A DNA stretch of 32,803 bases from a virus. This document shows, piece by piece, positions 1 to 32,803 of this stretch (within the stretch, counting starts at the first letter, position 1; the number at the start of each line of letters is the position of its first letter). Under the pieces are notes generated by a model that searched no databases, was not told the DNA's origin, and was given only the letters and a program-made list of their open reading frames with translations. The stretch covers positions 1 through 32,803 of IMG/VR virus record IMGVR_UViG_3300044640_001757, one strand, 5' to 3'. The position numbers and the translations under genes are program-made.

Positions 1-1
1 A

Positions 2-190
2 GAGCTGAAAGTCCAGTGTGGCTACCTGCTGGCCGTCAACAAGCTGACACCCAAGACAAAACAGGGGCGGACCTTTATCTACGCCTACTGGATGGGGGCA
101 CAAGCCGCCATTGGCCCAAGCCCATTTGTCGAAATTTGCATGGCCGCTGGCCGGATTGATGACCTCGTGGTCATGCCCAAGACGAAGTGA
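2..190 (+). CDS. C-terminal fragment of an unknown small phage protein
   Basis: An open frame enters from the left edge and stops with TGA at 188-190, leaving 62 visible residues. It ends in a basic PKTK tail after a hydrophobic/aromatic stretch (FIYAYWMGAQAA). I do not recognise the family. It is taken as real because the stop is followed at once by hairpin A and then by a well-placed ribosome site for the next gene, the same arrangement seen after the next gene. The start is outside the window. Confidence 0.55.
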   Translation, partial: ELKVQCGYLLAVNKLTPKTKQGRTFIYAYWMGAQAAIGPSPFVEICMAAGRIDDLVVMPKTK

Positions 191-234
191 GCCTCAAGGG
201 AAGCGTCTCATGGGCGCTTCACTGGATGTTCAAC
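189..234 (+). ncRNA. Intercistronic RNA hairpin element, copy A
   Basis: A 46-nt element starts on the stop codon of the preceding gene. It has a constant 5' part GAGCCTCAAGG, a 6-bp stem (200-205 with 215-220), a 9-nt loop ending ATGGG, one linker base, and a constant 3' part CTGGATGTTCAAC. The Shine-Dalgarno AGGAG of the next gene starts directly after it. Copy B at 541-586 has the same architecture with compensatory stem changes. The function is unknown; it could be a processing, stability or translation-control element. Confidence 0.55.
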
Positions 235-245
235 AGGAGCAACAC

Positions 246-542
246 ATGAAAGATTGTCCAAAGTGCGGGGGCTACGGGTACGACGGGTTTGATGAGGCTG
301 GGTGCCCATTCACTTGCTACTTCTGCGGCGCGTCCGGGCAGGTAACTGACGAGGTGGCCACGGAGTACGAGCGCGAAATGTACGTTGACCCTGAATACCG
401 TCGCCTACTCCCTATCAACACGGTCATGTACTGCGAACACGCCGGGGAGCCTTACACCGTTCGTCGTCAGCTCATGCCTTGGCAAGTCCTGAAGAACCGG
501 GCGGTGAGCGCGCCAGCGAGCTGGACAGACATTCCCTTTTGA
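246..542 (+). CDS. Small Cys-rich zinc-finger-like protein
   Basis: A 98-residue protein. The frame is open further upstream, but the ATG at 246 is chosen because AGGAGC lies about 7 nt before it and the upstream part would overlap another gene and hairpin A. The N-terminus has two Cys pairs, CPKCGGYGYDG and CYFCGASGQV, spaced like one DnaJ-type zinc-binding unit (CxxCxGxG repeats). The rest is unrecognised. A zinc-binding or protein-interaction role is inferred from the cysteines only. It is flanked by hairpins A and B. Confidence 0.75.
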   Translation: MKDCPKCGGYGYDGFDEAGCPFTCYFCGASGQVTDEVATEYEREMYVDPEYRRLLPINTVMYCEHAGEPYTVRRQLMPWQVLKNRAVSAPASWTDIPF

Positions 543-586
543 GCCTCAAGGCAAGCCCCTGATGGGGGTTTGTCTGGATGTTCAAC
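541..586 (+). ncRNA. Intercistronic RNA hairpin element, copy B
   Basis: Second copy of the 46-nt element, again starting on a stop codon (TGA 540-542). The stem is 552-557 with 567-572. Compared with copy A, the first and last base pairs are swapped (G-C to C-G) and one G-C becomes G-U, so pairing is kept while sequence changes. The flanks GAGCCTCAAGG and CTGGATGTTCAAC are identical to copy A. A degenerate third copy may follow at about 624-654 before the next gene at 730. Confidence 0.55.
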
Positions 587-729
587 CCGTGTCAGCGGGA
601 TGAGCGCAGAGCTGGAGGTGGAAGCCTCAAGCCTCGCCGGGTGTTTTGGATGTTTTGTGACCCGACCAGCAACCTTGAAAACGGCCAATCGACTGACAAC
701 GACACACAAACTTTGCCGGAGAAAACAAG

Positions 730-1068
730 ATGAAAACGAACCCTTACGCGGTTGACCGCCGCTGTCACAACGTAGTCGGGGCATTTAGCCACGAGTGCGA
801 AAAGCCCGCTACATGGCTGGGCGTGTCCCGCTGGGGCCACCGCTCCATGTACTGCCAGAGCTGCCGCGACAAGCTGGGCAGCACCATTCCCCAATGGACC
901 CGAGCCGACCAAATCAGCACGATGGCCGCTGCACTGGTGGAGGCTGGCGATGTGCTGAACGAGGCAGTCAGCCAGGGTGAGGCATACGAGCGCGCCATTG
1001 CCCGCCTGTCCGCCATCTACAACGTCACCCCCCGCGCACTGCGGGTAATGCAACCGGTGGGAGCCTGA
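730..1068 (+). CDS. Small Cys-containing phage protein, unknown function
   Basis: 112 residues; ATG at 730 with GGAG 8 nt upstream. The N-terminal half has Cys/His residues able to bind a metal (RRCHN, HECEK, YCQSCRDKLG), reminiscent of a short zinc ribbon. The C-terminal half looks helical and ends in an Ala-rich segment followed by NVTPRALRVM. The family is unrecognised. It follows a 187-nt spacer holding hairpin B and its degenerate repeat, the largest gap in this operon, and precedes the next gene by 2 nt. Confidence 0.75.
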   Translation: MKTNPYAVDRRCHNVVGAFSHECEKPATWLGVSRWGHRSMYCQSCRDKLGSTIPQWTRADQISTMAAALVEAGDVLNEAVSQGEAYERAIARLSAIYNVTPRALRVMQPVGA

Positions 1069-1070
1069 AC

Positions 1071-1463
1071 ATGATTGCGAACCTCAAACACGCAGCCCAT
1101 ACGGGCAAGACCGTAAGCATCGGGGGCGGCGACTTCACACCAGCCGAATGCCTTGCTGCTGCCAACATGCTGGAGTGCTTCGCCACCGGAATGCACGAAG
1201 CCCTTTATCGAGGCCCATTCAAGGCCATCACGACAAAGTACAACGGCAACGGCGTTTACAGCGCCAACGATGGCGATGGGAACCGCTGCCGCCACACGCC
1301 CGACGATGCCCAAGGGATTGAAGAGCGCCATTTCGGCGCGGCTGCCGCCCTGTGCAAAAAAATGGGCTGGACTGGCTCCCTTGTGTCTGGGCAGCAAAAG
1401 AACGGAACGCAAGTGCATGTGTTCGTCGGCCCTGAATCCATCCGCGCAGTTGGTGGGGTGTGA
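1071..1463 (+). CDS. Unknown phage protein
   Basis: 130 residues, starting 2 nt after the previous stop with GGGAG upstream. The N-terminus reads like a short alpha/beta protein (TGKTVSIGGGDFTPAECLAAANMLE); TGKT here lacks the full P-loop context and should not be read as an ATPase motif. The C-terminus has a Val-rich strand (QVHVFVGPES). No family is recognised. Its stop overlaps the region of the next start, so it is part of the coupled plus-strand operon. Confidence 0.7.
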   Translation: MIANLKHAAHTGKTVSIGGGDFTPAECLAAANMLECFATGMHEALYRGPFKAITTKYNGNGVYSANDGDGNRCRHTPDDAQGIEERHFGAAAALCKKMGWTGSLVSGQQKNGTQVHVFVGPESIRAVGGV

Positions 1464-1465
1464 AC

Positions 1466-2020
1466 ATGCAAACCACATTTGCCACCATCAAGAAGCACTG
1501 CCCAGCGGTTGACCTGGGCATGAATGGCGACAAGCCAGTGTTCTACGCCCATGAATACCTTGGCGACCTTGACGAGCTTACCGCGAGCGCCGCAAGCGGT
1601 GTCCGTTTCCACGGCTGGTACGCCGACAGCCACCAGCACAACATCATCATGGGCATGGTGTTCTGCCTCCCGGCCCGTCCGGGCTTCCCGGATGGCGTGT
1701 ATCTGGCCGGGTATGTGGTCGAGGACAACGACGAGCGGGTTATTTACCCCGAGTGCTTCGACAACACCCGCGACTGTGCCCACATGGCCGACGAACACGC
1801 CCGAGTGGCTGCGGCACAAGCCAAGGAAGACGCCGACATGTTTGACCAATGCGTCGAGCTGGAGGGCAAGGTGGAGCAATGGCACGCCCGCCTGCGTGAG
1901 TGCATTGCACTGCGTCACCGCACATGCATGACCTACGTTCGCGCCGAAGCCCGCGAACTGATTGAAAAAATCCGCACGGGCAACGAGCGCCTGCGCACCG
2001 AATTTGCCAACTGGAGCTGA
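1466..2020 (+). CDS. Unknown phage protein with helical C-terminus
   Basis: 184 residues from the ATG at 1466; a GTG at 1460 in the same frame overlaps the previous stop and is the alternative start. GGTGGGG lies just upstream. The first half is mixed alpha/beta (VRFHGWYADSHQHN, PDGVYLAGYVVEDND). The second half is strongly helical and charged (EHARVAAAQAKEDADMFD, then EARELIEKIRTGNERLR), probably a coiled coil. I do not recognise the family. The next gene starts 4 nt after the stop. Confidence 0.7.
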   Translation: MQTTFATIKKHCPAVDLGMNGDKPVFYAHEYLGDLDELTASAASGVRFHGWYADSHQHNIIMGMVFCLPARPGFPDGVYLAGYVVEDNDERVIYPECFDNTRDCAHMADEHARVAAAQAKEDADMFDQCVELEGKVEQWHARLRECIALRHRTCMTYVRAEARELIEKIRTGNERLRTEFANWS

Positions 2021-2024
2021 AACC

Positions 2025-2429
2025 ATGAATCACAAAAACATCGCTGAAGTTATGAAGGGTGTGGCCATGCGCCGCGAGGTCCATCAAGGCCGCATGAAAG
2101 AAATGTTTGATAGCGTCGAGGCACGTTCGGGCAAGCGGATGCGCAATGCAATGGAGCTGCTGGGTGCGCTCTATGAAAACCTCGCGGTGGCATCCGTGAT
2201 TTTGGGTTCCTCTGGCGTGCCGTCACTTATTCACCGCGACCTCGAAGACCAATTTACTGAAATTCAAGCTGCCCTCGCCGTACACATGATTCGTGATGAG
2301 GCGAAATCGGATGAGGCAGGAAAGCGCGAGCTGGATGCCTTTGCTGCGATTGCAACTCAGGTGCTGGCAAGCGTCACCGACCTGCAAAACGCAGCGTCAT
2401 CGGTCCGCGACGCGATGGGGGGCAAGTGA
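2025..2429 (+). CDS. Unknown helical phage protein
   Basis: 134 residues from the ATG at 2025, chosen because CTGGAG precedes it by 8 nt and it lies 4 nt after the previous stop; the upstream in-frame extension would overlap the preceding gene. The protein is almost wholly helical, Met- and Ala-rich, with charged heptad-like spacing (QGRMKEMFDSVEARSGKRMR). There are no cysteines and no motif I recognise. The stop TGA shares its A with the next ATG. Confidence 0.7.
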   Translation: MNHKNIAEVMKGVAMRREVHQGRMKEMFDSVEARSGKRMRNAMELLGALYENLAVASVILGSSGVPSLIHRDLEDQFTEIQAALAVHMIRDEAKSDEAGKRELDAFAAIATQVLASVTDLQNAASSVRDAMGGK

Positions 2430-2770
2430 TGGCCCAAAAGATAACCGCCCAACTGCGCGTGACACACCGTTACGTTGACGAGTGCTCACACCTTGACAAA
2501 TGGGGCAAAACGTTCACCTTCAAGCTGCTGGAGGGGCGCATGACCCGAGAGGGCAAGGACTACACCGATGCAGGGACGATGGCCTATCGCGCCATCGGCT
2601 CCAAGACCGCCGACCAGAAGCAACAGGCTCAAGCCCTGCGCGACACCTTCAACTACCACGGCTGCACCCACGAGCACGACTGCTGCGGCTGCATTTCCCG
2701 CACGGCTCGTGTGCGCAAAGTCAAGCCCGGCATCTTTTCCATTCGCGTGACTGGCTCACGCAACTACTGA
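2429..2770 (+). CDS. Unknown phage protein with His/Cys cluster
   Basis: 113 residues; ATG at 2429 in a TGATG stop-start overlap, so translation is probably coupled. A compact cluster near the C-terminus (NYHGCTHEHDCCGCIS) has the density of a metal-binding knuckle. The flanks are basic (RTARVRKVKPG), which would suit nucleic-acid binding, but this is inference. An in-frame GTG at 2426 is possible. No family is recognised. Confidence 0.7.
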   Translation: MAQKITAQLRVTHRYVDECSHLDKWGKTFTFKLLEGRMTREGKDYTDAGTMAYRAIGSKTADQKQQAQALRDTFNYHGCTHEHDCCGCISRTARVRKVKPGIFSIRVTGSRNY

Positions 2771-2780
2771 GGGGCACACC

Positions 2781-3359
2781 ATGACTGCATCATCATTGAC
2801 TGTTGCCTTTGTGGTCAAAGGCTTCCTGACCCAAGCGACCATGACAAGCCCCGGCTGGGTCAAGGTTGCCCACCACGGCGGCCAGCTTGACGTTCTCGAC
2901 CGGGTGACGGAGTACGCCGACATCGTGGAAGAGGCATGGCACGAGAACCTGTCCGACGTGGGCTGGGGTGGCGTGTGGGACTACGAGGTTAGCGAAGTCC
3001 TGGGCGTGCGGGTCGGGCGCTACACCAACGAACACGACGACATGCCAGAGCACAGCACTGTGCGCGAATGGGTGAAAGAGCTGGTCAATGCGGGGCTTGA
3101 CCAAAGCCTGAAGAGCATCGTGGAGGTGGCCGGGTGCATTCGGTTCGGAGAGGGCATCGAAGCCGGTGCGCCCGATGAAATTGCCCACTTCTGGAGCGTC
3201 TACACCCGCAAGCCCGACGAGAACGGCGACCGTCTGGCCGAGTGCGTGGGCGACTACCGCACCAAAGAACTCGCCATGCACAAGGCCAACGAGCTGTTTG
3301 AAGAGCTGGGCGGGTGGCGCTTCTCAATCCTCAACGACCGCACATGGAGCCAAAAATGA
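2781..3359 (+). CDS. Unknown acidic phage protein
   Basis: 192 residues, starting 10 nt after the previous stop with GAGGGG upstream. Notable segments are a Trp/Gly-rich patch (DVGWGGVWDYEV), an acidic middle, and a C-terminal segment with FWSVYTRKPD and a helical tail (KELAMHKANELFEELGG). I do not recognise the family. Its stop overlaps the start of the next gene by ATGA, a coupling motif repeated through this operon. Confidence 0.7.
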   Translation: MTASSLTVAFVVKGFLTQATMTSPGWVKVAHHGGQLDVLDRVTEYADIVEEAWHENLSDVGWGGVWDYEVSEVLGVRVGRYTNEHDDMPEHSTVREWVKELVNAGLDQSLKSIVEVAGCIRFGEGIEAGAPDEIAHFWSVYTRKPDENGDRLAECVGDYRTKELAMHKANELFEELGGWRFSILNDRTWSQK

Positions 3360-3685
3360 ACGTACAGCAACGCAGCGCAATTGAAAAGCGCGTCATCCTC
3401 AAGCTAATTGAGATTGCCGCGAAGCACGGCTACGTCCTGCATTCCGTCCACGACGGGGAAGAGCGGCACAAAGTCACAACCCCCGAGGCGGCATGGGAGG
3501 TGGTCGATAGCGTTGAAGAGAGCCACATCTATTTCAAGCACCCCGACGAAGAGAAGCGCCAGACCGTGTTCGTCGTGCTGGGCAATGACGGCTATGACGC
3601 GGTGGCCGATTGCTCGTGCGGCATGCCAGCATGGGACAAAGCAATGCAGGAACACGGCGACTGGATTGACGCCAACTGGCAGTGA
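3356..3685 (+). CDS. Unknown small phage protein
   Basis: 109 residues from the ATG at 3356, chosen because it overlaps the previous stop (ATGA); the longer in-frame ORF would overlap the upstream gene. It has a helix-rich N-terminus (EKRVILKLIEIAAKHGY), an acidic centre, and ADCSCGMPAWDKAM before an acidic end. The family is unrecognised. Hairpin D begins within 10 nt of its stop. Confidence 0.7.
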   Translation: MNVQQRSAIEKRVILKLIEIAAKHGYVLHSVHDGEERHKVTTPEAAWEVVDSVEESHIYFKHPDEEKRQTVFVVLGNDGYDAVADCSCGMPAWDKAMQEHGDWIDANWQ

Positions 3686-3694
3686 TTCCAGCTT

Positions 3695-3725
3695 GCAGCC
3701 CTTCCAGCGGGAGGGCTGCTGGATG
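3695..3725 (+). ncRNA. Intercistronic RNA hairpin element, copy D
   Basis: A perfect 8-bp stem (3695-3702 with 3712-3719) encloses a 9-nt loop, TCCAGCGGG. It runs directly into TGGATG, so CTGGATG spans the 3' end of the stem. Loop length, the GGG at the loop end and the TGGATG tail match copies A and B although the stem sequence differs. It lies between a stop (3683-3685) and the AGGAG of the next gene. There is no U-tract, so it is not an ordinary terminator. Confidence 0.5.
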
Positions 3726-3752
3726 CAATCCCGCATCACAGGAGTAAAAACA

Positions 3753-4085
3753 ATGACGACCACACAAACGCGAATCATCAGAGGCTACCACGGCTGGCAG
3801 GCCGAGACAGAAATTCAAGCGCCCGAACTGGGCGAGGGCAAGGTGGTGGTGGTGAACACCACGAAGCGCAGCAATGGCCTGCTGTCCACCAACGCCAGCG
3901 TCCAGACCATCAAGGGGTCATTTCGCTCGTTGACCATGTTTCAAGACCTGTCCCGCACCCTCGACACCGAGCGCGTCCGGGTGACCGAAGCGGCGGTGAC
4001 AAGCCAGCACAAACGCGCCCTGGGCAATCTGGAGGGCTTCATGTCCGAGGCCAGGGCCAAGTATTGCAAAGAGGTGGCAGCATGA
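3753..4085 (+). CDS. Unknown phage protein
   Basis: 110 residues. The ATG at 3753 has AGGAG 8 nt upstream; the much longer open frame upstream overlaps another gene and hairpin D, so it is rejected. The N-terminus looks like beta strands (EGKVVVVNTTKRS), followed by SFRSLTMFQDLSRT and a helical, basic C-terminus (SEARAKYCKEVAA). No family is recognised. The stop overlaps the next start by ATGA. Confidence 0.7.
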   Translation: MTTTQTRIIRGYHGWQAETEIQAPELGEGKVVVVNTTKRSNGLLSTNASVQTIKGSFRSLTMFQDLSRTLDTERVRVTEAAVTSQHKRALGNLEGFMSEARAKYCKEVAA

Positions 4086-4291
4086 ATGCGGCGCAAACAC
4101 TCCAAAGAAATCGTGAGTTGGCCGACCTCAAGAACCATATAGAGCGCGTGCAATGGCTATCCAAGGAGTCTCCGAAGTGGGTAGATGGAACACCAGTTGA
4201 CTCGTTCACAGCCAAAACGCTTTTGGCACAGAGCGAGAGCGCAATCGACAAATACAAATTGGCCGGGCTGTCTATTGGGGTGGCAGCATGA
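4082..4291 (+). CDS. Unknown small helical protein
   Basis: 69 residues, ATG at 4082 in an ATGA overlap with the previous stop. The first half is a charged helix (NRELADLKNHIERVQWLSKE), the second half a helix ending in LAGLSIGVAA. No motif is recognised. It is supported as a gene mainly by the tight overlaps at both ends and by the lack of an alternative frame. Confidence 0.65.
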   Translation: MNAAQTLQRNRELADLKNHIERVQWLSKESPKWVDGTPVDSFTAKTLLAQSESAIDKYKLAGLSIGVAA

Positions 4292-4602
4292 AAAACGTCA
4301 CCATCAATGAGCTGACCGAAGCCCTCAACAACACATGCGCGTCCCTCGAAAACGTCATGGTGCAGTTCGGTACTCAGATGACCGAGGCTGACCGTACTGC
4401 ACGCTGGGCAGTGCTCTCAGAGGCGCAAAGCCTGCTGGAAAAGCTGAACACGCTCATCGCACGCAACATCATGCAGGCTACCGACTCACGGCAGGCGGAA
4501 ATAAACTGCGACCGCGTGCTGGCTGGCTATTCCCAACACGGCGCGAACGACACCGAACCCCGGTTTGTTCTGGCAAAAATCCTGACGGAGTTCTTCAAAT
4601 GA
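4288..4602 (+). CDS. Unknown small helical protein
   Basis: 104 residues, ATG at 4288 overlapping the previous stop (ATGA). It is predominantly helical (NELTEALNNTCASLENVMVQ; LSEAQSLLEKLNTLIARNIM). I do not recognise the family. Its stop overlaps the next start, again by ATGA. Confidence 0.65.
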   Translation: MKNVTINELTEALNNTCASLENVMVQFGTQMTEADRTARWAVLSEAQSLLEKLNTLIARNIMQATDSRQAEINCDRVLAGYSQHGANDTEPRFVLAKILTEFFK

Positions 4603-5048
4603 CCATCACATATAGCTGCCCCAACTGCGGCGCATGCAAGCTCGAAGTCCAGGTGCACACCGTTGTTGACTTCACTTTCGACCAGTCTACGGGCGAGTTT
4701 GAAACCGATGACGCGGGCCGGGACAGGGAATTTACCGACCTGTCCGCCGTCGTGTGCAGCAACTGCGGGCATTCTGGCCGCATGGCCGAGTTCAAGCATG
4801 TCGCCGGGCCTGACGGCATCAGCAATCAAGACCTCGCCAACCTATTGACCGACGCGGTGGGGGCCGATGTGTGGACCGACGCGGAAGAGTGCCAACAGCG
4901 AATCGGCATCATTCAGGACGCAATGGCCGAGGCCGCGCACCGCCTGACGCTGCCCGAGCTGCCAGCAATCTGCAAGCAGTGGCTGGCCGACGAGCTGAAT
5001 GATGCAGAATTTGCCGCCGAGCTGCGCAAACACCTGAAAGCAATCTGA
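4599..5048 (+). CDS. Zinc-ribbon-like phage protein
   Basis: 149 residues, ATG at 4599 in an ATGA overlap. Two Cys pairs bracket the N-terminal third: CPNCGAC at residues 7-13 and CSNCGHSGR at about 53-61, the spacing of a classical zinc ribbon with a beta-rich insert between. The C-terminal half is helical and acidic (AAHRLTLPELPAICKQWLAD, then ELRKHLKAI). Zinc binding is a confident reading of the cysteines; whether it binds nucleic acid or protein is not visible. Confidence 0.75.
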   Translation: MTITYSCPNCGACKLEVQVHTVVDFTFDQSTGEFETDDAGRDREFTDLSAVVCSNCGHSGRMAEFKHVAGPDGISNQDLANLLTDAVGADVWTDAEECQQRIGIIQDAMAEAAHRLTLPELPAICKQWLADELNDAEFAAELRKHLKAI

Positions 5049-5260
5049 TGACCAACGACCAGTTCACCGCCCTCGCCAAGTTGAGCCGCATGAAGGAAGG
5101 CCCAGCCCGCGAAACCTGCCGCCTCGTGCTGGTGGAAGGGGCCAGCGTGTCGGACGCGGCCAAGGCCACGGGCATGCTCTACCGGGTGGCACACGGCGCG
5201 GTGCAGCGGGCGAAGGCGGCGCACGCCCTGGCCGTCATTGCGGCTGGGGCCGTCAAGTAG
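5048..5260 (+). CDS. TrfB/KorA-like DNA-binding regulator
   Basis: 70 residues; ATG at 5048 shares its A with the previous stop (TGATG). The sequence fits the TrfB/KorA helix-turn-helix family: an N-terminal helix FTALAKLSRM, GPARETCRLVLVEG, then the HTH core ASVSDAAKATGMLYRVAHGAVQRA. KorA/TrfB proteins are plasmid repressors of replication and maintenance genes, and phage homologues are usually unassigned. As the last gene before a terminator it may control its own operon, but no operator can be assigned because the operon promoter is outside the window. Confidence 0.7.
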   Translation: MTNDQFTALAKLSRMKEGPARETCRLVLVEGASVSDAAKATGMLYRVAHGAVQRAKAAHALAVIAAGAVK

Positions 5261-5273
5261 GCCAAAGCGTGCA

Positions 5274-5301
5274 GAAAAAAAGCCGGGTTCATCCCGGCTT
5301 T
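5274..5301. terminator. Bidirectional intrinsic terminator
   Basis: A 7-bp GC-rich stem AGCCGGG/CCCGGCT (5281-5287 with 5293-5299) with loop TTCAT is preceded on the plus strand by seven A and followed by TTTGTCGTTT. On the minus strand it gives a textbook hairpin plus T7. It would stop the rightward operon ending at 5260 and the leftward early operon ending at 5452. Confidence 0.85.
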
Positions 5302-5451
5302 GTCGTTTCTGGGGGTGGCGGTGAGCGTGACGGGTAAGCGGCCCGCCCAGGGGAAACGCAATCGCTGGGATGTTTGGTCCTGCTGACGGGGCCACCTACT
5401 TGGTTACTCCGCCCAACGCAGTGCGACCGCCCTGCTGCCCACCGCCGAAAC
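5302..5451. other. Non-coding spacer between convergent operons
   Basis: About 150 bases between the terminator and the last leftward early gene. It contains a distant inverted repeat (GGCGGTG near its left end, CACCGCC near its right end). A plus-strand ORF of about 34 codons from an ATG near 5370 has no ribosome site. I see no gene I can support here; it is probably the 3' UTR of the leftward operon. Confidence 0.4.
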
Positions 5452-5907
5452 TTACTGAGCCAGCACTCCCTTGATTGCCGCGACGGCCTTTTCTGAAATG
5501 ATGTCTAAATCCGTTTGGTCCTTGAATGCCTCCAACGCCTGCCGCAGCACAGCATCCCTGTCAGCCAGCATCTTGGCTTGCTTGTCGCACAAGTCTTGCA
5601 GGTTTGATGCTACCTTGTCTAGGTAGGTGTTCTGCTCCTGAATCTGCGTGATCTGGTCAACGGCCTCCTGCATTTGCTCCTTTGCGTACAAATCACAGGG
5701 CGCTTTGTCGTAGCCGTCGTAGGTCATCTGCTGGCCTTGCTTGCGGAACGGTGGTGGCAGCACAGCGTCACGCTCCCGGATCATGCTGACCATTTCCAGC
5801 ACGGTGGCGGGGCCGTTTTGACGCCAGTGTTCCCAAAGGTCATCCATCGTGTTGTCGTCACGGTTTGCAGCATTCGCAGCCGCTTCAATCTTGTCAATGT
5901 CGATCAT
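5452..5907 (-). CDS. Coiled-coil phage protein, unknown
   Basis: 151 residues, last gene of the leftward early operon. It begins MIDIDKIEAAANAAN, has a conserved-looking central patch (TVLEMVSMIRERDAVLPPPF), and then a long heptad-like helix (EQMQEAVDQITQIQEQNTYL onwards) that should form a coiled coil. The layout resembles the variable Ea22-type accessory proteins of lambdoid early-left regions, but I cannot assign it. Its start overlaps the upstream stop by ATGA. Confidence 0.7.
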   Translation of the reverse strand: MIDIDKIEAAANAANRDDNTMDDLWEHWRQNGPATVLEMVSMIRERDAVLPPPFRKQGQQMTYDGYDKAPCDLYAKEQMQEAVDQITQIQEQNTYLDKVASNLQDLCDKQAKMLADRDAVLRQALEAFKDQTDLDIISEKAVAAIKGVLAQ

Positions 5908-6101
5908 GATTTCACCTCCGCTTTGTGTTGCGGCTTATTGCTCTGCTCCACATCGTCTGCGCACAGCAGAATCTGTCTTGCAATCTGCCTTGCCGTGTTT
6001 GGTGAAACGTAGATATAAGACGGGCCACCAATGCAAAGCGCCACACTTTCCACGCCTTCGGCAAAAGTCACGCCGACCATCCATGTTGCTGGCCCAGTCA
6101 T
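5904..6101 (-). CDS. Small unknown phage protein
   Basis: 65 residues. It begins with beta-like segments (TWMVGVTFAEGVESVALCIG, SYIYVSP) followed by a helix (NTARQIARQILLCADDVE) and a basic tail. It overlaps both neighbours by ATGA. The pattern suggests a small alpha/beta protein; no family is recognised. Confidence 0.65.
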   Translation of the reverse strand: MTGPATWMVGVTFAEGVESVALCIGGPSYIYVSPNTARQIARQILLCADDVEQSNKPQHKAEVKS

Positions 6102-6445
6102 GTCAAACCCTTTCCAATTTCAGCCGCTGCACGGACGATGGCTCGGCGGGTTGCTGCGTAGGGGTCTTGCTGTTTCATCGTCCAGCTTTCGCATGCCCAC
6201 GGGGACAGCATCTCTTGATCTGCTGGCCGTGCGTGTTGTGTTGCGATAACTTCCACGTCCTCTGCCGTAAACAAGATGTCCATCCCAAGTTTCACCGCCA
6301 GCCGCAGCGCATCACCGTCGTCGGTGAGTGGGTTCCAGTAGTTGTGCGGCCCTTCCATCAACTTCAGTCCGAGTGCGTAGACTTCACCGGCATGTTTAAT
6401 CCCAGCAGCCCTCGCAGCCAGTTCAAGTAGTTCTCTGTCGATCAT
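6098..6445 (-). CDS. Phage ABA-sandwich-like protein
   Basis: 115 residues from the ATG at 6445, chosen for its ATGA overlap with the upstream stop; the longer in-frame ORF runs through two other genes. The middle motif WNPLTDDGDALRLAVKLGM and the C-terminal ATRRAIVRAAAEIG are the signature layout of small phage proteins I associate with the Phage ABA sandwich domain. That assignment is from memory of the pattern. The function of the family is unknown. Confidence 0.7.
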   Translation of the reverse strand: MIDRELLELAARAAGIKHAGEVYALGLKLMEGPHNYWNPLTDDGDALRLAVKLGMDILFTAEDVEVIATQHARPADQEMLSPWACESWTMKQQDPYAATRRAIVRAAAEIGKGLT

Positions 6446-6657
6446 GGTTTGATCCTTCCAATCTCTGCAAGCAACCCGGCACGAGCATCCCATCTGGTCT
6501 CTACGAGCTTGCTCACGATGGCTTTGCTCAGTTCGTGCGACTCTTTGAAATTGGGCAGAGTGACCGTCACCTCGTGTGGGGTGTCGGGAAAGTACGTAGC
6601 CGTGCCGTGTTCTCCACCCGCGCCGTCTTGCTCCCATCTGTATAGAGTGGCTGTCAT
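6442..6657 (-). CDS. Small unknown phage protein
   Basis: 71 residues from the ATG at 6657, which overlaps the stop of the upstream gene (ATGA). The first half is Gly/Thr-rich with strand-like spacing (GTATYFPDTPHEVTVTLPNF), the second half helical (SHELSKAIVSKLVETRWDAR). No family is recognised. It overlaps the next gene by ATGA as well. Confidence 0.65.
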   Translation of the reverse strand: MTATLYRWEQDGAGGEHGTATYFPDTPHEVTVTLPNFKESHELSKAIVSKLVETRWDARAGLLAEIGRIKP

Positions 6658-7184
6658 GTCTTTTCTCCTGTGATGCCGTGAATCTCTGCAAAGTGCTTGT
6701 ACAGGGCTCGATATTCGTCCCACTCCACATCGGTTGCTGTAAAGTTCTGCCAGTGTTTAAGCTGCTCTGAATAGGTCAGTGGCTCCCGGCGTGGTGGGGC
6801 TGCGTAAAGCGCACGAATGGGCCAGTTACCGTCTAGCTTCGTGTCCTCGTAGTGTTTGTCGTTGATGAAGTTGCACCACTGCCCGTCTCGGTCTTGGTAC
6901 TGGTAGCAAGCTGGCTCAGACTGCTCCGGCTCCACAGGTGTTTGTGCTGGGGGTGTGGTCACCCTGTGCAGTTCACGCACCAGTTCACGCACAGGTCGAT
7001 GCCGCCACTCGTCCCAGTTGACGGTATCAAAAGCGGTATCAAAGTCCACCAGCTCACCCGGCTTCAGCGCAGCCTCAAGGGCTTGCTTCAGTGCGGCACG
7101 GGCATCTTCTACTTGCGCATGCGTTCCGTTGCTCAATACTCGGTATGTATAGGCAAGCGCCATCAGTTCGTCAATTTTTGTCAT
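6654..7184 (-). CDS. Modular phage accessory protein with PIRALYA motif
   Basis: 176 residues. The N-terminal half is helical (ARAALKQALEAALKPGE). The C-terminal half has CYQYQDRDGQWCNFINDKHY followed by NWPIRALYAAPP. That 'x-PIRALYA-x-P' ending is a recurrent module in phage and prophage proteins of unknown role. The end (YRALYKHFAEIHGI) is helical. GGGGGTGA precedes the ATG at 7184. It is part of the coupled accessory string. Confidence 0.7.
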   Translation of the reverse strand: MTKIDELMALAYTYRVLSNGTHAQVEDARAALKQALEAALKPGELVDFDTAFDTVNWDEWRHRPVRELVRELHRVTTPPAQTPVEPEQSEPACYQYQDRDGQWCNFINDKHYEDTKLDGNWPIRALYAAPPRREPLTYSEQLKHWQNFTATDVEWDEYRALYKHFAEIHGITGEKT

Positions 7185-7187
7185 CCG

Positions 7188-7289
7188 TCACCCCCAGAAA
7201 AGCCAGCCGACTGCGATGCCGACAGCAAAGCACGAGCCGCAGACCACGGCAATCAAGCCGTAGATTCCCTTTTCTTCGCCGGTCATCAT
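7188..7289 (-). CDS. 33-residue single-pass membrane microprotein
   Basis: A 34-codon frame fills the gap between two accepted genes: its ATG at 7289 overlaps the upstream stop by ATGA and its TGA (7188-7190) ends 3 nt before the next ATG. After MMTGEEKG comes a continuous hydrophobic stretch of about 24 residues rich in Gly, Ala and Val (YGLIAVVCGSCFAVGIAVGW), ending LFWG. The acidic/basic N-terminus and one transmembrane helix suggest an inner-membrane micropeptide. Function unknown. The exact fit into the coupled operon is the main support. Confidence 0.65.
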   Translation of the reverse strand: MMTGEEKGIYGLIAVVCGSCFAVGIAVGWLFWG

Positions 7290-7510
7290 TTCGCAAGCTC
7301 CTTCAAAAGCGTGTCAGCGGCGCACCTGGCATCCTTGGCCAAGTTGTCGAAGTGCTCCTGCGTTGTCGGGTCGCAGTTCGGGTTCGCGCAGAACCCCTGC
7401 AAGGCTTTGCCTGCGTAGTATTCGCGCAGGGTCATACCCGGCTCGCCGCTGTTCAGTCCGTGCTCTGCCGTTGCCGGGAACGCCGGCCCGCCGTTTGGTT
7501 TGTTGCTCAT
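7286..7510 (-). CDS. Small conserved phage protein (GGPAFP/GMTLREYYAG type)
   Basis: 74 residues. It starts MSNKPNGGPAFP and contains GMTLREYYAGKALQG, a pattern I recognise from many small phage and prophage proteins without known function, usually next to other accessory genes. The rest is helical with two Cys (CANPNCDP). It overlaps the upstream gene by ATGA and the downstream microprotein by ATGA. Confidence 0.75.
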   Translation of the reverse strand: MSNKPNGGPAFPATAEHGLNSGEPGMTLREYYAGKALQGFCANPNCDPTTQEHFDNLAKDARCAADTLLKELAK

Positions 7511-7725
7511 GCTGCACCGCCTTTCGCCGTCAGCCTGTGAAAGCGGTAATGCCCAATGCCGCGAATAAAGCGGATGGAGACGCGGCCATCCCTGACGGCT
7601 GGACGCAGCGCCGTGGCAACAGCCCTTGCTGACACCCCCATGTCGCTTGCCATTGCACTGGCTGGGTGTGCAGTCCTACGCGCCCTGACAGCCAGGACAG
7701 CCTCAGATGTGGTGATTTTTCTCAT
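7507..7725 (-). CDS. Small HTH-like DNA-binding protein
   Basis: 72 residues; ATG at 7725 with AAAGGAG 5 nt upstream. It reads as a winged-helix-type fold: TTSEAVLAVRARRTAHPASA, recognition-helix-like DMGVSARAVATALRPAV, then a basic wing GRVSIRFIRGIGHYRFHRL. It is strongly basic. DNA binding is inferred from this pattern; the target is unknown. Confidence 0.65.
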   Translation of the reverse strand: MRKITTSEAVLAVRARRTAHPASAMASDMGVSARAVATALRPAVRDGRVSIRFIRGIGHYRFHRLTAKGGAA

Positions 7726-7735
7726 GGATTCTCCT

Positions 7736-8155
7736 TTATGACCAGCTCGGGCCGGATTCGGGCGGCACCATCGCCTTCACCTCGACCCACGCGGCGGCAA
7801 GGCGCTCAAGCTGGTCGGTGGTCAGCTTGAGTTCGTGCATCGGGCTACCAATCAGGTCGTCCGTGGCCTTTTCGGCAGCACGCCATCGCGCCAGCTCTTC
7901 GGTCTGTTTGGTGTGTTCGGCCAACAGCTCGGGCGTGACCTCGACCGCATAGGTGTAGCTCGTCCCAACCTGCTTTCCATCTTCGATGCGGAATCGGACC
8001 TCGTAGTGGCCGCGTTCGTCCTTGGTCACAACCTGCGTTGCCGTGGTCCTGGTGACGGTCAGCATCGTGTGTTCGACTTTTGGAATGCAACGCCAAGAGT
8101 TCCCACGGTTCCTGATTGCCAGTTTGTCGCCTGGCTTCAAGTGAGCAAGATTCAT
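7736..8155 (-). CDS. Unknown phage protein
   Basis: 139 residues. The N-terminal half looks like a small beta-barrel (LKPGDKLAIRNRGNSW, VEHTMLTVTRTTATQVVTKD, GHYEVRFRIEDGKQVG). The second half is a charged helix (LLAEHTKQTEELARWRAAE) followed by another helical segment. It may be a small DNA-modulating or DNA-mimic protein, but nothing decides this. It overlaps the upstream gene by ATGA. Confidence 0.65.
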   Translation of the reverse strand: MNLAHLKPGDKLAIRNRGNSWRCIPKVEHTMLTVTRTTATQVVTKDERGHYEVRFRIEDGKQVGTSYTYAVEVTPELLAEHTKQTEELARWRAAEKATDDLIGSPMHELKLTTDQLERLAAAWVEVKAMVPPESGPSWS

Positions 8156-8697
8156 CTTTTTTCCTTCATCTTTTCGAGCAAAATTTGCTCACGCTTGCTT
8201 GCTGCATCAGCCATCTGAGCTGGGCTGCTGGCCAGCAACACCTCTTCGTAAATGCCGATTGCCTCTCGCACGCTCCATGCGCCCTGGCCATCGAACGCCC
8301 ACACACCAGTCTTGGCGTGCCGAGCATTGACGCGGTGCAAAGCGTCATGTGCGGCTTTGAGGGGCGGCAGCGCAGGGTTTTTGGCGGGGTCTTCACCCGC
8401 AATCTCAAGCATGCGCAGCCACGCCACACCAACGGCATGGTCCAGCATGTCCAGGTGCCGCGTGTCGCCAGTTGGGATGCCGCCGCGCAGCATCGAATCC
8501 AGCGACTCATGCACCTTGAGCAACGAGTTGTTGGCGGCACGAAGCGTGCTGCCGCCGCACTCCAAAAAAGAGCCGGGTATTGGCTCATCCGTGTACGACC
8601 TGGCACGCTGAATGGTGTTCAGCCATTCCGCGCCGTTGTAGGTGCCGCCATCTGCCGCACGCCGCTGCTTCCTGGCGTATGCGCTCGTCTTTCTCAT
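8152..8697 (-). CDS. Unknown helical phage protein
   Basis: 181 residues from the ATG at 8697, chosen because it overlaps the upstream stop (ATGA). The N-terminus is basic (MRKTSAYARKQRRAADGG); the body is helical with a conserved-looking core (HLDMLDHAVGVAWLRMLEIAG and LKAAHDALHRVNARHAKTG). The tail is a charged helix ending KMKEKR. I do not recognise a named family. Confidence 0.65.
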   Translation of the reverse strand: MRKTSAYARKQRRAADGGTYNGAEWLNTIQRARSYTDEPIPGSFLECGGSTLRAANNSLLKVHESLDSMLRGGIPTGDTRHLDMLDHAVGVAWLRMLEIAGEDPAKNPALPPLKAAHDALHRVNARHAKTGVWAFDGQGAWSVREAIGIYEEVLLASSPAQMADAASKREQILLEKMKEKR

Positions 8698-9176
8698 TTG
8701 CGAGTCACCACCATTGCCGGTGTCGCTGTGCGCTTGCAAAAAGACGAGCCGCCAATTGGGCTGACTTTTTGTGGTTTCACTGGATGCTGCGCCACCTTTA
8801 TTGGCACACCCTCCATGCCCATTGGTGGCGCATAAGGCACGACCACATCACCGCGTCGGCTGCCAATCTGCAAGTGGTCGAATGCATCCGCCCTGGCGGG
8901 CGCGGTGTACTTGGGCTTGTAGTCTGTGGACCCCATCAGGCTCTTTGGTGGCGCGGCATCTTTTGCCTGCACCTCCACCACCGGGAACCAGATATTTGGC
9001 GCACCGCCCTTGCGCTCGACCAGCCCAGCCTCGCGCAACCGCGCCAGTGCTTTGCGGGCCTCGTGCTGCACGATGCCGCTCAGTGATGCAGCAATCTCGC
9101 CAACGGTCATGTTCGGTTGGCGCTTGAGCAATGCCAACACGCGGTTGGCATGGCTGTCCATGTGTTCAATGGTCAT
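8694..9176 (-). CDS. Winged-helix transcriptional regulator
   Basis: 160 residues from the ATG at 9176. The N-terminal 65 residues are a clear winged helix: MDSHANRVLALLKRQPN, then MTVGEIAASLSGIVQHEARKALARLREAGLVERKG with a hydrophobic wing ending WFPVVE. The C-terminal half is low complexity, Pro-rich and basic with no recognised fold. It is the first gene after a leftward promoter whose -10 region lies in a palindrome (9204-9222), so autoregulation is plausible. Its target is otherwise unknown. Confidence 0.75.
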   Translation of the reverse strand: MTIEHMDSHANRVLALLKRQPNMTVGEIAASLSGIVQHEARKALARLREAGLVERKGGAPNIWFPVVEVQAKDAAPPKSLMGSTDYKPKYTAPARADAFDHLQIGSRRGDVVVPYAPPMGMEGVPIKVAQHPVKPQKVSPIGGSSFCKRTATPAMVVTRK

Positions 9177-9203
9177 TGAGATTTGGTAAAAAAATTGCAC
9201 CGC

Positions 9204-9235
9204 ACGCTTTATACAAAAGCGTTTCTAGCTATCAA
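9204..9235 (-). promoter_or_regulatory. Internal leftward promoter with overlapping palindromic operator
   Basis: On the minus strand TTGATA (9230-9235) and TATAAA (9208-9213) are 16 nt apart, each one base from the sigma-70 consensus. A perfect 7-bp inverted repeat ACGCTTT/AAAGCGT (9204-9210 and 9216-9222, 5-nt centre) covers the -10 and part of the spacer. It begins at the tandem stops of ssb and would drive the accessory genes from 9176 leftward. The repeat could be an operator; as RNA it has no adjoining U-tract, so a terminator is less likely. Confidence 0.55.
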
Positions 9236-9747
9236 AAGGGAATGTCGTCGTCCATGTCATCGAAGCCACTGGATGACCTGGGCGGGGCTGACTGGCGCTC
9301 CTGGCGCTGCGGGCGCTCTTCCCGCTGTGGGCGCTCTTCCCGCTGCGGGCGTTCCTGGCGCTGCGGGCGTTCCTGGCTGGTCCTTGCTGGTGGGCGGTCC
9401 TGCTGGCGGTCATCGCGCCCACCCAGCAGTTGCAGCTCGGTGGCGATGATGTCAACGGTGTTCTTTTCGACACCGGACTGGTCGGTGTACTTGCCGTACT
9501 TCAACCGGCCTTCAACGTAGACAGGCGAGCCTTTCTTGACGTACTCGCCAACGATTTCAGCCAGCCGCTCGTAGAAGGTGACGCGGTGCCACTGGGTATC
9601 TTCGATGGTTTCCCCGCTTTCGCGGTCCTTGCGGCGGCTGGTGGTGGCAATGCTGATGTTGGCCACAGCCATGCCGTTTGCCATGTAGCGGATTTCGGGG
9701 TCACGGCCACAGTTGCCGATGAGAATTACCTTGTTGACGGATGCCAT
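9232..9747 (-). CDS. ssb: Single-stranded DNA-binding protein
   Basis: 171 residues. Residues 1-110 are the OB-fold: MASVNKVILIGNCGRDPEIR, the TQWHRVTFYERLAE core, VYVEGRLKYGKY, and a strand ending ATELQLLGG. Residues 126-149 are four copies of ERPQR(Q/E), a basic/acidic disordered linker. The end, DDMDDDIPF, is the canonical acidic tip that recruits host replication and repair proteins. It binds ssDNA during replication and Exo/Bet recombination. It lies 12 nt downstream of rdgC in the same operon; two stop codons in tandem close it. Confidence 0.95.
   Translation of the reverse strand: MASVNKVILIGNCGRDPEIRYMANGMAVANISIATTSRRKDRESGETIEDTQWHRVTFYERLAEIVGEYVKKGSPVYVEGRLKYGKYTDQSGVEKNTVDIIATELQLLGGRDDRQQDRPPARTSQERPQRQERPQREERPQREERPQRQERQSAPPRSSSGFDDMDDDIPF
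9301..9372 (-). repeat. Four 18-bp in-frame tandem repeats in ssb
   Basis: Four 18-bp units encode ERPQRQ, ERPQRE, ERPQRE and ERPQRQ in the linker of SSB. Being in frame, copy-number change by slippage would only alter linker length. Confidence 0.85.
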
Positions 9748-9759
9748 GATGTGTGTCCT

Positions 9760-10647
9760 TTACTCAGGCTGGGTTGGTTGTGGGATGCCGCCCAAGGCGA
9801 GCACCAGCTCGGCAATCAGCGGGCGGAACTCGCCAATGGCAATCGCAAGCGAGCCGTCGAAGTCGCCGGGGTTGATGTCGTGCTGACGCGCCAGCACCAT
9901 CACCTTGTCGTCAAAGTCGATTTTTTTGAGCTGGAGCGCGTCGGTCAGGGTGAACTGCACGCGGTCGTCAAACTCCAGCGCGAGGCTGGTCGGCTGCTTG
10001 CCTTGTGCCAAGTGGGCCTGCACCTCGTCGGTCAGCAGTGGGTGGTTGGTGTACCGGACCTTTGCGCTTGACTCATCGCATGCACGCAGCTCGCACGCTC
10101 GGCCAATGCCGAACCCTTCCGGTGCCTCATCTGTCAGCCATGTGGACATGGCCACGGCTGGCGAGGTGGCGGTGTTCAGCCGCTCGGCCACAAACCCGTC
10201 CGCGCACTTGACCAGTGCCGTGATGGCATCGTCAACCAGGCCCGCACTGGTGGTGTCCAGAATCAGCCACTCGCCGTCCAAAATGGCCAGCACGTCTTTC
10301 TGCTTCGGGAAGGCATGGGGCAGCAGACTCAAAAGCACCTCTTCCTTGAGGTCGCGCCGCTCTTTCCTGCCTGGCTTGCGGCCCGTCTCGGCCTCAATGG
10401 CTTCGCACAGCGCATCCACCCCCTTGGCAATCGTCGCGGCTGGCACGGTGCGGGTTTCCACCCGCAGGCGCATGACCTGGGCACCGCTATTGACGCGCAC
10501 CAGCCAACCGTAATCATCGCCATGTGGCACCCAGCCCAATGATTTCTGCTGGGTCTTGCCGGTCGGGGTGAAAGCCATTGGCTCAAGGTTGTCGTGCGTG
10601 ATGGTGACTGGCTTGGTCACTCTGAAAATGCTGGCGTTCTTAATCAC
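9760..10647 (-). CDS. rdgC: RdgC-like recombination-associated protein
   Basis: 295 residues, close to the usual 300 of RdgC. It begins with the typical KNASIFRVTKP and has the family hallmarks GWVPHGDDYGW, VRVETRTVPAATI and GRKERRDLKEEVLLSLLPHAF. RdgC forms a ring around DNA and restrains RecA-mediated strand exchange. The start is a GTG at 10647 with AAGGGA 7 nt upstream, 1 nt after the exonuclease stop. Its position among Exo, Bet and SSB suggests a role in steering phage recombination away from RecA, which is inference. Confidence 0.9.
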   Translation of the reverse strand: MIKNASIFRVTKPVTITHDNLEPMAFTPTGKTQQKSLGWVPHGDDYGWLVRVNSGAQVMRLRVETRTVPAATIAKGVDALCEAIEAETGRKPGRKERRDLKEEVLLSLLPHAFPKQKDVLAILDGEWLILDTTSAGLVDDAITALVKCADGFVAERLNTATSPAVAMSTWLTDEAPEGFGIGRACELRACDESSAKVRYTNHPLLTDEVQAHLAQGKQPTSLALEFDDRVQFTLTDALQLKKIDFDDKVMVLARQHDINPGDFDGSLAIAIGEFRPLIAELVLALGGIPQPTQPE

Positions 10648-10648
10648 G

Positions 10649-11437
10649 TCAAGTCCCTTGTGTTGCGTTGCTGGCAGCGGCGCTCAATGCCCGCTTCTCT
10701 GATTCCACGAGGCGGTGGAAGGCAATCAAGTCCTGCTCCATTGCCTCGATGTATGCGTCATCCCGGTCAACAACGTGCAGGATGAGTTCCAGCCCGTAGC
10801 ACGCCAGGGGTGGGCAGTACAAGCAGAAGTGCCACTGGTTCAGGCCGGTCAGCCACATGCCACCCTGAATCTGGTCCATGAACTCGGACAGGTCGTTTTT
10901 GATGACAATGTTTCGGATGCCATCTGGGGCGACAAGGCACTTGTATTCGCAGCCAATTTCCTGACGGATGAAGCCGTCAGCGGATGCGCCAAACGTCCCG
11001 CAGTCAGACAGCACGAAGCCAGCCGTATCAACGATGACCCCGGCATGAGCCTCGTGCGCAGCCCGCGCCATCGGCTCAAGCTCATGTCCGCGCTTCATGG
11101 CCCATGTTTCAAAGCCAGCATCCAGGGGCTTTTTGTCTCGGGCCTCAATCGCCAGCCGGAATGCGTAGTTCTTCGCGGCCTCGCTGAAGTCGCCAATGGG
11201 CAACCCGGCAATGGCTCGCTCGACCGTTTCAGTCCTGCGCGGCTTCGTCTTGTAGCCAGCAGCCTCGGCAGCCGCAGCCTCGGTGTCTCCGCGCTTGATG
11301 GCATCGACATACAGTTGCTGCTGCTCAGTCAGCCCACCAACACGCTGGCGGGCCACCTTGAACATGCTTGCGGTGATGACACCGGCACGCGCCTCGTGCC
11401 ATTCGGCGCTACCCTGCTCACAATTGACGACCTTCAT
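10649..11437 (-). CDS. YqaJ-type phage recombination exonuclease
   Basis: 262 residues from the ATG at 11437 (ATGA overlap with bet). The N-terminus QGSAEWHEARAGVITAS is the hallmark of the YqaJ/lambda-exonuclease family. The nuclease core shows GHELEPMARAAHE, then FGASADGFI and CEYKCL, matching the expected D and E-x-K metal-binding residues of the PD-(D/E)xK fold. It would degrade one DNA strand 5' to 3' to expose ssDNA for Bet annealing. The tail is Ala-rich. Confidence 0.9.
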   Translation of the reverse strand: MKVVNCEQGSAEWHEARAGVITASMFKVARQRVGGLTEQQQLYVDAIKRGDTEAAAAEAAGYKTKPRRTETVERAIAGLPIGDFSEAAKNYAFRLAIEARDKKPLDAGFETWAMKRGHELEPMARAAHEAHAGVIVDTAGFVLSDCGTFGASADGFIRQEIGCEYKCLVAPDGIRNIVIKNDLSEFMDQIQGGMWLTGLNQWHFCLYCPPLACYGLELILHVVDRDDAYIEAMEQDLIAFHRLVESEKRALSAAASNATQGT

Positions 11438-12423
11438 TGGGCACCCCGCATGGTGGCCAAGCACTCGTCGTACTTGTCGTTGAGGATGTTCACCTCTGCT
11501 TTGTCGGGGATGGCATTAATCCAGTCACCCGCAACACCCAGCTCGTCCTCGTTCTTGGCCTGGCAAATCATGGCCATCACCTCGTCAAAGGACTTTGTGG
11601 CTGGTTGTTTGGTGGCCGGTGAAACATCCACGGTGCGGGACTCATCAGCCCTGATGGCTCCCTCCTTGAATCCGGCATGCTCTGCTGTTTTCACCAGCTC
11701 GTTGCGCACACTGGCCGCAAGCCCTTTCCAGAACGTAGCGTAGGCGCGAGAGCCACACGATGACGCTTCCTCGGCCTGGGCCAGAAGCTCGTCTGTCCAT
11801 GCGCCGCTGTCAACGATGCCAGGTGAATCCTGCACATGCATCGACTTGCCTTCCATTTCCTCGGCGGTGGGCTGCGCTGCAATCTCGGGGAATGCCTTGC
11901 GCAGCGCCTGGGCCTCCGCGCACTTGGCTATCTGGCCGTATGGGCGCTTCTTCCACATCGCGTTGGGGGCGGCTGAATCCCTGCCAGCGGTGGCGTAGTT
12001 CTCCAGCCAGAACTCGCGGGCGGTGAAGTCAACCATTTCACCCGTGGGCAGTCGGCGCTTGACAGTGACACGGCACCACTGGGGAAATGTCACATCAACA
12101 CCTGCCAGCTCTGCGGTCACATCGGGTCCGAACTCAGGCTCTGACACGCCTGCGCATTCCCCGCTGCGCATGGCCTGTGTGCGGTACAAATTCACACCGG
12201 GCATGATTACGTCGCGCATGCTCTTGGTGTTTTTGTCCCACATGGGGACGATGTGGACGGGCTTTTGCATGGGGTCCAGGCCAGCGGCGCGGCAGTACCC
12301 CATCACCATCTTGATTGATGAAGGGTTCGCGCCTGGGTACAGGCTTGACTGCAACACATCAATCAGCTCTGGCTCTGTCATGGCCGACAGTGCGCGGCCC
12401 TCTGCTTTGACAATGGCGTTCAT
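11434..12423 (-). CDS. bet: Bet/RecT-family single-strand annealing protein
   Basis: 329 residues. The first two thirds fit the lambda-Bet group: LIDVLQSSLYPGANPSSIKM, YCRAAGLDPMQKPVHIVPMW, a beta-rich middle, and KKRPYGQIAKCAEAQALRKA with FPEIAAQPTAEEM. The C-terminal third is a variable helical domain. It anneals complementary single strands and works with the exonuclease encoded immediately downstream. It starts 1 nt after the stop of the coiled-coil gene. Confidence 0.93.
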   Translation of the reverse strand: MNAIVKAEGRALSAMTEPELIDVLQSSLYPGANPSSIKMVMGYCRAAGLDPMQKPVHIVPMWDKNTKSMRDVIMPGVNLYRTQAMRSGECAGVSEPEFGPDVTAELAGVDVTFPQWCRVTVKRRLPTGEMVDFTAREFWLENYATAGRDSAAPNAMWKKRPYGQIAKCAEAQALRKAFPEIAAQPTAEEMEGKSMHVQDSPGIVDSGAWTDELLAQAEEASSCGSRAYATFWKGLAASVRNELVKTAEHAGFKEGAIRADESRTVDVSPATKQPATKSFDEVMAMICQAKNEDELGVAGDWINAIPDKAEVNILNDKYDECLATMRGAQ

Positions 12424-12424
12424 T

Positions 12425-13540
12425 TCAGCCTCTCAGGGTTGCGATTTCGGATGCCCGCTCGGTAATCCAGCGGGCGGCGGTCTTGTTGTCGGTGCAGAAG
12501 AACTCGGCCACAGCCAGCACAAGCGCACTGGCGACTGGTGCGGCTGGCTGCGTTACCACCGGAGCTGCCGCCGCTACCACCGGAGCTGCTACCACCGGAG
12601 CTGGCTCGGTGGGAGGGGAAGATTGGCTATCGAATGCCTCATCGGAGCCACCAATTCCAGCCACCATGTCAGCCATTTGTGCGGCCACTGTCACCATTGG
12701 CTCGGCCTGCTCGATTGGCTTGCTCTTCGCCTCAACCTCGGCTCGCAGGCGGGCCAGCTCGGCGCGCTCTTCTTCCAGCTTTGCGCGCGCGTCATCTGCG
12801 GCCTTTTGCGCCTCCGCACGCTGACGCTCAATCTCTTCGCGCTCGGCCTTCAGTCGGGCAGCTTCGGCAGCCTGCTCTGCCTTGATGCGCTCCCGCTCGG
12901 CCTTCTCGGCGGCGGCGCGGGCCTCTTCATCCAGCTTTTCACCGTGAACCCTGGTCAGGTGGGACACGGCATGGGCATGGGCGAACATGGCCTCGTCAAC
13001 GAACTCAGCAAATGAGTCGTCAACCTGAATCGCGCCCAACTTGGCCTGCAACTCGGCCACGCGCTCTGCCGTGCGGCAGTTGTTGGCCAGCATCACGAAG
13101 TTCTTGATAGCTGCAATGCGCTCGGTGATGGCCAGCACGCGGGCACGCTCGGCGGCTTCGGCCTCGGCCTTGAGTCGCGCCTGCTCCTGGTCCCATGCAT
13201 CGCGGGCAGCTTTCAGGCGGTTTTCCTCCGGCTCAACGATTGCCACCAGTCTCGCAGCCTCGGCAATCACCGCCCTGGAGAACTTGGTGGCATCATCACG
13301 AGCCTCTTTCGATGCCTTTTCAACGGCGGTACGGGCACGCATCAGCTCCATCGCCGCACCATGAGCCTGCTCGCGGCCCGCCTTGTCCTTGACCACCGTA
13401 ATGCTGGCGTGCTTGCTGGCAAGCTCCTTCAGGTGCTTCTCGGCGTTGTCGCTTTTCAGCGCCAGGGCGGCACGCTCGGCCACCGGAACCAGTTCAGTTT
13501 TCGGTGCGGTCTGCACCTCTTCAATATCCATCAATTCCAC
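12425..13540 (-). CDS. Long coiled-coil protein upstream of Bet
   Basis: 371 residues with a GTG start at 13540 (AGGAG 6 nt upstream; an ATG 9 nt further in is possible). Residues from about 50 to 275 are Ala/Glu/Arg-rich helix with heptads, ending in KAEREEIERQRAEAQKAADD and similar. An Ala/Pro/Val linker follows, whose DNA holds three copies of TACCACCGGAGCTG (12554-12603). The last 30 residues (EFFCTDNKTAARWITERASE) look like a separate small helical domain. Proteins of this build often precede Bet/RecT genes in phages; the role is unknown. Confidence 0.8.
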   Translation of the reverse strand: MELMDIEEVQTAPKTELVPVAERAALALKSDNAEKHLKELASKHASITVVKDKAGREQAHGAAMELMRARTAVEKASKEARDDATKFSRAVIAEAARLVAIVEPEENRLKAARDAWDQEQARLKAEAEAAERARVLAITERIAAIKNFVMLANNCRTAERVAELQAKLGAIQVDDSFAEFVDEAMFAHAHAVSHLTRVHGEKLDEEARAAAEKAERERIKAEQAAEAARLKAEREEIERQRAEAQKAADDARAKLEEERAELARLRAEVEAKSKPIEQAEPMVTVAAQMADMVAGIGGSDEAFDSQSSPPTEPAPVVAAPVVAAAAPVVTQPAAPVASALVLAVAEFFCTDNKTAARWITERASEIATLRG

Positions 13541-13549
13541 AGTTCTCTC

Positions 13550-13681
13550 CTATTTGCTCCCGACCAGAAAACCAGCCAGGAAAGAAACAACAACAACGGC
13601 AGCCAGAAACCCGGCCACCGACAACGTGGACACAACCAGCTCTTTCGTGGTTGGTCCGGGCATGTCTTTGGGGTCAATCAT
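13550..13681 (-). CDS. 43-residue single-pass membrane microprotein
   Basis: A 44-codon frame exactly fills the space between two genes: ATG at 13681 overlaps the upstream stop (ATGA) and the TAG ends at 13550, with the next AGGAG overlapping its end. A short polar N-terminus (MIDPKDMPGPTTKE) precedes a strongly hydrophobic segment (VAGFLAAVVVVSFLAGFLVG) and a final SK. A small inner-membrane protein is the natural reading. Function unknown; second gene of this kind in the leftward operon. Confidence 0.65.
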   Translation of the reverse strand: MIDPKDMPGPTTKELVVSTLSVAGFLAAVVVVSFLAGFLVGSK

Positions 13682-13908
13682 TTGGAGGCCAAAACGGGGT
13701 GTTTCTGTCCAAGCCTGCCGACGCACACCAGTTGGTCATGGCTGTCGTACTCGGGCTGCGTTTGCAACCCGAACACCCGATGGCAGAACTTGACCGACTG
13801 CGCCCACTCGCGGCGCTCGGCATCCATTGCCTGCTCGGCGTGGTGGTCGTCATCCATGACGTAGCCCCACGCCAGGGCGACAACAAAAATGGTGATTGCG
13901 CCGCGCAT
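13678..13908 (-). CDS. Small protein with N-terminal membrane segment
   Basis: 76 residues. The first 17 residues (MRGAITIFVVALAWGYV) form a signal-anchor or uncleaved signal, followed by an acidic/His patch (MDDDHHAEQAMD) and a soluble tail with two Cys. The ATG at 13908 shares a base with the previous stop (TGATG). No family is recognised. It may be exposed to the periplasm, if the hydrophobic segment is an anchor. Confidence 0.65.
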   Translation of the reverse strand: MRGAITIFVVALAWGYVMDDDHHAEQAMDAERREWAQSVKFCHRVFGLQTQPEYDSHDQLVCVGRLGQKHPVLASK

Positions 13909-14219
13909 CAGTACACCTCGCAGAGAGACTGCCTTGCCTCGGCAGCGTCACACTTGGCCACCTCTCGCGCATCCTTGAGGGCTTCAAGCGCCTCGCGCTC
14001 AATGGTGTCTTTCACGGACTCTTCAATCCGCTCTGTCACATCCAAATCCAACAACCAGACCGTGTGCAGGTCCATGCTTTCTGGCGTGCCAGGACAGGCA
14101 TCGCTGTCCGGCTCGTAAGGTGTGTGCTCAAGCCATGCGATGAGCGTGCCCACGTCGCACTCGTGGGTGTGCTCGATAAACCCCTTCGGCGTGGGGGGCG
14201 TTTGATACTTCTCTTGCAT
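13908..14219 (-). CDS. Acidic first gene of the leftward early operon
   Basis: 103 residues from the ATG at 14219, chosen over an in-frame extension that would run through the PL promoter and the repressor terminator. AAAGGG lies upstream. It is strongly acidic, with GTLIAWLEHTPYEPDSD and a helical second half (VTERIEESVKDTIEREALEA). The acidity and first position recall small phage proteins that inhibit host enzymes, but there is no direct evidence. Family unrecognised. Confidence 0.7.
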   Translation of the reverse strand: MQEKYQTPPTPKGFIEHTHECDVGTLIAWLEHTPYEPDSDACPGTPESMDLHTVWLLDLDVTERIEESVKDTIEREALEALKDAREVAKCDAAEARQSLCEVY

Positions 14220-14329
14220 TTGTGCCCTTTGGTTTGTGTGTCGTAGGCAGACAAGCTGGCGGCTGATTGCTCTCAAGCCATGGACTTTTGAGCCGCACAA
14301 CCGGCGATTTCGCCTACTCGCTTGCCTGG
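14220..14329 (-). promoter_or_regulatory. Structured 5' leader of the leftward early mRNA
   Basis: About 110 nt lie between the predicted PL start and the first gene. The RNA can form AGGCAAGC with GCUUGUCU (14327-14320 with 14256-14249) and GUAGGC with GCCUAC (14317-14312 with 14248-14243). These cross, so they make a pseudoknot or exclude each other. Inside are a GGCG/CGCC hairpin with loop AAAU (14314-14303) and a GCGGCU/AGCCGC stem (14296-14291 with 14264-14259). No known riboswitch or antitermination signal is recognised. Confidence 0.45.
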
Positions 14330-14334
14330 TCCAC

Positions 14335-14363
14335 ATTGTAACTTTGTTTTCAATGCAGCACAA
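14335..14363 (-). promoter_or_regulatory. Candidate leftward early promoter PL with operator
   Basis: On the minus strand TTGTGC (14363-14358) and TACAAT (14340-14335) are 17 nt apart. The spacer contains TTGAAAACAAA (14353-14343), the reverse of a motif that also occurs in the PR region at 15025-15035. This suggests one regulator for both promoters. A second palindrome, AAGTTT-A-AAACTT (14379-14391), lies just upstream. Confidence 0.6.
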
Positions 14364-14395
14364 CGCAAAAAGAATATAAAGTTTAAAACTTGGCC

Positions 14396-14418
14396 AAAAA
14401 AAACGACCGCCAGCGGTC
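14396..14418 (-). terminator. Intrinsic terminator of the repressor transcript
   Basis: On the minus strand GACCGC/GCGGTC (14418-14413 with 14410-14405) forms a tight stem. One G follows, then eight T (14403-14396). It lies 141 nt past the repressor stop and just before the PL region, so it insulates repressor transcription from the early-left operon. Confidence 0.8.
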
Positions 14419-14437
14419 ATGCCTTATCATGGGGGGC

Positions 14438-14629
14438 ATGAAAAAAAGCAGTCATCACTGTGATTTACAGGATGCGGAATTTCTTGTGCTGATAGAGCCG
14501 GGTGGCATGAGTGAAAATGCCATGAACAGTCTCGCCAGAGCGCATGGCGAGCTGGGTGTCAGGGCTTTGGTTTTTCCAGATGAGCGTCTGCATGCTGAGT
14601 GGCGCGAGCGCCTTGCAGCACTGACATGA
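14438..14629 (+). CDS. Possible small protein antisense to the repressor 3' end
   Basis: 63 residues from the ATG at 14438, preceded by GGGGGG; ATG 14429 is an alternative. It contains EFLVLIEPGGMSENAMNSLA and ends RLHAEWRERLAALT, a plausible small protein composition. It overlaps the end of the repressor gene by 71 bp on the opposite strand, and no good rightward promoter is visible. It is kept at low confidence because both the overlap and the missing promoter argue against it. Confidence 0.35.
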   Translation: MKKSSHHCDLQDAEFLVLIEPGGMSENAMNSLARAHGELGVRALVFPDERLHAEWRERLAALT

Positions 14630-15002
14630 TGGCGGTCGTGGCCAGGTTGAAGGCCTGGGCGCGAGCAATCCTGTCGGATGCGGGAATCATGTCGTAAAGC
14701 GCCGCCATTTCGATGGCGGCACGAGTCAGCTCGGTCGGAACGTTGCTCGGTGAGGGCAATGTCATTTCACCAACCCCATTCAACAGCCAGTCTGGATTGA
14801 CCTTCAGGAACCCGGCCACGGCTGCGTGCGCCTTCGCGCCAAACTTCTGGTCACGGCCTTTGCTGTTGTTGATGATGATGCCGACGTTCTGAACAGAGCA
14901 ATCGGCAACCTTGGCAACCATCGCGCGCGTGATGACCTGACCTGTTATATGCCCACGCCAATCCATCGCCGCCTGTAATCTCTCTCCATACAGCATTTGC
15001 AC
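14559..15002 (-). CDS. CI-like prophage repressor without protease domain
   Basis: 147 residues with a GTG at 15002 (GGGG 6 nt upstream; ATG 14996 is possible). The N-terminal XRE-type helix-turn-helix is MVAKVADCSVQNVGIIINN, followed by the typical AAVAGFLKVNPDWLLNGVGEM. The C-terminal half is helical and has none of the S24/LexA Ser-Lys protease features; the length is also too short for it. It should therefore not self-cleave on SOS induction and probably needs the antirepressor encoded across the switch. It faces the Cro-like gene. Confidence 0.85.
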   Translation of the reverse strand: MQMLYGERLQAAMDWRGHITGQVITRAMVAKVADCSVQNVGIIINNSKGRDQKFGAKAHAAVAGFLKVNPDWLLNGVGEMTLPSPSNVPTELTRAAIEMAALYDMIPASDRIARAQAFNLATTAIMSVLQGARATQHADAHLEKPKP

Positions 15003-15024
15003 GTTTTACCCCAGCACTTGTATA

Positions 15025-15066
15025 TTTGTTTTCAAGCAAAACGAATACATGGTTACAATGCGGGCG
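15025..15066 (+). promoter_or_regulatory. Rightward early promoter PR with palindromic operator
   Basis: TACAAT (15054-15059) is a good -10, with a weak -35 (TTCAAG, 15031-15036) 17 nt before it. The inverted repeat GTTTT-CAAGC-AAAAC (15028-15042) overlaps the -35 and is the likely repressor/Cro site. TTTGTTTTCAA (15025-15035) recurs at PL. Transcription would begin at about 15066-15067, on the A of the chosen cro start codon. Confidence 0.6.
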
Positions 15067-15273
15067 ATGAAAAAGCAAGAAGCCATTGATTTACTTGGTG
15101 GCACGCCAATGCGTGCAGCAAAGAACCTTGGGGTGACGGTCCAGTGCATCTACAAGTGGCCCGACGAACTGCCCGAAGCAATTTCGGACAGGGTTGTTGG
15201 GGCAATCGTCAGGCTTGCCGCAAAGGGCATCCCAAAGACGAAGACAGTCGTGACGACTGTTGAGGAAGCGTGA
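15067..15273 (+). CDS. Cro-like repressor, probably from a leaderless mRNA
   Basis: 68 residues. MKKQEAIDLLGG followed by RAAKNLGVTVQCIYKWPDELPE is the P22-Cro pattern; IYKWPDELPE is highly characteristic of that group. ATGs at 15049 and 15058 are in frame, but the first lies upstream of the -10 and the second inside it. The ATG at 15067 sits at the predicted transcription start and has no ribosome site. It should repress early promoters through the operator palindrome. Its tail is Thr/Val-rich. Confidence 0.85.
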   Translation: MKKQEAIDLLGGTPMRAAKNLGVTVQCIYKWPDELPEAISDRVVGAIVRLAAKGIPKTKTVVTTVEEA

Positions 15274-15306
15274 TGCCAACGACGACCACATCCAGGAGGC
15301 GCAGCC

Positions 15307-15534
15307 ATGGCCGCTGACAAAACCGAGCTGCGCGGCCTCGCGCCAACCGAGCTGGCCAATGCATTGGATTGCATTGCGCTGTCCAAGGGCATGGACCGCA
15401 ACACATACGTCTTGCAGGTGCTGGACGCGGAGGTCAGGAAGGTGATGCATGAGTTCAGTGTCCTTCAGCGAACCATGCGCGGCAATCCATACCTGTCGGA
15501 GCACGACGGAGCCACCCGCGTAAGTGGCCAGTAG
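15307..15534 (+). CDS. Ribbon-helix-helix (Arc/CopG-type) DNA-binding protein
   Basis: 75 residues; ATG at 15307 with AGGAGG 7 nt upstream. The RHH pattern is clear: a strand TELRGL, helix 1 APTELANALDCIALSKG, turn MDRNTY, helix 2 VLQVLDAEVRKVMHE. A basic tail follows (VLQRTMRGNP). RHH proteins bind DNA as dimers. It sits between cro and the antirepressor exactly where Arc sits before ant in P22. An Arc-like role in restraining antirepressor transcription is inference from position. Confidence 0.75.
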   Translation: MAADKTELRGLAPTELANALDCIALSKGMDRNTYVLQVLDAEVRKVMHEFSVLQRTMRGNPYLSEHDGATRVSGQ

Positions 15535-15537
15535 GCC

Positions 15538-15582
15538 AAAAAAAAGCCCCTCATCAACGCAGCGACAACTGCTCAGAGGGGC
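15538..15582 (-). terminator. Minus-strand intrinsic terminator between RHH and antirepressor genes
   Basis: GCCCCTC (15546-15552) pairs perfectly with GAGGGGC (15576-15582), with an inner GCAG/CTGC stem (15559-15562 with 15569-15572). Eight T follow on the minus strand (15545-15538). On the plus strand there is no T-run after the hairpin, so rightward transcription should pass. Confidence 0.8.
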
Positions 15583-15643
15583 CAGACACAAACGCCTCAA
15601 GCAAACCAATGCACCAGACAGCACATCAATCCACATGAAAGGC
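15538..15643 (-). ncRNA. Candidate sar-like antisense RNA to the antirepressor leader
   Basis: A minus-strand promoter candidate (15650-15676) and a minus-strand terminator (15538-15582) frame a transcript of about 100-106 nt. It is complementary to the untranslated leader of the antirepressor mRNA, including part of its ribosome-binding sequence AAAGGCGGG (15638-15646). No minus-strand gene exists here for the terminator to serve. P22 sar RNA has the same position and orientation between arc and ant. Sequence homology to sar is not claimed; only the architecture matches. Confidence 0.5.
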
Positions 15644-15649
15644 GGGTCA

Positions 15650-15676
15650 ATTATGACACATGACAACAAAGGTCAA
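15650..15676 (-). promoter_or_regulatory. Candidate promoter for the antisense RNA
   Basis: On the minus strand TTGACC (15676-15671) is followed after 15 nt by CATAAT (15655-15650), each one base off consensus. TGT directly before CATAAT makes an extended -10, which tolerates the short spacing. The -10 covers the antirepressor start codon (ATG 15653). The predicted start is near 15643. Confidence 0.45.
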
Positions 15677-16453
15677 CAGCAGCCAACGCTGTTGGGGCTA
15701 TTCAACAGCCTCCAGATACCAACGCCAGCACAACACCAGGCACCCACGAAAAAGGGTGTCAGCCAAACCGGCACCCTTGGCATGACGCAAACCATGTCCA
15801 GCCGCGAGATTGCGGAATTGACTGGGAAGGACCACAAGAACGTCATCCGCGACATTCGCGCCATGCTGGACGAGCTGGAAAAAGATGGCTCAGATTTGAG
15901 CCATCAATACCGCGAGGAAAAAGATGCTCGCGGGTACACCTCCTGCTTTCACCTCGACCGTGAATTGACCGACTGCCTGCTGACTGGGTACAGCGTTTCG
16001 GCACGGAGGCGCGTCATCAAGCGGTGGCACGAGCTGGAGGCGAAAGTGGCCTCGCCAGCTCTGCCCAACGAGTTGAGCAAGCTCGAAATCCTGAAGCTGG
16101 CCATCGAATCAGAAGAGGCCAAGCTGAAGGCCGAAGCGGAGCGCGACGAGGCCATCCGCACCAAAGCACTCATTGGGTCCAGGCGCGAGGCCACGGCCAT
16201 GGCGACGGCTGCCAAAGAGGTTCGCGCACGCAAGCGCCTTGAGATTGAGTTGGACCGCTCAATCGAGTGGGCAACCATCAAAAAGATGCAAGCCATCCAC
16301 GGCGGCAACTACTCATGGCACCTGCTGAAGAAGGCTTCTGAGGTGCGCGGCATTGAGATTCACAAGGTCCAGGACGAGAACTACCCAGCCGGAGTGAACA
16401 GCTATCACTCATCTGTCTGGATGGCCGTCTACCAACTTCCGGTGAGCGTCTGA
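15653..16453 (+). CDS. Rha-type phage antirepressor
   Basis: 266 residues from the ATG at 15653 (GGCGGG 6 nt upstream; ATG 15635 is possible). Residues 46-130 are the Rha regulatory domain: SSREIAELTGKDHKNVIRDI, then YTSCFHLDRELTDCLLTGYS and ARRRVIKRWHELEAK. A charged helix (140-172) follows. The C-terminal 90 residues include GGNYSWHLLKKASEVRGIEI and NYPAGVNSYHSSVWMAVY, typical of the DNA- or protein-binding tails of antirepressors. It probably inactivates the CI-like repressor. Its translation may be limited by the antisense RNA over its leader. Confidence 0.85.
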   Translation: MTHDNKGQQQPTLLGLFNSLQIPTPAQHQAPTKKGVSQTGTLGMTQTMSSREIAELTGKDHKNVIRDIRAMLDELEKDGSDLSHQYREEKDARGYTSCFHLDRELTDCLLTGYSVSARRRVIKRWHELEAKVASPALPNELSKLEILKLAIESEEAKLKAEAERDEAIRTKALIGSRREATAMATAAKEVRARKRLEIELDRSIEWATIKKMQAIHGGNYSWHLLKKASEVRGIEIHKVQDENYPAGVNSYHSSVWMAVYQLPVSV

Positions 16454-16455
16454 CC

Positions 16456-17208
16456 ATGCACTACTACAAACGGAACCTGGGCGACTACGCCAAGAAAGCT
16501 GGACGTTTGACCATGCTTCAGCACGGAGCGTACACGCTTTTGACAGATGCGTGCTACGACCGTGAACGCTTCCCCACGCTTGATGAAGCAATCGACTGGA
16601 CGTGGGCCAGCACAGAGGCCGAAATCGAAGCGGTCAAGTTCGTTCTGCGCAAATTCTTCACGCTTGAGGCGGGTGTTTACGTTCAGAAGCGCATTCAAGA
16701 GGAAGTTGGCGAGTACCACACCAAGTCCACGACCAATGCCCGAATAGCCAAGGAACGTGAGGCAAAGCGCAAGGAATCGTCCACGGAACGTACACGAAAC
16801 GTTAACGACTCGTCACCAGGTGACAACGAACCGCCACCTAACCAAGAACCAATAACCATTAACCATAAAGAAGAAAAAGAAAAAGAGAAAAAAGAAAAAA
16901 CCGACAAGCCCAAGCGAACCACCCCAGTCACCCGACCGGAGGACGTTGCCGAGCAAACCTGGACCGACTGGCTGGCACTGCGCAAGGCCAAGAACGCCCC
17001 GGTGACCGAGACGGTGCTGAAGTCGGCCATTGGCGAGGCACAGAAGGCAAACCTGTCGCTCAACCGATTCCTGGAAATCTGGTGCGCCAGGGGGTCACAG
17101 GGGCTTGAGGCATCCTGGCTGAAGGACAGCGAACGCCAGCGCCCCGCCAACACAAACCGCTTTGCCGGTGCTGCTGCGGCACTTTTCGAGGATGCCCCCC
17201 ATGTCTGA
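16456..17208 (+). CDS. YdaU/DUF1376-family replication protein
   Basis: 250 residues. The N-terminal 90 residues are DUF1376 (YdaU of the Rac prophage): YYKRNLGDYAKKAGRLTMLQ, HGAYTLLTDACYD, WTWASTEAEI, VLRKFF. A low-complexity Lys/Glu linker (KEEKEKEKKEKTDKPKR) joins it to a C-terminal domain of about 70 residues ending before FAGAAAALFED. The place of this gene before a P-like gene matches lambda O, so origin recognition is the likely role. No iterons were recognised inside the gene. Confidence 0.8.
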   Translation: MHYYKRNLGDYAKKAGRLTMLQHGAYTLLTDACYDRERFPTLDEAIDWTWASTEAEIEAVKFVLRKFFTLEAGVYVQKRIQEEVGEYHTKSTTNARIAKEREAKRKESSTERTRNVNDSSPGDNEPPPNQEPITINHKEEKEKEKKEKTDKPKRTTPVTRPEDVAEQTWTDWLALRKAKNAPVTETVLKSAIGEAQKANLSLNRFLEIWCARGSQGLEASWLKDSERQRPANTNRFAGAAAALFEDAPHV

Positions 17209-17803
17209 CGCAACCGCCCGCTCCGCCCTGGCGGCAGTGCAGAACGCCAACACCCAGGCAGCAGCCGACAACGGCACGTCAACGACCGTCAAGCGGATGT
17301 TCATGCTCTTTCACGGCTGGTACGGAAACCTGTTTTTGTCCAAGTTCGCCACCGGGGAGCTGGACGGCGAGGGCAAGGACAAGGGCATCAAGTCGGCCCG
17401 GATGGTGTGGTCCTTCGAGCTGGCCAGGTTCGATGCCGACACCATCATGGCTGCCGCCTCGCGGTGCAAAGAGGTCCACAAGAGCTATCCGCCCAGCCTG
17501 CCCGAGTTCCTGGACCTGTGCCGAGCCTGTGCCCCTCGTCCAACCGCTTCGCGCCAGCAGGCCAGCGTTGGCATGTCGAGCGAGCTGCGCAGCCAGTACA
17601 GCCGCCGCGCCCGTGATGCCGCCACATCGGCGCTCAAGGCCCGGATGGATGCCACCACCGGGTATGTCGAGGTGCAGAGCGGCCTTGCGGGACTCAAGCA
17701 GGCCATCGCAAACGCCATCGCCTGTGCCGGTGGCGACGAGGCCCAGGCGCTTTGCAGGCTGGACCGCGAAATCTCGGCCAGGAGGGTGCCCCGTGCTGCG
17801 TGA
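17201..17803 (+). CDS. Lambda P-like helicase-loading protein
   Basis: 200 residues from the ATG at 17201, chosen for a GAGG 10 nt upstream and an 8-nt overlap with the previous gene. The central region (MFMLFHGWYGNLFLSKFATG, ARMVWSFELARFDADTIMAA, SYPPSLPEFLDLCRAC) fits the lambda replication-protein-P family, where the PPSLPEFLxLCR motif is typical. P loads host DnaB helicase at the O-marked origin. The C-terminal part is Ala-rich and helical. Confidence 0.78.
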   Translation: MSDATARSALAAVQNANTQAAADNGTSTTVKRMFMLFHGWYGNLFLSKFATGELDGEGKDKGIKSARMVWSFELARFDADTIMAAASRCKEVHKSYPPSLPEFLDLCRACAPRPTASRQQASVGMSSELRSQYSRRARDAATSALKARMDATTGYVEVQSGLAGLKQAIANAIACAGGDEAQALCRLDREISARRVPRAA

Positions 17804-17933
17804 CCACCTCAACGGCGAAGAGCTGGAGGCCATGAGGCTGCTGGATGCCGTCAGGGCTGGCCTGCCCATCCCGGAAAGCGCGATTACTTGGGCGCTTTGG
17901 GTGACTGGTGACCTCGTGGGGTGTGCTGCATGA
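17793..17933 (+). CDS. 46-residue protein with GTG start
   Basis: A GTG at 17793 has a perfect AGGAGG 7 nt upstream and overlaps the end of the P-like gene; the longer open frame before it is a shadow of that gene. The product is a small helical protein (LNGEELEAMRLLDAVRAGLP) ending ALWVTGDLVGCAA. Its stop overlaps the next start by ATGA. Family unrecognised; the ribosome site and coupling are the evidence. Confidence 0.65.
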   Translation: MLRDHLNGEELEAMRLLDAVRAGLPIPESAITWALWVTGDLVGCAA

Positions 17934-18394
17934 CGACACAGCGCCGTCCGTGGGATGAGGTCATGGCAGAGGTGGCCGACCACTACGCCAGTCTGGCTCA
18001 GAGGCCGGGATGGTGGGCATACGCCAGGGAGCAAGTCATTGCCATGGAGGGCGGGTTCAGCGGCGCATGGGTTGGCCTTCGCGCCCTGGTCGGCCAGCGC
18101 ATCAAGTCGGCAGGCTTCAAACCAGCCCAAAACGAGGCCGGTGAGTGGTGGAACCCGCCGAGCAACCGACCCCAGGAAGTCAAAAGGCCCAGCGAGGCCG
18201 CTCGTCGGGCGACTGGCTGGCGTTCGGTGCATGCCGAATACCTCGGGCACACCCAGACATGCAAAACGTGCGTAGCTGCTGGGATTGGGTCCGGGGTCCG
18301 ATGCGAAGTCGGCGGGGAAATTTGGAATCGTTACACGAGTGCCGTGGATGGCGCGACGTTTTTGGATTTGATGAAGGAGCCTTGGAGTGAGTGA
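17930..18394 (+). CDS. Unknown early phage protein
   Basis: 154 residues from the ATG at 17930 (ATGA overlap). The N-terminal half is helical with aromatic residues (PWDEVMAEVADHYASLAQ, RPGWWAYAREQVIAMEGG). A Cys-containing patch lies near the C-terminus (TCKTCVAAGIGSGVRC), perhaps metal-binding. It ends DLMKEPWSE, and a GTG for the next gene lies inside its last codons. I do not recognise the family. Confidence 0.65.
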   Translation: MTTQRRPWDEVMAEVADHYASLAQRPGWWAYAREQVIAMEGGFSGAWVGLRALVGQRIKSAGFKPAQNEAGEWWNPPSNRPQEVKRPSEAARRATGWRSVHAEYLGHTQTCKTCVAAGIGSGVRCEVGGEIWNRYTSAVDGATFLDLMKEPWSE

Positions 18395-18650
18395 AAAACG
18401 CGAACAGATTGCCGAATTTGCGCCCGATGCAGTGATGCTTGATGACAAATTCGACGGGGCCGTACTTGGCACCGCATGTGTGGCCGGTGTGGACCTGGTT
18501 GTGTACGACGAGGATGCCGTCATTGCCGTGCTGGCCCTGGAAATGGGCGAGGACGGCGCGCGGGAGTTTTACGAGTTCAACATCCTCGGAGCGCATGTGC
18601 AGAACGGCCCAGTTTTCTTGTCGAGGCTGGTAGGGGGCGATGAGTCATGA
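18387..18650 (+). CDS. Small acidic protein with GTG start
   Basis: 87 residues; GTG at 18387 with AAGGAG 7 nt upstream, overlapping the previous stop. It is acidic and rich in beta-type residues (GVDLVVYDEDAVIAVLALEM), with FYEFNILGAHVQNGP near the end. No family is recognised. Its stop overlaps the RuvC-like gene by ATGA. Confidence 0.65.
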   Translation: MSEKREQIAEFAPDAVMLDDKFDGAVLGTACVAGVDLVVYDEDAVIAVLALEMGEDGAREFYEFNILGAHVQNGPVFLSRLVGGDES

Positions 18651-19075
18651 GCGTTGTACTCGGCATTGACCCAGGCGCAAACACCGGCATGGCCGTCTAC
18701 GAGGGCGGCAAGCTGAAGGTGCTATTGGTCGGGCACCCGTGGAACATGCACGGGGTCATCAAGCAGTTCCAGCCAGACCGCGTGGTGTTCGAGGACAGCC
18801 GCTTGCAGTCGAACGTATGGAGCGCAGTCGGCAACCGCGCGGTGGCTTGCAACATCGCCCGCAAGGTCGGCCAGGTGGATGCCTGGTGTACCTACCTCGT
18901 GTCAATTTGCGAGGCGCTGCAAATACCCTGCCACGGCATCAGCCCGAAGGAAAAGGGCGGCAAGGTTGACGCGGAAGAGTTCAAGCGCATCACCGGCTGG
19001 ACGGGCACATCGAACGAGCACATGCGCGATGCGGCCATGGTCGCCTGGAAGTACAGGAGCATGAAGGGTGCCTAA
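18647..19075 (+). CDS. RuvC-like Holliday-junction resolvase
   Basis: 142 residues, ATG at 18647 in an ATGA overlap. The RNase H-fold residues are in place: Asp8 in LGIDPGANTG, Glu49 in RVVFEDSRLQS, and Asp128 in EHMRDAAMVAWKY with His125 nearby. The fold is slightly shorter than bacterial RuvC (about 170). It would cut recombination or replication junctions, a job done by Rap/NinG or Rus in lambdoid phages at the same map position. Confidence 0.85.
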   Translation: MSVVLGIDPGANTGMAVYEGGKLKVLLVGHPWNMHGVIKQFQPDRVVFEDSRLQSNVWSAVGNRAVACNIARKVGQVDAWCTYLVSICEALQIPCHGISPKEKGGKVDAEEFKRITGWTGTSNEHMRDAAMVAWKYRSMKGA

Positions 19076-19532
19076 GTTTGTTATTCAAAAAGATAGCAAT
19101 GGGCGCTTTCAGGGTCTAGGGCCGGCTGGTCATCGGGCCTACATGAAGTTCCGCTTCATGTGCAAAGAGGCACCAGTCGGTGCCACGCTGTCCATGGCCT
19201 ACACCATCCCGCGCAGCCTTTCCCATCATCGATATTTTTTCGCGTCGGTCACCGAACTGCTGGGTATGCAGGAGCGGTTCGATGAGCTGAAGCCGTTGCT
19301 GGAATGGCTGAAGGTTGGGGCAGGACACGTTGACTTCGTGCCCGGCATCGACGGCCAGCTCGTTGCCTTGCCACGGTCGATTGACTGGGAAAGCCTTGAG
19401 GAAAAGGACTTCACCGAGTTCCACCAGGCCATGCGCCAGTTCCTTTGGACACCGCACGCACAGGCGTACCTGTGGCCACACCTCAACACCGACCAGCGTT
19501 ATGCAATGGTGGACAAGTGGAGCCGCACATGA
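19068..19532 (+). CDS. DUF1367 family protein
   Basis: 154 residues with a GTG start at 19068 that overlaps the resolvase stop. The pattern YTIPRSLSHHRYFFASVTELLG, followed by an acidic/helical middle and DFTEFHQAMRQFLWTPHA, fits the DUF1367 family of the nin-like region of lambdoid phages. The function is unknown. The next gene overlaps by ATGA. Confidence 0.8.
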   Translation: MPKFVIQKDSNGRFQGLGPAGHRAYMKFRFMCKEAPVGATLSMAYTIPRSLSHHRYFFASVTELLGMQERFDELKPLLEWLKVGAGHVDFVPGIDGQLVALPRSIDWESLEEKDFTEFHQAMRQFLWTPHAQAYLWPHLNTDQRYAMVDKWSRT

Positions 19533-19696
19533 ATACAGCAGTGGTAAAGACCTGGGTAGAGCGCGCCCGTGGATTTGGCTACAACTACCGCACCACGCTT
19601 GTAACTCGATACGGGAGCAAGCCAATAGGGCAAGAGGCGCACTGCGTCATTGATGACTTTGGCAATCTGGTTTCAGTGGGGGGGTGGCGGGTATGA
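19529..19696 (+). CDS. Small unknown protein
   Basis: 55 residues from the ATG at 19529 (ATGA overlap). It is basic at the N-terminus (VVKTWVERARGFGYN) and ends with a strand-like ALCVID-type segment, here HCVIDDFGNLVSVGG. The open frame upstream is a shadow of DUF1367. No family is recognised. Confidence 0.55.
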   Translation: MNTAVVKTWVERARGFGYNYRTTLVTRYGSKPIGQEAHCVIDDFGNLVSVGGWRV

Positions 19697-19953
19697 ACAA
19701 CAAGCTCACACCCAAAGAGCGCGCACACCTGGCCAGGGTCAAAGAGCTTCCATGCTCTGTGTGTGACCAGCCCGGCCCATCTGAGGCGCACCACATCAAG
19801 CAACACAGCCAGTACCTGTGCATCGCCCTGTGCGAGAGCTGCCATCGCGGGTCGCTCATGGGCCTGCACGGCCAGCGCCGCGCATGGCTGGTGCGCAAGC
19901 TGGATGAACAGGATGCGCTCGCCATAACCATCGAAAGGCTGATGACCCAATGA
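19693..19953 (+). CDS. HNH-like/Ref-type zinc-binding nuclease candidate
   Basis: 86 residues from the ATG at 19693 (ATGA overlap; an in-frame GTG at 19684 is possible). The core PCSVCDQ, 7 residues later EAHHIK, then CIALCESCHRG is the layout of small HNH-type proteins related to Ref (recombination enhancement function). Two Cys pairs would hold the zinc and His-His lies at the active-site position. As a nin-region gene it could act in recombination. Catalytic activity is not certain at this length. Confidence 0.7.
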   Translation: MNNKLTPKERAHLARVKELPCSVCDQPGPSEAHHIKQHSQYLCIALCESCHRGSLMGLHGQRRAWLVRKLDEQDALAITIERLMTQ

Positions 19954-20153
19954 CATACGGATGCCACAACAGAAAGCCATTCAAGACCATGATGCCAGCA
20001 CAAAACGGCTGGTACATGGACGGCGTGACCCGCACACCCAAGATGACTCCCGTCAAGTTTCGCATGGCAGCCGAGTGCCAATACACCCTGTCCGACCTCG
20101 GCCAGAAAGATGACCGCTGCACGGGATGCAAGCACAGAAAGGAACCAGCATGA
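19950..20153 (+). CDS. Small Cys-containing phage protein
   Basis: 67 residues, ATG at 19950 in an ATGA overlap. It has Cys at residues 5 and about 43 and a C-terminal CTGCKHRKEP, perhaps a single metal site. The rest is basic and Met/Pro-rich (PFKTMMPAQNGWYMDGV). I do not recognise the family. The gene after it overlaps by ATGA. Confidence 0.65.
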   Translation: MTYGCHNRKPFKTMMPAQNGWYMDGVTRTPKMTPVKFRMAAECQYTLSDLGQKDDRCTGCKHRKEPA

Positions 20154-20734
20154 CCGAAAACAACTCCGCACAAATCATCCTGGACTGCATCAAGGAGCTT
20201 GCCGCCACGGTCGGCGCTGCCAAGAAAGCAGCCATCCTGGAGCGTTCAGGCCTCTCTCCGCACGTCGTCAAGGAAAAGCTGGACAAGATGCTGGAGGACG
20301 GCATCATCAAGCGCCTGGAGCGCGGCGTGTACCTGCCGGTCAAGGCGTTCCCGGCAGCCAGGCCAATCTCCCGCACACTGCTGTCCGATGGCATGGCTGT
20401 GGTTGAGGTTGGCGAGGTGGTGCTGCACCTGACACCGCAGGAAGAGCTGCAACTGAGCAAGATGTATGCCGGCTCCGCAGTGGTCCACACGACAACGGTG
20501 CCCGTGGCAGCAGCTCAAGCACCGCAGCCGCAGCGGCCGCATCGCTCGCTCGGGCTGTTCAACATTGATGACATTGCCGAGCTGTTCATGGTTTCGCGGC
20601 GCTACGCGGTGGACACGCTCACCAAAAAGCCAGATTTCCCCGCCAGGCTGCGCGGCACATCCAGGCACCGCGCGCTGTGGGCGGAGAGTTCGATTCGGGC
20701 CTACTGGTCGCAAGAATCTCGCACGACGGTCTAA
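20150..20734 (+). CDS. Two-domain regulator with Xis/AlpA-like C-terminus
   Basis: 194 residues from the ATG at 20150 (ATGA overlap). Residues 1-70 look like a winged helix (CIKELAATVGAAKKAAIL, LSPHVVKEKLDKMLEDGIIK). A middle section with a strand and Ala/Pro linker follows. Residues about 140-190 (FNIDDIAELFMVSRRYAVDT ... RALWAESSIRAYW) match the AlpA/excisionase-type HTH. It ends directly before attP and the integrase, so it may serve as the excisionase and regulator. The fusion is unusual; the excisionase role is inferred from fold and place. Confidence 0.65.
   Translation: MTENNSAQIILDCIKELAATVGAAKKAAILERSGLSPHVVKEKLDKMLEDGIIKRLERGVYLPVKAFPAARPISRTLLSDGMAVVEVGEVVLHLTPQEELQLSKMYAGSAVVHTTTVPVAAAQAPQPQRPHRSLGLFNIDDIAELFMVSRRYAVDTLTKKPDFPARLRGTSRHRALWAESSIRAYWSQESRTTV
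20718..20724 (+). repeat. Left-arm copy of the attP repeat CTCGCAC
   Basis: AATCTCGCACGAC (20715-20727) lies 22-34 nt left of the tRNA-like core, inside the end of the Xis-like gene. AATCTCGCACAAC recurs on the right arm at 20873-20885. This is the placement expected for an integrase arm-type site. Confidence 0.55.
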
Positions 20735-20745
20735 TTTGTGAATGG

Positions 20746-20770
20746 GGTTCGAGTCCGGCCCCCGGCACCA
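20746..20770 (+). other. attP core: 3' end of a tRNA gene
   Basis: The segment is the 3' quarter of a tRNA: T-loop TTCGAGT, T-stem strand CCGGC, acceptor strand CCCCGGC, A73 and CCA. The bases before it do not pair as a T-stem, so the tRNA identity stops there. A phage gene ends only 11-12 nt upstream, so no full tRNA is present. Such fragments are the attP core with which integrases restore a host tRNA on insertion. The target tRNA should have an acceptor strand GCCGGGG; its amino acid cannot be told. Confidence 0.8.
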
Positions 20771-20851
20771 TACAGCAACCTAAGCGGTACTTGTGGGGTA
20801 CATCTTCCCCCGTAAGTTCCCTTAAATTCCCTGAAGGGATACTATAAGCCC

Positions 20852-20887
20852 CACGCACAAACGCTCGCACACAATCTCGCACAACAG
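20852..20887 (+). repeat. Three tandem 12-bp right-arm attP repeats
   Basis: CACGCACAAACG, CTCGCACACAAT and CTCGCACAACAG follow one another exactly 12 bp apart, ending 8 nt before the integrase start. With the left-arm copy at 20718 they form a set of four C(T/A)CGCAC sites around the core, as expected for arm-type integrase sites. Between core and repeats lie TTCCCT direct repeats 10 bp apart (20817, 20827) and an AGGGA inverted copy, possible excisionase or IHF-type sites. Confidence 0.6.
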
Positions 20888-20895
20888 GAACACCA

Positions 20896-21822
20896 ATGTA
20901 CGTCAGGAAGTACCGCGACAAATGGCGCGTTGAGGTGACTGCTGGTGGTGAGCGTCTTTCCAAGGTGTGCGAGACGAAGCGAGAGGCCCAGGCGTGGGGG
21001 CACGAGGCAGAGCTGAACCTCAAGGCGAGGTCGAAGGGCTGGCACCCATTCAGCGAGGTCGCCGCCCGGTATGCGGGTGAGGTGTGCGAGAAAAAGCGAG
21101 GCGCACCATGGGAGCGCCGACGCATCGCGGTCATGGTGGAACATTTCGGTGACAAGCGCCTGGCCGACATCGACGCACCCGAGATAGCCGCGTGGCGCGA
21201 CTGGCGGCTCAAGACGGTGACCGGCTCGACAGTCGTGCGCGAATCCAACCTTTTGAAGCACATCTTCAGCACGGCTCGTGACGAATGGCGCATCATGGAC
21301 CACGACCCGTTCAGGGGCGTGAAGCTCCCGCAGGAAAACGAGGCCAGGCACCAGCGGTGGACGTGGCAGCTCATCAAGCGCGTTCTGCGGGCGAACCGTG
21401 GCGGCAAGACGGGCGAGGTCATTGATGCCTTCCACATCGCGCTCAGGACGGGGATGCGGCTGCAAGAGGTGCTGGAAGCGCCGGATGGCTTCGACCCAAA
21501 GCGCCGCGTGGTGGTGCTCAGTCGGACAAAGACAGGTGGCCGCGTGGAGGTGCCCGTGGGCAGGATTGCGGCCAGGCTGCTGGCCAGGCCACCATTTTTG
21601 GTCGGGCCGAACGAGGCAAGCACCCTGTTTGCGAAGCTCACCAGGCAGCTACTGATTGACGACCTCACATTTCATGACACGCGCGGCAGTGCATTGACCT
21701 GGCTGTCACGCAAGGTGGACGTGATGACCCTGGCGCGCATCAGCCGCCACAAGGACATCAGTTTGCTGGCCAGGGTCTACTACCGGGAGTCGGCCCAGGA
21801 AATCGCGGCGCGGCTGAAGTAG
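20896..21822 (+). CDS. int: Tyrosine recombinase integrase
   Basis: 308 residues; ATG at 20896 with AGGA upstream. Residues 1-45 look like an arm-binding domain (MYVRKYRDKWRVEVTAGGER), 50-140 the core-binding SAM-like domain, 150-308 the catalytic domain. Catalytic residues: Arg188 in RTGMRLQEV, Lys212 in SRTKTGG, His260 and Arg263 in FHDTRGS, His285 in RHKDIS, and Tyr295 or 296 in RVYYRES. It lies 126 nt from the tRNA-like core and next to an Xis-like gene, so it should integrate the phage at a tRNA 3' end. It converges on Rz1 with 4 nt between stops. Confidence 0.95.
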   Translation: MYVRKYRDKWRVEVTAGGERLSKVCETKREAQAWGHEAELNLKARSKGWHPFSEVAARYAGEVCEKKRGAPWERRRIAVMVEHFGDKRLADIDAPEIAAWRDWRLKTVTGSTVVRESNLLKHIFSTARDEWRIMDHDPFRGVKLPQENEARHQRWTWQLIKRVLRANRGGKTGEVIDAFHIALRTGMRLQEVLEAPDGFDPKRRVVVLSRTKTGGRVEVPVGRIAARLLARPPFLVGPNEASTLFAKLTRQLLIDDLTFHDTRGSALTWLSRKVDVMTLARISRHKDISLLARVYYRESAQEIAARLK

Positions 21823-21832
21823 TCGGCTACTT
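21817..21832. terminator. Palindrome holding the stop codons of int and Rz1
   Basis: AAGTAG-TCGG-CTACTT is a perfect 6-bp inverted repeat. The TAG of int (21820-21822) and the TAG of Rz1 (21829-21827) are mirror images within it, and both proteins end in Lys. It could act as a weak two-way terminator, but stem and U-tract are modest. Confidence 0.4.
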
Positions 21833-22108
21833 TGGCCATGCGTCCACAAGCGCGCCATGCCTGGCTCGGCAGTCGCGGTACAGGCCCACGGTGTCAACCG
21901 CCCAGCGCAACACCTCGTCAGCCCTGCCGGTGGAAAGCTCAGTCAGTTCGGGGCACGGCTGGCGCAGTGCTGCCGGAACTTGTGGCATCGCCACCTCGGA
22001 TGGCAGCGTTGAGCACCCCGACACCATCATCATCAAAGCAGATGTTGCGGTAAGTCTCGCGCTCGACAATACGGTCAACCGTTTGGCGGATGGTTTGGAA
22101 CACAACAC
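21827..22108 (-). CDS. Rz1-like outer-membrane spanin (lipoprotein), nested in Rz
   Basis: 93 residues from a GTG at 22108 with AAGGAG exactly 7 nt upstream, inside the Rz gene in another frame. A signal peptide with basic n-region (SKPSAKR) and core TATSALMMMVSGC ends in a lipobox, so Cys would be lipidated. The mature part has RQPCPELTEL and VGLYRDCRARHGALVDAW, the Cys/Arg-His signature of LysC/Rz1 proteins. It pairs with the Rz product to fuse inner and outer membranes at lysis. The final third extends past the Rz stop. Confidence 0.82.
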   Translation of the reverse strand: MLCSKPSAKRLTVLSSARLTATSALMMMVSGCSTLPSEVAMPQVPAALRQPCPELTELSTGRADEVLRWAVDTVGLYRDCRARHGALVDAWPK

Positions 22109-22298
22109 GTTCACGCTCCTTGATGACTTCGTAGGCGGTGGCCGCGCTGTCTTGGCGCTCGACCAGGTTCGCCAAGTCCTTGGCGTGCCTGCTGACAATC
22201 TTTCCCATGGCTGCCTCGTGCCGCCAGCCTTGGACTGTCCACGCCGCACCAGCGCCGGCAGCGGCAGCGACGGACAGCATCAGGACTTGCGCAAGCAT
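21939..22298 (-). CDS. Rz-like inner-membrane spanin
   Basis: 119 residues from the ATG at 22298, chosen for its GAGG at good spacing; the longer frame overlaps the gp49-like gene. An N-terminal anchor (MLAQVLMLSVAAAAGAGAAW) is followed by a periplasmic coiled coil (HAKDLANLVERQDSAATAYE, then VFQTIRQTVDRIVERETY) with a Cys/Asp-rich end (NICFDDDGVGVLNAA). This is the form of an i-spanin of the Rz/LysB type. It contains the Rz1 start in the +1-type overlapping frame. Confidence 0.8.
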   Translation of the reverse strand: MLAQVLMLSVAAAAGAGAAWTVQGWRHEAAMGKIVSRHAKDLANLVERQDSAATAYEVIKERERVVFQTIRQTVDRIVERETYRNICFDDDGVGVLNAAIRGGDATSSGSTAPAVPRTD

Positions 22299-22335
22299 CT
22301 GGCAGCCTCGGTACGATTCTGGTCGGGCCGCATGT

Positions 22336-22713
22336 TCAATGCCCAGCCAGCTTTGAGCGAAGGGCGTAGCCCATGACCTTCCACACATCCTCCATCGCCT
22401 TCTGGCGGGCAATCTTGCGGCCAATCTCGGCATCGAAGTTCTCAGGGCTTGCGCAGGCCGACGTGCCGACCGACACGAAGCCGTTGCGCAAGACAATGGT
22501 GCAGATGGTCACCAGCGAAAGCGAGGTGCCAACCAGGTTCGCCTCGTCGGGTGTCATGTTGGAACTCACCGAGCCGCCATCGGCATAGTGCGCCCCCTCC
22601 CATGCGCTGTGGTAGCCCTCGAACAGAATGTTGTCCTGAATGTCCTTGGGGGTCACTCGCGGTGCCGTGAGGCCTTTGTCTTGAATCTCTCTCTCAATCG
22701 CGTCGTCGTCCAT
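22336..22713 (-). CDS. Phage Gp49-like protein
   Basis: 125 residues from the ATG at 22713 with a strong AAAGGAG 6 nt upstream; 23 upstream in-frame residues overlap the endolysin gene and are rejected. The C-terminal half is the signature VTICTIVLRNGFVSVGTSAC, then NFDAEIGRKIARQKAMEDVW, of the Gp49/66 phage family. The family's role is not established. It is unusual that it sits between the endolysin and the spanins. Confidence 0.82.
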   Translation of the reverse strand: MDDDAIEREIQDKGLTAPRVTPKDIQDNILFEGYHSAWEGAHYADGGSVSSNMTPDEANLVGTSLSLVTICTIVLRNGFVSVGTSACASPENFDAEIGRKIARQKAMEDVWKVMGYALRSKLAGH

Positions 22714-22733
22714 GGGTTCTCCTTTGATTGGTG

Positions 22734-23306
22734 TCATTGCGCAGCCATGCATTTGTCGTGTCGCTCCTGGCTTCGGGTCCACACCCCGTAGCAGGACCGA
22801 TTGCCAGGGGTTGAACAGTCGAAGCGCCAGCGTGTCGGTGCCCCGCTCGGGTCAAACTGGAATGCCACCCACCCATCGCCCAGCGGCTTGCCGGATGTCA
22901 TGTAGCGGTATGACAGATACCCGGCGCATGACTCGGCGTAGCGCCCGGCGTTGATGCTGCGCACCATTGGGCTGTTGCAGGTCGCGGATTCGCCGTACTG
23001 GTAGGCGTGGTCAAGCAACAGGTCATATTCCGCCTGGTAAAGCGGCATCCTGACGCAGTGCTTGATGCGTGTCTCGCTCCGCTGAAGGTGTGCCAGGCTG
23101 CGCTGAACGCCCTCCACGGGCTTGATGGTGTCGCCCATCTGAACTGGCGTGCCGTCAGCGCGTTTCGTGAGGCCGGGTCCGACCGTGGGCACATCACCCT
23201 TCACTGGGATGACGGCCCGCTCCGTCCAGCCCTCGTGCGAAATGAGGGCGACGAATGCCGCAGCAGAGACGGACAGCGCGGCAATGGCGGTTCGCGCGTG
23301 CTTCAT
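22734..23306 (-). CDS. SAR endolysin, glycoside hydrolase family 24-like
   Basis: 190 residues; ATG at 23306 overlaps the holin stop (ATGA). The N-terminus TAIAALSVSAAAFVALI is a weakly hydrophobic signal-arrest-release segment, so export should use Sec without a holin pore. The lysozyme site follows: Glu25 in ISHEGWTERA and a KGDVPTVGPG loop with Asp38 and Thr41. Downstream comes YLLLDHAYQYG-type helix (AEYDLLLDHAYQYGESA) and a C-terminal core with several Cys. It cuts peptidoglycan after release from the membrane. Confidence 0.85.
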   Translation of the reverse strand: MKHARTAIAALSVSAAAFVALISHEGWTERAVIPVKGDVPTVGPGLTKRADGTPVQMGDTIKPVEGVQRSLAHLQRSETRIKHCVRMPLYQAEYDLLLDHAYQYGESATCNSPMVRSINAGRYAESCAGYLSYRYMTSGKPLGDGWVAFQFDPSGAPTRWRFDCSTPGNRSCYGVWTRSQERHDKCMAAQ

Positions 23307-23509
23307 GTCACGTCCCTTTGTGCCACGAGTCTTGCAACAAAAGCCCCTGCCACCGCCAGACCGGACAGCAGCGCGAAGGCGCGCGGCGGCACCGCGTCAC
23401 TGAAGAATGGAAGCATCACCTCGGCCATCGTCAGGGCGAAGGCAAGCAGCATGAACCGGATGCTCCATGCCTTCCTGACAATCTGCCTCCAGTCGTCCTT
23501 GATGTGCAT
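23303..23509 (-). CDS. Small two-helix membrane protein, probable holin
   Basis: 68 residues from the ATG at 23509 (GGAG 7 nt upstream, 1 nt after the previous stop). A polar, basic start (MHIKDDWRQIVRKAWSIR) leads into a first hydrophobic helix (FMLLAFALTMAEVMLPFF), a loop with Asp, and a second (AFALLSGLAVAGAFVARLVA). This topology and its place just before the endolysin fit a class II holin or pinholin. With a SAR endolysin, a pinholin that depolarises the membrane is the likely partner. Confidence 0.7.
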   Translation of the reverse strand: MHIKDDWRQIVRKAWSIRFMLLAFALTMAEVMLPFFSDAVPPRAFALLSGLAVAGAFVARLVAQRDVT

Positions 23510-23510
23510 G

Positions 23511-23807
23511 TCAGGCTCCAAGAAATTTCTGCATGTAAGCAGAGAAACCGGTGCCAAAGATGGCAATGGCAAACACTGCGGCAGCCCCAACAACACGCAT
23601 GGCACCAGCCAGCTTCAACTGAGCGAAATGCTTTGCGTTGTCACGGCGAATGGCGTGGTCGCGGCGGTGACCGTCGTAATCCTTCTTGCCTATATCGTTG
23701 TCAAGAAAGGCATCCTGCATGTCGCCAAACTTGGAAGACAGGTCTTTGACGCTATCCTCCAAGTCCTTAATCGCCTTCATGATTTCCGTGTTCGTCGGTT
23801 CACTCAT
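23511..23807 (-). CDS. XhlA-like coiled-coil membrane protein
   Basis: 98 residues from the ATG at 23807; ATG 23813 is in frame but has the ribosome site AAAGG too close. An N-terminal coiled coil (NTEIMKAIKDLEDSVKDLSS, KFGDMQDAFLD) and basic middle (DGHRRDHAIRRDN) precede one C-terminal transmembrane helix (VVGAAAVFAIAIFGTGFSAY). This layout resembles hemolysin XhlA-type lysis accessory proteins. It overlaps the 4-TM gene and precedes the holin candidate. Confidence 0.65.
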   Translation of the reverse strand: MSEPTNTEIMKAIKDLEDSVKDLSSKFGDMQDAFLDNDIGKKDYDGHRRDHAIRRDNAKHFAQLKLAGAMRVVGAAAVFAIAIFGTGFSAYMQKFLGA

Positions 23808-24240
23808 CGCCATACGCCTTTCTGTAGTACCCGTACAGGATGTACGGCCTTATCCACACCCAACACGCCGCGAACGCAAGGGCAAACTCACCGCCAGTGG
23901 CAGCGGGCGGTGGGCTGACTGATAGCACCATGGAAATGCACAGGAAGCCCCAGAGCACCGCATTCCACGCGGCAAAGCACCTTGCCCACCCCTCGTGGAA
24001 ATACTCCCCAATGGCGATGGTCATTTGAGTGACCGACGAAATCAGCAGCACAAGCCCCCAGGCCTCTTCCGACATGACGTAGCTCATCACCGTGTACGTC
24101 GGCCGGCCAAACGTATCGCCAGCCCAAAGCAACATCACGGCCCAAAAGAACTCGGCAAGCGAGAGAATGACTCGGGTTGCTACGAGGTCCGAGTCCCACA
24201 GGGCTTTGGACAGACCGCAAAGTATTTTTTGGTTGTTCAT
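23800..24240 (-). CDS. Multi-pass membrane protein of the lysis cassette
   Basis: 146 residues from the ATG at 24240 with GAGG upstream. Four hydrophobic segments are visible: TRVILSLAEFFWAVMLLWAG, WGLVLLISSVTQMTIAIG, AWNAVLWGFLCISMVLSV and FALAFAACWVWIRPYILYGY, with an acidic end. It could be a holin, an antiholin or a superinfection-exclusion protein; its place at the head of the lysis genes favours a lysis role, but no family is recognised. Confidence 0.6.
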   Translation of the reverse strand: MNNQKILCGLSKALWDSDLVATRVILSLAEFFWAVMLLWAGDTFGRPTYTVMSYVMSEEAWGLVLLISSVTQMTIAIGEYFHEGWARCFAAWNAVLWGFLCISMVLSVSPPPAATGGEFALAFAACWVWIRPYILYGYYRKAYGDE

Positions 24241-24247
24241 GGCGACC

Positions 24248-25030
24248 TCATGCACTCAATGCAGCGGCCAGTGCCGCGTTTGCGGAAGCCTTGGCTGCGG
24301 TTGTTTCGGTGGCAGCACCTGGTGGCAGGGCGGTCAACTCACGCTGCGCGTGCTGCCACACCGCTTGCGCCAGGGCCGACAGGTCAACACCTCCACTTGA
24401 TGCGGTATTCAGCTTTGCGCCAGTTGTCCCAGGCTCGTTGTATTGGGCGGCAACAGCATCCCAGACAGCCTTGGCCAAGTTCTCTGGGCTGAGTTCCGTG
24501 TACGGCGTCCACTCGCCAGCCATAGACAAGCGGCCCTTGAGGTCCGCCGCGCCGTCCAGCGAAAAGCTGCCGGAGCCGTCGAACGGGACAATCATCGACA
24601 AGCCGCCAGCCCCAGCAATGGAGAAGCTGCCAGAGCCACCCATGCCGATGGTCAAAGACAGCGTTCCAGGCGATGTCGTCCAGGTAAGGGTTACCACCCC
24701 CGTCATGCCAACAGTGAGGCTCAGGCTCCCGTCAGCAGATGAAAGCGCCATGCTCCCGCCACCAGACATCAGGCCGCCTTGCAGCAGGCTACCGGAGCCA
24801 GTGAGGGTCTGGTGGCCCGCGCCGACCATGCCGCCTGCTTTGCGCGGCAGCACATGGGAGCCACCTGGCGCGTAGCCCTCGGGCACGGAAGCGGTGCGCG
24901 CGAAGTTGGCAACGCCATTGAACCTCGCACCCTGAACCCCGCCATAGGCCATAGCACCAGACGCGGCCAGACTCCCGGCGACGTGTCTGCCGGGGTATGT
25001 CAGGATTCGTTGACCGTTCGGGTACAGCAC
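24248..25030 (-). CDS. Gly/Ser-rich phage tail or fibre protein
   Basis: 260 residues with a GTG at 25030, 1 nt after the preceding stop. Residues from about 80 to 180 are beta-repeat rich (LSLTVGMTG, GTLSLTIGMGGSGSFSIAG, GLSMIVPFDGSGSFSLDG), suggesting a fibrous beta structure. The C-terminal ENLAKAVWDAVAAQY plus PGTTGAKLNTASSGG is a module common at the ends of phage tail-tip proteins. It ends Ala-rich. It is likely a virion surface protein at the host-recognition end; exact position unknown. Confidence 0.65.
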   Translation of the reverse strand: MLYPNGQRILTYPGRHVAGSLAASGAMAYGGVQGARFNGVANFARTASVPEGYAPGGSHVLPRKAGGMVGAGHQTLTGSGSLLQGGLMSGGGSMALSSADGSLSLTVGMTGVVTLTWTTSPGTLSLTIGMGGSGSFSIAGAGGLSMIVPFDGSGSFSLDGAADLKGRLSMAGEWTPYTELSPENLAKAVWDAVAAQYNEPGTTGAKLNTASSGGVDLSALAQAVWQHAQRELTALPPGAATETTAAKASANAALAAALSA

Positions 25031-25031
25031 A

Positions 25032-25916
25032 TCAACCCCACACAGTCTCTGTCGCGCCACTGAACGTGGTCGATGCAGCCACCGCAGCACCAGCCCCCAA
25101 CAGAAACCCAAGGCATGCGCCATCCCGAATCTGCGGGGCGCTGGGTAGTTGGTTCCAGAAGTCTTTCTCGGTCATCAACGCGGCAATGGACAGTGGGATG
25201 GTTGCCAGCGGTCTGACGAGCATCAGGACAGCAGTGGATGCCGTGCCGGAGGCGGCAGAGAGCGTGACGGTCTGCACCGACTGAATGCCCGTGTCACCGC
25301 TTGCCATTGGCAGGAATGGACCATAGTTGTTGGCTGCGACACCGGAATGAAGGATGTGCGGAACAATTGCAGAAGCCGTGGCCGATACCGTCACCGGCAT
25401 TGTTCGCCCTGCGGTGCCCGCCTGATTGGTGTAGCTGACAGCGATGTTGTGCGCCGTGGCACCGGTTGTAGCCCGTGCAGCCAAGGCCAGGCGAAGGCCT
25501 GCGCCGTTTGCATATCGCAGCGATGGCGTGCCCAGCAGGGTCTGCGCCGTGTTCACGTTCATGTCGATGCCGTTCCAGTAGCCCTGGATGTCCACCAGTT
25601 GCAGCACAGCGGGAACGCCAGTGGCAGCGGTAGACCATGCCGACATCGTGGAAAGGTGCTTGATGAGTGCAGACACGTTGCCGCCGTGCGGGATGCCGAA
25701 CCGGGTTGTTCCGTCGCCGGCCGCGTCGTTGCAAGTCACCCATGTTCGGGCCGTGCCGGGGAATGTCGTGGGCGGTGGGTAGCCGCCGAGAGAGAACATT
25801 TCATACCAGCGGCCAGCCGTGTACGCGGCCGCTCCTGTGATTTTGTTCCAGTCCTGGCGGTCTGTTTGCCCTGCGCTCAGAGCTGCATACAGTTGGTCAA
25901 CCGATTGAATGGTCAT
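25032..25916 (-). CDS. Phage structural protein, paralogue 1
   Basis: 294 residues. It starts MTIQSVDQLYAALSAGQTD and a long beta-rich body follows (GLRLALAARATTGATAHNIA, VSYTNQAGTAGRTMPVTV). It ends with IRDGACLGFLLGAG and a final VWG. The next gene upstream has the same length, order of elements (start helix, W-Y/F aromatic patch, GLRL strand, Y-TN-A turn, IxDGAxLxF, WG end) and so looks like a diverged tandem duplicate. It is probably a capsid-surface or tail structural protein. Confidence 0.65.
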   Translation of the reverse strand: MTIQSVDQLYAALSAGQTDRQDWNKITGAAAYTAGRWYEMFSLGGYPPPTTFPGTARTWVTCNDAAGDGTTRFGIPHGGNVSALIKHLSTMSAWSTAATGVPAVLQLVDIQGYWNGIDMNVNTAQTLLGTPSLRYANGAGLRLALAARATTGATAHNIAVSYTNQAGTAGRTMPVTVSATASAIVPHILHSGVAANNYGPFLPMASGDTGIQSVQTVTLSAASGTASTAVLMLVRPLATIPLSIAALMTEKDFWNQLPSAPQIRDGACLGFLLGAGAAVAASTTFSGATETVWG

Positions 25917-25918
25917 CG

Positions 25919-26812
25919 TTATCCCCAGATGAAAGTTGCATCGCCAAAGAAGGTGTTGCTTCGACCACCACCGTTGACGCGGAAAAAGAAAGCCAGATGC
26001 GCTCCATCCTTGATGACAGGCATTCGCCAGCCGTCCTTGAGCGCAAAGTCAACCTCAAGTGCCGCCTTTGCTCCTGACGGGTCGCCCTGCATCAGAAAAT
26101 CGTGGTAGTGCGTGAACTGCGCCAATAGCTTGACGACATACAGGCAGTGCAGCCCACCAGGAGGGACTGTGTACGTCACGCGGTTGACCCGGCGAATGCC
26201 GGTGCCGCCGAGTGGCAGGTTGAGGTTTGTCAGTGACGTGGTGCCGACCGTGTTCACGCCGGAACAGACACTGTTTATGGAGTTGTTGGGCACCAGCACA
26301 TCGAGCGTCTTGTCCTGGTTCGCGCTGTTCGTGTACTCCAGCAGCATGCGCCCAGCTTGCGTGGCTGGGGCAACATGGTTGAGCATCACCAAACGCAGCC
26401 CCTCACCATCTGTGTACCGTGGCAGCGTGAGCGAGTTGCTCATGTCCTGTGGGTCGGTGCTGTCGCCGTCAATCAGCGGGTAATAACCAACCAGGTCGTA
26501 CAGAACAAACTCCATCGTCGCCTGAGAAACGCCACTCGCCTGCGGGCGCATCGTGAGCTTGTGGAGCTTGCGCTCCATGCCTACTGGGATGTCGGGGAAG
26601 TAAATTGCGTCATTCCTCACGGCCACAACCGGAGTGAAGCTGTTGACCGTCCCAATGCGCGCATCGTAGGCGGGCTGTCCCGCCTGAAACGCCCAGTCCT
26701 GCCACCGTCCATCGTAGGCACCAACGCCACTCTGCCCGGTCTTGATGAACCGCTGCGTGTGTGAGCGACCGGCCTCGTGTGCGGCCAGGACATCGGCGTG
26801 CGAGCGAATCAT
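25919..26812 (-). CDS. Phage structural protein, paralogue 2
   Basis: 297 residues; ATG at 26812 shares a base with the previous stop (TGATG). Shared features with the next gene include GEGLRLVMLNHVAPATQ, MLLEYTNSANQDKTLDVLVP, a GGTGIRRVNRVTYTV segment, VIKDGAHLAFFFRV and a final FIWG. It begins with a helix (SHADVLAAHEAGRSHTQRFI). Beta-rich virion protein is the safest call; the family name is unknown to me. Confidence 0.65.
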   Translation of the reverse strand: MIRSHADVLAAHEAGRSHTQRFIKTGQSGVGAYDGRWQDWAFQAGQPAYDARIGTVNSFTPVVAVRNDAIYFPDIPVGMERKLHKLTMRPQASGVSQATMEFVLYDLVGYYPLIDGDSTDPQDMSNSLTLPRYTDGEGLRLVMLNHVAPATQAGRMLLEYTNSANQDKTLDVLVPNNSINSVCSGVNTVGTTSLTNLNLPLGGTGIRRVNRVTYTVPPGGLHCLYVVKLLAQFTHYHDFLMQGDPSGAKAALEVDFALKDGWRMPVIKDGAHLAFFFRVNGGGRSNTFFGDATFIWG

Positions 26813-27252
26813 CAGTCCACCGTACCAGTCAGGGCACCGATGTTGAACAGCGGCGTGATACCAGCGGAGATTGAGCGGCTTGCTCCCAGTGCGCCACGGT
26901 AAACGATGGACCCTGCACCGGATGCTGCGGTACCAACGCTGAAGTGGGTAACGGTGGCGCTACCTGCCGTGCATTCGCCAAACTGAACTGGCGCGGCGTT
27001 GGACACGACGGCACCAGACACGTCCCAAAATGCGCCCGAGCGCGGCGCTCCGATGCGAGAGTAGCCCGTGTAGGCAATCTCGTTTGTGGTCTGACTCCCA
27101 GTTTCGCCGGGGTCTGCGCTGTGCAAGGCAACGAAGAAACTGCCGGCAGCGGCGGATGGCTGCAAGCCTCCCGCATCGCCAATGTTGGCCCAGGCCTGGT
27201 TTCTGAAAAGCAGGTTCAGCAATGCGGTTTCGCTGGTATTCGACATCGACAT
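26812..27252 (-). CDS. Phage tail/structural protein (Gp80-like)
   Basis: 146 residues; AAGGAG 7 nt before the ATG at 27252 (the AAGGAG overlaps the previous stop). It begins with NLLFRNQAWANIGDAGG, then FFVALHSADPGETGSQTTNE, IAYTGYSRIGAPRSG, and HFSVGTAASGAGSIVYRGAL. The LHxADPGExGxQxTNExxYTGY pattern is a recurring phage family, usually annotated as tail fibre-like or Gp80. Position among the fibre genes agrees. Confidence 0.7.
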   Translation of the reverse strand: MSMSNTSETALLNLLFRNQAWANIGDAGGLQPSAAAGSFFVALHSADPGETGSQTTNEIAYTGYSRIGAPRSGAFWDVSGAVVSNAAPVQFGECTAGSATVTHFSVGTAASGAGSIVYRGALGASRSISAGITPLFNIGALTGTVD

Positions 27253-27263
27253 GGCGAGGCTCC

Positions 27264-28160
27264 TTAGAAGATGGTTTGCGTGATGGACGAGAGCGTGCCG
27301 TCCGGGTTGTAGTTGAACGTCTTGCGCGTGGTGGTCGCGCCGACAACGTAATCGAGCTGCGTGAGCACGCCGGATGTGTAGGTGAAGGTCTTGTAATTCC
27401 CGCTGTCGTAATCGACCCGCGTCAGCAGCCCGCCCGTGTATGTCATCGCCGGGCCAGCCTCAACGAGTGCGGCCGGGCCTTGCGGACCCTGCGGGCCTGT
27501 GTCCCCGGTGTCGCCTTTCAGGCCTTGTGGCCCCTGAAGTCCTTGGACACCCTGCGGACCTTGTGGGCCAGTGTCTCCGGTGTCACCCTTCGGACCCTGC
27601 GGGCCTTGCGGTCCGGCAACCCCGGCTACCCCCTGTTGACCAGTCGCACCAGGTAAGCCCTGTGGCCCCTGTGGACCTTGCGGGCCTGCGTCACCCGTGT
27701 CGCCCTTCGGACCTTGTGGACCTTGTGGACCTTGCAAACCCTGGGTGCCAGTTGCACCCATGTCGCCCTTGATGCCCTGCGGGCCTTGTGGTCCAGTCAG
27801 ACCCTGTGGACCGACCTCACCTTGCGCCCCTTGCGGCCCCTGCGGACCTTGTGGTCCTTGTGGTCCGGTGTCACCAGTGTCGCCTTTTGGGCCAACTGGT
27901 CCGGTTGGCCCGGTTGGTCCGACCGGTCCGGTGTCACCAGTGTCGCCCTTCGGCCCGACCAGCGAGGCAAGCCACTGAGCCTCGGTGCCGACAAATCCAT
28001 TCTGCAAAGCCACCCAGTACGCGGACGGGCCGACACCAGGCGGGCCTTGAGTCCCAACCTCCACCAACTCAAAGACGGTCGGCGGAGACTCAACAAGTTC
28101 TGTGACAGTCTGGGTGGACTCAACCACCTCCGACTCGGTGACTATCACCAGGTCCGTCAT
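27264..28160 (-). CDS. Collagen-like phage tail fibre protein
   Basis: 298 residues; ATG at 28160 in an ATGA overlap. Residues 1-40 are acidic and Val/Thr-rich, then [20 protein letters not shown], a motif typical just before phage collagen repeats. Residues about 68-231 are Gly-X-Y triplets ([18 protein letters not shown]). The C-terminal 65 residues form YD-type strands ([20 protein letters not shown]), a likely trimerisation or receptor-binding tip. It should form a trimeric collagen rod on the virion. Confidence 0.85.
27468..27959 (-). repeat. Gly-X-Y coding repeat of the fibre gene
   Basis: About 490 bp of degenerate 9-bp units code for GPQ/GPK/GDT triplets. A '[15 protein letters not shown]' block recurs several times with one- or two-codon changes, consistent with expansion by recombination. 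Copy number could vary between isolates. Confidence 0.85.
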
Positions 28161-28513
28161 CGCGTCACCTCTGGCGAAACAACAACGGAGCCATAGAACA
28201 GGCGGCGAACATCCCCGTTGGGGAACAGAATTTCAAGGTCGTACACGCCACTCGCCCAGGTGATTGCGGCGGTCTGTGTGGCAGTCAGGTGCATGGCGAT
28301 GGTCCCAGCGGTGCCGCCAAGGGTCAACCCACCGTTCTCAGTCGTGAGCGCAAGGAGGAACGAGGGCGAATCCACCTTCGCCCGGATGTGCATGCGCGCC
28401 ATGCAGCCAGTCAGGTCAACCGGCTGCGCGGGCGTGCCGACCTTCCATGTGACCACATCGCGGAATGTGGCCCCTTGGTAAATCCTGTGGTTTCGCTTGA
28501 CTGGTGCTGACAT
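28157..28513 (-). CDS. Conserved phage structural protein
   Basis: 118 residues. [36 protein letters not shown], and [20 protein letters not shown] with an ending VVSPEVTR follow a pattern I recognise from small phage proteins that precede tail-fibre genes. Beta-rich, probably a baseplate or fibre-attachment adaptor. The start at 28513 has no strong ribosome site. It overlaps the collagen-like gene by ATGA. Confidence 0.65.
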
Positions 28514-28563
28514 GGGGCGTGACTGTGCCCGCCCGCATCATTTCACTCAAACCCCACAGGGGG

Positions 28564-28686
28564 CTATGGCCCGTTTTTCACCCAAAGCACGCACAGGCCG
28601 ATGGCCAGGATTCCCCAGCCAATCGGCCCCAGTGAGGCGGCGACAGCCACCGCACCCAAAAGCGCGCAAGCTCCGCTCGCCTTCAC
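28564..28686 (-). CDS. 40-residue single-pass membrane microprotein
   Basis: A GTG at 28686 overlaps the stop of the giant gene (GTGA). The frame runs 40 codons to TAG at 28566-28564. It has a basic start (MKASGA), a hydrophobic core (LLGAVAVAASLGPIGWGILA, then IGLCVLW) and a polar end (VKNGP). It probably spans the membrane once or as a hairpin. Function unknown; GTGA coupling to the upstream virion protein is the main support. Confidence 0.6.
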   Translation of the reverse strand: MKASGACALLGAVAVAASLGPIGWGILAIGLCVLWVKNGP

Positions 28687-31600
28687 AGGCCCAGCCCTTC
28701 GCGCACCTGGGCGCGAATCTCAACCGGCGCAGCCTTGGCCACGCGCTCTGCTTTGGTCAACCGCATTTCTCTCACCCTTCTGGCAATCTGAGGCATACCA
28801 ACCCTGATTGGGGTATCCGGGTTGTCTGCATTCCACTGAGCCAGGTCGGCCCTGGCTTCAGCAACCATATCAGGGTCTTGCAAGAAAATCCCCTTCGCCC
28901 ACTTGTCGGAGATTTCAGCCTCGCGCATGCGGTTGATGCCGGCCATTCGCTGCGCCTGAAAGCTGGCATCCTGGATGGTGGCTACTTGGTTTGGCTGGAA
29001 CCCGATTGCCTTGGCTGCCGCGTCGAACCCGTCCACGTCCAGCACCTTCCTGCCCCTCTTGTCCATATACATGCCGGTGTTGGCCATTTCGATGGACTTG
29101 GCCAGGTTCTGAGCGGCGATTGGCGAGGCGGTGACGAGTGCGCCGCGCGTGCCGCCAATGTCGCCCATGACCAGCTTTTCGCCGGCACTGGCGAATCTGG
29201 CAACCAGGTCGCCAGCGGGTCCGGCAATCTCCTTCAGGTCTTGGGTGTGGTCTGGCTTCTTGACCATCAGGCCGGTGGCGGGAATCAGGTTGCCCATGCC
29301 AAACCGCCCGGACACGTCAACTGGCACGCCGGCCAGGCCGGACACGCCGCGCGTCATGAACTCGGCACCACCCTCGCCCAGCACGCTCGCAAAGAACTCG
29401 CGCTTTGCCTGCTTTGAGCTGAAGTTGTAGCCCATGCGCTGCATGACACCATCAATCAAGTCGTCAATGTCTTCCGCGAACGGCAGGCCACCGGCACCAG
29501 ACAGCAGGAACAGGATGGCCAGGCCCAGCAGTGCAGCCTTCTTGCCTTCCGGCCCGCCCTGCGTTGCCATGCGGTGCATCAGCTCGACATAGCTCACGCT
29601 GTACTGCTTGAAGGTGAACAGGACAGAGCCAATCGCGCCGCGTGCCCAACGTGGCTTGTTCGCCTTGGAGTAGATGAACTGGGTTTCATTGATGGCCCGC
29701 TCCGCGAATGCGGCCGGATTCTGCATGCCCTGCTCGACCGCCGTGCGGTAGGCGGCAATGAAGGTCGTGCGCCGGTTGAACTGCTCGGCCACACCGAACA
29801 TGCGCCCCCATGCCAGCCCAAACTTTGTCAGCAAGTTCTGGGCATTGGCAGAAGCATCTCCGAGCGCCGTGCCGTCACCAGACTGGAGTGCAGCCCGGCC
29901 AGCGGCCTGCGCCTGCAACTGGAACACCTCTTGAGGCGAGACAATGCCCTCTTCCTCTGCCCGCTTCATTGCCGCGTCAAGTGCAGCATCCCCGGTTTGC
30001 TTCTTCAGGGCGTCCTTGGCGGCTGCCGTCATCTGCTTGGCTGCCTTGGATGCTCCGCCGAACTGGCTCAACCATGGCATCGTCACGGCGAATGGCTGGG
30101 TCGTGTTGACGATGGCCGATGCCACCGAGCCGCCGATGTACTGAGCGAACAGCAGCCCACGGAACGCCTGCGCCTCTTCCTGCGGGTTCTTGACGTACTC
30201 GGCCAGCCTGACAGCGTGGTCCTTCAGCTCGCCCATTCCCTTGGGAATGGCTGCCACAGCCTGTGTCAGCTCTCCCATGTTCAAGGCTCCAGCAGTCTGG
30301 CGGGCGTTGGAGTACACGAAGCCAGCCAGCACGCGGCCGGGGTCTTCGCTGAAACCGGCGATGCCCTTGCGGTGGATGAGTCGCTTCATGGCCGAGCGGT
30401 TGGCCTTGGCTTGCTTCAGGTACTGCTGGAAAGCAATGTCAGCAGTCTCGGTGCCCTCGTTCTCCATGCCCAGCATCTGCCCGAAAAGCTCAACCGTCTC
30501 GGGCGAAATGCCCGCGAACATCTTGTACTCTTCCTGGCTGACGGTGCCCTGAGAAATGGTTGCGCCCGGGTAGTTGGCCTGCATGCGCCGCGCCATCTTG
30601 TTGGCCTCGCGCTGGTTCTCGAACAGGCCAAAGTACACCCGCTGCCCAGTCTCGTCCAACACGTCCAGGGTGTAGGTGCCGAAGCGGGAGAGCGGCGCAT
30701 AGCCCTTGTCCATCAAGCCCTGGTACTTGTTGACCTTGGACACCATTTTCCCGATGGTGTCCAGCAGCACGGACGCACGGCGCGGCTCGCCGGCAGCCAC
30801 CGCGCGGAGCTGTCGGCCGGCCAATTCCAGAGCGGCCGGGAAGCTGCCGGCAGCCATCACCTCGTCGGCCACCGCCTCCAAGTCCTTGCCGCCGAAGCGA
30901 ACCAGGTCGGCCAAACCCATGTTCAACAGGCTCTTGTCCACCGAAGCGCGGAACTCGCGGTACAGGCTGATTTGGTCGTCGCTCAGGTCAAACTGCTCGC
31001 GCAACTCGGCATCTGTGAACACCACGCCTGGCTCGGTGTCCTCGTCGGCCTGGTCGATGCGGAACAGCGAGCCGTCATCCCTGCGGCCCCATATCAGCGT
31101 GCCCTCGAAGATGGGCGCTGCAATGGCATCACTGTCTTGCTTGCTGATGCTGGTCTTGGTGAGGTCTTTCAGGCTCTCCAGCTTGGGCAGGATGCGCTTC
31201 GCCTCGTCGGCTGCCTCAGTCGCATAGAAAGACACGTCGTTGATGAAGCCCTGCGCCGACTCAAACACGCGCCTGAACGCGGGGTTGCGCTGCGCCAGGT
31301 CGTACTGGGTGCCCACGGTCTTGTGCCACCAATCCAGCTTGCCGCTCGACTTGAACAGGTCGTTGACTACATACCCGGCAGGCAACTGCATGGCCCCGAC
31401 GTTGTTCACGCCATCGGTCAGCGCATCGCCAATGGAGCGGCTGAACATGGAACCATCGGAATCATCGGTCACTACAACAGCGGGGAATGACTTCGCGCCC
31501 AACAGAAACAATGCCTCGGCCCTGTGCCCACCCTCAAGGATGTATGGCCCATCTGAATCGACCACTACGATGAGTGGCTTTATCTCGCCAGACCGCTTGA

Positions 31601-32803
31601 TTTCTTCGGCCAGTTTTTCAATGCGCTGAGTCTCCGAGGCTGAGTACGATTTCCCGGTCAGCTTGAAGTCAGACACTGGCACCTCTCGGATGCCGCGCAG
31701 CACAGTGTAGTCATCGAGCGACGACTTGATTGATGACATATTCGGCACATCATCAAGGACAGTCCGGCCATCAACAGAAGAGCCGGCCATGCGGTATTTG
31801 CCACCCGCCTGCTCTGCATCGCGGCTGAACCGCACCCCACCACCAGGCCCGCCATTCGGCCCGCCGTTCACCACGAAGTTGCGAGCGGGCAGGATGAACT
31901 GGGTGATGATTTCGTCATCAGTCAGGGCCATTTTCCCGAAGCCAGGAATATGCTTGCGCAGCCATGCCTTGATGGTGGCCACCGCGCGGCGCACAAAGCC
32001 AATCTGCGGCGAGGTCTGTGCCATTTCGGCCAGGATTTCCTCGGCTGCCACCAGCTTGTCCATGCTGGACACGCCACGCAAGCCGTACTCCTTCATCTTG
32101 GCCGCAATCTGTGACTTGCGCATGGTCGCAATCTGCTGGAGCAATGGCTTCAGCTCCTTGCCGAACACGCCACGCAACCCGTAGTGCCCCAGTGCCTCGT
32201 GGAACAGCACGCGAACAACGTCCTTTGGCGTGGACAGCTTGGACGACATGAGGTACACGGTGCCCTTGTAGTAGAAGCCCTCCGGCGTGCCAGTGGCACC
32301 GCCGCTGCGTTGCTTCTGGTCTTCCGCGCGGACGCGCTCGGGGATGGCCGGGTCATTCATGTCGAACGCCACAACCACCTTTGGCGCGTTGGCCCAACGC
32401 GAGGTAACCAGGTCAACAATCTGCTGCGTCACCCCGTTGGCTTGACCCTGTGCCGCGCGGCTGAAGGTTGGGCGTGCGCGGCTGAACACCACATCAGACT
32501 CATTTGCCTCTGGTGCCCCGGTCTGCTTGACGTTGGTCGAAACGTCCTTCTTCTTTGGGCGCGGGCCTGGCTTCATCCTGGCCGTGTATGTGGTGATGCC
32601 ACCGTCAATCTTCTGCTCGATGATTGCCTGCTCGCCGTCCCTGTTGATGGCATCCATCATCGTGACGCCATTTCTTACCGGCACCTGGACGCCAGTTGTC
32701 TGGTACTGCTCGCCGTCAATCTCGAACTGCTTGATGGCTTCTGGTGCCGCCTTGATGCCGGAACTGAGGATTCGCCTTCTGTCGCTGGCAATGAAGCGGT
32801 TTG
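28683..32803 (-). CDS. Giant polyvalent virion protein (PLxRFG type), N-terminus cut
   Basis: 1372 residues are visible; the frame is open to the right edge, and the GTG at 32684 is not a trustworthy start. In order: a zinc-protease-like motif HEALGH (32201-32184) with a downstream EEILAE; a ParB-like segment (about 31685-31467: VPVSDF, EEIKRSGEIKPLIVVVDSDG, EGGHRAEALFLLG); long helical regions; PLSRFG (30695-30678), mark of PLxRFG domain proteins; a hydrophobic segment (AALLGLAILFLLSGAGG); and a helical basic tail. Such proteins are thought to be packaged and ejected with the DNA. Functions of the parts here are by homology only. Confidence 0.85.
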   Translation of the reverse strand, partial: NRFIASDRRRILSSGIKAAPEAIKQFEIDGEQYQTTGVQVPVRNGVTMMDAINRDGEQAIIEQKIDGGITTYTARMKPGPRPKKKDVSTNVKQTGAPEANESDVVFSRARPTFSRAAQGQANGVTQQIVDLVTSRWANAPKVVVAFDMNDPAIPERVRAEDQKQRSGGATGTPEGFYYKGTVYLMSSKLSTPKDVVRVLFHEALGHYGLRGVFGKELKPLLQQIATMRKSQIAAKMKEYGLRGVSSMDKLVAAEEILAEMAQTSPQIGFVRRAVATIKAWLRKHIPGFGKMALTDDEIITQFILPARNFVVNGGPNGGPGGGVRFSRDAEQAGGKYRMAGSSVDGRTVLDDVPNMSSIKSSLDDYTVLRGIREVPVSDFKLTGKSYSASETQRIEKLAEEIKRSGEIKPLIVVVDSDGPYILEGGHRAEALFLLGAKSFPAVVVTDDSDGSMFSRSIGDALTDGVNNVGAMQLPAGYVVNDLFKSSGKLDWWHKTVGTQYDLAQRNPAFRRVFESAQGFINDVSFYATEAADEAKRILPKLESLKDLTKTSISKQDSDAIAAPIFEGTLIWGRRDDGSLFRIDQADEDTEPGVVFTDAELREQFDLSDDQISLYREFRASVDKSLLNMGLADLVRFGGKDLEAVADEVMAAGSFPAALELAGRQLRAVAAGEPRRASVLLDTIGKMVSKVNKYQGLMDKGYAPLSRFGTYTLDVLDETGQRVYFGLFENQREANKMARRMQANYPGATISQGTVSQEEYKMFAGISPETVELFGQMLGMENEGTETADIAFQQYLKQAKANRSAMKRLIHRKGIAGFSEDPGRVLAGFVYSNARQTAGALNMGELTQAVAAIPKGMGELKDHAVRLAEYVKNPQEEAQAFRGLLFAQYIGGSVASAIVNTTQPFAVTMPWLSQFGGASKAAKQMTAAAKDALKKQTGDAALDAAMKRAEEEGIVSPQEVFQLQAQAAGRAALQSGDGTALGDASANAQNLLTKFGLAWGRMFGVAEQFNRRTTFIAAYRTAVEQGMQNPAAFAERAINETQFIYSKANKPRWARGAIGSVLFTFKQYSVSYVELMHRMATQGGPEGKKAALLGLAILFLLSGAGGLPFAEDIDDLIDGVMQRMGYNFSSKQAKREFFASVLGEGGAEFMTRGVSGLAGVPVDVSGRFGMGNLIPATGLMVKKPDHTQDLKEIAGPAGDLVARFASAGEKLVMGDIGGTRGALVTASPIAAQNLAKSIEMANTGMYMDKRGRKVLDVDGFDAAAKAIGFQPNQVATIQDASFQAQRMAGINRMREAEISDKWAKGIFLQDPDMVAEARADLAQWNADNPDTPIRVGMPQIARRVREMRLTKAERVAKAAPVEIRAQVREGLGL

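Follow-up and report, generated by a model that had tools for sequence, protein, structure and literature searches.

Rha-family antirepressor-type genes are repeatedly preceded, on the opposite strand, by an intrinsic terminator in the gene's leader and a matched sigma70-type promoter at its start, and this antisense unit is not a product of chance. The small antisense RNA that the two elements predict over the Rha start is a widespread module, since terminators and promoters recur in two separately collected sets of Rha genes and the terminator stems covary. The predicted device occurs in prophages of alpha-, beta- and gammaproteobacteria.

The unit was analysed from a viral stretch of 32,803 nt (IMG/VR record IMGVR_UViG_3300044640_001757; hereafter, the window), in which it lies between a gene for a ribbon-helix-helix (RHH) protein and rha, within a rightward early operon (Table 1). 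The rha leader after the RHH gene is 118 nt long, and rha is followed by a DUF1376/primosomal gene and helicase-loader-like genes. The Rha protein falls within Pfam family PF09669 (E 3.8e-14, 53.5 bits, cut-off 29.9) and matches phrog_4936 (E 4.8e-54) and several anti-repressor PHROGs, the names of which are the basis for its putative role as an antirepressor, a trigger of exit from dormancy. An earlier, sequence-only reading of this locus had placed the RHH ORF, the A8 run and hairpin, the Shine-Dalgarno sequence, the rha ATG at 15653 and the minus-strand promoter correctly to the base. Its remark that the minus-strand hairpin serves no minus-strand gene also agrees with the layout, the next such gene being the repressor, downstream of the terminator. 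The late region of the window encodes a collagen-like G-X-Y repeat protein and an adjoining 1333-aa protein (27264-28160 and 28683-32684, both on the minus strand).

Table 1. Features of the rha locus and its predicted antisense unit, in window coordinates
Feature	Position	Strand	Basis and remarks
CI-position repressor	14559..15002	-	147 aa; divergent from the rightward operon; ORF list and PHROG repressor matches
Cro-like protein, first gene of the rightward operon	15049..15273	+	P22_Cro E 5.3e-6 (just under cut-off); phrog_409
Arc-like ribbon-helix-helix (RHH) protein, 75 aa	15307..15534	+	AF2 model; Foldseek/VIA matches
Antisense intrinsic terminator	15538..15583	-	Hairpin 15583-15546, T8 15545-15538
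Predicted antisense RNA, ~106 nt	15537..15643	-	Inferred from promoter and terminator; TSS ~15643
rha Shine-Dalgarno GAAAGG	15637..15642	+	Within the predicted antisense RNA span
Antisense extended -10 TGT-CATAAT	15650..15658	-	Overlaps the rha start codon; CATAAT = 15655-15650
Antisense -35 TTGACC	15671..15676	-	15-nt spacer; 17 in most relatives
Rha-family antirepressor-type regulator, 266 aa	15653..16453	+	PF09669, phrog_4936
DUF1376/primosomal O-like replication protein, next operon gene	16456..17208	+	Pfam and PHROG matches

In the window, the A8 run (15538-15545) abuts a stem formed by GCCCCTC (15546-15552) and GAGGGGC (15576-15582), so that the minus strand reads as a hairpin followed by T8. 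RNA folding, a check suggested by the sequence-only reading, gave -21.9 kcal/mol (z -2.8) for the minus strand. Terminators near rha were scanned with loops longer than 8 nt allowed, as an 8-nt limit misses the leader hairpin; this hairpin (dG -21.4, 7 T of 8) outranked every other minus-strand terminator near rha and was the sole one within the rha leader. A programmed frameshift at the A8 run was ruled out, the run lying 3′ of the RHH stop codon. Under a simple sigma70 weight matrix of our own making, with approximate scores and thresholds, the antisense promoter ranked 1 of 65,542 positions on both strands of the window, and between 1 and 18 when the spacer penalty and extended -10 bonus were varied. 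Together, the elements predict an RNA of ~106 nt starting near 15643, in line with the RNA of about 100 nt, antisense to the rha leader and part of its Shine-Dalgarno sequence, that had been proposed. The window is an outlier of its class because of its 15-nt spacer (17 nt in the class) and longer leader (69 nt to the hairpin, compared with ~30).

Rha genes were collected with a degenerate pattern for M[ST][ST]REIAELTGK from viral contigs (set 1) and GTDB genomes (set 2), their starts being picked by a Shine-Dalgarno heuristic, and were scored for an antisense intrinsic terminator at most 160 nt upstream of the start. A first pass found one in 49 of 103 Rha genes among the matches listed, compared with 33 of 587 other leader-bearing genes of the same loci and 9.5% of dinucleotide shuffles; sense terminators at Rha were rarer than in controls. 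After removal of near-duplicates, antisense terminators preceded 37 of 86 viral and 39 of 109 genome Rha genes among the matches listed (76/195 when pooled and deduplicated), against 77 of 1337 control genes, with Fisher P values of 1e-20 and 3e-18, respectively, that are inflated by kinship among the phages. Sense terminators (four in each set, among the matches listed) were not enriched. Clustered by protein identity, the listed matches carry the unit in 32/103 Rha clusters at 70% and 51/150 at 80%. About 60% of the listed Rha genes are without the unit and roughly 40% have it, so it is not obligatory for Rha. BRO-N antirepressors were at background (8/95), which rules out the antisense terminator as a general property of antirepressors.

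The promoter goes with the terminator. Leaders with a terminator mostly have ATTATG at the start codon (read as CATAAT from the minus strand) and a TTG exactly 17 nt further into the gene, a pattern that was first noticed among the viral genes and that the genome set reproduced. Among the matches listed, a minus-strand TTG at spacer 17 from the start-codon -10 accompanied the terminator in 19/37 viral and 21/39 genome genes, compared with 2/49 and 2/70 Rha genes without a terminator and 26/1337 controls. The ATTATG start itself was found in 14/37 and 18/39 of the listed genes with a terminator (32/76 pooled), in none without one (0/49 and 0/70; 0/119 pooled) and in 19/1337 controls. Median sigma70 scores, which are approximate, were 8.6 in both sets with a terminator, 4.8 and 4.2 without (among the matches listed), and 3.6 in controls. 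Acetobacteraceae, Xenorhabdus and others have a second layout, in which the extended -10 (TGCTATnnT) is placed a few bases into the coding sequence. Since the promoter accompanies the terminator and is missing where Rha genes have none, the two come as a unit. Conservation in relatives had been put forward as a check on the window unit, and promoter and terminator are indeed kept in diverse phages despite sequence drift. One locus recovered by an RHH homologue scan, L004, has RHH, antisense terminator and Rha in the order of the window, with TTGTCA-17-CATAAT on the minus strand and a leader sequence unrelated to that of the window.

The predicted antisense RNA has a median length of 54 nt in relatives (among the matches listed), about half that in the window. 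In 29 Pseudomonas-type units, the terminator stem shows compensatory double changes at 4 of 12 pairs, and five pairs with G-U/A-U exchanges that pair solely in the antisense RNA. These exchanges join the A/G-rich 5′ flank to the U-tract and are mismatches if read as sense RNA, which argues that the structure acts on the antisense strand. The median distance from the upstream stop codon to the terminator is 16 nt (among the matches listed), and in the window the hairpin edge lies 10 nt past the RHH stop; the RNA would thus be mostly confined to the rha leader.

These elements probably act in the lysogen to repress Rha synthesis through an RNA antisense in cis, a block that strong rightward transcription would lift. 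A constitutive sigma70 promoter on the opposite strand, over the rha start and first codons, together with a terminator just after the RHH gene, would yield a short cis-antisense RNA. With its rightward promoter repressed, a lysogen would accumulate this RNA, which would anneal to the leader and Shine-Dalgarno sequence of any stray rha mRNA. Translation would thereby be blocked and the mRNA probably exposed to RNase III, and transcription into rha may also be hindered by the antisense promoter. Upon derepression, strong rightward transcription would override the antisense RNA, so that the antirepressor would appear only after lytic transcription is established. The upstream RHH protein may add a second brake, as Arc does in P22.

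An unlikely alternative is that the unit is an OOP-type element, a descendant or analogue of lambda OOP, whose main target is the upstream regulator (in the cII/RHH position) or the replication genes rather than rha. In its favour, the lambda pO promoter has the geometry of the first layout, with TTGAGT-17-TGT-CATAAT overlapping the O start codon. The unit is located between a Cro/CII-position gene and replication genes, ORFs upstream of unit-bearing Rha are often CP76-type CII, YdaS or Cro, and at some loci the RNA extends into the 3′ end of the RHH gene. An apparent overlap with the upstream ORF is present at 17 of 58 loci, where the RNA could act on that ORF instead; however, the terminator lies past the upstream stop in the other 41 and in the window, so that the RNA misses the upstream gene, and the unit tracks Rha while control and BRO-N genes remain at background. 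At six loci (L153, L192, L249, L123, L176 and L200; the named hosts are Acetobacteraceae and Rhizobiales), the predicted antisense RNA reaches 30-60 nt into the 3′ end of the upstream RHH gene and might therefore target both genes, in the way that OOP acts on cII.

The terminator might also merely insulate, stopping leftward transcription from entering cro and cI with no dedicated small RNA. A terminator alone would suffice for this purpose, and weaker minus-strand terminator-like sites lie inside rha at 15754-15776 and 15884-15905, yet a matched antisense promoter at fixed distance accompanies the terminator and is absent from Rha genes that lack it, which leaves insulation improbable. Least credible of all, at a very low probability, is a hairpin working on the sense strand as an rha mRNA leader structure for stability or translation: the plus strand folds well (-17.9 kcal/mol, z -4.2), but the conserved A-tract at the stem is a U-tract on the minus strand only, the G-U exchanges of the extended stem pair only there, and a sense-only structure has no need of an antisense promoter.

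The preferred reading, antisense repression of Rha, draws its resemblance to P22 partly from the upstream gene. The 75-aa protein has no Pfam match. Its AF2 model has helices at 14-26 and 31-59 after an extended segment, with a core pLDDT of 93-95. Almost all of its Foldseek/VIA matches are RHH proteins, among them four P22 Arc entries, TacA2, Rv0298 and ParD, at E-values that are weak (over 1) because the protein is small. The protein thus models as RHH-like, P22 Arc being one of the closest structures solved, and on this account the arc-sar-ant resemblance holds architecturally. RHH-like ORFs immediately precede 12/76 unit-bearing Rha genes, 7-10/119 that lack the unit (among the matches listed) and 13/1337 controls, as counted with an RHH profile seeded with some of the unit-bearing group; unbiased Pfam counts find Arc in both groups. 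In Pseudomonas, ORFs upstream of Rha are more often CII- (CP76), YdaS- or Cro-like. The pairing of an RHH gene with Rha therefore recurs, but it is not strictly tied to the presence of the antisense unit. Repression by the RHH protein, by analogy with Arc, may act as the second brake. Homologues of the window RHH protein were found neither in GTDB genomes (scan with A1) nor in phage records (tblastn). At three loci (L005 1741-1841, L006 4405-4461 and L007 486-561), homologues are followed by an antisense terminator ahead of non-rha genes, directly or one gene later; these encode an unknown 128-aa protein, a DGQHR-like protein and a helicase.

The repressor of the window, described in the sequence-only reading as CI-like and free of a protease domain, does lack a Pfam S24 peptidase domain, the search returning only a weak HTH_19 match at E 0.09. 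That reading had also proposed that the antisense control would set induction, a link weakened by L004 and L017, where the unit stands alongside S24 (cleavable) repressors; the unit is thus not tied to uncleavable repressors. The repressor gene of the window is followed by a strong minus-strand terminator at 14405-14453, the plus strand of which gives a weak, sub-threshold match to Rfam Chlorobi-1 (20 bits, cut-off 50).

The rha coding region also contains a perfect inverted repeat, GATGGCTCA-GATT-TGAGCCATC, at 15884-15905, ~90 nt after the MSSREI codons. Equivalents occur in 55 of 186 Rha genes among the matches listed, with arms of 7-12 bp and a spacer of mostly 4 nt; palindromes at this fixed position comprise at least 42 distinct sequences, compared with 0-8 for neighbouring stretches, and the encoded peptide varies where the palindrome lies. 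A role as a repeated operator was ruled out, second copies elsewhere in the loci being no more frequent than in controls. The palindrome is separate from the antisense RNA and may form a hairpin in the mRNA or mark a binding site that co-evolves. In Pseudomonas phage MR13, a gene annotated as a putative thioredoxin family protein (L018 1845-2579) starts with the Rha motif MSSREIADLTGK, and its leader contains an antisense terminator.

In P22 immI, Arc (an RHH protein) and the antisense sar RNA both limit Ant, and to our knowledge this antisense control, a textbook case, has been thought a local peculiarity. In the annotation of the P22 record, sar lies between arc and ant, and Psar is at the start of ant; scored in the same way, Psar (TGC-TATACT, spacer 17, at +6) is the second layout of the Rha units. 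The order of elements in the window is that of P22: an RHH gene comes first, the terminator of the predicted antisense RNA follows it closely, and the antirepressor is last. The two also share an antisense promoter at the antirepressor start and an RNA, predicted in the window, that covers leader and Shine-Dalgarno sequence. Unlike P22, its antirepressor is Rha rather than Ant, the unit belongs to the early cro-replication operon rather than to a separate immI, the -10 lies on the start codon rather than at +6 within the gene, and no divergent mnt gene is seen. The Rfam sar model (RF00262; gathering 43 bits) scores 97.8 bits on P22 itself and has no match in the window at gathering or at E up to 10. 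Across Rfam families, including sar and C4, the window had no match and 16 related loci had none at gathering, which rules out the window RNA as a member of these families. Sub-threshold sar matches on the predicted antisense RNAs of L190 (3944-4010, minus strand, 25.7 bits) and L130 (3160-3192, plus strand, 29.7 bits) hint that some may be true sar relatives. Sar-like units, with an extended -10 just inside the gene and a terminator, also precede BRO-N or ORF6N antirepressor-type genes in L106, L117 and L069, the first two with an RHH-like ORF upstream, and are possible arc-sar-ant arrangements with other antirepressors.

Lambda OOP offers a second comparison. The window shares its extended -10, TGT-CATAAT, overlapping the ATTATG start of the next gene, and a leftward RNA encoded between the gene in the cII position and the early gene that follows. 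It differs in that the next gene is rha rather than O, the spacer is 15 nt, and the terminator follows the upstream gene, making the RNA antisense to the rha leader instead of cII; the OOP-type overlap with the 3′ end of the upstream gene does not occur in the window. In promoter geometry and operon position, the unit is at least as close to lambda OOP as to P22 sar. Of the three-part arc-sar-ant logic first proposed, the architecture of RHH gene, promoter, terminator and antirepressor stands, whereas membership in the sar family does not, and the window RNA is sar-like by target, OOP-like by promoter and position, and a member of neither family.

The c4 RNA of P1/P7 and the CA RNA of N15 are processed from a same-strand transcript, whereas the window RNA is predicted to be cis-encoded on the opposite strand. 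These small RNAs likewise limit an antirepressor (PMC12197685, PMC10732415). The literature searched describes no antisense RNA for Rha, which is weak evidence of absence as subscription journals lie mostly outside it. The same device is predicted for a different and very common antirepressor-type family, and the unit may help explain the stable dormancy of phages whose repressor has no S24 domain. On balance, we favour the view that the Rha genes of temperate phages make up a large, unrecognised class under the control of a compact cis-antisense RNA with at least two independent promoter layouts, OOP-like and sar-like, and that antisense control of antirepressors is general, through re-use or convergence, rather than peculiar to P22, which would join sar and OOP in a single architectural picture.
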